From the NCBI GenBank assembly GCA_016779205.1, contig JADHOC010000009.1:62001-126000 (forward strand): a DNA stretch of 64,000 bases, read 5' to 3'. How positions within the stretch are numbered: the first letter of the stretch is position 1; each line of letters opens with the position of its first letter. The notes under the pieces are model-generated. The model had not been told where the DNA came from, searched no databases, and saw only the letters and a list, made by a program, of their open reading frames with translations. Source of the stretch: Planctomycetota bacterium. Its GTDB lineage: Bacteria > Planctomycetota > UBA1135 > GCA-002686595. This document shows positions 1 to 64,000 of this stretch, piece by piece. A program made the position numbers and the translations under genes.

Positions 1-67
1 GAGGGCCCCCGGAACGCCCCCCGTCGAGGGTGCCAGCGGGGCGGGCAGCGCCCCGGCCGGAGATCGC

Positions 68-1354
68 TCAGAGTCCCTGGAGCGGTCCATGGCTATCCCC
101 GAAGGTCGTGGGCCCGCCGCTGACTTCGCCGATCAGGCTCGCGTAGAAGTTGCAAAGCGGCGTGGGGCGAGCCTGTCGCAGGTGACGACCCCCACGCCAC
201 GGACCGCCCGCCACGAGCACAGGCAGGTCGTCCGGCTGATGGCGGTTGCCGTCCGCGAGCCCGGAGCCGAACTGCACCACCGTGCGGTCCAGGAGCGAGC
301 CGCCACCATCGGAGTGGCCCGCGAGGCGGCCGACCAGATAGGCCGCTTGCTCGGCGTGCCATCGGTTGATCCGGGCGTACTGCGCCATGCGCTCTGGCTT
401 GCGCTCGTGATGGGAGAGCGAGTGGTGGCCGCCCTCGACGCCCTCGAGGAAGGAAAAGTTCTGGCCGGAGACCGAGTTCCCGAACATCAGGGTCGCGACC
501 CGGGTGCTGTCGGTGCGCAGGGCCTCGAAGATGATGTCCAGCATCAGCCGGACCCGGTCCTGGAAGCCAGGCAGGCTCTCCCGGGAGGCCTCGAGACCCC
601 GGGGGGGCTCCAGGGCCGCGGTCTCCATGGCGGCGAGGCGCCCCAGGCGGACCTCCAGCTCCCGGACGCTCTCCAGGTACTCCTCGAGCTTCGCTCGGTC
701 CGCGCCGCCCAGACGGCGACTGAGGCTGCGGGCCTCCTCGAGCACCAGGTCAAGGGCTCCCGGCTCCGCCGAGGCGGACACGGCCCCGTTCCAGCGGGTG
801 AGCCGCGCGTAGGCGCGTCGCGGGTCGATCTCGCGCGGGGCAGGCTGGGTCGGTGTCCGCCACGAGATGTTCGCGCCGTAGACGGTGCTGTAGCCCATGT
901 CGACCCGGTTACGAACGGGCTCGATGCCGAGCACGAGGGACTCGATCGGCGTCTGGCCCGCGTGGTGAGCTGCGATGACCTGGTCGATGGACTTGCCCAC
1001 CCTCAGGTCCCGGCCGCCCGTCCGGTGCACGGGGGCGCCCGAGAGCCAGGCTGTGGTCTTGACGTAGTGCCCTTCACCAGCCCGGCTCGCGCGGTTGAGG
1101 AGGTTGCCGAGCACCAGCACGCGGTCGCGGTGGGGTGCGAAGGGCGCCAGGGTTGGCGACCACTTGAAGTCGGCGCCGGTGCCTTCGGGGCGCCAGGCGG
1201 CGGGCAGCATCCCGTTGGGAGCGAAGAGGCAGACGTACCGCAGGGGCGCGGGCTCGAGCGGCGGGGCCATGGCCTCCAGCAGCGGCAGGGCGATCGCAGC
1301 GCCCGTTCCCCGGAGGAGGGCGCGACGGTGGATCGGGGTGCGGAGGGGCCTCAT
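68..1354 (-). CDS. DUF1552 family Tat-exported protein
   Basis: A 428-residue protein of the DUF1552 family, which is abundant in Planctomycetes and almost always paired with a DUF1592-type cytochrome protein; the biochemical role is unknown. The N-terminus has a twin-arginine export signal (HRRALLRGTG followed by AIALPLLEAM), so it is probably secreted folded. Internal features typical of the family include the early segment with FAPNGMLPAAWRPEG and the later NSVSGQNFSFLEGVEGGHH region. The ATG overlaps the TGA of the upstream DUF1592 gene by four bases (ATGA), so the two are translationally coupled and probably act together. Length is normal for the family. Family assignment is confident; function is not known. 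Confidence 0.9.
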   Translation of the reverse strand: MRPLRTPIHRRALLRGTGAAIALPLLEAMAPPLEPAPLRYVCLFAPNGMLPAAWRPEGTGADFKWSPTLAPFAPHRDRVLVLGNLLNRASRAGEGHYVKTTAWLSGAPVHRTGGRDLRVGKSIDQVIAAHHAGQTPIESLVLGIEPVRNRVDMGYSTVYGANISWRTPTQPAPREIDPRRAYARLTRWNGAVSASAEPGALDLVLEEARSLSRRLGGADRAKLEEYLESVRELEVRLGRLAAMETAALEPPRGLEASRESLPGFQDRVRLMLDIIFEALRTDSTRVATLMFGNSVSGQNFSFLEGVEGGHHSLSHHERKPERMAQYARINRWHAEQAAYLVGRLAGHSDGGGSLLDRTVVQFGSGLADGNRHQPDDLPVLVAGGPWRGGRHLRQARPTPLCNFYASLIGEVSGGPTTFGDSHGPLQGL

Positions 1355-3183
1355 GGGTTCCGGCGCGAGGTGAACGCCGGGGATCCGACGATACCGCGGA
1401 TGAGGGCGGAGAAGCGATAATCGTCGCCCGCTGCCTCGATGAGCGCCACCCGCAGGTGTTCATCGTCGGCGAGCCCGGGGGGTCTCCCGATGGCGTAGGT
1501 GAACAGGGCGCGTTGGAGGGCGACGAGGAACGGGAGCGGGTCCTGCCGAAGCGCGATCTTGAGGCCCACCGGGCCGTCCACCTCGGCGCCAGAGGGGAGC
1601 GTGACCCCCGTGCGAATGGGCGGTTCGCCAGGGCGCCCGACGCGCCAGCGGCCGATGCCGTCGAAGGACTCGAGGGCCAGCCCGTACGGATCGAAGAGGG
1701 CGTGGCAGCCCGCACAGGCGGGCTGTGCCCGGTGGGCCTCGAGGCGCTCCCGCAGGCCCAGCCCGTCCTTCTGGCGGTCGTCCTCGGGGAGGCTCCCCGC
1801 GTCCGGGGGAGGTGGGGGCGCGGTGCGCCCCAGGAGCCGCTCCAGGACCCACTGACCCCTCTGGACCGGGCTCGTGCGCAGGGGCGTCGAGGTGACCGTG
1901 AGGATCGCGCCCATGCCGAGGACGCCACCGCGGCGGCGGTCGGTCAGGGGGGTCCGGCGGAGGTCGCCGTGCCCCACGGGGGGGAGCCCGTAGTGGGCCG
2001 CCAGGCGGTCGTTCAGGAAGGCGTGGTCCGAGTCGAGGATCTCGAGCACGCTGCGGTCCTCGGCGACGAGGTCCGCGAAGAAGGCCTCAGCCTCGAGGCG
2101 CAGGTCACGGCGGAGGGCAGGCTTGAAGGCCCGGAACCTGCGGACGTCGGGGGTCACATCCTCCAGCTCGCGGAACCCGAGCCACTGCGCGGCGAAGTCC
2201 TCCGCCAGCCAGCGGGAGCGCGGGTCCCTCAGCATCCGGTCCGCCGCGGTCTGGGCCGCGGCTTCCCCCAGCAGTCGCCCTGCAGCGGCCTCCTCCGCCA
2301 GGGCCTCGTCCGGGAGCGTGCCCCACAGGAAGAGGGAGAGTCGAGTCGCCAGCTCGTGCCCATCCAGCGGCCATGGGTCGAGCCTCTCGGGTCGGTCGGC
2401 TTCGAGTCGATAGACGAAGGCGGGAGCCAGCATGATCGAGCGCAGCGCCTCCTCCATGGCCGCGTTCATGTCCTCGCCCCGGACCAGGGCCCTCTCGACG
2501 AGGTGCAGCCGCGACGACACCTCGGCGTCGGTGACGGGACGGCGGAAGGCGCGCCCCGCCAGCGCGCGGATCGCCGCTGCGCGGTCGGACGGCGTGGCGA
2601 GCGATGCGCCCCGGTGTGGGTCCAGATTCCTGGCGCGGAGCTGGTCGAGGATGGCCTCGACGAGTTCGATCCAGCGCTCCAGATCGAGTGGGCCGAGGAA
2701 GTGAGCGTCGCCCGTGGTGTCGAAGCCGTAGGCGGGAGCCTCCCGGGGGAGGAACCGGTGCACCTCCACGTCCACGCCGAGGAGGTCTCGGAGCACGCCG
2801 CGCAGCTGCGAGCGCGTGAGGCGGCGAAGGGTCGGCCGTCCCGGGTCGTCGGGGGCCACCCCCAGCCAGGCCATGACGCCTGACCGCAGGAGCTTCTGCT
2901 CGTCGTGGTCCAGCGGCGCCTCCGGCGGCATCTCTCCGGCCTCCACCCGACGCACGGCCCGGGTCAGGGCCTCGGCGGCTCGGCCGGGGTCCTCCAGGGC
3001 AGCCCCGAGATCCACGCCCCCTTCGGACCGGGGGCCGCTGTGGCACTCGAGGCAGGTGAGCTCGATGAGCTCCCGCGCCTCGCCGGGCGGGCCCAGCAGA
3101 GCCCCAGGCGCCTCCTGCGCGCCCTCCCAGCCGCCCGCCGGCGGGACCAGGCAGAGAAGGGCGAGGAGCAGCGGCGAGGCCAT
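1351..3183 (-). CDS. DUF1592/DUF1588/DUF1585 planctomycete cytochrome-type protein
   Basis: A 610-residue exported protein with the domain order typical of planctomycete DUF1592 proteins. It has a signal peptide (about 1-25), a haem-binding-like CLECH at residues 44-48 (PSCyt1 type), a DUF1587-like part (about 118-180), DUF1595 (about 205-270), DUF1592 (about 280-410), DUF1588 (about 420-520, containing a second CAGCH motif) and DUF1585 (to the end). By family knowledge such proteins are periplasmic and possibly redox active; the substrate is unknown. It is the first gene of a coupled pair with the DUF1552 gene. A TACCAT box ends 5 bases before the ATG, suggesting a leaderless message and supporting this start. 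Confidence 0.9.
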   Translation of the reverse strand: MASPLLLALLCLVPPAGGWEGAQEAPGALLGPPGEARELIELTCLECHSGPRSEGGVDLGAALEDPGRAAEALTRAVRRVEAGEMPPEAPLDHDEQKLLRSGVMAWLGVAPDDPGRPTLRRLTRSQLRGVLRDLLGVDVEVHRFLPREAPAYGFDTTGDAHFLGPLDLERWIELVEAILDQLRARNLDPHRGASLATPSDRAAAIRALAGRAFRRPVTDAEVSSRLHLVERALVRGEDMNAAMEEALRSIMLAPAFVYRLEADRPERLDPWPLDGHELATRLSLFLWGTLPDEALAEEAAAGRLLGEAAAQTAADRMLRDPRSRWLAEDFAAQWLGFRELEDVTPDVRRFRAFKPALRRDLRLEAEAFFADLVAEDRSVLEILDSDHAFLNDRLAAHYGLPPVGHGDLRRTPLTDRRRGGVLGMGAILTVTSTPLRTSPVQRGQWVLERLLGRTAPPPPPDAGSLPEDDRQKDGLGLRERLEAHRAQPACAGCHALFDPYGLALESFDGIGRWRVGRPGEPPIRTGVTLPSGAEVDGPVGLKIALRQDPLPFLVALQRALFTYAIGRPPGLADDEHLRVALIEAAGDDYRFSALIRGIVGSPAFTSRRNP

Positions 3184-3194
3184 GCCCGATGGTA
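3184..3194 (-). promoter_or_regulatory. Putative leaderless -10 box for the DUF1592 gene
   Basis: On the minus strand TACCAT (3189-3194) is followed by 5 bases and then the ATG. That spacing places the transcription start at or next to the start codon. No clear -35 is visible. One of eight similar boxes in the window. Confidence 0.4.
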
Positions 3195-3254
3195 ACCGCG
3201 TTCGGCGATCTCGCCACGGCGGCGGCGGCGGCGCCGCCGCTGTGGCCCGCCCGC

Positions 3255-3500
3255 TCAGTCCTCCGGGTCGTTCAGCGTGGAGAGGCCGAAGTCGGACTCG
3301 AGGTCCAGCATGTCATGGAGCTTCAAGCGGATCTCAGCGTACTCCTCATCGGTCAGCGCGCCGGACTCGTGGGCCGCCTGGAGATCCATGAGCTCCTGGC
3401 CGAGGGTGATGTGGCGGTTGATCGTGATGTCCGCCCGGTTCCCGATGGCGCAGGCCGGGAGGAGCAGGAGGAGGAGCGCGGCGGTGGAGGTGCGGAGCAT
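3255..3500 (-). CDS. Small lipoprotein with SHOCT-like C-terminus
   Basis: About 81 residues. A lipoprotein signal ends in LLPAC, followed by a short linker and a segment LMDLQAAHESGALTDEEYAE, which has the pattern of a SHOCT motif (short helical C-terminal oligomerisation unit: leucine-rich helix, G-x-(I/L)-(T/S)-x-E-E-(Y/F)). Two in-frame ATGs exist at 3506 and 3500. An AGGA sequence lies 3 bases before the first but 9 before the second, so the second is preferred. It lies 43 bases after the preceding lipoprotein gene on the same strand and could be co-transcribed with it. Function unknown; SHOCT units usually mediate self-association. Confidence 0.75.
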   Translation of the reverse strand: MLRTSTAALLLLLLPACAIGNRADITINRHITLGQELMDLQAAHESGALTDEEYAEIRLKLHDMLDLESDFGLSTLNDPED

Positions 3501-3549
3501 GGTCATGATTCCTGGGAAGTGGGAGTGTGGGGACCGGCTGGGCCGGGGG

Positions 3550-4413
3550 TTACTCGGACGGCGCAGGCAACATCGGCGTCGTGCGCGGCCAGAGCCTCTC
3601 GGATTCGTCCGGGGCCTTGAGCTTGCCTCCCTGGTCCACGTGCTGGGCGGAGACGAAGAGCGCCAGCGAGTCCCCGGGCTCGTTCGCGGGGGCGACGAGC
3701 ATGAGCTGGCGATCCTCCGTCAGGAGTCCCTCCGTGGTCAGCCGCTGGAGCAGGGTCACCGGCTGCTGGAGGGTCACAGGAGTCTGGCTTCCCGGCAGGG
3801 TCACCGCGCGCTCGGAGGACTCGAGCCGGGCGTCGGCATAGTTGGCCAGCACCGTGACGCCCACGGCCTGCTCCATGGGGGTCGCCGTCAGCTCCACCTC
3901 GAAGCCCTCGGTGGCGACGCCGACCACCGGGTCGGCGATGAGGGCCGCACCCGAATCGACCACCTTGAAGGACTCGATGAAGGCCACCTGGTCGGCGACC
4001 ATGAGGGAGCCCTTGGTCCCGGGGCGGATCAGGAGCTTGGGGGCGCTCACCAGATCCCCCTTGGTCTGCGCGAGGAAGGCGGGGACCTCACCAGCTGGGA
4101 CCTCCAGGGCGAAGGTCCGTCCATTCCTGCCGGTCCACCGGGCCAGCTCCGCGTGGGAACACTGGAGGATCTTGCACTCGAGGAGGACCATGCCTTGATC
4201 CGCCGGCTCGTCCGCTTTCTCCGGCTCAGCCTCCACGACGTCCATCTCATCCGCCACGTCGCCCAGGTTATTCCAGATGCCCGAGTAGGCATTGGCCTCG
4301 TAGGTCACAGGCCAGGTCCGGGGATCGGAGAGGGGGGCGATGGATGGATCGGCGGCCTGGCAGCCGACCGCGAGCGCGGGGAGTACGAGGGCGGCTAGAC
4401 GGAAGCGGTGCAT
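3550..4413 (-). CDS. Lipoprotein of unknown function, weak secretin-like C-terminal region
   Basis: A 287-residue protein with a lipoprotein signal (LPALAVGC, Cys at about 18). The middle and C-terminal part (about 125-215) has the rhythm of a secretin-type beta domain: a KLLIRPGTKGSLMVADQVAF stretch, then an I-A-D-P-V-V-G-V segment and alternating hydrophobic strands. This similarity is only by eye and weak. It lies 42 bases downstream of a HEAT-repeat protein gene on the same strand and upstream of a SHOCT lipoprotein, so the three may form one transcript. No catalytic motif seen. I do not recognise the gene. Confidence 0.75.
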   Translation of the reverse strand: MHRFRLAALVLPALAVGCQAADPSIAPLSDPRTWPVTYEANAYSGIWNNLGDVADEMDVVEAEPEKADEPADQGMVLLECKILQCSHAELARWTGRNGRTFALEVPAGEVPAFLAQTKGDLVSAPKLLIRPGTKGSLMVADQVAFIESFKVVDSGAALIADPVVGVATEGFEVELTATPMEQAVGVTVLANYADARLESSERAVTLPGSQTPVTLQQPVTLLQRLTTEGLLTEDRQLMLVAPANEPGDSLALFVSAQHVDQGGKLKAPDESERLWPRTTPMLPAPSE

Positions 4414-4455
4414 CAGGATCGGGGGCTGGGGCTGGGGGGGGCAGCCTGAGCGGCC

Positions 4456-6540
4456 CTACAGGAGGTCGAGGATACCCGTACGCTCCGAGTTCCTGAGGGT
4501 TTCGATCTCCACCCCGTAATTGACGTCCAGGCCCAGCCGGACATTCCAGGGGAGCTCGTCCTTGTCGCAGGCCACGCCCAGGGCCGTTGCAGGCTGGGCC
4601 TGCCCGGATCCGAGCCGCGCGAGGAGGCTGGCGACGCCCGAGCGGTGTCCACCGCGACCGACGGCGAGGGCGAGGGTCGCTCCATCCGAGGTCGAGGCCG
4701 CCGCGTCGAGGTGGCTGGCCATCTGGATGAGCTTCGCCGGAGGGGCGACGAGGCCGAGGGCCGTGCCCAGCTGATCCGCGAGCCGAGCGTCGCGGTGGCC
4801 TTGCTCCAGCGCCGCCATGAGTGGATCCACGGCGCCGCCCGCGCCCATGAGCCCGAGGCCGAGGGCGATGTGTCCCTTCGCGCGCGCTTCGGAGGTCCGC
4901 TGGAGCTTGGTGAGGAGCAGGGGGCCCGCGGGCGCCGCGCGCATCATGCCGAGGGCGAGGGCGATGGCGCCAACCTCGTCGGGGCCCTTGCTCCTGCGCA
5001 GGGCGAGCTCGAGCCGCCGCCGCGTCGTCGGGCTGACCCCATGGTTGTGCTGGCGCGCGCCGTCACCGAGCACCCCGAGGGCCAGCGCCGCCCAGTGGGT
5101 CTCACGCCGCGGGCCTCCATCGAGGCGCTCGAGGAGCAGGCGCTCGGTGCGCTCCAGGTGGGCGAAGGGGGTGGGCCCGTCGCCGGGTCGGCTGGCCTGG
5201 CGCGCGAGCGCGATCAGGGCGAACCGCCGGGTCAGCTCGTGGGGCGAGCTCTCGCAGGCGCGGGAGAGGGTCTCATGGGTTCGGGCGTTGAGGGCCTCGA
5301 GTGCGCAGCCCTTGCCTCCCGAGGTGGCGAGGCGGCCCAGGGCGATGAGGATCGATTGGCGAACGAGCGCGGACTCCTCGCTCGACCCCTCTTCCAGCAG
5401 GTCGAGGAGGAGGGTGCCGGTGTCGGCGATCTGCCCCTGGGTGAGCGGCCCGGTGTCCTGGAGCAGGCGGGCCAGCGCGGTCGGGATCTGCGCCCGCGCG
5501 TGGGCTTGCCTGGTCCGGCCCACCCGGCGCCCGCTTCCCCGGAGGCGCTGCTGGAGCTTCCCGATGAGCTCGGGGCGGGTCAGGCCAGGGTGCCCCGGCG
5601 CGGCCTGCCAGGGGAGTCTGGTGAGGCCAAGGCTGGTGATGGCAGCGGCCATGACGTCAGGCCGCGCCTCGTCGTCCGCGTCGACGAGCACGAGGAGGCC
5701 GTCCACCAGGCGGAGCTGGAGATCCTGGTTGATGGTGCGCGCACCGATCAGGCCCAGGCCGTAGATGGCGAAGGAACGCAGCCGGACCGGGACGGTGGAG
5801 CGGCCGCAGAGCTCGTGGCCGAGGGCGGCGTCCAGCGCGAGGGCGAGGAGGGCCTCCGCGCCCCTGTCCTCGCCGAGGATCCCGACCCCGAGGGCGGCCG
5901 CCTCGGCCACGGGGAGGGAGGGGTGCGCGAGGAAGCTCTGGAGCTCGGGGAGCAGGGGCGCACCGGCTCGAGCGCTTCCGAGCTTGGCGAGGGCGACCAG
6001 GCTGGCGGAGATCTCCGCGGTGCTCGAGTCGCCGCGGACCACCCGCAGCAGCGCCGGCGCGACCGCGCTGCGCACGATGCTGGTGGGGATCCTGGCCCCC
6101 TGCCGCGTCACCCGCCCCTGTCCACGGCCGAGGAAGAACTCGTCGCCTGCCCGGTGCCGAACGCCGGGCCCGTGGGGCTCTGCGGCAGCGAGGACGCTCG
6201 GCCCGTTGAAGCGCCACCAGTGGACCCAGCTCTCGATGTCCTCCGTGGAGGGGGCGCCGGGGCCGAGGGGCGCCCCTGGCCCGCCGGTGGGTGACATGGG
6301 CCGCGGGCGGGCGTCGGGCGGCGTTCCGAACTTCAGTGGCGGCTTCGAGGGGGCGCCCTCGGGCGGCGCCTGGTCGGCCGGGCCGATGAGCGGCGGGATG
6401 GTGTCTCCCCGTCCGGGCGGGCGACCGCCGAATGTGCTGCCGGTGCCCTCGTAGCCCTGGAGCGGGGTCGACGAGGGGAGGGCAGGGCCCGCGAGGAGGA
6501 GCGAGCCGGTGACGACGAGCAGCGTGCGGAGGTCGAGCAT
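4456..6540 (-). CDS. Exported HEAT-repeat protein
   Basis: A 694-residue protein: signal peptide (about 1-24), then a low-complexity Pro/Gly-rich linker (about 25-110), a conserved-looking WVHWWRFNGP segment near residue 115, and a long alpha-solenoid made of HEAT/armadillo-like repeats to the end. The repeats show units such as ALVALAKLGS, AAALGVGILGE, YGLGLIGA, ALGVLGD, ALALGMM and ALGLGLMGAGG. Such solenoids are protein-interaction scaffolds; no enzymatic motif is visible. W-x-x-WW-x-x-N segments followed by HEAT repeats occur in planctomycete secreted proteins of unknown role. First gene of a probable minus-strand group with the two lipoprotein genes that follow. Confidence 0.8.
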   Translation of the reverse strand: MLDLRTLLVVTGSLLLAGPALPSSTPLQGYEGTGSTFGGRPPGRGDTIPPLIGPADQAPPEGAPSKPPLKFGTPPDARPRPMSPTGGPGAPLGPGAPSTEDIESWVHWWRFNGPSVLAAAEPHGPGVRHRAGDEFFLGRGQGRVTRQGARIPTSIVRSAVAPALLRVVRGDSSTAEISASLVALAKLGSARAGAPLLPELQSFLAHPSLPVAEAAALGVGILGEDRGAEALLALALDAALGHELCGRSTVPVRLRSFAIYGLGLIGARTINQDLQLRLVDGLLVLVDADDEARPDVMAAAITSLGLTRLPWQAAPGHPGLTRPELIGKLQQRLRGSGRRVGRTRQAHARAQIPTALARLLQDTGPLTQGQIADTGTLLLDLLEEGSSEESALVRQSILIALGRLATSGGKGCALEALNARTHETLSRACESSPHELTRRFALIALARQASRPGDGPTPFAHLERTERLLLERLDGGPRRETHWAALALGVLGDGARQHNHGVSPTTRRRLELALRRSKGPDEVGAIALALGMMRAAPAGPLLLTKLQRTSEARAKGHIALGLGLMGAGGAVDPLMAALEQGHRDARLADQLGTALGLVAPPAKLIQMASHLDAAASTSDGATLALAVGRGGHRSGVASLLARLGSGQAQPATALGVACDKDELPWNVRLGLDVNYGVEIETLRNSERTGILDLL

Positions 6541-6655
6541 GGCCGCCCCAGGGGCAAGGGGCGTGCCATCCTGTCGCGGCCCCCGCGGGGCGGCCCAGGG
6601 TCTCGGGCATGTTCCCTGGCCGTAACGGTTGCTCCCGCGATCGGCCCCAGGGCCC

Positions 6656-7093
6656 TCAGCCCGTCACGTAGGCGAGGGTCTCGATCACCTGCTCCACGGT
6701 CTCGGCCCAGGCCATGGCCCCGGCGTCCACCTCCTTGAGCGCGTGCACGTGGTGGGGCCCGTGGAGGGTCACGTAGGGCTTGCCGAGGGCGGCGAGGGCC
6801 CCCGCGTCGTAGGCGGCGTTCCACTGCTTGTACTCGTCCCCGAAGCGCACCACCGCCACGTCGCACTGCCGGATCAGCGTGCTGGTGCGCATGGCGTTGA
6901 CGCCCGCGGACTTCTGATCGCGCCAGAACCCCTCGCTCTCCGGCGGCAGGTGATCCCCGGCCGCGTCGCTCGCTGGGTGGTCGGTCACCGCGGAGGTGAA
7001 GCGCACCGGGAGCCCGCGCGCGGCCGCCTGCTCCTTGAGCTCCTCACGCCATGGGGTGTGCACTTCGCCCGAGAGGTAGATGGTCCAGATCAT
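6656..7093 (-). CDS. ytoQ: YtoQ family protein
   Basis: A protein of about 145 residues that looks like the YtoQ family: N-terminal WTIYLSGEVH and TPWREEL, a GDHLPPESEGFWRDQKSAGV region, then TLIRQCDVAVVRFGDEYKQW and NAAYDAGALAALGKPYVTLH. The family is soluble and cytoplasmic, with a nucleoside 2-deoxyribosyltransferase/TIR-like fold by appearance (D-x-x-V-V-x-F and Y-D-A-G-x-A-x-x-x-G-K-P), but its reaction is not established. An upstream in-frame ATG exists at 7114. The start at 7093 is preferred because the family begins with WT(I/V)YLSGE and because a TACACT box lies 7 bases before it. Apparently monocistronic. Confidence 0.85.
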   Translation of the reverse strand: MIWTIYLSGEVHTPWREELKEQAAARGLPVRFTSAVTDHPASDAAGDHLPPESEGFWRDQKSAGVNAMRTSTLIRQCDVAVVRFGDEYKQWNAAYDAGALAALGKPYVTLHGPHHVHALKEVDAGAMAWAETVEQVIETLAYVTG

Positions 7094-7106
7094 GGGCGAG
7101 AGTGTA
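7094..7106 (-). promoter_or_regulatory. Putative leaderless -10 box for ytoQ
   Basis: On the minus strand TACACT (7101-7106) is separated by 7 bases from the ATG at 7093. It lies inside the longer open frame that begins at 7114, which argues for the shorter start. No clear -35. Confidence 0.45.
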
Positions 7107-7120
7107 GGCACCATGGCCGC

Positions 7121-7151
7121 AGGCCGCGCCCTCGGATCGAGGGCGCGGCCT
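7121..7151 (-). terminator. Perfect 13-bp hairpin after the PPC/LamG-like gene
   Basis: AGGCCGCGCCCTC (7121-7133) and its exact complement (7139-7151) enclose a 5-base loop. It sits 40 bases after the stop of the minus-strand gene at 7192 and just upstream of ytoQ. No T run follows, so it is a terminator-like hairpin of the U-less kind. Confidence 0.55.
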
Positions 7152-7191
7152 GAGGCGAGTCAGGAGGCACCGGGCGCCTCCCGCCCAGGGG

Positions 7192-8628
7192 TCACTGGAA
7201 CGTAACCTCGAGCCCGTCGGTGAAGTTGGAGGTGGCTGATCCACCGACGGCGTCGCGGTACCAGGCCTGGAAGTTCCAGCTGTCCCCCGGCTGCACCGAG
7301 ACGAAGCCCGTGGGCTGCGGCGTCTGGGTCAGGTCCAGGGCGAGGGACACCTCTCCCGCGGGCCCCGAGTTGACGATCTGCCCGGGCCCGACGTAGCGCC
7401 CGATGGCCCCGCCGAGGCAGAGGTTGCCCTGGCTCCCGCCGGGATTGGCCACGTTGCCCTGGGTCTGGCTCGCGAGGAAGAACGCGAAGGAGTTGGAGGG
7501 CAGATCCGTCGCCGCGATGGTCATGGCGTTGGCCGAGGCCAGGAGGCTGCCGGAGGCGGACATCGCCCCGGAGGTGCCGGCCGAGTTCACCGCTCCCGGC
7601 GTGCAGTATCGCGTCCCGAGCGAGCCCGAGAAGTACGCGTCCCGGTGGGCCAGGATCTCGGGCAGCGTCAGCTTGGCGTCATACACGGCGACGCCATGGA
7701 TACGCCCCTGGTCCATGGGGTCCCAGGGGGCGCCGGCGGGGTTGTAGATCTGCCCGATGCCCTGCATGCCCTGGAGCACCGGGGCGTAGGGCACGGTGCC
7801 GAAGCTGAGGCCGTCCACGAAGAGCTCGGTCTGACCGAGGGCGGTGTCCGCCACGAAGACCAGGTGCACGTCGGTCCCGGGGCTGTTGAGCCCGTTCGTG
7901 TAGTACAGGTCCACCACTCCGAACTGGGTCAGGCCGTACTGGTCGGAGTTGGCGAACTGCTCGAACTTGATACCCGCGCTGTCCCCCGTGGGGGTGTTCA
8001 CCGCGCCCATGAGCGCGTTGCTCGGCCCGTCATTGGAGCCATAGACCACGAACTCGTAGGTCATCCCGTTGACGCCGGAGGGGGTTCCGATGTCGTCGTC
8101 AATGGGGCCCTGCAGGTTGGAGTTGGTGTAGGCGGCGGGGGTGCCGGCGCCGACGGCGGAGAGCCACGAGCTCACCGAGCCCGAGGGCGGCGGGATGACG
8201 ACCTCGGTGGCGTTCAGGAGCCCGAGCCCGGTGGAGCCGTTCCAGCCGCCCACCCGGATGAAGACGCTGTCGCCGGCGTTGAGCGCCGTGGAGACCGAGC
8301 TCTGGAGCCCGCAGCTGTCATCGTTACAGCTCACGGAGTTGAGGGCCGCGCAGGTGCCGTCGAACATCTCGATGGCGGTGTCATAGCTGCTGCCGCAGGT
8401 GTCGAACGTGTAGTTCGCGGCGTTCGGGGCCGTGAAGACGTACCACAGGTCCGGGCCCCCGGTGCCCGCGCAGGGCCAGACCTCGGGGCTCTGGGTGGCG
8501 GCGGTGGTGTCGTAGGAGATCGAGCCGAGGGACAGGGTGCTGGCGGTCGCGCACTCGTCGTTCTGGGCCGACGCCGAGGCGCTCAGCACCGCGGCGGCCA
8601 CGAAGAGGGTTGTAAGGCGTCGTTGCAT
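7192..8628 (-). CDS. Secreted PPC/LamG-like protein with a planctomycete C-terminal domain
   Basis: A 478-residue exported protein. After a signal peptide (MQRRLTTLFVAAAVLSASAS) comes a PPC-like module (about 22-130: NDECATAS, DTCGSSYDTAIEMFDG, SCNDDSCGLQS, FIRVGGWNG). This is followed by a concanavalin/LamG-like beta region (about 145-320, with FVADTALGQTELFVDGLSFG and QGRIHGVAVYDAKLT). The C-terminal domain begins YCTPGAVNS and ends GDSWNFQAWYRD ... SNFTDGLEVTFQ; I know this ending as a recurrent domain in one group of planctomycete secreted proteins. The PPC-like module is also repeated in the metalloprotease at 39195-42392. The open frame extends to 8733 but the signal peptide fixes the start at 8628. 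Likely cell-surface or secreted; ligand unknown. Confidence 0.8.
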   Translation of the reverse strand: MQRRLTTLFVAAAVLSASASAQNDECATASTLSLGSISYDTTAATQSPEVWPCAGTGGPDLWYVFTAPNAANYTFDTCGSSYDTAIEMFDGTCAALNSVSCNDDSCGLQSSVSTALNAGDSVFIRVGGWNGSTGLGLLNATEVVIPPPSGSVSSWLSAVGAGTPAAYTNSNLQGPIDDDIGTPSGVNGMTYEFVVYGSNDGPSNALMGAVNTPTGDSAGIKFEQFANSDQYGLTQFGVVDLYYTNGLNSPGTDVHLVFVADTALGQTELFVDGLSFGTVPYAPVLQGMQGIGQIYNPAGAPWDPMDQGRIHGVAVYDAKLTLPEILAHRDAYFSGSLGTRYCTPGAVNSAGTSGAMSASGSLLASANAMTIAATDLPSNSFAFFLASQTQGNVANPGGSQGNLCLGGAIGRYVGPGQIVNSGPAGEVSLALDLTQTPQPTGFVSVQPGDSWNFQAWYRDAVGGSATSNFTDGLEVTFQ

Positions 8629-8923
8629 ATCGGGTTGGGAAGGGTGGAAAGGTGGGCCGAAGACAGGGCTCTGGGCTCCCTCCACGATAGGTGAGATCCA
8701 GAATCCTGCACGGCGTCTGCCTTCGCCCCGCATTCAGGGCGATCAGGGGCCCCGGTGGGGCGTGGCCTTCGCGGCTCGAGACGGCGGTTGAGTGCGCCCG
8801 CGCTCCGGAAGGGAGGCGCGGGTGGGGAGGTCGCGATGGGCGCGAGGTCGGCGAGGCCGTGGGGGATTGTTAGGCTCGCCCCCAAGTCCGACGCGTACCG
8901 TCGGCTCCACTCCTCAAGCTCGA

Positions 8924-10165
8924 ATGTCGACCATGATCCAACCTCTCCTCCTCGCGCTGCACGGCATTGGCCTGGCGGCGGCGCCCTCGCCCTCCGTCCC
9001 GGCCCCCGAGGTGACGATGCCCGTCGCCGGCGAGTGGGTCGAGCTGTTCGACGGTGCGACCTTGAGCGGGTGGACCCAGCGCAACGGCACCGCGACCTAC
9101 GAGGTCGTCGACGGGGCCATCATCGGCACCACGAGCGCCGGGAGCCCGAACTCCTTTCTCTGCAGCGATCGCTTCTACGGCGACTACGAGCTCGAGTTCG
9201 ACGTCAAGCTCTTTGACGACCAGCTCAACAGCGGCGTGCAGATCCGGAGCCACTCGAACCCCGGGTTCAAGGAAGGCCGCGTGCACGGATATCAGGTGGA
9301 GGTGGCCACCAACGGGCACGCTGGCTTCATCTATGACGAGGCCGGCCGCGGGTGGCTGAGCAAGGACCGGGACCAGCCCGCGAGCCGGGCGGCGTTCAAG
9401 TCAGGGGAGTGGAACCGCTACAAGGTCATCTGCTTCGGCCAGTCGATTCGAACCTGGGTGAACGGCGTCCCGGTGGCCAACGTCACCGACGCCGTCTCCC
9501 CTGCGGGGTTCATCGGGCTCCAGGTTCACTCCGTGGGCGGCGACCCCAAGTGGCGGGTGGGCTGGAAGAATCTGCGGCTCCGTGAGCTCGGGGACGGAGG
9601 CGGCTTCGCCTCCCTGTTCAATGGCCGCAACCTCAAGGGCTGGAAGGTCGCGGAGCGTCCGGAGAGCGTCCGCGTCGAAAACGGCGCGCTCATCGTCAAC
9701 GGTGACCGCGCCCATGTGTTCTACGACGGCCCGGTCTATCACCACTCCTTCAAGAACTTCGAGCTCCGCGCGCTCGTGCGCTCCAAGCCCGGCTCCAACA
9801 GCGGGATCTACTTCCACACGGTCTTCCAGGAGGCCGGGTGGCCTTCCAAGGGCTACGAGGTCCAGGTCAACAACACCCAGGGGGACTGGCGCAGGACGGG
9901 CGGCCTGTATGGCATCGACGATCTCAAGGAGCCGCCGGCCAAGGACGACGAGTGGTTCCCCATGCACATCAAGGTCGTGGGCAAGCGCGTCCAGATCATG
10001 GTCAACGGGAACCAGGTGATCGACTACACCGAGCCGGACGACGTGGAGCGACCCGAGTCCTTCGCCGGGCGGCTCGTGGACCGGGGCACCTTCGCGCTCC
10101 AGGCCCACGACCCGGGCTCCGAGGTCTGGTACAAGGCGATCGAGGTCCGGCCGCTGCCCGAATAG
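8924..10165 (+). CDS. Exported protein with two DUF1080 (3-keto-disaccharide hydrolase-like) domains
   Basis: About 413 residues. The start at 8924 (alternative ATG at 8933) gives a signal peptide MIQPLLLALHGIGLAAAP. Two DUF1080 domains follow: the first has GEWVELFDGATLSGWTQRNG, FYGDYELEFDVKL and NSGVQIRSHS; the second has FASLFNGRNLKGWK, FKNFELRALVRSKPG and NSGIYFHTVF. DUF1080 proteins are very common in Planctomycetes, adopt a concanavalin-like jelly roll, and some members hydrolyse 3-keto-glycosides. The duplication is clear. The gene ends 10 bases before the convergent PhoD-like gene. A TAGGCT box at 8871-8876 might be the -10 of a transcript with a leader of about 40 bases. Confidence 0.88.
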   Translation: MSTMIQPLLLALHGIGLAAAPSPSVPAPEVTMPVAGEWVELFDGATLSGWTQRNGTATYEVVDGAIIGTTSAGSPNSFLCSDRFYGDYELEFDVKLFDDQLNSGVQIRSHSNPGFKEGRVHGYQVEVATNGHAGFIYDEAGRGWLSKDRDQPASRAAFKSGEWNRYKVICFGQSIRTWVNGVPVANVTDAVSPAGFIGLQVHSVGGDPKWRVGWKNLRLRELGDGGGFASLFNGRNLKGWKVAERPESVRVENGALIVNGDRAHVFYDGPVYHHSFKNFELRALVRSKPGSNSGIYFHTVFQEAGWPSKGYEVQVNNTQGDWRRTGGLYGIDDLKEPPAKDDEWFPMHIKVVGKRVQIMVNGNQVIDYTEPDDVERPESFAGRLVDRGTFALQAHDPGSEVWYKAIEVRPLPE

Positions 10166-10175
10166 GTCGGCGGCT

Positions 10176-11255
10176 TCAGGAACCAGGCACGGCCAGCTCC
10201 GAGAGGCGCAGGTCCACCTGGTTCCGGATGGCCCCCGTCAGGTCCATGCTCATGAGGCGGACCGCCGGGTCCGCCTCGTCCCAGTCGACCTCGATCCAGC
10301 CCACGTTGTGCTCCGCGACGGCCGGGCCGACGCGGCGTGAGCTGGGCTCGATGATGTCCCAGTCCTGGTTGATCCCGCTCGCGGTGACGTCGTGGAGGGG
10401 ATAGAGGCCCGGGGCTCGCTGGCGGTTGATCTCTCCCCAGTGGACGTCCCCGGAGATGAAGACCACCCCGTTGGCGGCGGTGTCGCGGATGAGCTGCACC
10501 ATGCGTCGGCGCTCCGCGGGGATGAGGGTCCAGCTCTCCCAGCCGTTGTAGCTGTGCCCGAACTGGATGCTGGTGGCGATGATGCGCAGGTCCGCCGGCT
10601 CCCGGAGGCGCGCGTCGAGCCACTCCCACTGGGCCTCCCCGAGCAGCGCGGCGCCATGGTCGGGGTTGGGCCGGTACTGGTTCTTGAAGGGGGAGGGCGG
10701 GGTCTCGCCGTTCGGCAGGAGCGGGTCCCGGAAGCTGCGGGTGTCCAGGAGGATGACCTGCAGGGTGCGCCCGCCTTCCTCGAAGCGCTCGGCGTGGTAG
10801 ATCCCGGCGTGGGCGCGGCGCGGGGAGTCGAGGGGCTCACGCCAGAAGTCCAGGAAGACCTCCCGGGACCTCTCGCGCTGGGTGTACTCCGAGCCTGCGT
10901 CGTTGGCGCCGTAGTCGTGATCGTCCCAGACGGCCAGGGTCGGGCAGTGCTGGCGCAGGGCGGTGAACTCCGGCCTGGCGGCCAGGGTGCTGTACTTGCC
11001 GGCGAGCAGCCCCATGTCCTCGGTGTCCCCGTAGATGTTGTCTCCGAGGTAGATGAAGAGCTCGGGGTCCCGCTGGATGACCTCCATCAGGATGGGCTGG
11101 GGCCGCTCCTGGTCCGCGCAGGAGCCAAAGGCGATGCGGCCAGGCAGACGGTTCGAGTCGATCACCTGGGCGTCGAACCCGAACTGGTTGAGGTCGGGGG
11201 TGGAGCTGCAGGCCGCGCCGGCGAGGGCGAGCCCGAGGAGCAAGTGTCGGGTCAT
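10176..11255 (-). CDS. PhoD-like alkaline phosphatase family lipoprotein
   Basis: A 359-residue protein of the PhoD/metallophosphatase family. It has a lipoprotein signal (LALAGAAC), then FGSC (about 43), FIYLGDNIYGD (D-N metal ligands), LAVWDDHDYGANDAG (the D-D-H-D-x-G-x-N-D motif), VILLDTRSFRDPLL, and late FISGDVHWGEI. These motifs bind the binuclear metal centre of PhoD-type phosphodiesterases/phosphomonoesterases. It would act in the periplasm, possibly in phosphate scavenging, which fits the Pst locus further on but is not linked to it by position. It is convergent with the DUF1080 gene. Active-site residues look intact. Confidence 0.88.
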   Translation of the reverse strand: MTRHLLLGLALAGAACSSTPDLNQFGFDAQVIDSNRLPGRIAFGSCADQERPQPILMEVIQRDPELFIYLGDNIYGDTEDMGLLAGKYSTLAARPEFTALRQHCPTLAVWDDHDYGANDAGSEYTQRERSREVFLDFWREPLDSPRRAHAGIYHAERFEEGGRTLQVILLDTRSFRDPLLPNGETPPSPFKNQYRPNPDHGAALLGEAQWEWLDARLREPADLRIIATSIQFGHSYNGWESWTLIPAERRRMVQLIRDTAANGVVFISGDVHWGEINRQRAPGLYPLHDVTASGINQDWDIIEPSSRRVGPAVAEHNVGWIEVDWDEADPAVRLMSMDLTGAIRNQVDLRLSELAVPGS

Positions 11256-11333
11256 GGTGGATCGGAGGGGCGGATGGGGCGCCGCGCGGCCTCCTTCGGG
11301 GGAGCGCGCTGGAGGGAGTGATGGCCGGGGGGG

Positions 11334-12626
11334 TCAGCCGCGGACGGGCGCGGCCGCCAGCTCGACGTAGCGACGTGCGGCGGTGCCCCAGCGGAAGTCA
11401 CGGCCCACGTGGTCGCGGAGCCCTTCGCCCAGGGAGCGCAGGCGTTCGGGCGTTCGGTGGAGGTCGAGGATCCTCGCCGCCAGGGCCTCGGGGTCCTCCG
11501 GGGGCACCAGCGCGCCGTGGACCCCGTCCTCGATCAGCTCCCCGACCCCGCAGATATCCGTGGCGATCACCGGGGTCCCAAGGGCGCCCGCCTCGAGGAG
11601 CACGATGGCAAAGGACTCGACCCGGGAGGGCAGCACGAAGGCGGCTGCGCCATCCATGAGGGCGAGGGTCTGGCCGTGGGGCAGGTCCTCGATCATCTCG
11701 ACCCGCTCGCCGAGCCCAAGCTCCTCGATCCATCGCGCCGTGGCGTCGGAGGTCTCGCCCCGGCGTCCGACCATGACGAGGTCGAGGTCCGGGGTCGCCG
11801 CCGCCACCCGGCTGAAGGCCTGGAGGAGGACGTCGTGGGCCTTCTTGGGTTCGTAGGTCCCGACGCTGCAGAGATACGGCCGCGTGCGCTCCCTGGAGGG
11901 GCCAGCGGTGGCCCGGGCCGCCGCCACATGGTCGAGCTCGATCCCGTTGTGGATCGTGGTCACCGCGTCCCGGGGGAGGCCGTACTCGGCGACCACCTCG
12001 TCCCTCAGGCCGTCCGAGCAGGCGACCACGTGGTCCGCGTGCCGGAGCATCCAGTCCCACAGGCGGCGCTCCAGGCCGCGGCCGCCGAAGGTGGAGCGGA
12101 TCTCCAGGCCATGCAGCGAGATCACGATCCTGAAGCGAGGACCGCCCAGCGAGCGAGCCGCGAACCAGGTCAGGAGGTCGAGCCCGGGGAAGTGGGCGTT
12201 CACCACCTGCACCTCTTCACGGCGGGCGAAGGCGCGCAGGGCGCGCAGGTGCATGGGGAGGGCCAGCAGGTACCGCAGGGCCCCGATGGCCGTCAGGCCC
12301 CCGGAGGTCCGGGGGGAGCGGACCCGCAGAAAGACCCGCTCGAGCCCATCTTCGTGCACGTGGCGGGGGCGGGTGTCGGCCCACTCATTCACGGCGAGCA
12401 GCGGCCGGAGCGGCCCGCTCTCCACGAGCTGCTCCATCAACGCCTTGACCACCTGGCTCACGCCCCCGATGGCGCCGATGTCCCAGGGCATGGTGAAGAG
12501 ATAGGTCCCTTCCTTCCCGGCGTGGTGAGGGCCTCGCCGTTCGACGCTCGAGCCCTCGGGCTCACCGTCGGACGGTGCGGGGGGTGGTGCGTGCGGCGTC
12601 ACGTTGGGGTGGGGAGGCAGCGCCAC
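11334..12626 (-). CDS. Glycosyltransferase family 4 protein
   Basis: A GT-B fold glycosyltransferase of the GT4 group. The N-terminal half begins with TYLFTMPWDIGAIGGVSQVV (acceptor domain, glycine-rich loop) and includes VVNAHFPGLDLLTWFAA and VISLHGLEI. The C-terminal half has YLCSVGTYEPKKAHDVLLQA, the E-x7-E motif in ESFAIVLLEAG, and GTPVIATDICGVGELIEDG, the donor nucleotide-sugar site. It probably transfers a hexose in exopolysaccharide or glycolipid synthesis; the substrate cannot be read. The open frame starts with GTG at 12626, and the first 40 residues are Pro-rich and unlike the family, so the true start may lie downstream (for example near residue 30). No neighbouring polysaccharide genes. 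Confidence 0.85.
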   Translation of the reverse strand: MALPPHPNVTPHAPPPAPSDGEPEGSSVERRGPHHAGKEGTYLFTMPWDIGAIGGVSQVVKALMEQLVESGPLRPLLAVNEWADTRPRHVHEDGLERVFLRVRSPRTSGGLTAIGALRYLLALPMHLRALRAFARREEVQVVNAHFPGLDLLTWFAARSLGGPRFRIVISLHGLEIRSTFGGRGLERRLWDWMLRHADHVVACSDGLRDEVVAEYGLPRDAVTTIHNGIELDHVAAARATAGPSRERTRPYLCSVGTYEPKKAHDVLLQAFSRVAAATPDLDLVMVGRRGETSDATARWIEELGLGERVEMIEDLPHGQTLALMDGAAAFVLPSRVESFAIVLLEAGALGTPVIATDICGVGELIEDGVHGALVPPEDPEALAARILDLHRTPERLRSLGEGLRDHVGRDFRWGTAARRYVELAAAPVRG

Positions 12627-12783
12627 CGGTGATGGCGGGCGAGGACCGATCCTGGGGAAAGCTTACCGAACCATCGCCCGGTCTCGCAGCCCTGTGAGGG
12701 CGCAGGGGAGTGCCTCCGCTCCTGAGGTGAGACCTGCCGCCCAGTCTCCCATGCCAGCCTGCGGAGTGAGGTCCGAGGTGGCC

Positions 12784-12795
12784 TATGCTAGCCCC
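12784..12795 (+). promoter_or_regulatory. Putative leaderless -10 box for the beta-helix gene
   Basis: TATGCT (12784-12789) is followed by 6 bases and the ATG at 12796. It lies inside the longer open frame that starts at 12604, supporting the later start. Confidence 0.4.
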
Positions 12796-14121
12796 ATGAA
12801 CACGCCCTCAACTCGGATGCCGAAATCCGGCCTCGTGGCCGGTGCCCTCACGCTCCTGATCAGCGCCCCTGCCCTGGGCCTGGCTCCCCAGGTGGCCCCG
12901 GCGGCGGTCGGTGCCCAGGAGAAGACGCCGGCGGCGGTGAGGCCGCTCGAGTCGCGCACCTTCGTGGCGCTGGACCAGGTGGAGGCTAGCCCTGGCGAGA
13001 ACAAGAAGGTGGCGCTGCCGTTGCTCCGCGCAAGCCGGGCGCCGCGTAAGCGCGTTGGGACCATCGGGGACGTCAAGGAGTGGAAGCGCGGTACCAGCGT
13101 GGTGAAGCGCAACCTGGAGTCCGTGGTACCCAAGGGGTACTCCACCTGGAGCAGCAACCTGCACCGCAAGGAGCTGGTGGTGCGGGGTGGGACCTACACC
13201 TGGGACAACATCGGGGTGACGGCTGCGCCAGACGCTCACCAGCTGAAGTGGGGCACCCGCGAGTTGAATTGCCCCGAGCGGATCTTCCGCAACTGCGACT
13301 TCACGAGGATCCCGAAGGAGCATGGCCTCTACGTGTCGAGCTACGCGAACACGACGGTGGACGGGTGCACCTTCCTGATGACGGGGAGCCAGGGGGCCCA
13401 GTTTGCCCATCGCTCCGTGCCTTATCAGCAGTACGACCCCGATTGCCTTCCTTACCAGAGCCCGCCGGTCCACGTGGTGCGCAACTCGCACTTCGTGGAC
13501 TGTGGATTCAAGGGCGCGCGTCCTTCCTTCAACCTCACGTACTTCGATCCGGGGACGTCCTCCATGCCGGGGACGGTTCTCGTGGAGGACTGCTCGTTTG
13601 TCTGCAGCTGGCCGGAGACGCGCGCGGACGGGCACCGCTCGACGGGAGCGATCGTGGTGACGAACATGCGGGGGGCCGGGCCATTGGATCCAAAGATCGG
13701 GCCCATGATGAAGAGCGTGACCCTGCGTAACTGCCTCTTTGACTTCACCGAGGGGGACCGGGAGATCGTGGACATTCGCTCCACCGCCGAGATCCTGATC
13801 GAGGACTGCGCCTTCATCGGGCGCAAGCACGCCCACCCCTACGTGCTGGTGGACCGCGATAATTCCGGTCGCGACCTCAACGGGACCAAGTCCGAGCGCA
13901 TCGTTCTGCGGAACAACCGCGCGCGAGGCGTCGCCTTGAAGATCCAGTTGCGTGGCGACGACGGCGAGCGCTCCTTCGTCGAGGTGCCCCTGAATTGCCC
14001 GGGGGAGGAGCGCATCTACAGTGCCGTGACCGGCAGCCTCGTCTCGAAGCGCTCGCTCCAGGAGCCAGAGGAGGCTCCAGCTGCTCTTCCTGACCCGAGC
14101 GGCGAGCGCGATCAGGGCTGA
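12796..14121 (+). CDS. Exported right-handed beta-helix protein
   Basis: A 441-residue exported protein. The start at 12796 gives a signal peptide (GLVAGALTLLISAPALGLAP). The region from about 120 to 400 shows repeated short strands with N/C-rich turns of a parallel beta-helix: IFRNCDFTRI, TTVDGCTFLM, VVRNSHFVDC, VLVEDCSFVC, VTLRNCLFDF, ILIEDCAFIG and IVLRNNRARG. Parallel beta-helix proteins often bind or cleave polysaccharides, but no lyase catalytic residues can be assigned. The C-terminal tail is acidic and low-complexity. The gene is divergent from the GT4 gene and convergent with the sulfatase-like gene at 14149. Not recognised as a named protein. Confidence 0.8.
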   Translation: MNTPSTRMPKSGLVAGALTLLISAPALGLAPQVAPAAVGAQEKTPAAVRPLESRTFVALDQVEASPGENKKVALPLLRASRAPRKRVGTIGDVKEWKRGTSVVKRNLESVVPKGYSTWSSNLHRKELVVRGGTYTWDNIGVTAAPDAHQLKWGTRELNCPERIFRNCDFTRIPKEHGLYVSSYANTTVDGCTFLMTGSQGAQFAHRSVPYQQYDPDCLPYQSPPVHVVRNSHFVDCGFKGARPSFNLTYFDPGTSSMPGTVLVEDCSFVCSWPETRADGHRSTGAIVVTNMRGAGPLDPKIGPMMKSVTLRNCLFDFTEGDREIVDIRSTAEILIEDCAFIGRKHAHPYVLVDRDNSGRDLNGTKSERIVLRNNRARGVALKIQLRGDDGERSFVEVPLNCPGEERIYSAVTGSLVSKRSLQEPEEAPAALPDPSGERDQG

Positions 14122-14127
14122 GGGTGC

Positions 14128-14147
14128 CCGCGCGCCCGGTGGCGCGG
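14128..14147. terminator. Short GC hairpin between convergent genes
   Basis: CCGCGC (14128-14133) pairs with GCGCGG (14142-14147) across an 8-base loop, between the stops of the convergent beta-helix and sulfatase-like genes. No T tract. Weak. Confidence 0.3.
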
Positions 14148-14148
14148 C

Positions 14149-16398
14149 TCAGTCCTCGCCCGTGGCGTAGCCGAGCTCGGCGAGCTGCGCCCGGAGCTCG
14201 GGGCTGGATGCCGCCCCGCTCCCGGTCCAGCGGCGCGGGTGAGCTTGTCGCAGGGCTTCCAGGGTCTCATCGGCTCCGTCAAGGGTCCACTCGAGGCTGG
14301 AGGCGCCCTGGGTTTCGCCAGGATCGGCGTCGAGCGCGAAGATCGTCGTGCTCGGGTGCGCGTCCTCGGGCCGGAGATCCTCGGGGTACCAGATCAACTT
14401 GATGCCGTCGCGCTCGAGGGCGTACGTCATCTCCTCCGATCCTGAGGGCCGGTAGAGCACCCACCGGGTCGGCGCCCCGGTGTCCGCGGCAGGCGCTTCG
14501 AGCAGTGACCGGCCCGACCAGCCGCGCGGCACCGGCGCGTCCGCCACCTGCGCGATCGTCGGCGCGACGTCCACGCTCATGGCGGCCCGCGGGCTCCGTG
14601 TGCCCGTGCTTGGCTCGGACATCGAGCGGGGCGGAAGGAGGATCAGGGGGACCCGGAGCTGCTCCTCGTAGAGGCTGTTGCTGTGGTTGAACTGGCCGTG
14701 CTCGGCGAACTCCTCTCCGTGGTCGGCGGTGATGATCACGAGGGTGTCGTCCAGGGCGCCAGCGGCCTTGAGGCGGTCCATGAACGCGCCGAAGGCCACG
14801 TCGAGCTCGCGGATCTCGGCGTCGTAGAGGTCGCTGAGGTAGCGCGCGTCCTCGGCGGTGTAGTCGTGGGCCTTGTGGGCGGCGGGCACGTCGTCCACCC
14901 GGGCGTTCACGGGGAGCGGGCCGTCGTAGGGACGGACCAGGAGCTCGCGGGCAGCCCCCTCCGGGTCATAGGGCGTGTGGACCTTGTAGGTGTGGACGAA
15001 CGCGAAGTACGGACGCTCGCGGGCCTCGATCCAGGCAGCGGCGCCGTCGAGGGTCTCGTCCACCTCCGCGAGGGCGCATCGGAAGCGACCGAAGCCCTGG
15101 GCCAGGCCAAGCTCCGGGCGGACGTAGCCCGCCTCGGTGAAGGCTGCGGTGTCGTAGCCGGCGTTGAACAGGACCTCGGCGATGGTCTCCGCCTCCTCGG
15201 GCAGGCGGACCGAGGCGTCGAAGACGCCGTGCTCGATCGCGTGGAGGGAGGAGAAGAGCGAGGCGTGGGAGGGGAGCGTCCAGGGCGCCGCGCTCCAGGC
15301 ACGTTCGTAGAGGACACCTTCACGGGCGAGGGCGTCGATCCGCGGGGAGGTCGGGCGGTCGTACCCGTAGCAACCCAGGCGGTCGGCGCGGAGGGTGTCG
15401 AGGACGACGAGCAGCACGTTCGGTCGCGCCTGGCCCGTCGGCGTCGCCGCCAGCGCGGGGTCGAGCCAGTAGGCCCTCCCGGCCTCGGAGCCCCGCGTCT
15501 GGGTGGCCCGGACCTCGAAGGTGAGCCTCGCGCCCTCGACGTGGTCCGGGAGCATGGGGATGCGCGCCTCGTGGACGGTGTCCGCCTGTTCGGAGGTGAG
15601 GGTCGCACTCCAGAGGGTGCGGCTCGGGTGCCCCTGCGCCCCCCAGGTGATCGCGAAGTGCAGGGCCGCCCGCGCCTGGTCGTTCACCTCGAGCATCGGA
15701 GCTCCCTCCTGATCGCCCACGGAGCGCAGGCTCCAGAGGTCCCGGGCGAAGCCGAACTCCAGGGCCCTTCGGGCGTCCGCGGGCGCCAGGTCCCATGAGA
15801 TGGCGCTCCCTGCCATGGTGCGGACGGCGCGGCGCGACTCCCCATCGAAGGTCTGGTGGCGGGTCGGCAGCCGTTCTCCGGGAGGGGCGCCCTGGGCGCC
15901 GAGGCGCTCGCGCAGGGCCGCCGTGCTGGTGGGATAGCAGGGTCGGAAGACCGGGGGGTTGGCCTGGCGTGAGGGGGTCGAGAGGTGGACGCCCGTGGGG
16001 TCCACCAGCACCTCCCCGGGGGAGACGTCCGCGGCGTCCATGGGGGCTTCGAGGGCGCGGATCACCTCGCGTGCGGAGGGCCCGGTGAGGGCGCGGGTGG
16101 GGGCCAGGTACCCCGGGCCAGCCACCGGCATCGTGGGGACACCGCGCCACCGCTGGGGGGTCTCGCCCGGCGGAGTGGCGGGGAACACATTCCAGGGCTG
16201 GAACGGTCGGTCGAGGAACCAGACCTCCGCGGAGGAGGAGAGGGCCAAGAGGACGGGGTCGTCGGACCCGGGGACCTCCATGCCGGCCACGGGGCGGTCC
16301 ATGAGGCCCCGGGGCTGGGCGCGCGGCCCCGGCGCCTCCTCCCCGGCGCACCCGAGGCACAGGGTGAGGATGATCGAAAGGAGGGTGAGGCGGGTCAT
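14149..16398 (-). CDS. Sulfatase-superfamily lipoprotein with Thr in place of the formylglycine residue
   Basis: A 749-residue protein starting MTRLTLLSIILTLCLGC (lipoprotein signal). Residues about 20-330 are a beta-rich region with no named domain. The C-terminal half is an alkaline phosphatase/sulfatase fold: PNVLLVVLDTLRADRLGCYG, a nucleophile-region segment APWTLPSHASLF, TLVIITADHGEEFAEHG and the following NHSNSLYEEQLRVPLIL. In true sulfatases the motif is C/S-x-P-x-R with Cys/Ser converted to formylglycine. Here the equivalent is T-L-P-S-H, so the protein cannot be a standard formylglycine sulfatase; Thr nucleophiles are known in related phosphotransferases such as LtaS. The open frame runs to 16659, but the lipoprotein signal fixes 16398. 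Confidence 0.82.
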   Translation of the reverse strand: MTRLTLLSIILTLCLGCAGEEAPGPRAQPRGLMDRPVAGMEVPGSDDPVLLALSSSAEVWFLDRPFQPWNVFPATPPGETPQRWRGVPTMPVAGPGYLAPTRALTGPSAREVIRALEAPMDAADVSPGEVLVDPTGVHLSTPSRQANPPVFRPCYPTSTAALRERLGAQGAPPGERLPTRHQTFDGESRRAVRTMAGSAISWDLAPADARRALEFGFARDLWSLRSVGDQEGAPMLEVNDQARAALHFAITWGAQGHPSRTLWSATLTSEQADTVHEARIPMLPDHVEGARLTFEVRATQTRGSEAGRAYWLDPALAATPTGQARPNVLLVVLDTLRADRLGCYGYDRPTSPRIDALAREGVLYERAWSAAPWTLPSHASLFSSLHAIEHGVFDASVRLPEEAETIAEVLFNAGYDTAAFTEAGYVRPELGLAQGFGRFRCALAEVDETLDGAAAWIEARERPYFAFVHTYKVHTPYDPEGAARELLVRPYDGPLPVNARVDDVPAAHKAHDYTAEDARYLSDLYDAEIRELDVAFGAFMDRLKAAGALDDTLVIITADHGEEFAEHGQFNHSNSLYEEQLRVPLILLPPRSMSEPSTGTRSPRAAMSVDVAPTIAQVADAPVPRGWSGRSLLEAPAADTGAPTRWVLYRPSGSEEMTYALERDGIKLIWYPEDLRPEDAHPSTTIFALDADPGETQGASSLEWTLDGADETLEALRQAHPRRWTGSGAASSPELRAQLAELGYATGED

Positions 16399-16517
16399 GG
16401 GGCGCGGCGGAGGCCTGACCCCGCAACCGCCGTGGATGGTACCGATTGGCCCCTGCTCGCCCCACGGCCTTGCCCGGTTCCGGGGAGGCGCGGCGCCGCC
16501 CTCGGGGGGCGATGGGG

Positions 16518-17579
16518 TCAGAAGCCCGCGACCGCGAGGACCTGGCCCTGGTCCGAGTCGAACTCGGCGCCCAGCTGGGCGATGTACAGGCGCCCATCCG
16601 GACCGAAGGCGCAGGAGACCGGCCCGCGGAGCTCGTCCGTGATGGACTCGACCTTGCACTGGTCGGAATCACCCTCGGGGAGGCTCACGCGCAGGAGGGA
16701 CCCGGGGAGCACCTCGGTGAGGCTCCAGTTGTTGTCGACCACCGCGAGGTCATCGGTCCCGGGGATGCGGTCCATGCCCATGGGATCCTTGACCCCCGGG
16801 AGGCTGTAGCTGGCCTCGAGGGCTCCGCTCTCCGTGTTCCACGCCACGAGGGTGCCGTCCTCCTTTCCGCCCGCGCCGCTGTAGAGCACGAGGACCGTGT
16901 CCTCATCCCACATCATGGACTGCATGGGCGAGTTGACGGCGACGCCCGCATCGTCCGCCGACGCGAAGGGGACCAGCTCCTTGGTGGAGCGGGTGGCGCG
17001 CAGGAGCCAGCTCTTCCCGTCGAAGCCCTGACCGCACACGAAGAGGGTGTCGTCGCCCGCGGCGCACATGCCGGTGAGGTTGCCCTCGCCCTTGTCCGCG
17101 TCCTCCTCGGTGGTCGGCCCCACGGCGTTGGTCTGGTCGGCGTCGCTCGCCGCGCCAGCGGCGCCGTAGAACTGCACGGTCTCCTCGCCGTCCTTGGCGC
17201 CGGCGTTGGTCACGGCGAGGGTGTCGCCCAGCCAGACGGCGGAGAGCGGGCCCAGGCCAAAGGCCTTGGTGCCCGCCTCGGCGTTCACCTTCCAGTACTC
17301 CGTGGGGAAGCCCGTGATGTGGTTGGTGGGCTTGCCGTCGACGAAGAGGATCACTTGACCGTTGCCGCTGTCGCAGACCGTCAGCTCGCCCTTGGCCGAG
17401 AAGCTGATCCCTGAGGGGTTGTTCAGGCCCGTGAGGACCGACGATGCGCTGAAGCCGTCCGCCATTCCGATGGGGAGCGGAGAGCCGGCGCCTGCCCCAT
17501 CGTCGCTGGTGCGGACGCCGCACGCGGTCATCAGAGCCATCAGGGGGAGGAGAGCGGGGGCGATTCGGAACGAGTGCAT
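16518..17579 (-). CDS. NHL/SMP-30-like beta-propeller lipoprotein
   Basis: A 353-residue protein with a lipoprotein signal (LLPLMALMTACG). The body shows repeating propeller blades: VLTGLNNPSGISFSAKGELT, VCDSGNGQVILFVDGKP, GLGPLSAVWLGDTLAVTNAG, DDLAVVDNNWSLTEVLPGSL and CAFGPDGRLYIAQLGAE. The pattern G-x-x-x-P-x-G-(I/L)-x-F followed by a strand ending in D/N-x-G matches NHL or SMP-30/gluconolactonase-type blades. No metal-site residues could be assigned, so a binding or scaffold role is as likely as an enzymatic one. The open frame extends to 17657 but the lipoprotein signal selects 17579. It stands alone between two sulfatase-family genes. Confidence 0.75.
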   Translation of the reverse strand: MHSFRIAPALLPLMALMTACGVRTSDDGAGAGSPLPIGMADGFSASSVLTGLNNPSGISFSAKGELTVCDSGNGQVILFVDGKPTNHITGFPTEYWKVNAEAGTKAFGLGPLSAVWLGDTLAVTNAGAKDGEETVQFYGAAGAASDADQTNAVGPTTEEDADKGEGNLTGMCAAGDDTLFVCGQGFDGKSWLLRATRSTKELVPFASADDAGVAVNSPMQSMMWDEDTVLVLYSGAGGKEDGTLVAWNTESGALEASYSLPGVKDPMGMDRIPGTDDLAVVDNNWSLTEVLPGSLLRVSLPEGDSDQCKVESITDELRGPVSCAFGPDGRLYIAQLGAEFDSDQGQVLAVAGF

Positions 17580-17730
17580 TGGGTTCGCTGAGGTCGACGG
17601 GCGCGGGGTGGTGAAGGAGGAGCATTGTCGAGTTGAGCGGTCTCCGTTGCAACTCATGGCCGAGGTCCCGACCGGAACGGCGATGAGGCTCGTCGGGGAC
17701 GCTCAGGTTCGCGGGACAGCGCCCGGACGC

Positions 17731-19617
17731 TCAGCGCCCCTCTGACGCGGCCACAGGGCGGAGTTCCACCTGGTGCGGACCACGCACCTCGCCACTCTCC
17801 AGCTCGAGGGTGACGGAGAGCGTGAACGGCACACCTGCGGAGAGCCCCGAGATCCTGCCCTGGAGGTCCCGCCGCGGCGTGTCGTCTGCTCGCCATACGG
17901 AGGCCCACGACTCCGACGAGGCGGGCGACTCGAAGCGGAGGGACGCCTCCTGGATCCGCTTCCCCCGCGGGGCGGTCACGGTGACCTCGAGGTCCGTGGG
18001 CTGCTCCAGCTCCACCCGCCACCCACCGTTCTTGCCCCAGCCCCAGCCCCGGTCCGAGGTCCCTGCCGGTCGCCAGTCCTGGATGGTGAGCACCACCGGC
18101 TCTGCGCCGAGGGAGATGTGCGGCGGGAGGTAGCTTTCCACACGGTCCCCGTGCGACGCGGCGGCTGCGCCCGGTCCCACCGCGTCGTCGAACCAGCGGT
18201 CATAGTGCGCCGTGAGGTCTCGCACCAATTCCGGCCGTTGCGCCGCGAGGTCGAACTGCTCGTAGGGGTCCGTGGCGAGGTCGTAGAGCTCCGGCGCCCA
18301 CTCGGGCGGAGCCTCGAGCTCATCCCAGGGGCGGGTCGGCTGCACCAGCTTGTGATCGCCGAGCCGGACGAAGGCGTGGTGCCGATAAAGGGGCGCGTCG
18401 CCACGGTGCCACTGGATCACCAGCGGTCGCTGGGCGGAGCGGGCGGCCGCGCCCGGAGACCCCCGGAGGAGTGCCAGAGCGGAGGCCCCGTCGAGGCCTT
18501 CGGGGGCGTGGCCCTCGGCGCCGCATGCCTCGAGCACCGTCGGGAAGAGGTCCACGTGGGCGGCGTATCCCTCGTCGCGGATCCCGGGCGCGAGGGTGCC
18601 CGGCCAGCGCGCGAAGAGCGGGCTGCGGACGCCACCCTCGTAGACGCTGCCCTTGGCGCTGCGGAGCCCGACGTTGTACCGGCGCCCCTGGGGGCCGTTG
18701 TCGCACAGGAACAGCAGGAGGGTGTTGGAGGCCAGGCCCTCCTCCTCGAGGAAGCGACCCAGCCCGCCCATGTTGCCGTCGATGTTCTCGACCATGGCGT
18801 AGAGCCGGGCGAGCTTGTCCTCGTCCTTGAAGGTCGCCTTGCGTCCGGGCTCCGAGGCGAAGGCCTCCGGCCCAAGGTCCATGGCGGCGTACTTCTGCCG
18901 CAGCGGTTCGGGGACGTCGTGGAGGGGCGTGTGCGGGGCGTTGGGCGTGATCACGCACAGGAACGGCGCGCCGCGCTCCTTGCAGCCGGCCATCCATCGC
19001 TGGGCCTCCTCGAAGTACACATCGGTGCAGTAGCCGTCGAAGCGGCGGGGCGCGCCGTCGTCCATGAGGACGGGGTCCGTGTAATCCCCCTCCGCGCCCA
19101 GGGGGTCGGAGGGTTGGCCGATCCCGCCTCCCCGGTGAACGAGGCTGCGCTGGAAGCCCTGGTCCATGGGCCTCATGGGCGGCGTGTCCCCGAGGTGCCA
19201 CTTTCCGAAGATGCCCGTGGACCAGCCCGCGGCGCCCAGGGTCTCGGCGAGGGTGACCTCCTCTGGCCGCATCATGGCCCGACCGCGATAGGTGTCGATG
19301 GCGCCGGTGCGCTGCGGGTGGCGGCCCGTCATCAGTGCGGCGCGCGTCGGCGTGCAGACCGGGTGCACGTAGAACTGCCTGAGCTGGACGCTCTCCTGTG
19401 CCAGGCGGTCGAGGTGCGGAGTCTCGAGGACCGGGTTCCCATGGAGGGAGAGGTCTCCCCAGCCCTGGTCGTCGGTCATCACGATGATGACGTTGAGCGG
19501 CGGCGGCTCCTGGTCCGGGAGGGAGGTCCCTGTTGCTCCGCAAGAGGCGGCGAGGACGCCGATGAGCAGCGCCCATGCGAGGGGTGCCCTGGGTTGGGGC
19601 TGGTCGGTGGGGTTCAA
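17731..19617 (-). CDS. Arylsulfatase-type lipoprotein (canonical Cys motif, TTG start)
   Basis: A 628-residue sulfatase. The proposed start is TTG at 19617. It overlaps the TGA of the upstream gene (TTGA), has a GAGG sequence 7 bases upstream, and gives a lipoprotein signal (LIGVLAASC). Motifs: VIIVMTDDQGWGD (metal ligands), PVCTPTRAALMTGR (C-x-P-x-R, Cys converted to formylglycine by a maturase), GKWHLGD, and LLLFLCDNGPQGRR. The C-terminal region (about 480-628) is an extra beta-rich domain. Such enzymes remove sulfate from sulfated glycans, typical of marine Planctomycetes. The longer frame upstream of 19617 overlaps the PH-like gene and is not used. Confidence 0.88.
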   Translation of the reverse strand: MNPTDQPQPRAPLAWALLIGVLAASCGATGTSLPDQEPPPLNVIIVMTDDQGWGDLSLHGNPVLETPHLDRLAQESVQLRQFYVHPVCTPTRAALMTGRHPQRTGAIDTYRGRAMMRPEEVTLAETLGAAGWSTGIFGKWHLGDTPPMRPMDQGFQRSLVHRGGGIGQPSDPLGAEGDYTDPVLMDDGAPRRFDGYCTDVYFEEAQRWMAGCKERGAPFLCVITPNAPHTPLHDVPEPLRQKYAAMDLGPEAFASEPGRKATFKDEDKLARLYAMVENIDGNMGGLGRFLEEEGLASNTLLLFLCDNGPQGRRYNVGLRSAKGSVYEGGVRSPLFARWPGTLAPGIRDEGYAAHVDLFPTVLEACGAEGHAPEGLDGASALALLRGSPGAAARSAQRPLVIQWHRGDAPLYRHHAFVRLGDHKLVQPTRPWDELEAPPEWAPELYDLATDPYEQFDLAAQRPELVRDLTAHYDRWFDDAVGPGAAAASHGDRVESYLPPHISLGAEPVVLTIQDWRPAGTSDRGWGWGKNGGWRVELEQPTDLEVTVTAPRGKRIQEASLRFESPASSESWASVWRADDTPRRDLQGRISGLSAGVPFTLSVTLELESGEVRGPHQVELRPVAASEGR

Positions 19618-20090
19618 GTGGTTCCCTCGTCGTTGGAAGGGGCTGCGCCTGCGGCCCGGGCAGCGGCGATGGCCTCGCAAAGGTCCCGGGGCACCCGCGT
19701 GCCGATCCTGAATTGCCTGCCGTTGGAGAGGTCCAGCTCGACGGCATCGAGCCCGTCGAGGTTCCAGAGCCAGCCATGGGGCGTGTATCGAATCCCGAAT
19801 CCGTACCACCAGCGATTGCGGACGGCGCGCTCGCCGACGACGCGCGAGATCGGGATGGTCCGCCGCGGCCAGCCCGGGCCGAAGGCCACGGTGATCTGGG
19901 CGGCCTGCACCTCGACCCGGAGGGCGTGGAACAGGAACCCGAGGAGGAAGGTGGCGACGGCGATCCCGCCCGCGGCGCCATTGGCGACGCCGACGAGGGC
20001 GAAGCAGCCCACGGCGAGGGCCAGGAAGAGTGCCTTGAGCCAGAGCCCTGCGGGCTGCACATCCTTGAAGGCCACCGGGTCATTCACCAT
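19614..20090 (-). CDS. Small membrane protein with PH-like domain
   Basis: A 158-residue protein. Two transmembrane helices near the N-terminus (about 15-58: LWLKALFLALAVGCFALVG and GGIAVATFLLGFLFHAL) are followed by a soluble beta-rich part with VEVQAAQITVAFGPGWPRR, ISRVVGERAVRNRWWYGFG, GWLWNLDGLDAVELDLSNG and FRIGTRVP. This layout (strand pairs, W-x-x-G-x-G-I-R, then a G-R-x-F-x-I-G-T ending) resembles bacterial PH-domain (YdbS/DUF3093-like) membrane proteins. Function unknown. The stop overlaps the TTG start of the downstream sulfatase (TTGA), so they are coupled. A TAGGCT box ends 6 bases before the ATG. Confidence 0.75.
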   Translation of the reverse strand: MVNDPVAFKDVQPAGLWLKALFLALAVGCFALVGVANGAAGGIAVATFLLGFLFHALRVEVQAAQITVAFGPGWPRRTIPISRVVGERAVRNRWWYGFGIRYTPHGWLWNLDGLDAVELDLSNGRQFRIGTRVPRDLCEAIAAARAAGAAPSNDEGTT

Positions 20091-20102
20091 GGCCCGAGCC
20101 TA
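20091..20102 (-). promoter_or_regulatory. Putative leaderless -10 box for the PH-like gene
   Basis: Minus-strand TAGGCT (20097-20102), 6 bases from the ATG at 20090. It would drive the PH-like and sulfatase pair. Confidence 0.45.
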
Positions 20103-20270
20103 TCAGCACGCGCCGGGGGATGGGGGCGGCGCGGCTCGAGGGATGGTTGGGATGGCCGCCACGGAGGGCCCGGGCCCTCGAAGTGTCACCGGCTGCCGCG
20201 CCGTCCGTCCACGGGGTGGAGCGCCGAATGTGCGGCGCCACTGCACTCGATGGACACGGAGGAGAACAAC

Positions 20271-21251
20271 ATGATGACTGGAACGGGAATTGGAACGGGG
20301 GTCGGGCTGGCCTCGGCCTCGGCGGTGGCGCTGCTGGCACTGGCCGCCTGCACCGCCACGAGCGAGGGGAGGGTCGGCATGTCGGTGAAGCGCGACGTCC
20401 CCGTGGTGGGAGTTGTGGGAATCGAATTCGACGTCGACTGGAAGCTCACCTCCGAGGACGAGAGCCTGTGCGGCTGCATTGTCTTCCTCGGCCCCGATGG
20501 GCGCCCCATCGAGGGTGCGGCTGCCGGCCAGATTCGCAATGGCTCGGGTGGCGGGCCCATCCCCAAGGGCGCCACCGGTTGGCGCGCTGTGCTCACCGAC
20601 GAGGACTGCGCCCAGCTCAACTGCGATGGCGACCTCGGCACCGACGGTCCCGAGGGGGCGGCGCTCGGCCTCGCGGCCGCATGGCTCACGGCGCCCACCG
20701 ACCCGCAGCGCCCCTACGTGCTCCTCGGGTCTCGACTCCTGGACGGCGGCGCCCTTCAGGTGCATTCAGACGTGGGCTCCTGGGAGCGGTCCTCGTTCCT
20801 CGACGTTTGCGCCACCGTGGTCGGCCCGGACGGGGAGCTCGCATGGGCCATGCTCGAGCTTTGCCTGGAGGCGGGCCCTGCGGCCCAGCTCACGGCCCAG
20901 CAGCGAGCGGCGCTGGAGCAGCGTGTCACCATCCATGAGGCGCTGCGGCTGAACCTGGACGGTCCGGAGTTCGCTCCCCTCGGGTTCCACGGGGAGATCA
21001 TTCGAACCGGATCGGCCTTCGGGGCCAACGTCTCGGTCAATGGGTCGCGGGTCTTCTCGGGCCCCTCCCAGGCCCCGGGCGCACCGGGGGAGCTCCCCGC
21101 AGCTGGGTTCCATGTGGAGCACGGTCTGGTGGACCATGACGCGACGCTCTCGAGCACTTTCGCCAACCGTATGGACATTCGCTGCAAGCGCCCAGGGGAA
21201 CCGGTGACGACCACCAACCTGGCGATGAGCTTCGAGCCGAGCGATGGCTAG
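20271..21251 (+). CDS. Lipoprotein of unknown function
   Basis: A 326-residue protein. A strong ribosome binding site GGAGGAG (20258-20264) lies 6 bases before ATGATG at 20271/20274, one of the clearest Shine-Dalgarno sites in the window. The signal ends ALLALAAC (lipobox). The mature part has no recognised domain; visible features are an early VGIEFDVDWKLTSEDESLCG segment, a few Cys residues in the first 130 residues that might form disulfides, and a C-terminal beta-rich segment. The next gene starts 8 bases before this one ends, so both are probably one operon. Longer upstream open frame is a shadow. Confidence 0.75.
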   Translation: MMTGTGIGTGVGLASASAVALLALAACTATSEGRVGMSVKRDVPVVGVVGIEFDVDWKLTSEDESLCGCIVFLGPDGRPIEGAAAGQIRNGSGGGPIPKGATGWRAVLTDEDCAQLNCDGDLGTDGPEGAALGLAAAWLTAPTDPQRPYVLLGSRLLDGGALQVHSDVGSWERSSFLDVCATVVGPDGELAWAMLELCLEAGPAAQLTAQQRAALEQRVTIHEALRLNLDGPEFAPLGFHGEIIRTGSAFGANVSVNGSRVFSGPSQAPGAPGELPAAGFHVEHGLVDHDATLSSTFANRMDIRCKRPGEPVTTTNLAMSFEPSDG

Positions 21252-21786
21252 CGGCGTGACTCAGAGGCTGGCGGCGGGGATCGTGATCCTCGCCGCCGGC
21301 TGCGCGTCCGAGGAGCACTGGCTCGACGCGTCCGTTCCCATGATCGAGGCCATGAATCCCCAGGTGGCCTGGATGCACGGTTCAGACCCCATGACCGAGT
21401 TCAACATCGCGCCCATGGCGCCTCAGCCCGGCAGATTGGCGATGTCCTTCCCCCCGAACTGGATCCTGCTGGGTCCCGTGATCGAGGAGGGCCCCGGGAG
21501 CAAGATGCTCTGGGCCGTCACCCACGAGCTGGCGCACCTCTACGGTTCACCCCTCGGGCTGCCCTGGCCGTTCTCGATCTACGAGTCGGCCCTGGAGGAG
21601 GCGCGGGTGGAGCTGGTGACCGGCGACCTGCTGCCCGGCCTCGAGCCCGCGGCGCGACGACTCAGGTGGGGGATCGTCCGGTGGATGGTCGACCAGGTCC
21701 GCGCGGCGCGGCCCACGGGCGCGCTCAGGCCGTCGAGGGAAGGTCCGACTCCCCGACGTTACCTCTGGTCGCCCGGGCATCCCTGA
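21244..21786 (+). CDS. Putative zincin-like lipoprotein (HELAH motif)
   Basis: A 180-residue protein with a lipoprotein signal (AAGIVILAAGC). Residues around 97-106 read AVTHELAHLYGS, which contains the H-E-x-x-H zinc-binding motif of metallopeptidases. Downstream, the segment ESALEEARVELVTGD holds acidic residues that could supply a third ligand (gluzincin-like E-x-x-x-E pattern), but this is inference. The small size suggests a minimal peptidase domain or a non-peptidase zinc protein. It overlaps the upstream lipoprotein gene by 8 bases. The last 20 codons lie antisense to the end of the ArsR-like gene, a 62-base convergent overlap. Substrate unknown. Confidence 0.65.
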   Translation: MASGVTQRLAAGIVILAAGCASEEHWLDASVPMIEAMNPQVAWMHGSDPMTEFNIAPMAPQPGRLAMSFPPNWILLGPVIEEGPGSKMLWAVTHELAHLYGSPLGLPWPFSIYESALEEARVELVTGDLLPGLEPAARRLRWGIVRWMVDQVRAARPTGALRPSREGPTPRRYLWSPGHP

Positions 21787-22081
21787 GGACGCGCTCCAGC
21801 TCGGTCAGGTAGCTCATGAAGGCGCGGCGACCGTGGGCGGACAGGGTGAGGTGGGTGTTGGAGCCGCGACCGCTCCCGGTCCTCTTGGCCTTGAGGAGCT
21901 TGGCCTCCTCGAGGACCTTGAGGTGGCGGCTGAGGTTCCCGTCGGTCAGCCCGCACAGGGAGCGGAGCTCCGAGAAGGAGCGGCCGGCGGCTTCGCTGGA
22001 GAGCGCGGTCAGGATCGACAGCCGCGCCCTCTCGTGCAGGAGCCGATCCAGGCCTTCGTAGCTGTAGTCGCCGTCAGTCAT
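21725..22081 (-). CDS. Winged-helix (ArsR-like) transcriptional regulator
   Basis: A 118-residue DNA-binding protein: helices around residues 10-60 (LDRLLHERARLSILTALSS, FSELRSLCGLTDGNLSRHLK) form a helix-turn-helix, followed by VLEEAKLLKAKRTGSGRGSN as the wing, and a C-terminal helix (RRAFMSYLTELERVLRDA) that likely dimerises. This matches the winged-helix family that is often paired with a small multi-pass membrane protein. The upstream membrane protein gene overlaps it by 8 bases, so the two are co-transcribed and probably act as a sensor/regulator pair. Targets unknown; autoregulation would be typical. Confidence 0.88.
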   Translation of the reverse strand: MTDGDYSYEGLDRLLHERARLSILTALSSEAAGRSFSELRSLCGLTDGNLSRHLKVLEEAKLLKAKRTGSGRGSNTHLTLSAHGRRAFMSYLTELERVLRDARATRGNVGESDLPSTA

Positions 22082-22709
22082 CGGAGGTGTTCGGGTGAGA
22101 CGGGGTTTGCTGGGGTGTCGCCGCTGAGGAGGCCTGGATCTCTCGGAGGATCGCGGCGGCGACCAGTTGCCCGCCGCAGAAGGTGAGTCCCATGGGCCAC
22201 GGGGAGCTCAAGCCGATGCCCGCCGCATGGGCCATGACCGCCCCCGCCGCCAGATAGAAGAGGCCCAGCAGCCGGATATGGCCGGGGAGGTATGGGGCAG
22301 AGGAGAGCAGCCCGACGCCGAAGAGCATGGTCCAGATGCCCGGGAGGAGCTCGGCCTGATCCCAGAGCAGCGGGGCGAGCGCCACCCCGACCACGAGGGC
22401 TGGCGAGAGCTGCAGGGCGGCCAGCCGGGCCGACGGCCGTGGGATGAAGCGGCGTCGGAGCGCGAGGTCAATCAGGGAAGCGAGGGCGCAGACGAGGGCC
22501 ACGGCCAGCCAGATGGTGGCGTGGGCCTGGGCGTCCAGCGCGGCCCAGTAGAACCACTCCACCGTCGCTGTACCGAGGGCGAGGATGGCCTGGCCCACGG
22601 CGATCTCCGCGCGGTACCCGCGGAAGAACGAGGACCGCGCGACCTGGGCGTGGATGTCGGCGACCCGCCGAAGGGCGTCCTCCACATCGAATCCGGACCC
22701 GGCGCTCAT
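22074..22709 (-). CDS. Multi-pass membrane protein paired with the ArsR-like regulator
   Basis: A 211-residue protein starting MSAGSGFDVEDALRR. A short amphipathic N-terminus (FDVEDALRRVADIHAQVARS) precedes six hydrophobic segments: AEIAVGQAILALGTATVEWF, TIWLAVALVCALASLIDLAL, ALQLSPALVVGVALAPLL, LLPGIWTMLFGVGLLSSAPY, LLGLFYLAAGAVMAHAAGIG and MGLTFCGGQLVAAAILRE. The layout fits the small membrane proteins encoded next to one-domain winged-helix regulators, whose function is not established. Stop overlaps the regulator start by 8 bases. The ATG at 22709 is chosen because the longer frame upstream is non-hydrophobic shadow sequence antisense to the glucanase gene. Confidence 0.8.
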   Translation of the reverse strand: MSAGSGFDVEDALRRVADIHAQVARSSFFRGYRAEIAVGQAILALGTATVEWFYWAALDAQAHATIWLAVALVCALASLIDLALRRRFIPRPSARLAALQLSPALVVGVALAPLLWDQAELLPGIWTMLFGVGLLSSAPYLPGHIRLLGLFYLAAGAVMAHAAGIGLSSPWPMGLTFCGGQLVAAAILREIQASSAATPQQTPSHPNTSDD

Positions 22710-22871
22710 GGCTCCACGGTCACGGGTGGCGCTCGGGGTGTCAAGGGGCGTGCGACCTGGCTGGGGGGTCCTGTCGCGGTTCGCCCCGATACGGGCTCTG
22801 CTAGCCTCTGCGGGCGCGCTCCCGGGCGGGGCGTGCGGTCCACGTTCCCCTGGCTCCCAAGGCACGACTCG

Positions 22872-23900
22872 ATGTACGCACCCCCCTCGCCTCCGACACG
22901 CCTCTCGTTCCACGGGCTGGCGCCGATGGTCCTCACGCTCGGACTGCTGGGAGGGTGTGCGAGTCCCAAGGAGGAGGCCACCCCGGTGGACATCGAGGAC
23001 GGGGTGATGGCTGTGGCCTACTCCGGGTTCCGCGAGGGGCAGCACCCTGACCGCGGAGCGGGGGCGGTCCTCCCCAGCCTGGGAGAGATCGAGGAGGACC
23101 TCGAGATCCTGGTGGGCGAGGGGTTCGATCTGATCCGCCTCTACGACTGCCAGGAGAACTCCGCCATGGTGCTGCAGGTGATCCGGGACCGAGGGCTCCC
23201 GATCAAGGTCATGCTCGGGGTCTGGCTGAGCGCGGAGCTCAGCAACCACGACCGCTGCCCCTGGCTCACGTCGCCCATTCCGGAGGCGACCCTGGCCGAG
23301 AATCGGCGGCGGAACGAGCTCGAGGTGGCGGCAGCCATCGAGCTCGCCTCCGCTTACCCAGGGATCGTCGTGGCGATCAATGTGGGGAACGAGGCGCTCG
23401 TGGACTGGACGGATCACCTCGTCCCCGTGGATCGCGTCCTGGAATACGTCCGTCGCCTGCGGGCGGCGGTGCCCCAGGCGCTCACGGTCGCGGAGAACTA
23501 CGACTGGTGGGCCAGGCACGGCGCGGTGCTCGCCCGTGAGCTGGACTTCGTCGGGGTGCACTCCTACGCCCTGTGGGAGGGGCGAGAGGTGGAGCAGGCG
23601 CTCGCGCACACGCAGGCCAACGTGGACGCGGTGAGGGGGGGGCTTCCGGGGGCTCGGATCGCCATCCTCGAGGCGGGCTGGGCGACGACCGCCAGCGAGT
23701 TCGGTTCGAGGGCCAGCGAGGACGCGCAGGCGCGTTACTTCGAGGAGATGGGCCGGTGGGCCGCGGCGTCGGGGGTGACCGTGTTCTTCTTCGAGGCCTT
23801 CGATGAGCCGTGGAAGGGAGACCCGGGGAACCCCGCCGGCGCGGAGAAGCACTGGGGCCTCTTCTTCGAGGACCGGACGCCCAAGGCCGCGCTGCGGTGA
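22872..23900 (+). CDS. GH17-like beta-1,3-glucanase lipoprotein
   Basis: A 342-residue protein with a lipoprotein signal (LLGGC, Cys29). The rest looks like a glycoside hydrolase clan A (beta/alpha)8 barrel of the GH17 type. VAYSGFREGQ and FDLIRLYDCQ are early strands, INVGNEALVDW (E174, proton donor) and IAILEAGW (E267, nucleophile) are the catalytic pair, and GVHSYALWEG and VTVFFFEAFDEPWKG are late strands. GH17 enzymes act on beta-1,3-glucans such as laminarin, a plausible substrate for a marine planctomycete. Divergent from the ArsR/membrane pair. The ATG at 22872 is preferred over the longer frame that starts at 22167. Confidence 0.85.
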   Translation: MYAPPSPPTRLSFHGLAPMVLTLGLLGGCASPKEEATPVDIEDGVMAVAYSGFREGQHPDRGAGAVLPSLGEIEEDLEILVGEGFDLIRLYDCQENSAMVLQVIRDRGLPIKVMLGVWLSAELSNHDRCPWLTSPIPEATLAENRRRNELEVAAAIELASAYPGIVVAINVGNEALVDWTDHLVPVDRVLEYVRRLRAAVPQALTVAENYDWWARHGAVLARELDFVGVHSYALWEGREVEQALAHTQANVDAVRGGLPGARIAILEAGWATTASEFGSRASEDAQARYFEEMGRWAAASGVTVFFFEAFDEPWKGDPGNPAGAEKHWGLFFEDRTPKAALR

Positions 23901-23922
23901 CGGCGAGCCGCTGGTCGCAGCC

Positions 23923-25311
23923 TCAGCGCGGGCCCGCTGGAGGCGAGCCGCCGGGGGGCGGGGTGGGCCGCCGCGCCCCGGGCGGCGTCCCGCCGAGGAA
24001 CACCCCGACCAGCTCCCGGTCGCCCCGCAGAACGAGCGTTCCGTTCCAGCCCGCAATCTTCCCCCACATGCGCTTGCGCTCCTTGGGGGGGCTCTTGAAC
24101 ACGTTGGCCGTGACGACCTGCTGGTAGCTCTCGGGCGAGGCGACGCAGAGCCTGAGGATGCCGCTCATCCCGTCCTGGATCAGGAGGTACGGCCCCACCT
24201 GGATCATGTGTCCGCGGGCGAAGTACGGATCACGCCCTGTGGACCACTGTTCCTCGCCTTCGAGGTTGAAGCACCGCAGCCCCCCCTGGCCACGACGGAG
24301 GCGCGAGATGTTCGTGTTCTCGTTGGCGAGGAGGTAGATGTGCTCCCCGACCACCACGGGCGGGTGGAGTTGTGAGCCCTTCTCGAGGTGGAACTCCTCG
24401 GTGATCCCGAAGGCGTCGGCGCCGGTACGCGCGACTCGCAGCAGGGTGGTGCCTCCCGCGTAGCCCCCCGTGATCACGAAGCGGCTCCCGTCCACCGCCA
24501 CTGGAGGCGGGACGGGCACGTTGGTGAGCATCGTCTCGTGCTGCCAGCGGAGCTCACCGGTGCTGGGGTCGAGGGCGCTGACGAGCACCGGCGCAGGGCT
24601 GTTCTCGCCGGCGCCCTGGGCGTCGCATGAGAGGAAGAGCAGCAGCTCCTCCCCGAGGAGCGGCATCAGGACCGGCTGGGACTGACTGGTGCCGAGGGCC
24701 GGGGTCCTCCAGCGGACGTCGCCCGTGACCTGGTCGAGGGCCACCAGTCCGACCTCTTCGCCCAGCGCGGGCAGGATCACGAGCCCGCCGTGGAGGAGGG
24801 GGTCTGCGGAGTAGCCGAAGTCGGGCATGGATCCGCCGAGGTCGTCCACCAGGTGGCGCTTCCAGCGCGCGCTGCGGCTCGCGCGCTCGACGCAGTGCAC
24901 CGTGCCGAACCCGCTGCAGAGGAAGGCGAACCGTTCGTTCACGGCGGGCGCCGTCCGGGAGCCGGCGGATTGGAGTCGGCCAGGCTCGGCGTAGCTGAAG
25001 GTCCACAGGACCGTGCCGTCGAGCACGTCGATCACCCGCAGTGTGTCCCCGACCCCGATCTCCCGGTCGAGGACGAAGGCCTTGCGGTCGAAGACGTCGG
25101 CGCCGCCGTAGCCCGGCTCGAGGGGGACGCTCCAGGCCGCAGAGAGGTCCGCGCTGGCCCGGCCGTAGCCATCGGCGAGTCGCTGGTCCTCAACGTAGTC
25201 GGACTCCGGCGGCGCCAGGGCCTCCAGGACCTCTCGCCGGTGGGGCCAGGATGCCGCGGCGCCGAGTGCGGCGAGCGCCGTGAGCGCAAGGAGGGTGCGT
25301 CGGGAGAGCAT
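23923..25311 (-). CDS. Exported PQQ-like beta-propeller protein
   Basis: A 462-residue protein with an N-terminal signal/anchor (RRTLLALTALAALGAAAS) and PQQ-like propeller blades: FDRKAFVLDREIGVGDTLRV followed by IDVLDGTVLWTFSY, FLCSGFGTVHCVERASRSAR, LVALDQVTGDVRWRTPALG, SALDPSTGELRWQHETML, HIYLLANENTNISRL and LRCFNLEGEEQWSTGRDPY. These are the D-x-x-T/D-G-x-x-x-W strands of PQQ-type blades. Without the cofactor-site residues it is more likely a BamB-like or scaffold propeller than a dehydrogenase. The C-terminus is Pro/Gly-rich. It diverges from the selenoprotein-like gene at 25533 and is convergent with the GH17 gene. Confidence 0.8.
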   Translation of the reverse strand: MLSRRTLLALTALAALGAAASWPHRREVLEALAPPESDYVEDQRLADGYGRASADLSAAWSVPLEPGYGGADVFDRKAFVLDREIGVGDTLRVIDVLDGTVLWTFSYAEPGRLQSAGSRTAPAVNERFAFLCSGFGTVHCVERASRSARWKRHLVDDLGGSMPDFGYSADPLLHGGLVILPALGEEVGLVALDQVTGDVRWRTPALGTSQSQPVLMPLLGEELLLFLSCDAQGAGENSPAPVLVSALDPSTGELRWQHETMLTNVPVPPPVAVDGSRFVITGGYAGGTTLLRVARTGADAFGITEEFHLEKGSQLHPPVVVGEHIYLLANENTNISRLRRGQGGLRCFNLEGEEQWSTGRDPYFARGHMIQVGPYLLIQDGMSGILRLCVASPESYQQVVTANVFKSPPKERKRMWGKIAGWNGTLVLRGDRELVGVFLGGTPPGARRPTPPPGGSPPAGPR

Positions 25312-25349
25312 GCGGGGCGGGGGAGGCGGCGCCCATGGTAAGGCGCGGC

Positions 25350-25375
25350 GCCGTGGCTTCGAGCGCGGCCACGGC
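25350..25375. other. 8-bp perfect hairpin in the PQQ/thioredoxin intergenic region
   Basis: GCCGTGGC (25350-25357) and GCCACGGC (25368-25375) pair exactly around a 10-base loop, between the divergent PQQ-propeller and double-TGA thioredoxin genes. It could be an operator or part of the propeller gene's leader. No further evidence. Confidence 0.3.
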
Positions 25376-25532
25376 TTCCTGGGGGAATGGGTGAACCCGG
25401 GTACGGCCTCGGGTCGGCTCCCGTTGGCCTCCGGGCGGACTCGCGCCGAATCCTAGGGCCTGTCCTCCGAGTCCGAGTAGGCTCGAACAGCCTCTTCATG
25501 TTCTGCGACCGTCGCGCTGCGACCCCCTCCCC

Positions 25533-26843
25533 ATGAAACGACCGACGCTCCTCGCTGCGCTCTTGCTGGCCTCGGCGCCCTCGCTCCTCGCGAGCGGAGA
25601 CTTCCCCCGAGAGAAGCCGAACCCCGCCAAGGCCGCCCTCGAGGGCAAGGCGCCGCCTGAACTCCAGGTCGACGGCTGGATGAACACAGGCGGTGCGCCC
25701 ATGGACTGGGCCTCCCTCAAGGGGAAGGTGGTGGTGCTCGACTTCTGGGGTACCTGGTGAGGCCCCTGTCGTGGCGCGGTGCCGGGTCTCAAGGACCTGG
25801 CAGCGCGCTACGGGGACCAGGGTCTGGTCCTCATCGGTGTGCACTCGGCGAACGGTGGCGAGAAAATGGCCAGCTTCGTCAAGGAGCAGGGCATCGACTA
25901 CCCCGTGGCCATTGATCGGGCGGGCAAGCCCACGGTGAGCGCGTTCGCTGTGGACTCCTTCCCGGACTACTACATCGTGGACCGGGCGGGGAACGTTCGG
26001 GTGGCGGACCTCCCGAACAGGGCGCTCGAAGCGACGGTCCAGGCGCTCCTGGCTGAGCCTGTGCCGGCCGCGCTCCCGGCGGAGCTGGCCGAGGCATCCG
26101 AGCGCGCCACCCGCAAGGACAAGCGGCTGCTCGTGCTCCTCGGCACCGACGATGACCGAGCGGCGTTCAACAAGCTCTCCCGCCTCGACCGCGCCCTGCG
26201 CCGGGAGCTCAGCAATGAGTACGAGACGGTCCCCGCGCCCCTGGGTGGCTCCCTCGCGGTGGCCCTGGGCGTGACCGCCACGGAGCCCACCGCGATCGCC
26301 CTCGATGCCGGCGGCGCCCCCCTGGGCTCGATCGCCATGGGGGGGCTGGACAGGGAGCGGCTCTGGGCGTTCGCGCGGGAGCACAAGGTGGCCCCTGGGG
26401 ACGCGGAGACCATCCTCGCAGGCGCGCTGGCCCAGGCGACCAAGGAGAAGAAGCGGGTCCTGGTGCACCTCGGCGCGCCCTGGTGAAGCTGGTGCTTCAA
26501 GCTCGAGGAGTTCCTCGGGCGCAAGGGGGTCAAGGGCCCCATGGATCGGGACTACGTCACGGTCAAGATCGACGTGGAGCGCGACGCCAACGGTGAGGCC
26601 GTGGCCAAGCGCCTGCGGGGTGAGCGTCGCGGGGGGATCCCCTGGTTGGTCATCCTCGACGCGGAGGGCAAGGAGCTCGTGAGCAGCGACGCGCCCACGG
26701 GGAACATCGGCTGCCCGGTTCAGCCAGAGGAGGTGGCCTGGTTCACGGAGATGATCCGGCGCAGCGCGATCCGGCTGGAGGCCCCGGACGTGGCGGCGAT
26801 CGAAGCGGAGCTCGAGGCCTACGCCGTTTCTTTCAGGCGCTGA
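25533..26843 (+). CDS. Exported thioredoxin-fold protein with two predicted selenocysteines (UxxC, UxxC)
   Basis: One frame of 437 codons with two in-frame TGAs (25758-25760, 26484-26486), read here as selenocysteine. Residues 1-21 are a signal peptide. About 38-165 is a TlpA-like thioredoxin domain: VVVLDFWGTW, Sec76-Gly-Pro-Cys79, and the cis-Pro loop SFPDYYIVD. About 185-290 looks like a degenerate thioredoxin fold without cysteines. About 295-410 is a thioredoxin_7-like domain: VLVHLGAPW, Sec318-Ser-Trp-Cys321, and cis-Pro loop GGIPWLVILD. Both TGAs occupy the first Cys of CxxC, and homology continues without frameshift on both sides. It would act as an oxidoreductase outside the cytoplasm. 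TAGGCT at 25478-25483 is a possible -10. The alternatives (pseudogene, Cys-inserting UGA tRNA) are discussed in the findings. Ordinary gene finders would split it into three. Confidence 0.88.
25758..25797 (+). promoter_or_regulatory. Sec76 UGA with candidate bacterial SECIS 1
   Basis: After the TGA, GGU(G)CC at 25778-25783 pairs with GGACC at 25793-25797, with G25781 bulged, around a 9-base loop GGGUCUCAA. There are 23 bases between UGA and loop. A G in the first two loop positions and 16-37 bases from the UGA are the usual bacterial rules. The arrangement GGU-bulge-NN / loop with GGUCU / NNACC recalls the E. coli fdhF element. Drawn by hand, not folded by program. Confidence 0.6.
26484..26520 (+). 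promoter_or_regulatory. Sec318 UGA with candidate bacterial SECIS 2
   Basis: GCUCGAGG (26501-26508) pairs with CCUCGGGC (26513-26520), 8 pairs with one G-U, around the tetraloop AGUU. There are 22 bases between UGA and loop, and G is the second loop base. A second, overlapping hairpin, UGAAGC/GCUUCA (26484-26499), includes the UGA itself and might compete. Drawn by hand. Confidence 0.6.
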
Positions 26844-26868
26844 TGGGCGACGGGCGTCGAGTCCTTCC

Positions 26869-26891
26869 CCCTCGCCCGCGCTGGGCGAGGG
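26869..26891 (+). terminator. U-less hairpin after the selenoprotein gene
   Basis: CCCTCGCCC (26869-26877) and its complement (26883-26891) form a 9-bp stem with a 5-base loop, 26 bases after the stop and before the next gene's -10 box. No T run follows. Together with the promoter at 26918 it suggests the two genes are separate transcripts. Confidence 0.45.
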
Positions 26892-26917
26892 CGAGGGGCC
26901 CGGTTCACCGCCGCGGT

Positions 26918-26929
26918 TAGGCTGGTGGA
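26918..26929 (+). promoter_or_regulatory. Putative leaderless -10 box for the sulfatase gene
   Basis: TAGGCT (26918-26923), 6 bases before the ATG at 26930. No clear -35. Confidence 0.45.
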
Positions 26930-28351
26930 ATGATCCAAGTGACCTTGCTGGCCTTCATCGCGGCGGTGCCATGCCCACCGTCGGCCGCTTTCTCCACGGT
27001 CTCCCCCCTCGAGGGCGAGCGAACGCCGGTCGAAGGTGACCGTCCGCCCAGCCTCGTGGTGATCCTCGCCGATGACCTCGGCTGGGGGGATGTCGGGTGC
27101 CAGGGGCAGGAGAAGATCCTGACCCCGCGAATCGACCGCATGGCCGCGGAGGGCATGCGCTTCTCGGCGGGCTACGCGGGTTCGACGGTCTGCGCGCCGA
27201 GCCGCTCCGTGCTCATGACCGGGCTCCACGCGGGGCACACCCGGGTGCGTGGCAATCGCCGGGTCCCCCTGAGGGATGAGGACCTGACCGTGGCGGAGCT
27301 GCTCCTCGCCGAGGGGTATCGCACCGCCCTCTTCGGGAAGTGGGGGCTAGGCAACGCGGGGAGCAGCGGGCATCCCGTTCGCCAGGGCTTCGAGCGGTTC
27401 TTCGGCTACTCGGACCAGCTGCACGCCCACAACTCGTACCCCACCCACCTCTGGGACGGGGAGGAGCGGGTAGAGCTCTCCAACGTGGTGCCGGGGGAGG
27501 GCAAGTGGGGCCAGGGCAAGGCCAGCGAGCGTCACGACTGGGCGCCGGGCCGGATCCACCGGGAGGCCATGGGCTGGCTCCGTGCAGTGCCCAGGGAGGA
27601 GCCCTTCTTCCTCTACCTCGCCAGCACCGTGCCCCACGCCAACAACGAGGCCGGCTCCGACGGCATGGAGGTGCCGGACGTCGGCGTCTACGGGGACCGC
27701 CCCTGGCCGGAGCGTCAGCGCCAGCACGCCGCCATGGTCTCGGCCCTCGACGGCCAGGTCGGAGAGGTGCTGGACACCCTCGTGGCCATGGGGCGGGCGG
27801 AGGACACCCTGGTCCTCTTCCTCTCGGACAACGGTCCCCACCGTGAGGGGGGCAACGACCCGGACTTCGCGGATTCCAACGGGCCCTTCCGGGGGATCAA
27901 GCGCTCGCTCACCGAGGGCGGGCTTCGGGTGCCCTTCATCGCATGGTGGCCGGGGGTGGTCCCGGCGGCCTCCGTGGAGGAGGCGCCGGTGCACTTCCAG
28001 GACCTCTTCGCCACCGCCGGCGCCCTGGCGGGGGCCGAGGTTCCTGCGGGGCTCGACTCGCGCAACCTGCTGCCCACCCTGAAGGGGGCGGGCACACCCC
28101 CGGCGGCGCCCCTCTACTGGGAGTTTCACGAGCGCGGGTCCGCCGAGGCGGTGCGCTTTGGCCGCTGGAAGGCGATCCGGTCCCCGATGCAGACGGGGGG
28201 CGTCCAGCTCTACGACCTCGACGCGGACCCGGGCGAGGCCGTGGACCTCGCCCGTAACCCGGACCAGGCCGAGCGGGTCGCCGCCGCCATGCAGCTGATG
28301 GATGGGGCCCACGTGCCCTCGACGGACTTCAAGACGCCGTCCGAGCGCTGA
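26930..28351 (+). CDS. Arylsulfatase (canonical CAPSR motif)
   Basis: A 473-residue sulfatase with a signal peptide (MIQVTLLAFIAAVPCPPSAA). Motifs in order: LVVILADDLGWGDVGCQG (metal ligands), GSTVCAPSRSVLMTG (C-x-P-S-R, Cys converted to formylglycine), FGKWGLGNAGSSGHP, and TLVLFLSDNGPHREGGNDP. The C-terminal region ends with YWEFHERGSAEAVRFGRWKA and LYDLDADPGEAVDLA, typical of formylglycine sulfatases. It would cleave sulfate esters from glycans outside the cytoplasm; the exact substrate is unknown. No maturase gene is in the window. Downstream it is convergent with a small lipoprotein gene, 17 bases away. Confidence 0.92.
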   Translation: MIQVTLLAFIAAVPCPPSAAFSTVSPLEGERTPVEGDRPPSLVVILADDLGWGDVGCQGQEKILTPRIDRMAAEGMRFSAGYAGSTVCAPSRSVLMTGLHAGHTRVRGNRRVPLRDEDLTVAELLLAEGYRTALFGKWGLGNAGSSGHPVRQGFERFFGYSDQLHAHNSYPTHLWDGEERVELSNVVPGEGKWGQGKASERHDWAPGRIHREAMGWLRAVPREEPFFLYLASTVPHANNEAGSDGMEVPDVGVYGDRPWPERQRQHAAMVSALDGQVGEVLDTLVAMGRAEDTLVLFLSDNGPHREGGNDPDFADSNGPFRGIKRSLTEGGLRVPFIAWWPGVVPAASVEEAPVHFQDLFATAGALAGAEVPAGLDSRNLLPTLKGAGTPPAAPLYWEFHERGSAEAVRFGRWKAIRSPMQTGGVQLYDLDADPGEAVDLARNPDQAERVAAAMQLMDGAHVPSTDFKTPSER

Positions 28352-28368
28352 CCGAGCGCCCCGCGGCC

Positions 28369-28851
28369 TCAGAGCTTGGCGATGGAGGTGGCCGCGAGGC
28401 GGGTGTTGCCCGCCTCGTCGATGTGCAGCGTCCCCTTCACGCAGACCGCGGTGAGGTGGTCGAGCCCGCGGGCCCCCTTGAGGCCCCAGGCGGCGGGGAG
28501 GTCGCCGTCGAGGAACTCCACGTTGATGGTCGCGGCGGCGACGTCGGAGGGGTCCTCGCAGCAGAAGTCCCAGGGCGTGGGGCACTGATCCGTGCACGGG
28601 GGCAAGGAGCTGTCCACCAGGCGGAAGGTGGCGAGCTCGCCGAAGTCCTGGACCTGGCCCTTCACGACGACGACGCTGCCGCTGGGGCTCTGCTTCGCCG
28701 ACAGCACCCCCACGGCGTCCGCCATCGGGCCCTCGACCCAGAAGGAGTCGGGCATGGCGGGGGCCGCCAGGTCCACGGGGGCGGTCTCGCTGGAACAGCT
28801 GGCGCTGGCGAGAAGGACGACGAGGGCGGCGGTGACTTGGATGAGTTTCAT
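28369..28851 (-). CDS. Small Cys-containing lipoprotein
   Basis: A 160-residue protein with a lipoprotein signal (VVLLASASC). The mature part has a DFGELATFRLVDSSLP strand, then a cysteine cluster PPCTDQCPTPWDFCCEDP, and a C-terminal beta region (ATINVEFLDGD ... VCVKGTLHIDEAGN). The fold looks OB-like (VVVVKGQVQDFGELATFRLV, then a strand-rich end), and the Cys cluster could bind metal or form disulfides. I know this type only as a planctomycete lipoprotein of unknown function. Convergent with the sulfatase gene. No operon partner. Confidence 0.65.
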   Translation of the reverse strand: MKLIQVTAALVVLLASASCSSETAPVDLAAPAMPDSFWVEGPMADAVGVLSAKQSPSGSVVVVKGQVQDFGELATFRLVDSSLPPCTDQCPTPWDFCCEDPSDVAAATINVEFLDGDLPAAWGLKGARGLDHLTAVCVKGTLHIDEAGNTRLAATSIAKL

Positions 28852-28945
28852 GGCGTCTTCGGGTGAGGCCGCGGTGGGCCAAGCAGGGGAGAGGGTTTGA
28901 GGGGGGGGGTGAACGGGGAGGGAGAGGCCTCAGGGGTGCTCTTGT

Positions 28946-30085
28946 TCAGTCTTCCACCAGCGCGGTGGCAATCGGGAGGCGGACGACGCGGAGCGCCGCG
29001 GGGAGGACTCCGAGGAGCGCGATGAGGAGGACCGCCGCGAAGGCGGTGAGCACCGCGGTGGCATCGGCCCGCAGCTCGAACGCGCTCATGGCCAGGCTGA
29101 CCGAGGCGCCCGAGAGCACGATGCGACCGAGGGCGAGCCCGACAAGGGCCCCTGCGGCGGCGATGAGGATGGCCTCCACGAGGAGCGAGCGCGCGATGGA
29201 CCATGAGCTGAACCCGAGGGCCCGGAGCGCCGCTAGCTCTCGGATGCGGTCCTGGACGGAGGCGATGGAGGTGGTGACGCCCCCCAGGAGGGCGGCCAGG
29301 CCGATGAGGAGGGAGAGCGCCCAGGCCATGGAGCGGATGGGCCGCATGTAGTCCGCCAGCTCGGCGTAGTAGCGCTCACTGGAGACCATCTCCAGCTCGA
29401 GGTCGAGGCGCCGGTCACAGAAGAGCTTGAGGAGCTTCGCCGTGCGCTCCCCCTCCATGAGGACGAACACGCAGGAGGAGTCGTCCCTCCGCGAGAGCCC
29501 TCGCAGGGGCTCCAGGGGCGTCCAGATCTCGGCCTCCAGGGTCGTGCCGGGGGCCGAGAAGTGGCCGACGATGGTGAGCGCCGCGCCCTCGATGACGAGG
29601 GAGCGTCCGATGGCGAGGGCCCCCGGGGCGATCCCGGACTGCCCGGCGACGAGGCGCCCGACCATGACCTCGCCGGGGCCGGGGAGGTGACCCGCGGTCA
29701 GGGTCAGGGCGCGGTGGACCTCGTACGCGGCGTCGGTGACGCCGCGCACGAACCCCGAGTACGCGGTGTCCTGACCGGGGAGCTGCACGGAGGTGCCCAT
29801 GTGGATCTCGTCGGAGGCGGCGAGGATCCCGGGCACGCTGGCCTGCACGAGGGCGCCGAGCCCCGCCTGGGCGGTGGAGCGTACGACGTCCCGGTCCGAC
29901 ACGGAGGAGAGCAGGAGGGCCGTCCGAGGATCAGCGGCGCCGGAAAAGGTGCCCTCCAGCCCCCGGGCGAACGCCACCGTCGCCACCAGCAGCGCCGCCA
30001 CCATGGCGCTCGAGACGCCCGCCAGCAGCGTTCGCGTCGGGCGCCGCCCGAGGTTGCGGATGGAGTGGTCGAAGGGGAGGCCCAT
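28946..30085 (-). CDS. MacB/FtsX-type ABC transporter permease (second)
   Basis: A 379-residue permease of the FtsX/MacB family. It has an N-terminal transmembrane segment (RPTRTLLAGVSSAMVAALLV), a large periplasmic domain (about 50-250), then three C-terminal helices: MAWALSLLIGLAALLGGVTT, SLLVEAILIAAAGALVGLAL and AVLTAFAAVLLIALLGVLPAA. The stretch IRELAALRALGFSSWSIAR is the family's coupling motif preceding TM3. It is the last gene of a five-part export machine (TolC-like, HlyD-like, ATPase, two permeases). Two different permeases suggest a heterodimer, unlike homodimeric MacB. It starts one base after the other permease gene ends. Substrate unknown. Confidence 0.88.
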   Translation of the reverse strand: MGLPFDHSIRNLGRRPTRTLLAGVSSAMVAALLVATVAFARGLEGTFSGAADPRTALLLSSVSDRDVVRSTAQAGLGALVQASVPGILAASDEIHMGTSVQLPGQDTAYSGFVRGVTDAAYEVHRALTLTAGHLPGPGEVMVGRLVAGQSGIAPGALAIGRSLVIEGAALTIVGHFSAPGTTLEAEIWTPLEPLRGLSRRDDSSCVFVLMEGERTAKLLKLFCDRRLDLELEMVSSERYYAELADYMRPIRSMAWALSLLIGLAALLGGVTTSIASVQDRIRELAALRALGFSSWSIARSLLVEAILIAAAGALVGLALGRIVLSGASVSLAMSAFELRADATAVLTAFAAVLLIALLGVLPAALRVVRLPIATALVED

Positions 30086-30086
30086 G

Positions 30087-31223
30087 TCAGCTCACCAGGG
30101 AGTCCACGATGCCGGCGCGTGCGCTGCGGATCGCCGGGAGGGTGCCCGCCGCGACGCCCGTGGCCAGGGCCAGGAGAAAGCCGTTCATGATCAGCTCGGG
30201 CGTCACCAGGAACTCGACGGAGATGCCCTCGCTGCCGATGGTGGGGTGGGCGTTGGTGAGCAGGAGCAGGGCGCCTCCTACCCCGAGGGCCGCCCCCGCC
30301 ATGGAGATCATCAAGGCCTCACCGAGGACGAGGCCTGCGATGTGGGTCTCCCTGAACCCGATGGCCCGCAGGACCGCCGTCTCTCGGACGCGCTCCTGCG
30401 CCGCGATGATGACCGTGTTCGCCACGAGGGAGAGGACCACGATGATGCAGGCGAGCCCGAGGAGCCGGCCGAACCGGAGGATCTCCCGCAGGTCCCGGGT
30501 CGCGCTCTCGAGGTAGGCGATCCGTGGGCGGGTGGCGGTGGGGGACTCGGCGGTGGCGAACCCCTCGTCGATCGCCGCCGCCACCTCGGCGGGCTCGGTG
30601 GCGCCATCCACGAGGACCTCGAACTGGGTGACGGTCCCGAGGCGGTTCACCGGCCCCGCTCGCTGGAGGTACTCCAGGTGGGTCAGGATCAGCGACTCCT
30701 GGGTCGAGTCCGAGGAGGCCACGATGGCCGCGACCTTCACGTCGATCTCGCCGAAGCGGAACCGGTCTCCGACCTCCAGCCCCTTCCGGGCGGCGAAGGT
30801 CTGCCCCACCAGGGCCGAGTCCTTCTCCCGCTCGAAAGTCCCCAGGTCCCCTGCGATCGTCTGGAGGTCACGCTGGGCGAGGAGCTCGGCGGCCGGCGCC
30901 CCCTGGAAGGTGACGAGGTCGAGGCTCGCGCGGCAGTTATTGAGGAAAACCTTCACGGGGAGGACCCGCTCCACGCCCTCCACCGCCTCGATCCGCCGGG
31001 TGTAGGACTCGGGGAGGAAGGAGGTCTGGGGGCAGTACCGGTTCTCCCTGAAGACCACGAGGGTTCGGGCGGCGTCCGTGGCGTCCATGGCCCTGGAGAG
31101 GCCGGTCCCGAGGCTCTCCACCAGGACCAGGAGGGCGAGCGCGCTGGCCACGCCCGAGACGGTGAGGGTGGTTCGCCCCGGCCGCCGCCGCATGTTGCGG
31201 AGGATCAAGAGGAGCAGCTTCAA
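30087..31223 (-). CDS. MacB/FtsX-type ABC transporter permease (first)
   Basis: A 378-residue permease homologous in layout to the next gene. It has an N-terminal helix (GRTTLTVSGVASALALLVLV), a periplasmic domain, then helices LLGLACIIVVLSLVANTVII, VLGEALMISMAGAALGVGGA and LIMNGFLLALATGVAAGTLP. The coupling motif reads ERVRETAVLRAIGFRETHIA, as in the FtsX/MacB family. It partners with the ATPase at 31220, whose stop overlaps this start by 4 bases (ATGA). Together with the HlyD-like and TolC-like proteins it should form a tripartite exporter spanning both membranes. Confidence 0.88.
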   Translation of the reverse strand: MKLLLLILRNMRRRPGRTTLTVSGVASALALLVLVESLGTGLSRAMDATDAARTLVVFRENRYCPQTSFLPESYTRRIEAVEGVERVLPVKVFLNNCRASLDLVTFQGAPAAELLAQRDLQTIAGDLGTFEREKDSALVGQTFAARKGLEVGDRFRFGEIDVKVAAIVASSDSTQESLILTHLEYLQRAGPVNRLGTVTQFEVLVDGATEPAEVAAAIDEGFATAESPTATRPRIAYLESATRDLREILRFGRLLGLACIIVVLSLVANTVIIAAQERVRETAVLRAIGFRETHIAGLVLGEALMISMAGAALGVGGALLLLTNAHPTIGSEGISVEFLVTPELIMNGFLLALATGVAAGTLPAIRSARAGIVDSLVS

Positions 31224-31918
31224 GGGGCCGCCTCCAGGTCCACCTTCGAGGGCACCAGCTTCCCGCGGTCCAGTCGATAGACGCGGGTGCCCACTCGGGC
31301 GGCGAGCTCGTCATGGGTGACCATGACGATCGTCTTGCCCTGCTCCTGGTTGAGGCGCTGGAGCAGACGCAGGATGCCCTCGGCGGACTCTGCGTCCAGG
31401 CTCCCGGTCGGCTCATCGGCCACCAGCAACTCCGGATCCGCCACGAGGGCGCGGGCGATGGCGACCCGTTGCTCCTGCCCGCCGGAGAGCTGCTTGGGGA
31501 GGTGGGTCGCGCGATCGGTGAGCCCTACGGCGGCCAGGGCAAGCTCGACCCGGCGATGCCGCTCGGATCGAGAGAGCTTCTGGAGCCAGAGGGGCAGCTC
31601 GACGTTCTCGTAGGCGGTGAGGACCGGCACGAGGTGGGCGCGCTGGAAGATGTACCCGACGGTCCTCGCGCGCCACCTGGCGAGCTTCGACGCCCGCGCG
31701 CCCCCAACGTCTTGACCCCCGACCTGGACGCTCCCCGCGTCGGGCCGATCGATCCCGGCCAGGAGGTTGAGGAGGGTGGTCTTGCCTGACCCGGAGGGCC
31801 CGAGCAACACCAGGAAGTCGCCGGGCGCGACGTCCAGGTCCACGTCATCCAGCGGTGTGACCGCGTGGCCTCCCTTCATGTAGCGGCGCGTGACGCCCCG
31901 TAGTTCGATGAAGCTCAC
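31220..31918 (-). CDS. ABC transporter ATP-binding protein, MacB/LolD type
   Basis: A 232-residue ATPase. Walker A is [11 protein letters not shown], the signature [15 protein letters not shown], Walker [13 protein letters not shown], and the H-loop VTHDELAA. The LSGGQ(E/Q)QR plus ADEPTGSLD combination is typical of the MacB/LolD family, which powers FtsX-type permeases. It is coupled to the permease downstream and the HlyD-like protein upstream by 4-base overlaps. All ATPase motifs are intact. Expected to energise export of an unknown substrate. Confidence 0.93.
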
Positions 31919-33483
31919 GGCCGCTCCTCCTGGGCGTTGCCCGCGGACCCCTCGTTGACCTCGACGGGGACGCCCTCCGGCGCCGCGTCGGTCGGTAGCA
32001 TCTCTCGCCCCATGTCTATCAGCTCCACGGTCCAGTCCAACCCCTCCAGTACCTCGACGAGCGGGGTCCCGTCGGGGCCCGGCCGCTCCACTCCGGTCTT
32101 GACGGCGCGGCGCACTGCCAGGTCGCCATCGGGGTCATGGACCCAGACCCGGCCATCGGTCACGAGCGCCCTTGGGATCGCGAGCCGTCGCCGCCGCCGG
32201 TCCGCTCCGGGGGAGGCGGACTCCTTTGCCCGTGAGAAGAAGCGGACCTGCGCGAGCATGTCGGGTCTGAGCAGGCCGTCCGGGTCGAGGACCCGAACCT
32301 GCACCTCGAGGGTGACCTTCTGGATGTCTGCCAGCTGAACGACCCGGAGCACCTCGCCCGCGTAGGCTGCACCCGGGCGGGAGTCCGCCAGGATCTCGGC
32401 CTCCTGTCCCATGCCCAGGGTGCCCACCTCTGCCTGGGGGACGTCGACCCGGATCCGCAGCGCTGAGGGGTCGTAGAGGGAGCACACGGGGGCGCCGGTG
32501 GTCAGCGGATCGCCCGCAGTGGCCAGGCGCTCCAGGACCACGCCGTCCTGCGGGGCGACGATCACCGTGCGGGACAGGGCCAGCTCCGCCGCTTCCAGGG
32601 TGGCCCTGGCAAGATCGAGCGTCCCCTGGGCCCGGGCGAGTCGCGCCAGGCTGGTCTCCACGGTGCGCTGCTCCTCCAGGCGCAGCTCCAGGTGCCGCTC
32701 CGCTCGCGTGAGCTCCGCGGCGGCGTCCCCCGCTGCAGCGGCGGCCACCGCCTCGGCGGCGCGGAGCGTGGCGAGGCGGCTCTCGGCCCCCTCGAGGTCG
32801 GCCTCGGCGATCTCCACCTGTCGGGGGCCGGACGTGCCGGCCTCCTCGAGGGCCCTCTGGACCACGAGCTCGCTCTCGGCGAGCGAGACGGCGGCGAGCC
32901 CGCCACGGACCGCGGCGGACGCGTGGGCCGCCGCCGCGACGCGACCGGTGTGCTGCGCTCTGGCAGCGTCGCGGGCCGCGGTCACGTCAATGGCCGCCTC
33001 GTAGCTTTCCTCGGCGATCCGCTGATCGGCTGCCGCGAGGGCCACCTCCGCCTGGGCGACGGCGACCTGGGCCCGGGCCTGGTCCCTCGCGATCCGCGCG
33101 TCGTCGTCGATGAGGCGCGCGAGGGGTTGCCCCGCCGTCACGGCGTCGGACTCCTGCACGAGCACCTCGAGCACCACGCCCGCTGCGAGGGCCGGCGCGT
33201 GCACGGGGAAGGGGTCGGGCTCCACCCAGCCGGCGGCCTGGGTCAGGAGGGTCCGCGGAGCGTCGGTCTCCAGGCCGGGCTCCTCGAGCTGGGTCGGGCG
33301 GGTCAGGGTGACGGGGACCCGCTCGGTGAGGAGCTCGGCGATGGCGTCGCGCAGGATGAAGGCGAACGCCGCGAGGAGCGCGATGGGGACCGCGGTCCGG
33401 AGCCAGTGCCGCCGCGGCGCCTCCAGGCTGGCGGGGGCGCGGGAGAGACCGGCGAGGTCCACGTTGCGATCGACGTCGCTCAT
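31915..33483 (-). CDS. HlyD/MacA-type periplasmic adaptor protein
   Basis: A 522-residue adaptor with an N-terminal membrane anchor (VPIALLAAFAFILRDAIAEL) and a beta-barrel/lipoyl half-motif (VHAPALAAGVVLEVLVQESD, VTAGQPLARLIDD). A long Ala/Glu-rich coiled-coil hairpin follows (about 135-310), then the second lipoyl half (VIVAPQDGVVLERLATAGD) and a beta-barrel domain (LEVQVRVLDPDGLLRPDMLA). It bridges the ATPase/permease complex and the outer-membrane protein of the same operon. The long coiled coil is typical of adaptors that contact TolC. Overlaps by 4 bases with both neighbours (ATGA). Length is larger than MacA (about 370) because of the coiled coil. Confidence 0.9.
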   Translation of the reverse strand: MSDVDRNVDLAGLSRAPASLEAPRRHWLRTAVPIALLAAFAFILRDAIAELLTERVPVTLTRPTQLEEPGLETDAPRTLLTQAAGWVEPDPFPVHAPALAAGVVLEVLVQESDAVTAGQPLARLIDDDARIARDQARAQVAVAQAEVALAAADQRIAEESYEAAIDVTAARDAARAQHTGRVAAAAHASAAVRGGLAAVSLAESELVVQRALEEAGTSGPRQVEIAEADLEGAESRLATLRAAEAVAAAAAGDAAAELTRAERHLELRLEEQRTVETSLARLARAQGTLDLARATLEAAELALSRTVIVAPQDGVVLERLATAGDPLTTGAPVCSLYDPSALRIRVDVPQAEVGTLGMGQEAEILADSRPGAAYAGEVLRVVQLADIQKVTLEVQVRVLDPDGLLRPDMLAQVRFFSRAKESASPGADRRRRRLAIPRALVTDGRVWVHDPDGDLAVRRAVKTGVERPGPDGTPLVEVLEGLDWTVELIDMGREMLPTDAAPEGVPVEVNEGSAGNAQEERP

Positions 33484-34871
33484 CGGGGACCTCCCATGAA
33501 CAGGGGGGCCGCCATGGGCCCGCGGGCGGCCAAGAGGTCAAGGGTGGCCAGCTCCTGGCGCTCCTCGTCATCGATGTCCCATGTGGCGCGCATGGTCAGC
33601 ATCCTCAGGGCCCCCGTCCACCGCTCGATCGGGGTGCGCTGGACCCGGAATCCGACCCGGGCAGCCTCCCATTCGTCTATGAGGGACTCCACGACCTCGC
33701 CGGAGGATCCGTCGGCGCGCCGCCGGGCCGCCTCGAGCCTCGACAGGGCGTCCTCCTCCGCCGTCAGCAGGAGGTGCAGCTGATCCTCGTAGGCCTCCAC
33801 GGCGGCGTCGCGCCGCTCGATGGCCGCCATCAGGCGCCCCTCCCAGCTGGAGGGGAAGGGGACGGTGATCCGGAGTACGCCGCCCACCTGGGTCGGGTCC
33901 ACGAACCCCAAGCGGGGCCCGATGGAGACCCCGGGCCACGCCCTGGAGGCGGCCTCGCGGACCTCGCTCTCCCGGAGCTCGAAGGTGCGCCGCGCCCGTC
34001 GGAGGTCGGGGTGGCTCTCGAGGTGATCGGTCCCGTCGAACCAGGGTCCGGGGAGGTCCGGGCCCATGGCCGCGGGAGCGCTGGTGCCTGGCGCCGCGCC
34101 GCCCAGTACTGCGTCGGGATCCACGCCCGCCACGGCCGCCAGGCGAGCGCGGGCCATGGAGACCTGATCGGTGGCGAGGGAGAGCCTGCGCACCAGCTCG
34201 GCGCTCGCCCCCTCGGCGGCGTCCCCGCTGCTCCTGCCAAGGCGGCCCTCGTCGGTGAGGAGCTGGACGCGCCCCATGTCGAGGACGGCTCGATCGCTGA
34301 GCTCGGCCAGGCGATTCATCCGCAGGGCTGCGGCCCGCCACTGGGTGAGCGCGCGCTCTGCCTCCAACCAGGAGCGCCACGCGGCTTGCTCCAGGGCGGC
34401 CCGCGCCAGCTCGACCCGGGCCTGTGCCACCCCCTTCTGGGCACCCGACGGCCCGAGGCCCAGGAGGCCGATGAGGTCGAAGGCGGCCAGGGCGTCGACG
34501 AGATCGGAGTCGCCGTCGAAGTCCTGGTCGATGACCTGGAGAGCCACGGGGGCTGGCGCTCCGGCGCTCTCACGGTCGCCGCGGGCCGCGGCGAGATCGC
34601 GCCGGGCGGCCCGGACGGCGGGGGCCCAGGCGGCGGCGTGGAGGAACCAGAACCCGTTCTGGTCGGGGCGGGCGCACTGCTCGGGCGCGGGGCTCGAGAG
34701 GCGACTCTCCGGCAGGTCCGCGGCGAGGACGTCCTCGAGGGTCGGTTGCGCGGCCGCGCGTGAGTCCAGCGCGGCGCGCGCGCTCACCTCGCTGAGGTGC
34801 ACGCGGTCAGGGTTGGCGCAGGCGAGCGCGCAGAGCGCTGCCAGGAGGCCGACGGAGGTCGGTCGGGTCAT
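33480..34871 (-). CDS. TolC-family outer membrane efflux lipoprotein
   Basis: A 463-residue protein with a lipoprotein signal (LLAALCALAC). The body consists of long Ala/Leu/Glu-rich helices (for example LARAALEQAAWRSWLEAERA, TDQVSMARARLAAVAG and LTAEEDALSRLEAARRRADG) and short beta segments (GVSIGPRLGFVDPTQVGGVL) typical of TolC/OprM-like outer-membrane factors. It provides the exit duct for the ABC exporter encoded downstream, with 4-base overlap to the HlyD-like gene. The presence of all parts in one operon supports a complete export system. Lipid anchoring is as in OprM. Confidence 0.85.
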   Translation of the reverse strand: MTRPTSVGLLAALCALACANPDRVHLSEVSARAALDSRAAAQPTLEDVLAADLPESRLSSPAPEQCARPDQNGFWFLHAAAWAPAVRAARRDLAAARGDRESAGAPAPVALQVIDQDFDGDSDLVDALAAFDLIGLLGLGPSGAQKGVAQARVELARAALEQAAWRSWLEAERALTQWRAAALRMNRLAELSDRAVLDMGRVQLLTDEGRLGRSSGDAAEGASAELVRRLSLATDQVSMARARLAAVAGVDPDAVLGGAAPGTSAPAAMGPDLPGPWFDGTDHLESHPDLRRARRTFELRESEVREAASRAWPGVSIGPRLGFVDPTQVGGVLRITVPFPSSWEGRLMAAIERRDAAVEAYEDQLHLLLTAEEDALSRLEAARRRADGSSGEVVESLIDEWEAARVGFRVQRTPIERWTGALRMLTMRATWDIDDEERQELATLDLLAARGPMAAPLFMGGPR

Positions 34872-34943
34872 CGGGCTACGGGTTGAAGAATCGGGACACC
34901 TTGGCGGTGACGCGCGTCGAGCGACGCGCGCGGGTCCCGGACT

Positions 34944-35393
34944 TCAAATCCGTAGCGGCAGGTCGCCGGGCAGGAGCCCGGCGGTTGGGAGTTCATCCGG
35001 CGGTGGGGGCCGGAGGAAGTGATGGCCCTGAGGGAGCGCCCACGTCTCGGGTCGGCCCTGCCCCATGGCGGGGCCGATCAGGATGGGCGGGTGGATCACC
35101 GTCTCAGGCCCGTCGACCGTGGCCAGGAGGAGATCGTCGAGCTCGATCTCGAGGCACCCGTCGCAGTCCTCGGGGTTGCCGCAGCAGCCCAGGCCCAGCC
35201 CGGCGCCGTCGCAGGCTCCGCACCCCATGTCCGCGTCGGCTTGGGTGGCCGTGGTTCCCTGGCAGCACCCCGTGGTCACAGGCTCCGCTGGGGCCCCGTC
35301 GCAGAGGCACACCACGAACGCCGAACTCGGCGCCAGGGTCAGCCCCGGCAGCGCCAGGATCAGCAGGAGGAGGACTCTGAGGTTCTGCAGCAT
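34944..35393 (-). CDS. Cys-rich secreted protein heading the efflux operon
   Basis: A 149-residue exported protein (signal about 1-25: LRVLLLLILALPGLTLAPSS). The mature part has several cysteine pairs: VVCLCDG, TGCCQGT, GCGACDG, GLGCCGN and DCDGCLE, followed by a hydrophobic strand region and a Pro-rich tail. Small Cys-rich proteins of this type are found next to efflux genes in planctomycetes; metal binding is a plausible role, suggested by the cysteines but not proved. It is the first gene of the operon that runs through the TolC-like, HlyD-like, ATPase and permease genes (72-base gap to the next). A clear promoter lies just upstream. Confidence 0.7.
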   Translation of the reverse strand: MLQNLRVLLLLILALPGLTLAPSSAFVVCLCDGAPAEPVTTGCCQGTTATQADADMGCGACDGAGLGLGCCGNPEDCDGCLEIELDDLLLATVDGPETVIHPPILIGPAMGQGRPETWALPQGHHFLRPPPPDELPTAGLLPGDLPLRI

Positions 35394-35424
35394 GGTGGTG
35401 CTCGATGGGCTGCATCGCGCCCCG

Positions 35425-35476
35425 TATCGCGAGCGATAATAGAGCGTCGCCGCAGGAACGGCAAGCGGAATTCCGC
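35425..35476 (-). promoter_or_regulatory. Sigma-70-like promoter with two palindromes for the efflux operon
   Basis: On the minus strand TTGCCG (35459-35464), a 17-base spacer and TATTAT (35436-35441) make a near-consensus promoter, with the predicted start about 36 bases before the ATG. A perfect inverted repeat TATCGC-GA-GCGATA (35425-35438) overlaps the -10, and the 12-base palindrome GCGGAATTCCGC (35465-35476) abuts the -35. Both positions suit operators of a repressor or metal-sensing regulator. The regulator is not identified. Confidence 0.65.
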
Positions 35477-35511
35477 GAAGGATTCCCTCGGCCGCGCTGG
35501 GTGGGGCCCCA

Positions 35512-35525
35512 GGGGGGGGGGGGGG
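35512..35525. repeat. Homopolymer of 14 G
   Basis: An uninterrupted run of 14 G on the plus strand, 16 bases after the stop of the minus-strand PDZ/HEAT gene. Long enough for slippage or G-quadruplex formation; length may also be uncertain in the assembly. Confidence 0.7.
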
Positions 35526-35541
35526 CCGGTCCCAGATCCGC

Positions 35542-37992
35542 TCAGCGGCGCCGCCGAGAGCCCATGATCTCGGCCACGGTCCGCACCTCAGGGCTGTCCT
35601 CCGCCGTCTCGATGGCCGCGATGGCGTCCTCGCAGGCCTGGATCTGCTTGCCGAGGTTCTTGGCCTCGCGGTGTGCCCGGAGGCGCTCTTCGAGGTCGCG
35701 GAGCTGGGGCAGGACCGGGCGCGCGGCGCCGCCGTACTGCTCGAGGGCCTTCATGCAGCGCAGGATGCGATCCTGCTTGCCCCACTTGTCGATCTCGGTC
35801 ACCAGGATGCACAGCTCCATGCCCTCGGCGATGCGGTGGGCCGAGAGGAAGTCGAGCCCGGCGAGGCGGATGCCGTTGGAGAACATGACGCCGCTCGGTG
35901 AGGGGGTCCGCACGGCCTCGACGATCTGCGGGAGGAGGGGGCGCAGCTCCTCGAGGGTCAGGAGCTTGAAGATGGTCCCAAGCGCGCCCCGCGCGCGTCC
36001 GTCGTCGTTGAGGAGCAGGCGCTCGACGACAGGGAGCAGATCCTCACGGTCCAGGTCACCGAGGTCCCGGGAGAGCAGGCCACGCATCTTCAGGGCGCCG
36101 CCGGGATAGAAGAGGCAGAAGGCGAGGTAGCGCTGGGTGATCTCCCGGGGGTCCTCCTCGTCCTCGAGGAGCGCGAGCTCAAGGAGATCGGGGACCGCGC
36201 TGCGGGCGCGGTCCCCGATGGCCGAGAGGGCGTAGGCCGCCTGGATCCGGAGCCAGACGTCATCGGTCTGAAGGCAGCGGCGAAGCTCCGGGAGCGCGGC
36301 GGCGGCGCGCCCGCCGAGCTCCGCGATGGCCTGGCAGGCGCCGTAGCGCGCGTCGAGGTTCCGGCCCTTGAGCATGCCGCGCAGGTCGAGCACGGGGACG
36401 TCACCACTTTCTGCGAGCGCTGCTGCTGCCCGTGACCGGACGGCGGGTGACCAGCTCTTGAGGTCGCGCATGAGCTCGGCCGTACGCCTGGCGCCGTAGT
36501 GCTCGGCCCCCTTGGACCAGGAGTCGTATCCCCGGCCGGCTTCGATGGTGGCCTCCAGGTCGGCGCCCGTCAGGCGATTGCGCTTGTCGGTCCCGCGCCC
36601 CGTGATGAAGAGGGTCTTGCGGTGGAAGGTGTTGGCGAGGACGAAGGCTCCTGTGCAGTCCCACTTGCCGTACTTGTGCTCACCGCCGGACATCCCGGCG
36701 CCGCCCTGGTAGGGGAAGCTCCCGTCGTGGGCCCTGGCCAGGTCGTAGTACCAGCGCTGCTCGCGGAGGAACGCGCTGACGGCCTCCTCCCCGAGCCGAT
36801 TCACCCCGATCGGACCCCACAGGTAGCTGAAGTAGTTCCCCGTGTGCCCCTGTTCGCGCTCGTCGTAGGACGCGGTGGCCATACGGCCGAAGAAAGACGC
36901 CTCCTCCCGCATTCCCTGCAGGTCGAAGATGAGGGCGGCCAGGGAGTTCTTGCCGTTGTCGTCGTGGCTGTCCCACCCAGGCCGGTGGTCGCCGTAGGGG
37001 ATGGCGCCCTTGCCGGTATAGAAGGCGGCGAAGCGATTGGCCCGCGCGATGGCCTCCGTGATCTCGCGGTCCTTGACGCCGCACTCCTCCGCGAGGACGA
37101 GCGCGAGGTGGCAGACCAGTCCGGACTGGTTGACCGCGCCGTAGCCCCCCAGGGACCCGTGGAGCTGACCGTTGTTCAGGTCGGGCCAGGCCATGCCGTG
37201 CCCCCATGTGCCCACGCGGCTCTGACCCCGGGCGATGGTGCCTGCGTACTCGGCGATGGCTGGCAGGACCTGACGGTCCTTGGTGGCCAGGTAGTACTCG
37301 CAGAGGAACAGGGCGCGGTAGCCCCATTCCCAGGCCATGAGGCCGGAGGTGCGGCCCTCGAGGGACAGCTGCACGTCCGGTCGCCCGACCTTCCGGGCCA
37401 GGTCCCGCACCGCGCTCGCGTGGCGGCGATCCCCGTTGGCGAGGAGGGCGAGGGCGTTGACCATTCCGTCGATGCCGCCCTTCATGTTGGCGGCCATGTG
37501 GTCGCAGGCGGCGTCCAGCACCTTCTTCGACCTCGGGCAGTCAAAGGGCGCCGTGTCGGCGTAGGAGCCGAGGACCGGCAGCTGCAGCCGGACGCTCTTC
37601 ACCTTCCCCTTCCGCCAGCGGCGGAGGTCCAGGCGGCCTTTGCCCTTCTTCGACTCCGCTGCGCCGATGGCGAGGCCGAGGAGGACCCGGGGGTCGGCGT
37701 CGAAGGGCTCATCGCCCACCCCGAGCACCACGTCGCCCACCTCAAGCTTGCCCTCCGCAGGGGAGCCCTCGGCGACCTCCGTGATCAGGATCTGGCGCGC
37801 GTCGGTGGTCTCGAGCTTCCAGCCCCAGATCCACCCGCGGGCGCCGGTGGGGCCGAGGTTCCAGTCGTGCTTGTCGTCGGCCTCGCCACCAGCCGTCAGG
37901 TCGGGCACCGGCGGCTTCTGGCGCTGGGCGGGGGCGCTCGCCGCCGCGGCGAGGGCCAGGGAGATGGTGAGGACGCTTCGAAGCAGGGGCAT
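35542..37992 (-). CDS. Exported PDZ, alpha/alpha-toroid-like and HEAT-repeat protein (DUF6288-like)
   Basis: An 816-residue protein. After a signal peptide (LLRSVLTISLALAAAASAPA) comes a PDZ-like domain (about 45-115: ILITEVAEGSPAEGKLEVGD, VVLGVGDEPFDADPRVLLG). A large helical region follows (about 140-480: NALALLANGDRRHASAV, EWGYRALFLCEYYLATKDR, GYGAVNQSGLVCHLALVLAE, AALIFDLQGMREEASFFGRM), probably an alpha/alpha-toroid, as in DUF6288 proteins known from planctomycetes. HEAT-like repeats complete the C-terminus (about 500-780). The fold points to a protein- or glycan-binding role, not a known enzyme. The much longer open frame upstream of 37992 is discarded because it runs antisense to itself in the next gene and lacks a signal. 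Confidence 0.8.
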   Translation of the reverse strand: MPLLRSVLTISLALAAAASAPAQRQKPPVPDLTAGGEADDKHDWNLGPTGARGWIWGWKLETTDARQILITEVAEGSPAEGKLEVGDVVLGVGDEPFDADPRVLLGLAIGAAESKKGKGRLDLRRWRKGKVKSVRLQLPVLGSYADTAPFDCPRSKKVLDAACDHMAANMKGGIDGMVNALALLANGDRRHASAVRDLARKVGRPDVQLSLEGRTSGLMAWEWGYRALFLCEYYLATKDRQVLPAIAEYAGTIARGQSRVGTWGHGMAWPDLNNGQLHGSLGGYGAVNQSGLVCHLALVLAEECGVKDREITEAIARANRFAAFYTGKGAIPYGDHRPGWDSHDDNGKNSLAALIFDLQGMREEASFFGRMATASYDEREQGHTGNYFSYLWGPIGVNRLGEEAVSAFLREQRWYYDLARAHDGSFPYQGGAGMSGGEHKYGKWDCTGAFVLANTFHRKTLFITGRGTDKRNRLTGADLEATIEAGRGYDSWSKGAEHYGARRTAELMRDLKSWSPAVRSRAAAALAESGDVPVLDLRGMLKGRNLDARYGACQAIAELGGRAAAALPELRRCLQTDDVWLRIQAAYALSAIGDRARSAVPDLLELALLEDEEDPREITQRYLAFCLFYPGGALKMRGLLSRDLGDLDREDLLPVVERLLLNDDGRARGALGTIFKLLTLEELRPLLPQIVEAVRTPSPSGVMFSNGIRLAGLDFLSAHRIAEGMELCILVTEIDKWGKQDRILRCMKALEQYGGAARPVLPQLRDLEERLRAHREAKNLGKQIQACEDAIAAIETAEDSPEVRTVAEIMGSRRRR

Positions 37993-38045
37993 GGTGGTCG
38001 GTGGGCGGCGGCGGGGTGGATTGCGGGAGGGCAGCGGGCGCGGGC

Positions 38046-39065
38046 TCAGGGCCCGGGCGCGGGATCCAGGTCCCCGCGCAGCATCCTGAAGAACCGAGTC
38101 CGCTGGGGCCCGTCGATTCGGTTGAAGGTGCGGTAGCGCGCGTGCTCTCCGGGGCGGAGGCCCTCGAAGTCGATACCCCACAAGGGTGACACCGAATCGG
38201 GGACGGCCGCGTACCGGAAGTCGCTGACCACCCCCGGGAAGCGGCGGTCCTCGATCAGATAGCCCGCGCTGAAGAAGCGGAAGCGCTCCAGGTCCGCGCG
38301 CTGGCGGGCGTCCAGCCGGTAGCGCGCGGTGAAGGACTCGGCGTCGAGCGCGGGGTGACTGGGCCCTCCCAGGATCGCCGCCGGGCCCGTCCAGGGGACC
38401 CGGATGGCGTCGACCTGATACTCGCCGTCCACCTCGTAGAAGCCCCTGTAGAGGATGTTGTTGCCGATGGAGGGCCGGACCTCGAAGCCCGCGGGTGAGT
38501 GGCCGCGCTCGGCGATGGTGAGGGCGTACGCCGCACGGGCGCGGTCCACCTGGAGCCCGCAGACGCCGAGGTAGAGGGCGGCGGCCAGCAGCCACCGGCG
38601 CGAGGGGGTCGGGCGGTTCCGCCGCAGGGCCCGCCAGAGGCCGACGAGCAAGAGGCCCGTGAAGAGGGGGTCGACGATGGAGATGAGGTTCCACGCCACC
38701 CGCTCGTCCGTGAAGGGCCACCCCAGGTGGGTGCCGTAGCTGGTGCAGGCGTCCAGGGGGCCGTGGGTCGCCCAACCCACCGCGGCCGGCAGGATCAGGG
38801 ACGGGAGGGGCCAGCGCCCGCGCCCCACGATCCAGGCGACCGCGGCGGCCAGCAGTCCACCCACAGGGATGAACGCCAGGGCGTGGGTGAAGTGGCGGTG
38901 GTACTCCAGGAAGAGCAGGGGGTCGGCGGCAGACCGGATGAACACGTCGGCGTCGGGCAAGAGCCCGCCGAGGCCCCCCGCGACCGCGGCGCGGCGCTGG
39001 GTCCCCGGCTTCGCGACGGCTTGCGCGGCCACTGCCCCCAGGGCGACCTGCGTGATCGGATCCAT
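38046..39065 (-). CDS. YdjM-like membrane-bound metal-dependent hydrolase
   Basis: A 339-residue membrane protein of the YdjM/LexA-binding-like hydrolase family. It has an early MDPITQVALGAVAAQAVAKP, the metal-site DADVF (LGGLLPDADVFIRS), and HRHFTHAL with clustered histidines. Further on are WATHGPLDACTSYGTHLGWP, a region ending in WNLISIVDPLF, and several hydrophobic segments in the first 210 residues. The C-terminal third is soluble. Metal-binding His and Asp residues of the family appear intact. The substrate is unknown. A TACACT box 7 bases before the ATG at 39065 supports this start over the longer frame. Probably monocistronic. Confidence 0.85.
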   Translation of the reverse strand: MDPITQVALGAVAAQAVAKPGTQRRAAVAGGLGGLLPDADVFIRSAADPLLFLEYHRHFTHALAFIPVGGLLAAAVAWIVGRGRWPLPSLILPAAVGWATHGPLDACTSYGTHLGWPFTDERVAWNLISIVDPLFTGLLLVGLWRALRRNRPTPSRRWLLAAALYLGVCGLQVDRARAAYALTIAERGHSPAGFEVRPSIGNNILYRGFYEVDGEYQVDAIRVPWTGPAAILGGPSHPALDAESFTARYRLDARQRADLERFRFFSAGYLIEDRRFPGVVSDFRYAAVPDSVSPLWGIDFEGLRPGEHARYRTFNRIDGPQRTRFFRMLRGDLDPAPGP

Positions 39066-39078
39066 GGAGAGGAGTGTA
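39066..39078 (-). promoter_or_regulatory. Putative leaderless -10 box for the YdjM-like gene
   Basis: Minus-strand TACACT (39073-39078), 7 bases from the ATG at 39065; it lies inside the longer open frame. No clear -35. Confidence 0.45.
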
Positions 39079-39194
39079 AGCCTGCCCGGACGGGCGCCGG
39101 AGACTGGAACGGAAGATGACCCCCCGGGCCGATCAGCGATCAACCGGCGGAGGGTCACCTGTGGAAGGCCCGCCAGCGCGGGGCTGGGCGGGGC

Positions 39195-42100
39195 TCAGTT
39201 CAGACCGATCACCCGGATCTGGTCGATGTCACCGGACTCGCTCAGCTGGTTGCCGTTCGACTTGAACCGAATGGTGACGGAGGACTGCCCCGCATAGGAC
39301 CCGAGGTCGATGTCTGTCGTGATCCACCCGGTGCTGCCCGTGAGGGTCTCCACCGGGGCCCCGTTGACGAGGATCTGGAACGACTCCCCGGCGTCGTAGT
39401 TACGGGCGCGCCGGGCCGACTCGAGCCGGAGACCGGTGTACGCGGAGGCGTCCACGGTGACCTCCATGTACTGAGCGCGGCGGATCCGGGCATAGAACCC
39501 GTCGATGGGGGTGCCGCCGCGGATCCGGATCTTGCGGAGGTCCGGGGAGCTCCATCCGGGGCCCACGCTGCCGCGGTTGAATCCGTCGCGGAAGAGCAGG
39601 GTCTCCGTGGGGGGCGGCGGGTCCTCCGTGGTGAAGGACCACACGGTGCCGATGGTGATCCCACCGCCGTTGAGGGAGTCGATGCGCCAGTAATACGTGG
39701 TGGAGTAGTCGAGGGTCCCGACGTCACGGGTGGTGCCGGTCTGGTTGCCCTGGAAGTCCCCCAGGAACAGGCCGAGGGCCGGGTCCGTGCCGAGGTACAC
39801 GTCGTAGCTCGCGGCGCCGCTGGCGGCGGTCCAGGAGAGGTTCTGGTCCACCGAGACCCCGGTGGCGCCGTCCGCGGGCGTCGGATTGGTGGCCACGCCC
39901 GGGGGCGGCGGCGACGTCTCGGTGACCGTGAGGGTCCCCTGGCCGGTGGCCCCGTTGTAGCCACCGACCCGGACGAGGAAGGTCGTGCCAGCGGCGGCGC
40001 CGGTGACGTCGATCTGGCTCTGGAGGGCGCAGGCGTCGTCATTGCAGGCGACGAGGGTCGGGCTGGCGCAGGTGCCCACGAAGACCTCAAGGGCGGTGTC
40101 ATAACCGCTGCCGCAGGTGTCGAAGCGCAGGTTGGCCGCGCTCGTCGCCGTGTAGGCAAACCACACGTCCGGGCCGCCGCCGCCGGCGCAGTTCCACCCG
40201 GGCCCGCCGTTGGTGGCCCCCACGGTGTCGAAGCCGAAGCTGCCCAGCCCGATGACGTCCGCGTTGGAGCAGTCATCGTTCGGGACGGGGTTGCCCTCGG
40301 TGGTGAAGCTCCAGACGGTCCCGGTGGTGGTTCCGTTGCCGTTGATGGAGTCGATGCGCCAGTAGTAGGTCGTCGCGTACTGGAGGGTGCCGACGTCCCG
40401 GCTGAGTCCGGTCTGGTTGCCCTGGAAGTCGCCGGCGAAGAGGCCGAGGGCCGGGTTGGTGCCCAGGTAGACGTCGTAGCTCGTGGCGCCGCTACCGGCG
40501 CTCCAGGAGAGGTCCTGGTCCACGGAGATCCCGTTGGCGCCGTCGGTCGGTGTGGGGTTGCCGACCACACCCGGGGGCGGGCTGGAGGTCTCGGTGAGGG
40601 TCAGGGAGCCCGCGCCGGTGGCGCCGTTCCAGCCGCCGACGCGGATGATGAAGAGCGTTCCCGTGGGAATGCCTGTGATGTCGATCTGGCTCTGGAGCCC
40701 GCAGTTGTCGTCGTTGCAGGCGAGCAGGGAGAGGTTGGAGCAGCTTCCGAGGTAGACCTCGAGCGCCGTGTCGTAGCCGGAGCCACAGGTGTCGATGCGC
40801 AGGTCCGACGTGCTGCCGGCCACGTACGTGTACCAGACGTCGGGGCCCCCTCCGCTCGCACAGTTCCACCCCTCGGGGCTGAGGGTGGCGTTGGTCGTAT
40901 CGAAGCCCGTCGATCCCACGCCGATGGGCGACGCGGTGCTGCAGCTGTCGTTGGGGACTCCGCCGGGGGGCTGGTTCTCGGTGGTGAAGCTCCAGACGGC
41001 GCCGGTGGTGGTGCCGTTGGAGTTGACGGAGTCGATGCGCCAGTAGTACGTGGTCGAGTACGAGAGGGTGCCGAGGGCCCGGGAGGTGCCGGACTGGTTC
41101 CCGAGGAACTCGCCCGGGTCGGGGGTGGGGTCGGTCCCGAAGTAGACGTCGTAGCTGGTGGCGCCGCTCGCGGAGCCCCAGGAGAGGTCCGCCGTCGCGG
41201 GGACGTTGCTGGCGCCGCTACTCGGGCTAGGGTTGCCCGCGTTCCCCGGCGGGTTGTTCCCGCCGCCCCCGGTGCTCAGGCAGCTCCTTGAGTTGCGGAA
41301 GGAGGTGATCGTCGGCCGCGTGCCCTGGGGGTTGAAGGTGTTCGCCGAGGTGATGAACGGGTTCATCGTGTACGACGTGCAGGAGCAGTGGCTGGCGTTC
41401 CAGTTGTGCCCCAGCTCGTGGGCCGAGAGGTCCGTGGCGCTGGCGAAGTTGCCGTTGAAGTCCGACTCCACCATGCCGTAGCCGAAGCTGGTGCACACGG
41501 CGCCTACCCAGGCGATACCGATGGTCCCGCCGATGATGCTCTTGCCCGTGAACAGCTGGGCCACGTCGCGCTGGATCGAGCTCTGGTTGCTGTTCCACTC
41601 GGACCGGAACTGGTTGAGCAGCGTCCCAGCGTCGGATGAGGTGTAGGGCTGGTTGGAGGACGTACGAACGAGGGTGGTGGTGATCGAGTGCGTGATCCCA
41701 ACCTCCGGCTCGTACTGCAGATTCATCGTGTTGATGATGGTCTGGATCCGGTTGCTGGCGGCGGTCGTCGAGGAGCCGTAGTCCTGATAGAACTCGAAGT
41801 CGGCGTCGCATCCGAGCTCCGCGGTGTAGAGCGTGGATCCCAGGGGGACGCCTGAGCCGGGAGCCAGCTCAGGGGTGGGCACGGAGTGGTTGTTCGCCAG
41901 GAGGTCGGCGCCGCACCGCTCGCTGGTTCGGAGGATCTGGCTGCGCTCGTAGATGACGTGGTGGAGGGGGCCGGCGCCCGGGAGGGTCGCGGGCACGGGC
42001 TGGATCCAGAACTCCCTGCCGTCGGGCATCATCACCCGGGCGTGCAGGCCGTCCGTCAGGAGCCCTGCGGCGACCCGTGCGTCGGGGGTCCCCTCGAGGC

Positions 42101-42392
42101 CGCCGCGGAGAGTGACGACCGGGCCGGGGTCCACCGAGACCAGGGAGCCGTCGGCGTGCTGCTCGATCAGCTCGAATCCGGCGGCGCGGACGCTGTGCTC
42201 GGTGAGGTGGAGGATGGTCGGAGTCCCGTCCAGCCAGACCTGGGCTTCGAGGCCAGCGGCTGGCGTCCCCGTGGGGTCGAGCTTCTGGACGGAGCAGTCG
42301 GCGAGCCCGAGGGCTCGCTCGGTCGCTGATTCAAGGTCCTGTGCGAGGGAGGGTGCCGTCAGGGCGGCGAGGAGCGCGAGCGTCCGGATCAT
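39195..42392 (-). CDS. Secreted modular reprolysin-like metalloprotease
   Basis: A 1065-residue exported protein. It has a signal peptide (LALLAALTAPSLAQ), a propeptide-like region (to about 195), then a zincin catalytic domain. The zinc motif is HELGHNWNASH (HExxHxxxxxH, about 325-337), with a Met-turn at SYTMNPF, as in M12-type (reprolysin-like) metallopeptidases. The tail alternates three FN3-like modules (ATSYDVYFGTDP ... YYWRIDSVNSNGTTTGAVWS) with two PPC-like modules (CSTASPIGVGS ... IIRVGGWNGATGAG). A final beta domain begins LLFRDGFNRGSVGPGWSSPD. Such tails often bind surfaces or glycans. Close to the start, ACGGAG lies 8 bases before the ATG, unlike the leaderless genes. Secreted; substrate unknown. 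Confidence 0.85.
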   Translation of the reverse strand: MIRTLALLAALTAPSLAQDLESATERALGLADCSVQKLDPTGTPAAGLEAQVWLDGTPTILHLTEHSVRAAGFELIEQHADGSLVSVDPGPVVTLRGGLEGTPDARVAAGLLTDGLHARVMMPDGREFWIQPVPATLPGAGPLHHVIYERSQILRTSERCGADLLANNHSVPTPELAPGSGVPLGSTLYTAELGCDADFEFYQDYGSSTTAASNRIQTIINTMNLQYEPEVGITHSITTTLVRTSSNQPYTSSDAGTLLNQFRSEWNSNQSSIQRDVAQLFTGKSIIGGTIGIAWVGAVCTSFGYGMVESDFNGNFASATDLSAHELGHNWNASHCSCTSYTMNPFITSANTFNPQGTRPTITSFRNSRSCLSTGGGGNNPPGNAGNPSPSSGASNVPATADLSWGSASGATSYDVYFGTDPTPDPGEFLGNQSGTSRALGTLSYSTTYYWRIDSVNSNGTTTGAVWSFTTENQPPGGVPNDSCSTASPIGVGSTGFDTTNATLSPEGWNCASGGGPDVWYTYVAGSTSDLRIDTCGSGYDTALEVYLGSCSNLSLLACNDDNCGLQSQIDITGIPTGTLFIIRVGGWNGATGAGSLTLTETSSPPPGVVGNPTPTDGANGISVDQDLSWSAGSGATSYDVYLGTNPALGLFAGDFQGNQTGLSRDVGTLQYATTYYWRIDSINGNGTTTGTVWSFTTEGNPVPNDDCSNADVIGLGSFGFDTVGATNGGPGWNCAGGGGPDVWFAYTATSAANLRFDTCGSGYDTALEVFVGTCASPTLVACNDDACALQSQIDVTGAAAGTTFLVRVGGYNGATGQGTLTVTETSPPPPGVATNPTPADGATGVSVDQNLSWTAASGAASYDVYLGTDPALGLFLGDFQGNQTGTTRDVGTLDYSTTYYWRIDSLNGGGITIGTVWSFTTEDPPPPTETLLFRDGFNRGSVGPGWSSPDLRKIRIRGGTPIDGFYARIRRAQYMEVTVDASAYTGLRLESARRARNYDAGESFQILVNGAPVETLTGSTGWITTDIDLGSYAGQSSVTIRFKSNGNQLSESGDIDQIRVIGLN
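39600..41240 (-). repeat. Internal FN3/PPC module repeats in the metalloprotease gene
   Basis: Three FN3-like units, near 39.60-39.88, 40.29-40.57 and 40.97-41.23 kb, are separated by two PPC-like units. They are similar at the DNA level (for example GTGAAGCTCCAGACGG occurs near 40.30 and 40.98 kb). Period about 0.68 kb. Recombination or duplication could change the copy number. Confidence 0.75.
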
Positions 42393-42748
42393 GATGGGGT
42401 CTCCGTGTTGCGAGGTCGGTATACGTCCAGCTTACGTCCCTCCGGTCGATTCGAGCGCTGGTACGCGGCCCGAGTTGGCGCGGCCGCGGGAGAGTTCCAG
42501 CAGTCCGGCCTGCGGATCGCTGGATCGCAGGGGCCGAGTCCGCGACCGGAGCAGGCCCTTCCCCGAAAAGAGATCCCCTGACCCACCTCGGTGAAAGCCT
42601 AGTGCTGGGACTTTGGGCCGCAGAGGTTCGCCGCGGAGGCCCGTGGATATCATCTCGACACATTGCCTGCCTGCGAACGAGCCCCCGCTGGGGAGCCCGA
42701 CGTGACCTGCGGCTCGACCGAGCCGCTCCCCCTACTGCCTATTTCCAG
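42393..42748. other. Divergent intergenic region, 356 bases
   Basis: Separates the minus-strand metalloprotease from the plus-strand FabK-like gene. TATACC on the minus strand (25 bases before the metalloprotease ATG) is a possible -10 with a short leader carrying GGAG. On the plus strand nothing clear is visible apart from TATCAT around 42647. The open frame that spans part of it (from 42602) looks like a non-coding extension. No RNA gene or terminator seen. Confidence 0.5.
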
Positions 42749-43792
42749 ATGACGACCGAGCTGACTCTGCAGCTAGGAATCGACGTGCCGATTATCCAGG
42801 GCGGCATGGCCTGGGTGAGCGGTCCCGACCTTGCGGCCGCGGTGAGCGATGCCGGGGGGCTCGGGGTGCTCGGCGCCGCCACCATGGACGCGATGGAGCT
42901 CCGCGCTGCCGTTCGAACCGTGCAGACTCGAACGGATCGCCCCTTCGCGGTGAACCTCCCGCTGATCCGTCTGCGGCCGGACGGCGTGGACCTGATCGAG
43001 GAGATGGTGGAGGTCATCCTCGCCGAGCGGGTCCCGGTGGTCATCACGGGCGCGGGGTCACCGGCTCGCCTGACCCCGGTGCTTCGGGGGGCAGGTCGCC
43101 TGGTGGGGCACGTCGTTCCGTCGCCAGAGTTGGCGGTGAAGGCGTACCGAGCTGGTGTCGACTTCGTGATCGCCGAGAGCGTGGAGGCCGGAGGGCACGT
43201 GCGAGAGGGCGGCCTCGCGACGATGTCGTTGGTTCCCCAGGTGGTGGATGCGGTTCCCATCCCCGTGGTCGCGGCAGGCGGCATCGCCGATGGTCGCGGG
43301 ATCGCGGCGACGCTCTCGCTCGGAGCCAGCGCCGTTCAGCTCGGGACGCGCTTCGTCGCCACCAAGGAGTGCAACGCGCACCCCGCGTACAAGGGCAGCG
43401 TGATCCGCGCGTGCGCGGAGGAGACGGCGCTGTATGGGCCACGGGGCAGTGTGAGCCGAGGCCTCCTTACGCCCCCGGTGATTGAGATGGTCGAGATGTC
43501 GACGGCTGGTGCCAGCGACGAGGCCATCAGCGAAGCGCGCGGGGTCGACCGTGCCCGGCGTGGCTGCGTGGAGGGGGAGGTCGAGGCAGGGATCCTGCCC
43601 AGCGGCTCTGCGGTCGGCCTGGTCCGTGGATTGCCCACCGTCGCGGACCTCATGGACGAGCTCATGCGGGACGCGAGACGATCCCTGTTGGCCGGGCGAC
43701 AGGTGCTCGGCGCGCCGGCTGGCTCGATGGAAGTCCACGCCGCGGCCATGGCTGTGGGGTCATTGACTCGCACCGCGTTCTCGGTCGTATGA
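42749..43792 (+). CDS. FabK-like/nitronate monooxygenase family flavoprotein
   Basis: A 347-residue TIM-barrel FMN protein. The start is MTTELTLQLGIDVPIIQGGM, where PIIQGGM is typical of the family. Further motifs are AAAVSDAGGLGVLG, RPFAVNLPLIR, VPVVITGAGSP, a conserved ESVEAGGH, SLVPQVVDAVPIPVVAAGGI, ADGRG and GASAVQLGTRFVAT. The combination EAGGH ... VPQVVDAV ... VAAGGIADGRG resembles enoyl-ACP reductase II (FabK), which reduces the double bond in fatty-acid elongation, more than true nitronate monooxygenase; both belong to one family. The ATG at 42749 is chosen because the family starts near that point. A membrane acyltransferase gene follows after 4 bases and may share the message. Confidence 0.85.
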   Translation: MTTELTLQLGIDVPIIQGGMAWVSGPDLAAAVSDAGGLGVLGAATMDAMELRAAVRTVQTRTDRPFAVNLPLIRLRPDGVDLIEEMVEVILAERVPVVITGAGSPARLTPVLRGAGRLVGHVVPSPELAVKAYRAGVDFVIAESVEAGGHVREGGLATMSLVPQVVDAVPIPVVAAGGIADGRGIAATLSLGASAVQLGTRFVATKECNAHPAYKGSVIRACAEETALYGPRGSVSRGLLTPPVIEMVEMSTAGASDEAISEARGVDRARRGCVEGEVEAGILPSGSAVGLVRGLPTVADLMDELMRDARRSLLAGRQVLGAPAGSMEVHAAAMAVGSLTRTAFSVV

Positions 43793-43796
43793 CCCC

Positions 43797-44840
43797 GTGA
43801 CCAGCGTGCCGTCCTCGCCTGTAGTTCAGGCCCGCGAGCGAGGTCCTCGAGGGGGCGGCGTCTACACCGGCCTCCGTCCGGTGCGTACGCTGTGCATGCT
43901 CAGCATCGTGGCGTTCCACGTTCGCTGGACGGCCAACGAGGTCACCGAGCCGCTGCTCGGGATCTCCTTTGGCCTGACCACGCTGCAGGTCATCCTCTGC
44001 GCGCTGGTGGCGAGGGGCGCCCGGGAGGTCTCCGCCGGTCGCTTCCTGGAGCGGCGAGCGGTCCGGCTCCTCAAACCCTGGCTGATCTGGTCCCTGGTCT
44101 ACCTCGCGGTCAAGGTCGCTCAATCGGTGCGCTACGGCCACGGGTGGGACGATCAGCTGGACCCGTCCATGTGGCTGGTGGGCGGCGCCTTCCACCTGTG
44201 GTTCCTCCCCTATGGGTTCGCGGCCTCCGCCGCAGCCTTCGGGCTCTTGCACCTGACGCGCGGCTCGCGGGCGTCGGGTGGCGCGGCCCTGGCGGCGTTG
44301 TTGGGCGGGCTCACCCTGCTGGCGAGCTCCGCCTCGCGCGTCGTCATCGACCCATGGCCGCCCCTCGACCTCTGGCTGGACGGGCTACCCGCGGTCTTCT
44401 TCGGCGTGGCCATCGGCCGAGCCCTTGCGGTGCCGGATCCTCGGCGTCGGAGGGTGCTCTTGCTGGTGATCGCCGGCGTCTCCTTGGTTCCGGTCGCCGT
44501 GGGGGCCACGTGGTTCCCCTGGTCGCAGCTCTGGGCGCGGTACGCCGTGGCGGTCCCCCTGGCGTTGGTGGGGTTCCAGTGGCGCGCCCCGAGCTCCAGG
44601 CCCCTGACCTGGCTGGCAGAGCGGAACATGGGGGTGTACGTGGTTCACGTCCTCGTGCTCCAGGCCGTGGATCGGGTGAGCCTCCTGCAGGGGGCGCCGG
44701 ACGGCCTCCGGATCCTCGCGGTGTACTCCGGGTCCCTGGCGATGGTCGTGGGCTTGGGCGCCGGGAAGCGAGCCCTCGGGGGCGGCGTGCGCTGGGCGCG
44801 CCCCGCTCAGCGAGTGGGCAAGGCGATGCGCGCGTCGTAG
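43797..44840 (+). CDS. Membrane acyltransferase 3 family protein
   Basis: A 347-residue integral membrane protein with about ten hydrophobic segments: TLCMLSIVAFHVRW, FGLTTLQVILCALVA, KPWLIWSLVYLAVKVAQS, HLWFLPYGFAASAAAFGLL, AALAALLGGLTLLASS, GLPAVFFGVAIGRALA, RVLLLVIAGVSLVPVAVG, RYAVAVPLALVGFQW, LAERNMGVYVVHVLVLQAV and YSGSLAMVVGLGAG. The layout (early FHVRW, a mid-protein LWFLPYGF, a late MGVYVVHVLVLQ) fits acyltransferase 3 (OafA/WecH-type), which acylates surface glycans. The GTG start at 43797 is 4 bases after the FabK-like stop, so the genes are co-transcribed. The C-terminus overlaps the convergent esterase gene by 34 bases. Confidence 0.78.
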   Translation: MTSVPSSPVVQARERGPRGGGVYTGLRPVRTLCMLSIVAFHVRWTANEVTEPLLGISFGLTTLQVILCALVARGAREVSAGRFLERRAVRLLKPWLIWSLVYLAVKVAQSVRYGHGWDDQLDPSMWLVGGAFHLWFLPYGFAASAAAFGLLHLTRGSRASGGAALAALLGGLTLLASSASRVVIDPWPPLDLWLDGLPAVFFGVAIGRALAVPDPRRRRVLLLVIAGVSLVPVAVGATWFPWSQLWARYAVAVPLALVGFQWRAPSSRPLTWLAERNMGVYVVHVLVLQAVDRVSLLQGAPDGLRILAVYSGSLAMVVGLGAGKRALGGGVRWARPAQRVGKAMRAS

Positions 44841-46102
44841 CGACGGCCGGGGTCGCAGCGCAGGGCGGACTCGACGAACACCGCCCAGGATGTGGTGGGG
44901 ACCGCCTTGAAGACCTCCTCACCGTCGAGGGTGATGGTGATCTCCGCCTCCATGTCCACCAGCGCATCGTTGAGGAGCACCGCGAGCCCCTCCACCCCGA
45001 AGCCGTCCGAGGTGATGGCGATCGAGTTGGCCTCCCGGTCGATCTCGGCGACCACGAGGGCGTCGACCCGCGGTTCGGGCCAGTCGAGCCAGTAGAAGCG
45101 GGACTTCCACGGGAGCGTCGGCTGCCAGGTGACCTTCCCGGGAGACGGCGCCCGGGTGTATCCGTCGATCCGGTCGAGGAGGGCGTCGGCGCCGCCCTCG
45201 GGGAAGCCGTGGCCCCGGTCGCTCACCTCCCAGTATTCGAAGTCCTCGTAGCCGTCCCATCGGGTCCGGGCCCGCCCCACGTCGCGGACCGCCGCCTGGT
45301 TCGACTCCGGTGGGACGCGCGGGTCGTCCGTGCTCTGGAAGACACACATGGGCAGGTTGCGCAGGTTGGGGATGATGCCAGTCTCGATCCCGTAGATGCT
45401 CCCGTCACGGTTGTAGATCGGGGAGGGGGCCCCGGCGGCGGGGAGCGCGGCGGCGAACAGGTCGGCGTGGTGGGCGCCCAGGGTCCAGGCGCCGAAGCCC
45501 CCCATGGAGTGGCCGCCGATGAAGACCTTGTCCGCCGGGACGTTGTAGGTCCTGCGGGCCTCCTCGATGAGGCGGACGATCCACTCCTCGGTCCCCGAGT
45601 CCACCCAGCCACGCTCGGTGGCCTCGATGGCCTGGGGGAAGAGCGCGACCCAGTCCCGCTCGGCTGCCTCGTTCTTGAAGGCGCCGTGGGCGCTTGAGGC
45701 GTCCGCCGAGCCCACTCCGCCGCCGTGGAGCCCGATGAACAGGCCCTTGGGCTTCTTCACCTTGCCGGCCACGAAGTAGCGCCCCTTCTGGGGTTCGTCC
45801 CAGTACCAGTATTCGCCCGCCTTCTTGGGGAGCTTGTCCCCCGAGCGCCAGGCCTTCTCGATGGCGGCGAGTAGCTTCTTTCGCTTGGTGCCGGTCGGGG
45901 AGGGGAGCTTGTCGTACGGCGAGAGGCGGGCGCGGACCTTCGCCTGATCCTCCACGGAGACAGGGTCCATCCCCAGGAGGTCCGTGAGGAGGGCCCGCTC
46001 TTCACGACCCGAGGGCGGCTTGCTCGCCGGCTCCTGCTCCTGCGCAGGCGCGAAGGCCACCGTGGTCAGGGTCAGGAGGAGGAGAGGGGCGACGTGGTGC
46101 AT
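44807..46102 (-). CDS. Exported alpha/beta-hydrolase esterase (PHB-depolymerase/dienelactone-like)
   Basis: A 431-residue protein with a signal peptide (PLLLLTLTTVAFAPAQ). An early helical domain (about 25-110) precedes the alpha/beta hydrolase core. KPKGLFIGLHGGGVGSADAS provides the oxyanion region (HGGG), VALFPQAIEAT follows, and FIGGHSMGGFGAWTLGAHHA holds the nucleophile (G-x-S-x-G, Ser199). A late RGHGFPEGGADALLD provides a His that could be catalytic. Family knowledge: such enzymes act on esters or polymers outside the cell; the real substrate is unknown. The C-terminal 100 residues form an extra beta region. Convergent overlap of 34 bases with the acyltransferase gene. Confidence 0.82.
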   Translation of the reverse strand: MHHVAPLLLLTLTTVAFAPAQEQEPASKPPSGREERALLTDLLGMDPVSVEDQAKVRARLSPYDKLPSPTGTKRKKLLAAIEKAWRSGDKLPKKAGEYWYWDEPQKGRYFVAGKVKKPKGLFIGLHGGGVGSADASSAHGAFKNEAAERDWVALFPQAIEATERGWVDSGTEEWIVRLIEEARRTYNVPADKVFIGGHSMGGFGAWTLGAHHADLFAAALPAAGAPSPIYNRDGSIYGIETGIIPNLRNLPMCVFQSTDDPRVPPESNQAAVRDVGRARTRWDGYEDFEYWEVSDRGHGFPEGGADALLDRIDGYTRAPSPGKVTWQPTLPWKSRFYWLDWPEPRVDALVVAEIDREANSIAITSDGFGVEGLAVLLNDALVDMEAEITITLDGEEVFKAVPTTSWAVFVESALRCDPGRRYDARIALPTR

Positions 46103-46309
46103 GGGGGGGCGTGGGCCGGTCGGCGGAGGGAGCGTGGTCGATTCGCGACCTACCCCGTGATACTAGCGAGTTCGTTCGGGTGATCCCCAGCCGATGGATT
46201 GTTCACGTGTTGTTCGCCGGGCCTGGGTCCGCGGGACATCGGAGTCGCCGTGCTATCGTCCAGGCCCATCCGCCCCTCTTCTCTGTATCCGGCGCCACGC
46301 CGAGACCCC

Positions 46310-47704
46310 ATGGTTGATCCCGCCTTCCCGAAGACCGCCACGCGGCGTGAAGTCCTCAAGAACTCCAGCTGCCTCACGGCCAGCGCGCTCCTCGCCGGCG
46401 CCCCGGTGGTGATCCCTCCCGTCGGGGGCCAGGAGACGATCCACGTGGCGGTGGTGGGATGCGGGGGCCGGGGGAGCGGGGCCGCCAAGAACGCGCTGCT
46501 GGTGAAGCGTGGCCCGACGAAGCTCGTGGCCATGGCGGACGTCTTCGAGGACCGCATCAACTCGAGCTACGGTGCGCTCTCCGGGGAACTCCCGGATCAG
46601 GTGGACGTGCCCGAGGAGCGGCGCTTCCTCGGCTTCGATGGCTACAAGGAGGCCATGGATTGCCTGCGGCCGGGGGACGTCGTCATCCTGGCCACGCCCC
46701 CCGCGTTCCGCTGGGTCCACTTTGCCTACGCGATCCAGAAGGGCCTCCACGTCTTCATGGAGAAGCCGGTGACCGTGGACGGGCCGAGCAGCCGTCGGAT
46801 GCTCGCCCTGGGCGAGGAGTCCAAGAAGCGCGGCATGAAGGTCGGCGTCGGCCTCATGTCCAGGCACAGCCGCGCGATGCAGGAGCTGCACGAGCGCGTC
46901 CGGGCCGGGGAGCTCGGTGAGATCATCGCGCAGCGCGGCTACCGCATGCAGGGGCCGGTGGCCTTCTTCCGATCGCTGCCGAAGCCGGACCACCTCACGG
47001 ACCTCCAGTACCAGATCCGACGCTTCCACAGCTTCCTCTGGGCCAGCGGCGGCGCCTACAACGACTTCTTCATCCACATCATCGACCAGCTCGCATGGAT
47101 GAAGGGGTCGCGTCCGATCAAGGCCCAGGCCTCGGGTGGTCGCCATTACCGCTACAGCGACGCGGGTGAGCGGTTCGTGGACCAGAACCTCGACAGCTAC
47201 TCGGTGGAGTACACCTACGACGACGGCACCAAGATGATGTTCGAGGGCCGGAACATGGTGAATTGCCAGACGCGCTTCTCAAGCTACATGCACTGCACGA
47301 AGGGCTCCGCGGTGGTGTCCGCCACGAGCGACTGCGGCCTCCCGTCGAGCATCCACTCGGACCAGAGCCTCAGCCGCAAGAGCCGCACCTGGATCTCGCG
47401 CGTGCCGGAGGGTGAGCGGAACCCCTACCAGAACGAGTGGGAGGACCTGATCGCTGCGATCAGGGACGACACGCCCTACCACGAGGTGGAGTACGGGATC
47501 GAGGCGAGCATGCTCTGCAACATGGGCCGGATGGCGGCGCATACGGGCCGCGAGATCACCTACGAGCAGGCCCTCAACTGCGAGCAGGAGTTCGGGCTGG
47601 GCGTGGACAAGCTCACCATGGACTCCGCGTCGCCGCTGATGCCCGGGGAGGACGGCCTCTACGCCGTCCCCGAGCCCGGGGTCAAGACGGACCGGGAGTA
47701 CTGA
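46310..47704 (+). CDS. Tat-exported Gfo/Idh/MocA family oxidoreductase
   Basis: A 464-residue NAD(P)-dependent oxidoreductase. A twin-arginine-like export signal (TATRREVLKNSSCLTASALL) is common in planctomycete members. The Rossmann part has HVAVVGCGGRGSGAAKNALL (G-x-G-x-x-G type), then a substrate loop with FMEKPVTVDGPSS (the E-K-P motif). The C-terminal alpha/beta domain has VGLMSRHSRAMQELHERVRA and WASGGAYNDFFIHIIDQLAW. These enzymes oxidise or reduce sugars and cyclitols; the substrate is unknown. The start at 46310 is chosen to begin just before the Tat signal; the longer frame starts at 46199. A TATCGT (46254-46259) is a possible -10. Monocistronic. Confidence 0.88.
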   Translation: MVDPAFPKTATRREVLKNSSCLTASALLAGAPVVIPPVGGQETIHVAVVGCGGRGSGAAKNALLVKRGPTKLVAMADVFEDRINSSYGALSGELPDQVDVPEERRFLGFDGYKEAMDCLRPGDVVILATPPAFRWVHFAYAIQKGLHVFMEKPVTVDGPSSRRMLALGEESKKRGMKVGVGLMSRHSRAMQELHERVRAGELGEIIAQRGYRMQGPVAFFRSLPKPDHLTDLQYQIRRFHSFLWASGGAYNDFFIHIIDQLAWMKGSRPIKAQASGGRHYRYSDAGERFVDQNLDSYSVEYTYDDGTKMMFEGRNMVNCQTRFSSYMHCTKGSAVVSATSDCGLPSSIHSDQSLSRKSRTWISRVPEGERNPYQNEWEDLIAAIRDDTPYHEVEYGIEASMLCNMGRMAAHTGREITYEQALNCEQEFGLGVDKLTMDSASPLMPGEDGLYAVPEPGVKTDREY

Positions 47705-47716
47705 TCGACGGCACCG

Positions 47717-47759
47717 GGCGCCCGCGCCGCCGCCTTCGGGTCGGGTCGGCGCGGGCGTC
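47717..47759. terminator. Hairpin between convergent genes (Gfo/Idh and asd)
   Basis: 47717-47729 pairs with 47747-47759, 13 base pairs including one G-U, around a 17-base loop. It lies between convergent genes and could serve both strands. No T run. Confidence 0.5.
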
Positions 47760-47813
47760 GCAGCCGATTTCACGGTCGGGCAGATGGCGGCGCCCCCTCC
47801 CGCCCGTCCGTCC

Positions 47814-48872
47814 TCAGCGGTTCGCTGAGTGGCCCAGCAGCCCGCGTCGGTGGGCGTCCTCGGCGGTGAGGATGGCCCCGCCCGCCGCGCCCCGCACGAG
47901 GTTGTGGCTGAGGGTGATGAAGGTCCAGCGGAGGCCGCTGGCGTCCAGGGGCTTGAGGCCGCCGACGCTGATGGCGAGCCCGTCGCCCCGGTCACGGTGG
48001 GGGCCGGGTCGTGGGGCGTCCATCCCCTCGTCCACGTGGATCAGGGGACGCGGAGCGGAGGGGAGGTCCGCGGCGCCGGGGAGTCCGCTGTAGTCCGACC
48101 AGGCGCGCCATAGATCGGCCGCTGCGGCCGGGCGGTCGAGGGTGACGTCCACCGAGAGCGTGTGCCCGTGGGCGACCGGGACACGGACACAGGTGGCCTG
48201 GACCGTGAGGGAGGCGGGCTCGAGGGGACCCTTGCCGTCCCAGCGCCCGAGGATCTTCGGGAGCTCCCGGGCGAGCTTCTCGGCCTCGCCCGGGATGTCA
48301 GGGGCCAGCCCGTCGGGGAGCTCCAGTAACTCGCCGCCCTGGAGTCCTGCGCCCGAAAGGGCCTGCAGGCTCACCACCCGGGCCTCCCGGATCCCGTGGC
48401 CGGAGCGCAGGGGGGCGAGGGCGAGGGCGAGGCCAACGGTGGTGCAGTTGGGGTTGGCGACGATGGCGCCCGCGCGCTCCTGGTCCAGGGCGCGGTGCAG
48501 GTGGTCGCCGTTGAGCTCGGGGACCACCAGCGGGACATCGGGGTCCATGCGGTGGGCGGCCGCGTTGGTGAAGACCCAGGCCCCGGCTTCCGCGTAGGGA
48601 CCCTCGAGGCGGGCGGCGGCGGCGGGGCTGAGGCTGGAGAACGCCACGGGCGTCTCGAGCTGCTCGGGGGGGCTCGCCAGGGGCATGCTCGCCAGGCCCG
48701 CGGGGACCTGACCCGGCCGTCTCCAGCGGACCGCCTCGCCGTAGGTCAGTCCGGCGCTCTCCGGTCCGGCGACCAGCGACTCGATCCGGAAGAGCGGGTG
48801 CGCGGCGAGGCGCTCGCAAAACACCTGCCCCACGAGACCTGTGGCGCCGAGGATGGTCACGGGGATGGACAT
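47814..48872 (-). CDS. asd: Aspartate-semialdehyde dehydrogenase
   Basis: A 352-residue NADP-dependent enzyme that converts aspartyl phosphate to aspartate semialdehyde, on the path to lysine, threonine and methionine. It has the Rossmann motif ILGATGLVGQ (G-A-T-G-x-V-G), FSSLSPAAA, FTNAAAHRMDPDVPLVVPEL, and ANPNCTTVGLALALAPL with the catalytic Cys143. A later VRVPVAHGHTLSVDV contains the catalytic His region. The VVPELN and ANPNCTT context is that of the archaeal/fungal-type Asd. It is divergent from an aspartokinase-like gene 94 bases away, which supplies the previous step. A TAGACT box ends 6 bases before the ATG. Confidence 0.93.
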   Translation of the reverse strand: MSIPVTILGATGLVGQVFCERLAAHPLFRIESLVAGPESAGLTYGEAVRWRRPGQVPAGLASMPLASPPEQLETPVAFSSLSPAAAARLEGPYAEAGAWVFTNAAAHRMDPDVPLVVPELNGDHLHRALDQERAGAIVANPNCTTVGLALALAPLRSGHGIREARVVSLQALSGAGLQGGELLELPDGLAPDIPGEAEKLARELPKILGRWDGKGPLEPASLTVQATCVRVPVAHGHTLSVDVTLDRPAAAADLWRAWSDYSGLPGAADLPSAPRPLIHVDEGMDAPRPGPHRDRGDGLAISVGGLKPLDASGLRWTFITLSHNLVRGAAGGAILTAEDAHRRGLLGHSANR

Positions 48873-48884
48873 TTACCCAGTCTA
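48873..48884 (-). promoter_or_regulatory. Putative leaderless -10 box for asd
   Basis: Minus-strand TAGACT (48879-48884), 6 bases from the ATG. It mirrors the box of the divergent aspartokinase-like gene. Confidence 0.45.
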
Positions 48885-48953
48885 GGTGCCGCGCTCCCTG
48901 TGCACACGATGAGACTGTTGCACCGATTCACAGCCGCCGCTGGTGTGGGGCGC

Positions 48954-48966
48954 TAGACTCCTCGCC
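48954..48966 (+). promoter_or_regulatory. Putative leaderless -10 box for the aspartokinase-like gene
   Basis: TAGACT (48954-48959), 7 bases before the ATG at 48967. It has the same hexamer as the divergent asd box. Confidence 0.45.
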
Positions 48967-49725
48967 ATGTCGACCGCGAAGAGCCTCAAGCGGCCCCTGG
49001 TGCTCAAGTTCGGCGGCGCGGTCCTTGGTCGAGAGGGCGGCGTCGAGCGGGCCGCTGCCTTCGTGGCCCGCGAGCGTGCGGCCCGACCCGAGGCGGGGCT
49101 GGTGGTCGTCGTTTCGGCACTCGGGTCCACCACGGACAGGCTCTTCGAGGAGGCCTTCGAGCGGTTCGGAGACGATGAGGCGGGCGTGGCCGGCCACGTC
49201 CAGGCAGGGGAAGAGCACGCAGTGCGGTGCATGGTGGCGGCGCTTGAGGACCTGGGGACCCCGGTGCAGGCCTGCTCACCCGAGTGCCTGGGCCTCGTCA
49301 CCAGCGGGAGCCTCCTGGACGGGGAGCCCGAGTCACTGAACTCATCCTCCCTCGAGGCGGAGCTCTATCCCGCGGGCGCGCCCCCGGCGGTGGTGGTCAC
49401 CCCCGGTTTCGTGGCGAGGGATCGCCAGGGGCGACCGAGCCTTCTGGGCCGCGGCGGGTCAGACCTGACCGCCCTGTTCATCGCCCACCACCTGGATGCG
49501 TGGGACTGTCTGCTGGTCAAGGACGTGGACGGAATCCATGAGTCCGACCCCAATTCGACGCAGGGTGGGGCGCCCGCCCGGCTCGAAGAGGTTGGCTTCG
49601 GTGATCTCGAGGCCTACGGGGGAGAGGTGCTCCAGGCGAAGGCCGCGCGCTTCGCGGCGCGTCACCGCCGCAGCTTCGCCCTCGGCAGCGCCGAGCGGCC
49701 CGCCCTGCGGACCCGGGTGCGCTGA
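48967..49725 (+). CDS. Aspartokinase-like amino acid kinase without ACT domains
   Basis: A 252-residue amino acid kinase-fold protein. It has LVLKFGGAVLGREGG near the start (K-F-G-G, although the usual T-S after it is replaced), VVVSALGSTTDRLFEEA, VVTPGFVARDRQGRPSLLG, RGGSDLTA and LVKDVDGIHESDP. These match the catalytic domain of aspartate kinase, which phosphorylates aspartate. Standard enzymes carry regulatory ACT domains (about 400-470 residues in total); this one stops after the catalytic part, so feedback control by lysine or threonine should be absent or different. Divergent from asd, with the next enzyme of the pathway beside it. The start at 48967 fits a TAGACT box 7 bases upstream; the longer frame starts at 48943. 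Confidence 0.82.
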   Translation: MSTAKSLKRPLVLKFGGAVLGREGGVERAAAFVARERAARPEAGLVVVVSALGSTTDRLFEEAFERFGDDEAGVAGHVQAGEEHAVRCMVAALEDLGTPVQACSPECLGLVTSGSLLDGEPESLNSSSLEAELYPAGAPPAVVVTPGFVARDRQGRPSLLGRGGSDLTALFIAHHLDAWDCLLVKDVDGIHESDPNSTQGGAPARLEEVGFGDLEAYGGEVLQAKAARFAARHRRSFALGSAERPALRTRVR

Positions 49726-49781
49726 AGGGCGAGGGCGTCCTGACCCTTCGGATCGCCCAGGTGATTTTGTACAAGGCTCGG

Positions 49782-51416
49782 ATGAGTCGCTTCTCCATCG
49801 CCGTTGCCTTCCTGTCCGTGACCGCCGTCGGCTGTGGTGACGCCGAGGTGGAGGCTGGGATTGCCCGCGCCGAGGTCGGTGAGGTGGCCCCCCGTCTGGG
49901 CCTGCCCGACCTCGGGCTGCCCCTTCCGCCCGTCGTGTCCGCACCTGGCGTGTCGCCTCCGGCAGCGGTGGCGGACGCGCCGCCGGACGCGGTCCCAGCC
50001 CTGTCCGGCGCCGCGGCAGCCGCCGCCCCGATCCTTGTGGATCTCGATGCCCGGGAGACCCGCCCCTTCAAGGGAGACCTCCCCGCCATGCGGGAGCGTG
50101 AACTTCTGCGCGTGCTGGTGACCCCCGGGCGGTCGGACTTCTTCGCGGCGGAGGGGAAGCTGCGGGGCTTCGAGTACGAGCTCTTCCGGGAGCTCGCGGA
50201 GGAGCTCGGGCGGAACCGGCGACCGGGGAGCCTGCCCATGCAGGTGGCGTTCGTGCCCATGGGCGGGGCGGACCTGATCCCCGCCCTGCTCGCCGGTCAC
50301 GGGGATGTCATCGCCTCGTCCATGACCGTCACGGACGCCCGCGCCGAGCAGGTCGCCTTCACCTCCCCCTACATGTCCGGGGTGCGCGAGGTGCTCGTCT
50401 CCTACGCGGGGGCTCCGGGGCCGGCGAGCTGGGCGGACCTTGCGGGGGCGCGGGTGCACGTGGCCGCGGGGACGAGCTACCTCCCGGGCCTCCAGGCGCG
50501 GAGCGCGGCCCTGGTGGCCGAGGGGCTGTCGGCCATCGAGGTCGTCGAGACGGGGCGGGAGCTCGACCAGGAGGACATGCTCGAGCTGGTGCACTCCGGA
50601 GCCCTCCGGTACACGATCTGCGACGACTTCCTGGTGGAGCACTGGGCGGAGCTGCTCGATGGTCTCCGGGTGCACCGAGACCTGCACCTGGACACGGACG
50701 CTCGGATCGCCTGGGCGGTGCGCCCCGACGCTCCGGAGCTGAAGGCGCTCCTCGATGCCTTCATTGCGGGTCACAGGAGGGGCACCTTGATCGGCAACGT
50801 GCTCTTCAAGCGCTACTACAAGTCCACGCGCTGGATCGCCAACCCCCTGCGACGCATGGAGACGGAGCGGCTGACCTCGATCCTGGGCCCCCTCAAGGAG
50901 CACGCCGATGCGTTCGGGTTCGACTGGGAGCTCATCGCGGCCCAGGCCTACCAGGAGTCCGGCCTGGACCCGATGGCGCGGAGCCGTTCCGGGGCGCTGG
51001 GGCTGATGCAGCTCCTGCCGTCCACGGGACAGGACATGGGAGCCAAGGACCTCCTGGACCCCGAGGACAACCTGCGGGCGGGGTGCCGGTACATGGCCTG
51101 GCTTCGGAGGCACCACGTGAACGATCCGGACCTGGACGAGGAGGTCCGGGTGGACTTCTGCCTCGCTGCCTACAACGCGGGGCCCTCGCGGGTCAGGAGG
51201 TGGCGCGAGGCCGCCGTGGCGCGGGGGCTCGACCCCGACGTGTGGTTCGGGAGCGTCGAGCTACTGGCGCTGGAGGACGTCGGGCTCCAGCCCGTGCAGT
51301 ACGTGGGCAACATCTCCAAGTACCGCACCCTTTACACCATGTTGCTTGCCGGGGAGACCCGACATGCCGAGGCGCGGGCGCACCTCGAGCGAGAGCTGGC
51401 GGCGACCGGGCGCTGA
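49782..51416 (+). CDS. mltF: MltF-like lipoprotein: solute-binding plus lytic transglycosylase domains
   Basis: A 544-residue lipoprotein (VTAVGC) of the MltF type. After a Pro/Ala-rich linker, an SBP_bac_3-like periplasmic binding domain spans about 90-330: LLRVLVTPGRSDFFAAEGKL, GHGDVIASSMTVTDARAEQV, FTSPYMSGVREVLVSYAG, VHVAAGTSYLPGLQARSAAL and RIAWAVRPDAPELKALL. The C-terminal SLT domain (about 370-520) has DWELIAAQAYQESGLDPMA with the catalytic Glu, GALGLMQLLPST, and CLAAYNAGPSRVRRWREA. By family knowledge MltF cleaves peptidoglycan glycan strands and is regulated by muropeptide binding to its first domain. The open frame starts earlier at 49761 (GTG), but the signal peptide fixes 49782. 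Convergent with the phosphate operon. Confidence 0.88.
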   Translation: MSRFSIAVAFLSVTAVGCGDAEVEAGIARAEVGEVAPRLGLPDLGLPLPPVVSAPGVSPPAAVADAPPDAVPALSGAAAAAAPILVDLDARETRPFKGDLPAMRERELLRVLVTPGRSDFFAAEGKLRGFEYELFRELAEELGRNRRPGSLPMQVAFVPMGGADLIPALLAGHGDVIASSMTVTDARAEQVAFTSPYMSGVREVLVSYAGAPGPASWADLAGARVHVAAGTSYLPGLQARSAALVAEGLSAIEVVETGRELDQEDMLELVHSGALRYTICDDFLVEHWAELLDGLRVHRDLHLDTDARIAWAVRPDAPELKALLDAFIAGHRRGTLIGNVLFKRYYKSTRWIANPLRRMETERLTSILGPLKEHADAFGFDWELIAAQAYQESGLDPMARSRSGALGLMQLLPSTGQDMGAKDLLDPEDNLRAGCRYMAWLRRHHVNDPDLDEEVRVDFCLAAYNAGPSRVRRWREAAVARGLDPDVWFGSVELLALEDVGLQPVQYVGNISKYRTLYTMLLAGETRHAEARAHLERELAATGR

Positions 51417-51420
51417 CCGC

Positions 51421-51450
51421 GCGGACCAAAGCCATGCGGGGCTGGTCCGC
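51421..51450. terminator. Hairpin between the convergent mltF and pst operons
   Basis: GCGGACCA (51421-51428) and TGGTCCGC (51443-51450) form an 8-bp perfect stem; AGCC/GGCT adds inner pairs beyond a bulged A. It lies between convergent stops and could terminate both. No T run. Confidence 0.55.
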
Positions 51451-51474
51451 GAGTGCGCTCCGACGAGCGCGACG

Positions 51475-52305
51475 CTACCCGAAGCGGCCCTCGATGTAGT
51501 CGGCGGTCTTCTGGTGCTTGGGCGTGACGAACATCTCGCCGGTGGCGTTGTGCTCCACGACCTCGCCCATGAGCATGAAGATGCACTCGTCGCTCGCGCG
51601 GCGGGCCTGGGCCATGTTGTGGGTGACGATGAGGATCGAATAATCGCCACGGAGCTTCCAGATGAGCTCCTCCACGGCGCGGGTGGCCTTCGGGTCCAGG
51701 GCCGAGCAGGGCTCGTCCATCAGGAGCACGCTGGGCTTGATGGGCAGGAGCCGGGCAATGCACAGCTTCTGCTGCTCCTCTAGGGAGAGCGCCGTGGCGG
51801 AGCTCTTCAGGCGGTCCTTGACCTGGTCCCAGAGGAGCACCTCCTCGAGGGCCTGCTGGATGACCTGCTCCTCCTCTGCGCGGTCGGTCTTCCCGCCCTT
51901 GCTGAGGCGGTACGCGAAGAGGACGTTGTCGCGGATGGACAGGGGGAGCGGGTTGGGTCGCTGGAAGACCATGCCCACCGCCCGGCGCAGCGGCGTCAGC
52001 TCGACGCCCGGCGCCAGGATGTTCTGGCCCAGGAGCTCGATGTTGCCGGTGGTCCGTACGTACCCAAGCCGCTCGTTGATGCGATTGATCGAGCGCAGCA
52101 GGGTCGACTTTCCGCAGCCGGAGGGGCCGATCAGCGAGGTGACCTTGCCCTGGGTCACGTCGATCCCGACGTTGAACAGGGCCTGGAAGTCCCCGTACCA
52201 GAGGTTGAAGTCGCGGACACGGATAGCCGCGGTCGCCGGCGAGGCCGCAGCCGCTGGTGACCCGGAGGCGACCGGGGTCGGGAGAGGTTGTGTGCCTTCA
52301 GCCAA
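51475..52305 (-). CDS. pstB: Phosphate transport ATPase, PstB-like, with degenerate signature motif
   Basis: A 276-residue ATPase. Walker A is canonical (IGPSGCGKSTLLRSINRIN), and VFQRPNPLPLSIRDNVLFAY is the PstB-type Q-loop. Walker B is LLMDEPCSALDP and the switch is IVTHNMAQARRASDE, both typical of PstB. The signature motif however reads LSLEEQQKLCIARLL, where PstB normally has LSGGQQQRLCIARAL; the loss of the two glycines and the Q would weaken one ATP site. It is the last gene of the operon and follows the other ATPase gene with an 8-base overlap. The two ATPases probably form an unequal pair that energises PstC and PstA. Confidence 0.85.
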   Translation of the reverse strand: MAEGTQPLPTPVASGSPAAAASPATAAIRVRDFNLWYGDFQALFNVGIDVTQGKVTSLIGPSGCGKSTLLRSINRINERLGYVRTTGNIELLGQNILAPGVELTPLRRAVGMVFQRPNPLPLSIRDNVLFAYRLSKGGKTDRAEEEQVIQQALEEVLLWDQVKDRLKSSATALSLEEQQKLCIARLLPIKPSVLLMDEPCSALDPKATRAVEELIWKLRGDYSILIVTHNMAQARRASDECIFMLMGEVVEHNATGEMFVTPKHQKTADYIEGRFG

Positions 52306-53068
52306 AACGTCCCTCGATGTAGTGGGTGGTCCGGGGGTCCTTGGTCTGCCCCTTGAACAGGGCGCGGGTGTCGCCCACCTCGACGACCTTGCCCTCGAGG
52401 AAGAACGCCGTGCGGTCCGCGAGGCGCTGGGCCTGCTGGGTGAGGTTGGTCACCAGCACAATGGTCATCTCCTGCTTGAGCTCCTTGAGGACCTCCTCGA
52501 TCCGCATGGTGGTCACGGGGTCCACTGCGATGGAGAATTCGTCGAGCAGGAGCAGCTCCGGCTCCTGCGACAGGGCGCGTGCGATGGTGAGCCGCTGCTG
52601 CTGCCCCCCGGAGAGGAGGCTGCCCAGGGAGTCCAGGCGGTCCTTCACCTCGTCCCAGAGGGCCGCCCGGGTCAGGCACCGCTCGACCACCTCGTCGAGG
52701 TCCGCCTTCCCCTTCACGCCCCGGAGCTTCGCCGCGAAGGCCACGTTCTCGTAGATCGACATGGGCAGGCCGACCGGGAGCGGGAAGACGACGCCGATGC
52801 GGCTGCGGAGGGCGTAGAGGTTTCGCCAGTCCGTCACGCTCTTCCCGTTGAACTCGATGTCGCCGCGGACCTCCATCCCCGGGGTCATCTCGTCCATGCG
52901 GTTGATGGCGCGGATGAACGACGTCTTCCCGCTATTGGCCGGGCCGATGATCCCGAAGATCTCGTTGTCCCGGACGTCGAAGGAGGCGCCCTCGAGCGCG
53001 ACCGTCGACCCGTAGCGGATGCTCAGGTCCTTGACGCTGAGCTTGATGCGGCTGGCGGTGCTCACCAC
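52298..53068 (-). CDS. Second PstB-like phosphate transport ATPase
   Basis: A 256-residue ATPase with Walker A GIIGPANSGKTSFIRAINRM (matches GxxxxGKT but unlike the PstB GPSGCGKST). The signature is intact (LSGGQQQRLTIARALSQ). Walker B is unusual (LLLLDEFSIAVDPV, where PstB has DEPTSALDP), and LVTNLTQQAQRLADR replaces VTHNMQQAAR, so the switch His is Asn. It overlaps pstA (7 bases upstream) and the other ATPase (8 bases downstream). Its own ATP site therefore looks altered at several points, while its signature is complete. With the other ATPase it could make one full site and one degenerate site. Confidence 0.85.
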   Translation of the reverse strand: MVSTASRIKLSVKDLSIRYGSTVALEGASFDVRDNEIFGIIGPANSGKTSFIRAINRMDEMTPGMEVRGDIEFNGKSVTDWRNLYALRSRIGVVFPLPVGLPMSIYENVAFAAKLRGVKGKADLDEVVERCLTRAALWDEVKDRLDSLGSLLSGGQQQRLTIARALSQEPELLLLDEFSIAVDPVTTMRIEEVLKELKQEMTIVLVTNLTQQAQRLADRTAFFLEGKVVEVGDTRALFKGQTKDPRTTHYIEGRFG

Positions 53069-54027
53069 TTCTTCTTCCCCCTCAGGTAGACCCGGAAGCC
53101 GATGGACGCGGAGTTCAGGATGAGGACCATCAGGATGAGGGACAGGGCCACGCCGTAGGGGACCTCCGGGGGGACGTCCGGGATGACCGTCGCGATCATG
53201 TAGAGGTGGAGCGACATGGCCATGGTCTCATCCAGCACCCCCTGGGGGAGGAATGGGGTGAACAGCACGGCGCCCGTGAACATCACCGGTGCCGTCTCGC
53301 CAACGGTCCGGGACACCTCGAGGATGACACCCGTCAAGATGCCGCTGATCGAGTTGGGCAGGACCACCTTGCGGATCGTCTGCCAGCGCGTGGCGCCGAG
53401 GCTCCAGCAGGCCATGCGGAACGACTGCGGCACCGCCTGCAGCGTCTCTCGCGTCGAGACGATGACCACCGGCAGCGTCATGATGGCGAGGGTCAGGCTC
53501 GCGGCCAGGATGCTCGTGCCAAAGTCGAAGAAGAGCACGAACGCTCCGAGCCCGAAGAGGGCGTGGACGATGGACGGGACCCCGGCGAGGTTGATGATCG
53601 CCAGGTTGATCAGCCGGGTCAGCGCGTTGTCCTTGGCGTACTCGCTGAGGTAGATCGCAGCGGCAACGCCGAGGGGTACCGAGGCGAGCAGCGCGACGAT
53701 GACGAGCCAGAGGGTGCCGACGAGCGCTGGGAAGATCCCACCCTCCGTGAACTGGGCCCGCGGGGGCTCGGTGAAGAACTCCCACGAGAACGCCGGTGCT
53801 CCCTTGGTGATCAGCAGGCTCAGGATGGCGAGCACCGGCAAGATCAGCACGATCGACATGGCCAGGAACAGCGTGTGGAAGCCCCGCTCCGTGCGCGCGT
53901 TCCTCTGGTCGAGGCTGGTGGCGGTGAATCGAGCCGCCTCGTTGCTCGAGGCTCCGGCCGCCGCCCCTTCACCCCCTGACCGGGGCGCGGCCGCCGCGCG
54001 CCGCGGGTCTACCGTCTGGTTCTTCAT
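53062..54027 (-). CDS. pstA: Phosphate ABC transporter permease PstA
   Basis: A 321-residue membrane protein. A long polar N-terminal extension (about 50 residues) precedes the helices LFLAMSIVLILPVLAILSLL, FPALVGTLWLVIVALLASVP, VPSIVHALFGLGAFVLFF, TLAIMTLPVVIVST, NSISGILTGVILEV and VALSLILMVLILN. The cytoplasmic coupling loop is present (LQAVPQSFRMACWSLGATRW, an EAA-like motif), as in PstA. The extension is unlike E. coli PstA. It overlaps pstC by 4 bases and the following ATPase by 7. It forms the membrane channel for phosphate with PstC. Confidence 0.92.
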   Translation of the reverse strand: MKNQTVDPRRAAAAPRSGGEGAAAGASSNEAARFTATSLDQRNARTERGFHTLFLAMSIVLILPVLAILSLLITKGAPAFSWEFFTEPPRAQFTEGGIFPALVGTLWLVIVALLASVPLGVAAAIYLSEYAKDNALTRLINLAIINLAGVPSIVHALFGLGAFVLFFDFGTSILAASLTLAIMTLPVVIVSTRETLQAVPQSFRMACWSLGATRWQTIRKVVLPNSISGILTGVILEVSRTVGETAPVMFTGAVLFTPFLPQGVLDETMAMSLHLYMIATVIPDVPPEVPYGVALSLILMVLILNSASIGFRVYLRGKKKW

Positions 54028-54947
54028 GAGCGGTCCGACGCGCCCTTTCGGACGAGGACGTCGGCGAGGAGGTTGATCACGAAGGTCACGAGGAAGAGGA
54101 GGATCCCCAGGCTGAAGAGCGCCTTGTAATGATCGGACCCCTTGGCCGTGTCACCCAGCTCCGCCGCGATGGTCGCCGTCAGGGCGCGGGCGGAATCGAA
54201 GGGGCTGGTAGGGATGTTGATCGAGTGCCCCGATGCCATGAGCACGGCCATGGTCTCACCGAAGCCTCGGCCGACGCCGAGAAGGATGGCGGCCACGAGA
54301 CCCTTCGAGGCTGAGGGCAGCACCACCTGGCGGATCACTTGCCAGCGGGTGGCGCCCATGGCCTCGGCCGCCTCTCGGTAGGTGTCGGGGACCGCCTTGA
54401 GCGCGTCCTCGGCGATCGTGGTCATGATGGGAGCCGCCATCAGGCCGAGGATGATCCCCGCGTTCAGGACCGTGAGGCCCACGGGCACATCGAAGACATC
54501 GATGATGAGGGGATTCAGGATGGTGAGCCCGATGAAGCCCCAGACCACCGAGGGGATGGCGGCCAGCAGCTCCACGAGGATCTTGAGCGTCTCACGCACC
54601 TTCCCGGTGGCGAACTCGCCGATGTAGATCGCGACGCCCAGGGAGAAGGGGACGGCGATGAGCATCGCGAGGCCGGTGACGCTGGCGGTGCCCGCGATCA
54701 ACGCGAGGCCACCGAACTCGGGTTTGGGCTCCTGGGCCGGGCGCCACTCCGGCGACGTGAAGAAGAAGCCCAGGTCGAGTTTCTCGAAGATGAACGCGAG
54801 GCCCTCCTTGGCGACGAAGACGAAGATCGCCACCACGAAGACGATGGCGGAGATGCCGCCGATGAAGATCACCGCGCGTGCGATCCGGTCCCAGATCCAC
54901 GCGGCGTCGATCCTGTCGTCGAGCCTGTCGGACTGCGGTGCGCTCAC
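54024..54947 (-). CDS. pstC: Phosphate ABC transporter permease PstC
   Basis: A 307-residue membrane protein with the PstC arrangement. Helices are AVIFIGGISAIVFVVAIFVF, GLALIAGTASVTGLAMLIAV, LKILVELLAAIPSVVWGFIG, LNAGIILGLMAAPIMTTIAE, LVAAILLGVGRGFGETMAVL and ALFSLGILLFLVTFVINLLA. The cytoplasmic loop ALKAVPDTYREAAEAMGATR with WQVIRQVVLP is the EAA-type coupling motif that contacts the ATPase. An extended periplasmic loop (about 60-80) contains TSPEWRPAQEPKPEFG. Overlaps pstA and the PhoU-fusion gene by 4 bases on either side (ATGA), so translation is coupled. It works with PstS, PstA and the ATPases in high-affinity phosphate import. Confidence 0.93.
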   Translation of the reverse strand: MSAPQSDRLDDRIDAAWIWDRIARAVIFIGGISAIVFVVAIFVFVAKEGLAFIFEKLDLGFFFTSPEWRPAQEPKPEFGGLALIAGTASVTGLAMLIAVPFSLGVAIYIGEFATGKVRETLKILVELLAAIPSVVWGFIGLTILNPLIIDVFDVPVGLTVLNAGIILGLMAAPIMTTIAEDALKAVPDTYREAAEAMGATRWQVIRQVVLPSASKGLVAAILLGVGRGFGETMAVLMASGHSINIPTSPFDSARALTATIAAELGDTAKGSDHYKALFSLGILLFLVTFVINLLADVLVRKGASDRS

Positions 54948-56011
54948 TCGTCGTCCTCTCCCCGCAGGATCTCCATGAGGTCGCCCAGCTTGTGCACCAG
55001 CTGCTGGTAGACCGCCTCTGGGTTCTGCGGGTCGTCCATCGGCCAGTTGAGGACGGTCGTGTGGAAGGGGATCTTTCGAAGGTGCTTGCCGAGGCGGCCC
55101 CCGAGGTCCACCACGATGTCGTAGTCGGCGATGTGACCCTTGACGTCGCTGAAGGACACGGGGACATCCATGCTGAGGTCCACCCCGAGGGTCTCCGCAT
55201 ACTTGACGAACGCCGGGTCGGGCTCGCCGATCGAGGACCAGCCCGCGTAGCGGAACTTGCCAGCCTCGGGGTACGCGCGGCGGCAGTAGTTGGCGGCCAG
55301 GAGGCTCGCCCCGTCCCCGCGGCTGTCCACGAAGAGGAAGTCGAACGTCTTCTCTTCCTTACGCTCTCCGGTGACCGCGAAGATCGTCTGCTCGCAGATG
55401 TTCTTTGCCTGGTGCAAGACGCGCTCCAGACGGTTGCAGATGGCCTCGAGGCTGAAGAGGTCCTCGATGGGGTGCCCTTGGCACTCTCCGGCGGCCACGA
55501 GGTGGGAGTACACCTGATCGAACCTGTCCCCGAGCTGTCCGACCCGGTTCTTGGTGGCCCGTGCGTCGACGACGCTGGCCTGGTCGTAGGCGGCGAGGGA
55601 TTGCTGGAGGACCTCCGCGGCGTGCTCACCGAGCATCTGGATGTCCCGGGCCACCTCAGCGGGCGGCGCTTGGGAGAGGTGGAGCGACGCCCTCGCGATG
55701 GTCTCTGCGTAGTCTCCGATCCGCTCCAGCGTCTTGCTCAGCCGCATGGCAGACGAGATGAACCGCAGGTGCCCACCGGTCGGGAGGTGCTTGGCGATGA
55801 AGAGGTGGCAGCGGTGGTCCACCTCGCGGTCCAGCCGGTTGATCGGCATGTCGCCCAGCACCGTGGCGGTGGCCAGCTCGTTGTCGTGCTGCAGCGTCGA
55901 GCGCGTGGCGTTGCGCAGGGCGGTGACCACCGCGCGACCCATACGGCGGATGCGCTTGCGAACCGACTCGAGATCCCTCTCGAGACGCGCTTCGTAGAGT
56001 CCTCTTGCCAT
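54944..56011 (-). CDS. PhoU fused to a low-molecular-weight phosphatase/ArsC-like domain lacking catalytic Cys
   Basis: A 355-residue protein. About 1-215 is a two-repeat PhoU domain: ATATVLGDMPINRLDREVDH, SSAMRLSKTLERIGDYAETI, ATKNRVGQLGDRFDQVYSHL and SLEAICNRLERVLHQAKNIC. PhoU represses the Pho regulon and controls the Pst transporter. About 222-350 is an LMW-phosphatase/arsenate reductase-like domain: FLFVDSRGDGASLLAANYCR occupies the P-loop, and YDIVVDLGG and TVLNWPMDDPQ follow. The family P-loop is C-x5-R-(S/T). Here Asp229 replaces the Cys and Ala235 the Arg, so it cannot work as a standard phosphatase or reductase. A sensing or binding role is possible. First gene after the pstS terminator; overlaps pstC by 4 bases. 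Confidence 0.85.
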   Translation of the reverse strand: MARGLYEARLERDLESVRKRIRRMGRAVVTALRNATRSTLQHDNELATATVLGDMPINRLDREVDHRCHLFIAKHLPTGGHLRFISSAMRLSKTLERIGDYAETIARASLHLSQAPPAEVARDIQMLGEHAAEVLQQSLAAYDQASVVDARATKNRVGQLGDRFDQVYSHLVAAGECQGHPIEDLFSLEAICNRLERVLHQAKNICEQTIFAVTGERKEEKTFDFLFVDSRGDGASLLAANYCRRAYPEAGKFRYAGWSSIGEPDPAFVKYAETLGVDLSMDVPVSFSDVKGHIADYDIVVDLGGRLGKHLRKIPFHTTVLNWPMDDPQNPEAVYQQLVHKLGDLMEILRGEDDE

Positions 56012-56173
56012 GGCAAATGCCTGGCGCCCGGTGCGGTGGGGCCTGGGGTGCGGTTGGGGGGGATGGGGCGAGGAGTTCGCCTGGGGCGGCCCGGGCTCGG
56101 CCGGGCTCGTCGGAGCTCTCCTCGGTGGCGCGCCGGAGTCTACGCGCGGTCCCCCCCAAGTGGGAAGGGGGAC

Positions 56174-56232
56174 AAAAAAAGCCCGGCCCGCCTACCCGTG
56201 CGCCCATCAGGGGCCGGGTGGGCGGACCGGGC
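56174..56232 (-). terminator. Strong intrinsic terminator after pstS
   Basis: 56181-56192 pairs with 56221-56232 (12 bp with one mismatch). The stem continues inward (ACCCG with CGGGT) to about 18 bp. On the minus strand the hairpin is followed by seven T (56174-56180). It separates pstS from the PhoU/pstCAB genes, which allows pstS to be transcribed in excess. It is the only T-tract terminator found in the window. Confidence 0.9.
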
Positions 56233-56241
56233 CGGAGGGGC

Positions 56242-57114
56242 TCAATCCATGCTGACGGGCGCGTAGCCCTTGTTCTTGATGATGGCTTGACCCGTCGAGG
56301 AGAGGATCCAGTCCATGTACTCCTTGATGGCGCCGGCGGGCTCGCCGTTGGTGTACATCATCAGCGGTCGGGCGATGGGGTAGGTGCCGTCCACGGCGGT
56401 CTCGACCGACGGAGTCACGGCCGCGTTCCCGTTCATGGAGACCGGGACCAGCTTCACGTGCTCATTGGCGTAGGCGAGGCCGGAGTAGCCGATGGCGCCT
56501 GCGGTCTTCTCGACCAGCTCGACGACATCCTTGGAGCCGTGAAGGTCGAGGGACCCCAGCTTGTACCTGCCCTGTTTGCCAAGCACCGTGTTGCGGAAAT
56601 AGACGTAGGTGCCGGAGTTGTTCTGGCGGCTCACGCGCACGATCTCATCGTTATCGCCCATGTCGACCCCAAGTTCGCTCCACTTGGTCACCTTGCCGTT
56701 CTCGCCGTAGATGTCAGCGAGCTGCTCGATGGTGATCGACTCGATGGGGTTGTCCTTGTGCACGTAGACGGCGAGGGCGTCGAAGCCGACGATGTGCTCC
56801 ACGGGCTCGATGCCCGCGGCGCGGGCGGTCTGGAACTCGCTCTCCTTCATCTTGCGGCTGGCGTTGGCGATGTCGACGGTGCCGTTGATCATCGCGTTGA
56901 TGCCGGTGCCGGAGCCGCCGCCGGTGACGGTCACCACGGTGCCGCCGGCGACCTTGCTGTATTCCTCAGCCCAGGCCTGCGCGACGGTGACCAGCGTGTC
57001 GGAACCCTTGTTCTTGATCGAGGCCCGGGAGGCGCCGTCGACGGTCCCTCCGCAGGAGCCAAGGCCGAGGGTGGCGAGGGAGAGGACAGCCGTGAGGGTG
57101 ATTGCGCGTTTCAT
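56242..57114 (-). CDS. pstS: Phosphate-binding lipoprotein PstS
   Basis: A 290-residue lipoprotein (LATLGLGSC). PstS motifs are SIKNKGSDTLVTVAQAWAEE, VTVTGGGSGTGINAMINGTV (phosphate-binding loop), DIANASRKMKESEFQTA, DALAVYVHKDNP, SRQNNSGTYVYFRNTVLGKQ, AIGYSGLAYANE and YPIARPLMMYTNGEPAG. It captures phosphate at the outer face of the inner membrane or in the periplasm and hands it to PstC/PstA. The ATG at 57114 is preferred: the longer frame to 57252 lacks a signal at its end. A strong terminator follows. It lies downstream of the porin gene and upstream of the PhoU-fusion gene, all on one strand. Confidence 0.92.
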   Translation of the reverse strand: MKRAITLTAVLSLATLGLGSCGGTVDGASRASIKNKGSDTLVTVAQAWAEEYSKVAGGTVVTVTGGGSGTGINAMINGTVDIANASRKMKESEFQTARAAGIEPVEHIVGFDALAVYVHKDNPIESITIEQLADIYGENGKVTKWSELGVDMGDNDEIVRVSRQNNSGTYVYFRNTVLGKQGRYKLGSLDLHGSKDVVELVEKTAGAIGYSGLAYANEHVKLVPVSMNGNAAVTPSVETAVDGTYPIARPLMMYTNGEPAGAIKEYMDWILSSTGQAIIKNKGYAPVSMD

Positions 57115-57261
57115 GTGAGTGGCTTGGTTGGGTGCCCGGAAGGGCGAGGTGCGGCGGACTTGTTGCTCCCGCCTTTGGGACGTGGCGGCCCGACTCGAGG
57201 GCGCCTGAGCGGCCCGGGGGGTCGAGTGGAGACCCTCGCGAATGAATGACATCGTTGGTTT

Positions 57262-57283
57262 GTGAAGATCTGATCAAGGGGGC
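57262..57283 (-). promoter_or_regulatory. Candidate Pho-box half-site upstream of pstS
   Basis: On the plus strand GTGAAGATCTG (57262-57272), about 148 bases before the pstS ATG on the minus strand. It matches GTGAAGATCAG upstream of the porin gene at 10 of 11 positions. A second 11-base unit (ATCAAGGGGGC) follows but is weak. It may be a PhoB/PhoP site; unproved. Confidence 0.3.
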
Positions 57284-57339
57284 CGGAAGAGCCCATCAAC
57301 CCCCCTGCCAGTGCCCCCGTCGGGGGGGGCGAAGATGGA

Positions 57340-57354
57340 GGCCTGTGACAGGCC
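57340..57354 (-). terminator. Short perfect inverted repeat after the porin gene
   Basis: GGCCTGT-G-ACAGGCC, 9 bases past the porin stop, can form a hairpin of 6 bp with a 3-base loop on the minus strand. A further C/G-rich inverted repeat lies at about 57313-57330. No T run. It may be a terminator of the porin gene or a regulatory palindrome for pstS. Confidence 0.4.
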
Positions 57355-57363
57355 AGGTTTCGG

Positions 57364-58731
57364 TCAGAAGTCGAACCGGAGCCTCATGCCCACGACTTCG
57401 TAATCGCCTTCGCTATAGATGGTTCCGCCCACATCCTCATCGCGCTCGGAGATGTCCCCGCGGATGTAGTTGAGCTGGACGCTGGAGTTGGCGTTCCAGT
57501 ACCAGTTGAGGGCGAGGGTGACGGACTCCCCGAGGCCGCCGGCGATGTCCTTGTCGGAGAAGTCGGCGTAGGAGTAACGCAGGGCGACCTGCCAGGCACC
57601 CCAGCCGGCGCCGGGTGCGAAGTTGGACTCCGGCTTCTGGCGCGCGAGGGTGCCGGACTTACGGCTCCAGGGCATGTACTCACCGGTCAGGAAGTACGCC
57701 GCCTGGATGTAACCCCCGTGGAACCGCACGTCCTCAGCGGAATCCCGCGAGAGCCAGGTGTTCATGTACTCGGCGACGATCTGGGTGGGGCCGTCGTTCC
57801 AGACGCCCTCGAGTCCCACCAGCTGGTAGTCCTCCGCTCCGGCGATGCGACCGGTGTCCAGCCAGCGCGACTGGGAGCGGGCCTCGGGCCGGGTGCGGAA
57901 GCGCGCTTCGTTGCTGGCGCCGCCGAGGGCGGGATCACCGTCGGGGAAGGCGAGGGTGCCGCTCACCGCCCAGTGGGCGTACTTGCGACCGCCGTCCTCC
58001 CAGATCGCGGTGTTGGCGATCCGGCCGGCGATCTCCGGCTGGATCCGGTCGCCGACGTACTCGCCGTCCTTGGCCCAGTCCTTCATGTTGTAGACGCCAT
58101 AGCGCCAGTTCCAGGCCTTCTCCTCGCTCAACCCGTAGGCGGCGATGCCCAGGCGACGGGCGTCCTGGTTGACCGCCTCGATGACGAAGGGGCGCTCGAT
58201 GAACACGTTGAAGCGACTCGAGTTGAGGTGGTCGAGACCGTAGGGGCGCTTCTGGTTCCCGATCAGCACTCGCTGGCCTGCGGGGAGGTCCTTGAACCCG
58301 AAATAGAGGTCCTTGAAGGCGAAGGCGTTGGGGTGGCCGAATTCGAGCTCGATCTTGTAGAGCATGGATTCGTCCACGTCGCCCGACACGCCGATCCGTG
58401 CACGCCGGAACTCGATGTTGTTCTGCGGGTCCTCGTTCGGGTCGCCGCTCTCGAAGACGTTGATGGCCGCGTCGGAGTCGGCGAAGTCCCAGAAGTCGAG
58501 GTGGATCCGCCCGAACAGCTTCATGCTGGAGCGGCTGCTCCCAAGGGTCGGAGTGACCTCCAGCTGCTCGCTGAGGGCATCGATCTGGGCCTGAAGGTCG
58601 GCCAGGCTAGAGGCCGTGTCCCTGGGCGGTGCGGCGGCCTCGTCCGCAGCCTGGTCCTGGGCGCTTGCCCCCTCGGGAAGCAGGGCCACGGCGGCCGCGA
58701 TGAACAAGAGCGGGGCGGTGCAGAGTTGCAT
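57364..58731 (-). CDS. OprP/OprO-like phosphate-selective porin
   Basis: A 455-residue outer-membrane protein of the porin O/P family. The signal peptide is APLLFIAAAVALLPEGASAQ. A short coiled coil (about 45-60, ASSLADLQAQIDALSEQLE) suggests trimer contacts. A beta-barrel follows with KLFGRIHLDFWDFADSDAAI, ARIGVSGDVDESMLYKIELE, LYFGFKDLPAGQRVLIGNQK, ENINE-type turns, and a C-terminal YEVVGMRLRFDF ending in Phe, as in barrel proteins. Placement beside pstS suggests phosphate or polyphosphate uptake, as for OprP and OprO of Pseudomonas. The open frame runs to 58956 but the signal peptide fixes 58731. Candidate Pho-box repeats lie upstream. Confidence 0.88.
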   Translation of the reverse strand: MQLCTAPLLFIAAAVALLPEGASAQDQAADEAAAPPRDTASSLADLQAQIDALSEQLEVTPTLGSSRSSMKLFGRIHLDFWDFADSDAAINVFESGDPNEDPQNNIEFRRARIGVSGDVDESMLYKIELEFGHPNAFAFKDLYFGFKDLPAGQRVLIGNQKRPYGLDHLNSSRFNVFIERPFVIEAVNQDARRLGIAAYGLSEEKAWNWRYGVYNMKDWAKDGEYVGDRIQPEIAGRIANTAIWEDGGRKYAHWAVSGTLAFPDGDPALGGASNEARFRTRPEARSQSRWLDTGRIAGAEDYQLVGLEGVWNDGPTQIVAEYMNTWLSRDSAEDVRFHGGYIQAAYFLTGEYMPWSRKSGTLARQKPESNFAPGAGWGAWQVALRYSYADFSDKDIAGGLGESVTLALNWYWNANSSVQLNYIRGDISERDEDVGGTIYSEGDYEVVGMRLRFDF

Positions 58732-59138
58732 GCGTAAATGGGGGTTGAGGAAGCCTTGACCAACGGAGGGGGAGATGCCCGCAAGGACCTTGGCCTGGAG
58801 CTTCGAGGGGGCAGTTAGCTGAACGTTCTGCAAAGAAAGGCCAAAGCTGCGTGAAGGAGCCGTGAAGATCAGGGGGCTGAAGGGGCCGCCAGGGTTAAGA
58901 GGGAGTGCCTCATGTGACACGCGGGATGGGATCCGGAAGGGTCCTGCGGCCAGCACGGCCTGGAGTCTCCCGTCGAGGTCCCCGTGGGCTCCAGGGGGCG
59001 GAGGTGGTCATGAGGTTCCGGACTGCCGTGCTGCGGGCGCGGCTCCTCCGCTAGCGGCGGCTCCGGGGTCCGACCTGGACGGCGCAGTTTGGCTCGACCG
59101 ACTTCTTCAAGGAGACCCGCGTCCCTAGGCTCTCCTCG
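58732..59138. other. Divergent intergenic region, 407 bases, porin and symporter
   Basis: Separates the minus-strand porin gene from the plus-strand symporter fusion. It holds the candidate Pho-box direct repeat (58851-58872) on the porin side. Nothing clear is seen on the symporter side apart from AAGGAG about 24 bases before the GTG. No RNA gene or terminator was recognised. Confidence 0.5.
58851..58872 (-). promoter_or_regulatory. Candidate Pho-box direct repeat upstream of the porin gene
   Basis: GTGAAGGAGCC and GTGAAGATCAG lie side by side with an 11-base period (58851 and 58862), so the minus strand reads CTTCAC twice with that spacing. Eleven-base direct repeats are typical of PhoB/PhoP boxes. 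The second unit recurs upstream of pstS. It lies 120-140 bases before the porin start. Hand-found. Confidence 0.4.
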
Positions 59139-61367
59139 GTGAAGAACGACACGGAGCGACGGAGCTTGAGCTTCTCCCAGCGAGTGCTGATGGGGGCATC
59201 GCTGGGGGTGTCGGTGGGCCTCTTCCTCGGAGACCTCGCTGCTCCCGGGAAGTGGCTTGGGGACGCCTACGTCGGCCTGCTCCAGATGACGGTGCTGCCG
59301 TACGTCGTGGTCTCTCTGATCGCCAACATCGCCAAGCTCTCGAGCGCGGGGGGCCGCAGGCTCATCCGCTGCGCCAGCGGGGTCATGGGTCTCCTCTGGC
59401 TCACCGGTCTGCTGGCGCTGCCGGTTCTCGCCCTCGCGTTCCCCGCATGGGAGGTCGGCTCCTTCTTCAGCTCCAGCTCCCTGGAGAGCCCTCCCGCCCA
59501 GGACTTCCAGCGGCTGTACATCCCGAGCAACCCCTTCGCGGCGCTCGCAGGCGGCCTGATCCCCGCCGTGGCCCTGTTCTGCATCCTGGCCGGCGCCGTG
59601 AGCATCAGCATGCCAGGCAAGGAGCGGTTGATCGAGCTGCTGGATCTGGTGTCGGAGGTCCTCACCCGCGTCAATCGCTGGGTGATCCAGCTGACGCCAC
59701 TGGGGGTGTTCGGCATCGCCGCCAACGCCGCTGGCACCCTGACGCTCGGCGAGCTGTCCCTGCTGCAGGGCTACTTCCTGACGATCGTCCTCGGGGTGGG
59801 TCTCATGGCCTTCGGGGCGCTGCCCTTGCTCGTGTCGTCGCTCACGCCGCTTCGCTACCGGGACGTGATGAGGGCGTCGAAGGAGCCCCTGCTGACGGCC
59901 TTCGTGACGGGGAGCACCTTCGTGACCCTGCCCATGATCGTCGAGGGCGTGGAGAAGCTCCTCAGGGCGCGCGAGGTGGAGGCCGAGGTGGAGCCCTCGG
60001 CGCTCGTCGCCCTCGCCTACCCGTTCCCGCACCTCGGCAAGATCCTCAGTCTGCTCTTCGTGCCCTTCGCCGCCTGGTTCTATGGCGGCCCCATGGGCCT
60101 CGGGGACTACCCCGCGTTCATGGCCTCGGGGCTCCTCGGGTCCTTCGGCAGCCTGGTGGTGACGATCCCGATGCTCCTCGAGCAGCAGCAGGTCCCCGCG
60201 GATGTCTTCCAGCTCTTCTTGCTCTCCGGCGTCGTGGCCGCGCGGACCTGTGACGTGCTCGGGACGATGGGGATCCTCACCTTCTCGGTGCTGGCCTCGG
60301 TCTGGATGGGTGGGGGGCTCAGCTTCCGCCCCCGCCGACTCCTCCCCGGGGGCGCGGCCTTGATGGTGCTCGGGGCCCTGCTCGTTGGAGCGACCCGCGC
60401 CCACCTCTCGGGAGGCTTCGTCGAGGAGTACGGCAAGGAGGACATCCTTTCGACGATGGTCTCGGCGGAGCCCGCCGCTGGCATGGCCGTCGTACTGAGC
60501 GCCGCTGCGCCTAACCCCGATCCGCTGGCCCCCGGGGAGTCTCGGCTCGATCGGATTCGCCGTCGCGGCACGGTCCGCGTGGGGGTGGCGATGGACCACC
60601 TGCCCTTCTCGTTCCTCAACCGCGACGGCACGCTCGTCGGGCTTGATGTGGACATGGCGCATCGCCTCGCCCTTGACCTCAGCGTGGGAGAGGTCGCCGC
60701 CGGTGACGACGGGATGGATCGGTTCGGGTCCGGGGGCATCGGACTCGAGTTCGTACCCCTGGACCTCGAGCGGCTGAGGGAGCAGGCCGAGGCGGACACC
60801 TTCGATGTGGCGATGTCCGGGATCGAGCTCACGCTGCGGCGGTCCGAGCGTGTCGATCTCTCCGCGCCCTACATGACGGTCACCGCGGCCCTCGTGGTCG
60901 AGGATCATCGCCGCGCCGAATTCGCGAACGTGGAGCGGATCGCCGCCGCGGAGGGGCTCCGAGTCGCCGTCTGGAGGGGCAGCTACGCCTCGGAGCGGCT
61001 CGCCCAGCGTCTGGTTGGCGTCGAGGGGATCGAGATGGTCGAGATCGACCGGCTAGGGGACTTCTTCGAGTCCGACGGCGCCTACGACGCGCTGGTCACG
61101 AGCGCGGAGGTGGGGTCGGCGTGGACCCTTCGCTATCCGAGGTTCGCCGTGGTCCAGGCGCTCGAGGAGCGCTCGGAGGTCCCCCTCGTCTACGCGATCC
61201 CTGGGCGTGACCCCGAGCTCCGTCAGTTCCTCAACCACTGGGTCGAACTCCGAACCGCGTCGGGCACGCTCAAGCGGCTGCGCCGTTACTGGATCCTGGG
61301 GGAGGGGGCCACTCCGGCCACCCCGCGCTGGAGCGTGATCCGGGACGTGCTGGGCTGGGTCGAGTAG
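59139..61367 (+). CDS. Dicarboxylate/amino acid:cation symporter fused to a solute-binding domain
   Basis: A 742-residue fusion. About 1-420 is an SDF-type (GltP/DctA) symporter: FSQRVLMGASLGVSVGLFLG, VGLLQMTVLPYVVVSLIANI, LTPLGVFGIAANAAGTLTLG, TAFVTGSTFVTLPMIVEGVE and SGVVAARTCDVLGTMGIL (in the place of the substrate-site helix). About 475-720 is an SBP_bac_3-like periplasmic binding domain: RGTVRVGVAMDHLPFSFLN, LVGLDVDMAHRLALDLSVG, TFDVAMSGIELTLRRSERVD, FDVAM and YPRFAVVQALEERSEVPLVY. The binding domain, outside the membrane, could feed solute to the symporter. GTG at 59139 is taken as start; an in-frame ATG lies 17 codons later. Closest known designs are GltP-like proteins with an attached binding domain. 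Substrate unknown. Confidence 0.85.
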   Translation: MKNDTERRSLSFSQRVLMGASLGVSVGLFLGDLAAPGKWLGDAYVGLLQMTVLPYVVVSLIANIAKLSSAGGRRLIRCASGVMGLLWLTGLLALPVLALAFPAWEVGSFFSSSSLESPPAQDFQRLYIPSNPFAALAGGLIPAVALFCILAGAVSISMPGKERLIELLDLVSEVLTRVNRWVIQLTPLGVFGIAANAAGTLTLGELSLLQGYFLTIVLGVGLMAFGALPLLVSSLTPLRYRDVMRASKEPLLTAFVTGSTFVTLPMIVEGVEKLLRAREVEAEVEPSALVALAYPFPHLGKILSLLFVPFAAWFYGGPMGLGDYPAFMASGLLGSFGSLVVTIPMLLEQQQVPADVFQLFLLSGVVAARTCDVLGTMGILTFSVLASVWMGGGLSFRPRRLLPGGAALMVLGALLVGATRAHLSGGFVEEYGKEDILSTMVSAEPAAGMAVVLSAAAPNPDPLAPGESRLDRIRRRGTVRVGVAMDHLPFSFLNRDGTLVGLDVDMAHRLALDLSVGEVAAGDDGMDRFGSGGIGLEFVPLDLERLREQAEADTFDVAMSGIELTLRRSERVDLSAPYMTVTAALVVEDHRRAEFANVERIAAAEGLRVAVWRGSYASERLAQRLVGVEGIEMVEIDRLGDFFESDGAYDALVTSAEVGSAWTLRYPRFAVVQALEERSEVPLVYAIPGRDPELRQFLNHWVELRTASGTLKRLRRYWILGEGATPATPRWSVIRDVLGWVE

Positions 61368-61398
61368 GCCCGCGCAGGCCACGCCCCAGCCTTCCGGG

Positions 61399-63072
61399 TC
61401 ACTGGAGCTGGACGCGCAGGTCGAAGCCGTCGCGGACGCGGCGGAGCGTCGTGACCATGTACGTCTCGTACAACCCCTCCATTCCCTCGGGCAGCTTCAC
61501 CCCCCGCTCGGACTCGCGAATCAGCTCGCGTAGCATTCCGAGGCGGAACGCGGAGACCGCGGCGGCACCCTGCTCGCCGTCGAAGATGGACTGCAGCTTG
61601 CCCCCGGAGAGCAGGGACCGGGTGGTGTCTCCGCCGAAGGTGGTGAGGGATGCCTCCATGACGCGACGGGTGACCGTGAGCAGGAAGTGGTCGGCTCCGA
61701 AGGCGAGCCCGCCGTCATAGGGGGCCACTTCCTCGAGGAGCATGACGTCGAAGCCGCGCTCGTCGTCGAGGGTGGCGAGTTCGGTCCGGACGGCGCCCAG
61801 CATGGCCTCCATGGCGTCCAGCGTGGCGTCGGTGTCGTCGACCCTCGCGAACAAGCCCACGTGCAGGAAGACGCCGAGCAGGTCGTCCTGGAGGTCCGCC
61901 AGGCTCAGCCCCTCGCTCGGCGGCATGAAGAAGAGCCCGAGCACCCCCTGGAACTGACCGAAGAAGTCCTCCTCGAGGTCGCTCCCGGCGAGGGCGCTTC
62001 CAGCGGCGACCACCTGGTCGATCTGGTCGGCGCCGCGTTCCTGCTCGTCCTCCCGGAGGGCCTCCATGATCAGCTCGTAGAACCGGTTGAAGTCCCAGTT
62101 CATGGAGTGCAGCCCGGTCACCTCCGCGGGGACCTTGCCCAGGAGGTCGGACGGCAGTGGCCGCATGGTGTCTGCGAGCCGGGCGAGGAGGGTCCCAGGC
62201 GTGATGTGGAGATGGAAGCGGATGTCGACGTTCATCCCGGCCGGCAGGGCGAACGTGCCGTACAGGTAGGCGTCGTCGTCGAGGCTGATGAGCCGGGAGG
62301 GGTCGATGGACATTCCGGAGCCCGCCTCCTTGAGGGCTGCGGCGGCCTCTTCCTTGAAGAACGACAGGTCCGTGAAGACCTCCAGCTGGCCGGCGGGGCC
62401 GTGGAGCGCTCGGGCCTTGCCGAGCTTGGCGGCGATCGGGGCCCCGCTGGGGGCAGATCCGACCCTGCACATGTCCCGCGTCCACGTCGTCACGGTCTCC
62501 AGGTCGGCGCTGAAGGCGGCCATCATGCCCGGCCCGCTGATCACGACCTTGACGAGCCCCACCCCCTGGCCGCCGACCGCGATGGCCTCCCGGCCGCCCG
62601 GGGCGGCGGGGACCTCCAATGGCAGGGGGATCGAGCTCTCCACGCTGTAGTCGCCGATGAGCTGCGCGTGCATTCCCTCGCCCGGGGGCGGCGTCTGGGT
62701 GAACTGGCGCATGGCCTCCATCAGGCCAGCGCGATCGCCGCGGGGTTCCACCACCAGCCCGGCGCCCGCCTTGGCCTTGAACAGCAAGGCCTCACCCGCC
62801 AGGGCGCGGCCGAGGCCCAGGGTCGAGTCGAAGTCCTCCGGGGACATGTTCCGGAGCTCCTCGTAGAGGGGGTCCCCCGCCTCGTGGCCCAGGAGCCGGT
62901 AGACGTCGTTGAGCTCCATCTGCTCCAGGGCCACGGTCGCGTCCTGGACGTGGACGACGGTGTGCGCGTTCGAGGGCGTGCGCTCCAGGAGGCTCGACTG
63001 AGCGGCCAGGGGTCCCTGGAGGAGCGCGATCAGACTAGACGTGAGGAGGGGCGTGACGGAGGACCGGTTCAT
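61399..63072 (-). CDS. Exported protein of unknown function (planctomycete)
   Basis: A 557-residue protein with a signal peptide (VTPLLTSSLIALLQGPLAAQ). The body is a mix of strands and helices with no motif I can assign: early TVVHVQDATVALEQMELND, a mid-protein VGLVKVVISGPGMMAAFSAD, NVDIRFHLHITPGTLLARLA, and a late VAPYDGGLAFGADHFLLTVT. Several FxR/VxD-type turns suggest a DUF3352-like exported fold, weakly. Convergent with the symporter-fusion gene (31-base gap). The longer open frame to 63567 overlaps the UbiB gene in another frame and has no signal, so the ATG at 63072 is used. Not recognised. Confidence 0.7.
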   Translation of the reverse strand: MNRSSVTPLLTSSLIALLQGPLAAQSSLLERTPSNAHTVVHVQDATVALEQMELNDVYRLLGHEAGDPLYEELRNMSPEDFDSTLGLGRALAGEALLFKAKAGAGLVVEPRGDRAGLMEAMRQFTQTPPPGEGMHAQLIGDYSVESSIPLPLEVPAAPGGREAIAVGGQGVGLVKVVISGPGMMAAFSADLETVTTWTRDMCRVGSAPSGAPIAAKLGKARALHGPAGQLEVFTDLSFFKEEAAAALKEAGSGMSIDPSRLISLDDDAYLYGTFALPAGMNVDIRFHLHITPGTLLARLADTMRPLPSDLLGKVPAEVTGLHSMNWDFNRFYELIMEALREDEQERGADQIDQVVAAGSALAGSDLEEDFFGQFQGVLGLFFMPPSEGLSLADLQDDLLGVFLHVGLFARVDDTDATLDAMEAMLGAVRTELATLDDERGFDVMLLEEVAPYDGGLAFGADHFLLTVTRRVMEASLTTFGGDTTRSLLSGGKLQSIFDGEQGAAAVSAFRLGMLRELIRESERGVKLPEGMEGLYETYMVTTLRRVRDGFDLRVQLQ

Positions 63073-63229
63073 GGTGGTGGGCGCGCGACGACGCTTCAGC
63101 GGAGGGAGTCGGTCAGCCGGGAGACCGGAGCGATCTCCAACTGGAATCGAGTGTACGGGTGGCCGTGGCGCCGCTCCCCGAACCGCTGCGATGCGCGCCG
63201 ATAAGTCGGGCGAATCGAGGGCGGCCGCC

Positions 63230-64000
63230 CTAGCTCCCGGCCTGGCGTACCTGCCAGAGCAGCCGAATCCCGTGGAGGAGCGCCACGAGGGTGGCGAAGA
63301 CCCCGACGACCGGTATGCCGGCGATGACCGGGGGGGCCTTGAGGGCCCAGAGCATGGCGCCGCCGAGCAGCATGGCCGCGCACAGGAGGCCGGAGACCAG
63401 GCGGTTGACCGTGGCCTCGAGCCCCGTGTGGACCATGTCGATCTTGACCTGCCCCCGCTCGATACGCCGCGCGGTGTCGTCCAGGAGGCCGGGGAGCCTC
63501 CCGAGCAGCCGCGTCCAATCACGCCCCGTCTCGAGGGCGCGGCGGGCGCGCTCCCGGGGCGCCGCACGGCGGAGCACGAGCTTCTCGCAGTAGGGCCGAA
63601 GAACCTCCATGAGCGCGAAGCCGGGATCGAGGTAGCGGGAGGTGCCCTCGAGCATGATCAGGAGCTTCACCAGCATGGACACCGTGGCTGGCAGCTGGAT
63701 CCGGTGGCGGCGCAGGGTGGAGGTGAACGCCTCGAGCAGGGGGCCCACCTCGATCTCGGAGATCGGGGCGGTGGAGAGCTCCCCCTGGAACTCCAGGATG
63801 TCGCGGCGCAGGGCGGCGTCGTCGACCTCGGCGGGGAAGACGCCGATCCTCCGAATGATCCTCAGGATCTCGCGCTCGTCTGCCTGCACGAAGGCGAGCA
63901 TCAGGTCCAGAAGGTCGTCCTGGGTCTCGCGGTCCACGCGCCCCACCATCCCGAAGTCCAGCAGCGCGAGGCGCCCATCGTCCAGGACCATGACGTTCCC
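63230..64000 (-). CDS. UbiB/ABC1-family atypical kinase, partial (5' end beyond window)
   Basis: The 3' part (about 256 residues) of an ABC1/UbiB-type protein. At the window edge the minus strand reads GNVMVLDDGRLALLDFGMVG, the HPGN/DFG-type metal-binding segment of this family. Then DLMLAFVQADEREILRIIRR, LVKLLIMLEGTSRYLDPGFA and PYCEKLVLRRAAPRERARR follow, with a C-terminal hydrophobic hairpin (LVSGLLCAAMLLGGAMLWAL, GIPVVGVFATLVALLHGIRL) that anchors it in the membrane. UbiB-type proteins support quinone synthesis or lipid movement as ATP-binding proteins. The start codon lies beyond position 64000. No neighbour context is visible. Confidence 0.9.
   Translation of the reverse strand, partial: GNVMVLDDGRLALLDFGMVGRVDRETQDDLLDLMLAFVQADEREILRIIRRIGVFPAEVDDAALRRDILEFQGELSTAPISEIEVGPLLEAFTSTLRRHRIQLPATVSMLVKLLIMLEGTSRYLDPGFALMEVLRPYCEKLVLRRAAPRERARRALETGRDWTRLLGRLPGLLDDTARRIERGQVKIDMVHTGLEATVNRLVSGLLCAAMLLGGAMLWALKAPPVIAGIPVVGVFATLVALLHGIRLLWQVRQAGS

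Follow-up and report, generated by a model that had tools for sequence, protein, structure and literature searches.

The gene and its thioredoxin folds

The window, by which we mean the whole 64-kb stretch of DNA that was analysed, carries on its forward strand a gene at positions 25533–26843 that, judged by its frame and its homologues, encodes a 436-residue protein with in-frame UGA codons at residues 76 and 318. The frame opens with the ATG at 25533 and closes with the terminal TGA at 26841–26843, and apart from the TGA triplets at codons 76 and 318 it contains no internal stop. The first UGA (25758–25760, forward strand) takes the first position of a WUGPC motif that ends with Cys79 (25767–25769), and the second (26484–26486, forward strand) takes the first position of a WUSWC motif that ends with Cys321 (26493–26495). 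At both codons UGA replaces the leading Cys of a CxxC motif, and the second Cys is intact. Residues P144 and P370, which we take to be the likely cis-prolines, are invariant in alignment A2 of ten sequences. TGA codons with a coding-like composition on either side occur five times in the 64-kb window, and two of the five are codons 76 and 318. The remaining three, at window positions 2881, 17356, and 32233, possibly lie in antisense frames.

The protein starts with a hydrophobic stretch (residues 1–22, 25533–25598, forward strand), which by eye is likely a signal peptide and has a pLDDT below 50. The inverted repeat GTCGC-NNN-GCGAC is located shortly 5' of the start codon (window 25511–25523) and is present in all five close orthologues; it could be a regulatory site or a leader hairpin. 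Within window positions 23923–28851, the gene is flanked upstream by a PQQ_2/BamB-like protein encoded on the opposite strand and downstream by genes for a sulfatase of 473 aa and for an uncharacterised protein of 160 aa. These neighbours were partly recovered in close relatives, and no redox link was seen among them in this region. The Rfam search of the 64-kb window yielded no family at the gathering score, and ARAGORN found no tRNA in it.

The model shows three predicted thioredoxin folds, of which the middle one is motif-less. Fold 1 (residues 46–173, 25668–26051, forward strand) is of the TlpA/ResA/redoxin type according to Pfam, the model, and PDB matches, and the Pfam domain Redoxin spans the first UGA here (residues 50–160, 66.6 bits, cut-off 26.6). 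Fold 2 (about residues 183–283, 26079–26381, forward strand) lacks a redox motif and is DsbD-gamma/DsbH-like in the model. Fold 3 (residues 291–411, 26403–26765, forward strand) is of the Thioredoxin_7 type by Pfam and model, whereby PF13899 spans the second UGA (residues 294–377, 53 bits, cut-off 27). Three families were rejected as a home for the protein, namely ResA proper (NF002854, 71.7 bits, cut-off 170), DsbH (NF043050, 25.3 bits, cut-off 190), and the rhodanese/DsbD fusion TsoB (NF045694, 46.4 bits over residues 298–382 only, cut-off 805).

The first-pass annotation had described a single frame split by these two TGA codons only, with thioredoxin-type homology across both of them and an intact second Cys and a cis-proline in each domain, and the frame reading, the two Pfam matches, and the alignment bear this out. 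It had also proposed a fusion of two redox domains; two motif-bearing folds were indeed recovered, but the model adds a third, motif-less thioredoxin fold.

Sec machinery and further UGA-containing genes of the genome

The genome to which the window belongs (4.3 Mb, 36 contigs, 90.5% complete) was searched for the genes of selenocysteine (Sec) insertion. One copy each was found of SelA (457 bits, cut-off 268), of SelB (326 bits, cut-off 242), which includes the SelB-specific winged helix SelB-wing_3, and of SelD (320 bits, cut-off 125), the latter with one in-frame TGA. A single tRNA-Sec with the anticodon UCA scored 70.5 bits (gathering score 47), and ARAGORN calls the same tRNA as tRNA-SeC(tca). 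Among 14 control genomes, SelA was over the cut-off in one, SelB in two, SelD in two, and tRNA-Sec in five, so that the tRNA-Sec score alone is weak evidence. SelA was over the cut-off in 60 of 61 genomes, comprising this one and 60 relatives, and the single miss is an assembly of 67% completeness. The genome is very likely able to read UGA as Sec.

Further genes of the same genome carry in-frame UGA codons. Their downstream hairpins were compared with the bSECIS rule, which asks for a loop of 3–9 nt, a stem of 4–16 bp, a G as first or second loop nucleotide, a spacing of 16–37 nt, and an MFE up to -7.5 (PMC13188914). In SelD (L018, contig C23) the UGA is located in the N-terminal part (DYAACAG-U-AAK) and is followed by a hairpin that conforms to the rule; SelD is predicted to be a selenoprotein itself. 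The sole DsbD_TM match of the genome (L089, contig C11) has a TGA at 2563–2565 (residue 762), where its C-terminal thioredoxin-type motif (GHT-U-VVC) would have the first Cys, and 3' of it lies an 8-bp hairpin with the loop GGUC that likewise conforms. Compared with dinucleotide shuffles, the SelD and DsbD hairpins are unremarkable (z of -0.6 and -0.8). Fold energy alone is thus a weak mark, since both agree with the rule and yet match the shuffles. Six more TlpA-type proteins of this genome (L056, L057, L058, L059, L060, and L062) have a TGA at the first Cys of the motif, and the only thioredoxin-like match with Cys is the short TrxA-like L061.

Conservation of the two sites and the hairpins behind them

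In order to survey relatives, 154 genomes of the order were searched, the class-level set being the identical 154. At E 1e-40, 72 of them match the profile, and three of the nine genomes of the genus gave no match at this threshold. Of the 154 genomes, the own one included, at least 14 carry the double UGA, which is a lower bound as the best loci alone were examined. Ten of these have all three folds (G000, G001, G002, G004, G007, G008, G021, G083, G099, and G102) and four are without the middle fold (G055, G106, G146, and G153); G106 has a very long branch in the tree and may be an independent fusion. Both codons are TGA in relatives down to 48–49% identity. Four contig records (L021–L024), one of them titled Planctomycetota bacterium, show 80–92% identity with both TGAs and no other stop; they are probably conspecific with four of the 154 genomes and were left out of the count, as was L025 (29 residues, 48%), the fifth match of that search. 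The host of the gene is an uncultured bacterium, likely a planctomycete. Counted over distinct matched stretches, TGA stands 36 times at codon 318, 34 times at codon 76, and twice elsewhere, which places 70 of 72 on the two sites, and none was found at the second Cys of either motif. The two off-site TGAs belong to L053 and L056, whereby the one in L056 looks like the ordinary stop of that gene.

Two three-fold members keep UGA 1 and have a spoilt second motif (SGWS in G018, QDKC in G097), and in G098 (L071) only fold 1 and the middle fold match, whereas the remainder is either lost or in another frame. A full-length member with Cys at both sites did not turn up in the 154 genomes. One such protein, P0002 from another Planctomycetota MAG, is 42% identical over 95% of the length and carries CGPC and CGWC at the two sites. 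In a tree of 17 proteins it clusters with G018, G097, and G099 within the Sec forms (support 98/93); Cys at the two sites, like the spoilt motifs, therefore looks derived. Cys forms were counted six times at site 1 and 27 times at site 2. In five close orthologues, dN/dS over the five segments bounded by the UGAs and the folds was 0.22, 0.18, 0.16, 0.17, and 0.23, which shows that purifying selection acts after each UGA.

The second UGA is followed by a SECIS-like hairpin (26501–26520, forward strand), which has an 8-bp stem (GCUCGAGG/CCUCGGGC) and the loop AGUU, lies 22 nt from the UGA, has an energy of -13.1 kcal/mol, and conforms to the whole bSECIS rule. The same holds for 22 of the 23 UGA 2 sites, compared with 5.2 expected from synonymous recoding. 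In the five orthologues the stretch behind UGA 2 is the least variable of the gene: none of 11 informative codon columns varies, compared with 149 of 294 gene-wide (p 0.0005). Pairing holds in 92.9% of cells over 23 homologous sites, of which 21 are distinct, and four pairs have both sides changed, a number that none of 500 shuffles reaches. Controls with a slid stem pair in 31–58% of cells; a slide by +2 likewise yields four pairs with both sides changed, but there only 55% of cells pair. In L067 and L068, both arms are altered and the stem is preserved. A covariance model of this hairpin (R1) gave 65.1 bits for the gene and 24.3 bits for the next match in the own genome; this is not a selenoprotein count, as R1 scored just 150 of 10847 first-look candidates and lower matches were set aside.

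For comparing Sec and Cys forms of fold 3, we used 65 rows that remained of 99 loci (L026–L088 and L110–L145) after we had discarded duplicates, rows that fail to span residues 318 and 394, rows with low scores or with another letter at 318, and the spurious L054. Of the 36 Sec forms, 31 carry the hairpin core GAGGAGUUCCUC, 32 the residues EEF, and 33 the AGUU core; GAGGAGUUCCUC and EEF are absent from all 27 Cys forms. The RNA signal behind UGA 2 thus appears to shape the protein sequence, with EEF in Sec forms only, which would be a clear natural case of such an influence. Since four Sec/Cys changes suffice on the tree, the hairpin and EEF in Sec forms represent few independent events. At residue 394 (26712–26714, NIGCP), 34 of 36 Sec forms have Cys, Gly, or Ala, whereas Phe, Tyr, or His stands there in 22 of 27 Cys forms. 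We rejected this residue as co-evolving with Sec, because with so few changes, giving one to four independent pairs, its pattern is not separable from shared descent, and this applies to the SECIS string as well. Four related proteins (L040, L041, L042, and L046) consist of tandem Thioredoxin_7 domains, the first with CxxC and the second with UxxC; the site 2 hairpin is common to L040 and L042, and its core is absent from L041 and L046.

Behind UGA 1, a hairpin with a 10-bp stem and the loop CAA lies 29 nt from the UGA (25780–25802, forward strand), which is a candidate SECIS without the loop G. Its stem, spacing, and energy (-15.9) lie within the bSECIS rule, and only the loop G is missing, as it is in L027, while the G008 copy agrees with the entire rule. 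Overall, 8 of 33 site 1 sequences agree with it, where 1.9 are expected. The window hairpin is unusually stable (z -5.2), and none of 300 synonymous recodings was equally stable. RNAalifold found no common structure in the 33 site 1 sequences, and the codon columns behind UGA 1 show no special conservation in the five orthologues (5 of 13 vary, p 0.26). Since some bacterial selenoprotein genes deviate from the rule according to the review PMC13188914, the deviation at UGA 1 is compatible with a selenoprotein. A SECIS signal of unproven type is probable at site 1. Compared with synonymous recodings, folding at UGA sites has a mean z of -1.72 (site 1, n = 33) and -1.69 (site 2, n = 23), and at Cys sites of -0.22 (site 1, n = 6) and -0.09 (site 2, n = 5), whereby the recoding pools for the folding and rule tests were drawn from the same 99 loci. 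The fold-energy rank of the stretches at the UGAs is high in some orthologues only.

Reading of the two UGA codons and predicted function

We assign Sec to both codons 76 and 318 with very high confidence, and we think it highly probable that the gene yields one protein with Sec at both UGAs, likely an exported thiol-disulfide oxidoreductase. In a decaying gene, the TGAs could be nonsense mutations or sequencing errors, and the assembly is indeed fragmented and incomplete; since the identical two codons are TGA in at least 14 genomes, down to 48–49% identity, no other stop interrupts the frame, and dN/dS is low on both sides of both sites, we give this explanation practically no weight. The first-pass annotation had likewise judged two chance nonsense mutations unlikely, and what it had named as informative, the Sec genes, Cys-containing homologues, and possible decay in relatives, all turned out in favour of Sec: selA, selB, selD, and tRNA-Sec are present, P0002 has Cys at both sites, and TGA is kept at both codons without decay. 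The comparison with the bSECIS rule gave agreement after UGA 2, but not after UGA 1, where the window copy lacks the loop G. A changed code, by which the lineage would read UGA as Cys or Trp and not as Sec, would agree with the Cys that homologues have at the UGA positions. It is very improbable, however, given that nearly all TGAs in the matched stretches fall on the two sites and never on the second Cys, that the gene itself ends with TGA, and that the genome has a whole Sec machinery including a UGA-containing SelD. The Sec interpretation of the two UGAs is well supported by these comparisons, and the double-Sec gene is real, conserved, and probably functional.

It might also be that translation mostly terminates at the UGAs, whereby truncated products that depend on selenium (ending at residue 75, or comprising folds 1 and 2) would be functional, or that internal starts give separate polypeptides. 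Losses by incomplete readthrough would multiply with two UGAs in series, GTG/ATG starts are present 3' of each UGA (25779 and 26541), and the second motif is spoilt in G018 and G097. However, in each motif the second Cys lies before these starts, and separate products would hence be without that active site; moreover, constraint after UGA 2 equals that before it by dN/dS, and the AGUU core is kept in most Sec forms of fold 3. We thus regard mainly shorter or separate products as quite improbable. A double-Sec peroxidase or small-molecule reductase with two independent domains, instead of a protein disulfide reductase, would fit the AhpC-TSA match of fold 1, which is above its cut-off (Pfam, 61.3 bits), and the occurrence of peroxiredoxins and the iodothyronine deiodinase core among the structural matches of fold 1; we consider such a function unlikely.

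For the thiol-disulfide oxidoreductase that we favour, the following course may be envisaged. A separate hairpin behind each UGA would recruit SelB together with Sec-tRNA, and the chain would be exported via the N-terminal signal. Fold 3 (Thioredoxin_7/DsbD-gamma-like, U318-C321) would receive electrons, probably from the UGA-bearing DsbD of the same genome, and pass them on to fold 1 (TlpA/ResA-like, U76-C79), which would reduce disulfides of substrates, whereby the motif-less middle fold might serve as a spacer or docking domain. We put forward this intramolecular relay from fold 3 to fold 1 tentatively, as one possibility. The spoilt second motifs of G018 and G097 suggest that a redox role of fold 3 is not always needed, which weakens the case for an obligatory relay. 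It is rather doubtful, on the genes found, whether the whole extracytoplasmic reducing chain of the lineage is selenium-based, leading from the Sec of DsbD (UVVC) via the Sec of fold 3 to that of fold 1, with Sec in every TlpA-type reductase found and Cys in the TrxA-like protein. If these readings are true, the gene would represent a conserved two-Sec family with UGAs in two different thioredoxin active sites, and would point to a lineage in which most of the exported thiol-reducing proteins recovered here use selenium.

In the accessible part of PMC13188914, a table of 119 prokaryotic selenoprotein families lists TlpA/redoxin families with a single Sec and, besides these, several families having two or three. 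The former include a single-Sec UGC-containing TlpA, a Redoxin family protein (PF08534, UxxC), and a Thiol-disulfide isomerase-like protein (cd02966, UxxC); like fold 1 they combine a redoxin/TlpA fold with Sec in the first position of the motif, but have only one Sec each, as far as listed there, and no fused Thioredoxin_7 domain bearing a second UxxC. TsoB, MbdU, arsenite methyltransferase/AhpD, Prx-like UxxU, and FmdB-like UxxU have, as here, at least two Sec per polypeptide, but differ from this gene in domains or Sec position by the same table. A Trx7/PDZ protein has a Sec-bearing Trx7 domain as well, but with CxxU and one Sec (PMC13188914). A redoxin/TlpA UxxC joined to a Thioredoxin_7 UxxC does not occur in the accessible part of this inventory, nor in those of PMC9312934, PMC1794560, and PMC2398784 or the open-licence literature searched. 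The inventory, as accessible, has no DsbD-named entry save the rhodanese/DsbD fusion-like TsoB; the family listed as "Thiol:disulfide interchange protein" (PF13098) is a possible relative. The first-pass annotation had considered two Sec codons in such a fusion unusual and not known from a planctomycete. Novelty would apply to the double-Sec fusion only, since sel genes and selenoproteins of planctomycetes are already published (PMC4807772).

TsoB (NF045694) is the nearest multi-Sec family, via its DsbD-like part. Known systems near fold 1 are the C-terminal region of DipZ, ResA, and CcmG/DsbE (PDB 2hyx, 1st9, and 2b1k), which are named with Cys. Compared with DsbD-gamma, DsbH, and Thioredoxin_7 proteins, fold 3 has UGA at the first motif position, the motif of fold 2 is lost, and there is a fusion to TlpA. 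To our knowledge, neither the DipZ region nor ResA or CcmG/DsbE has a second and third thioredoxin fold of such kind. The Cys/Cys homologue P0002 matches over its whole length with the identical order of folds and has CGPC and CGWC in place of the Sec motifs.

Four entries of the protein database (P0007, P0009, P0011, and P0014) of 242–244 residues begin shortly after site 1 and stop at the Trp that precedes site 2. They are likely fragments of more double-UGA genes, so that such proteins are probably missed by annotation.
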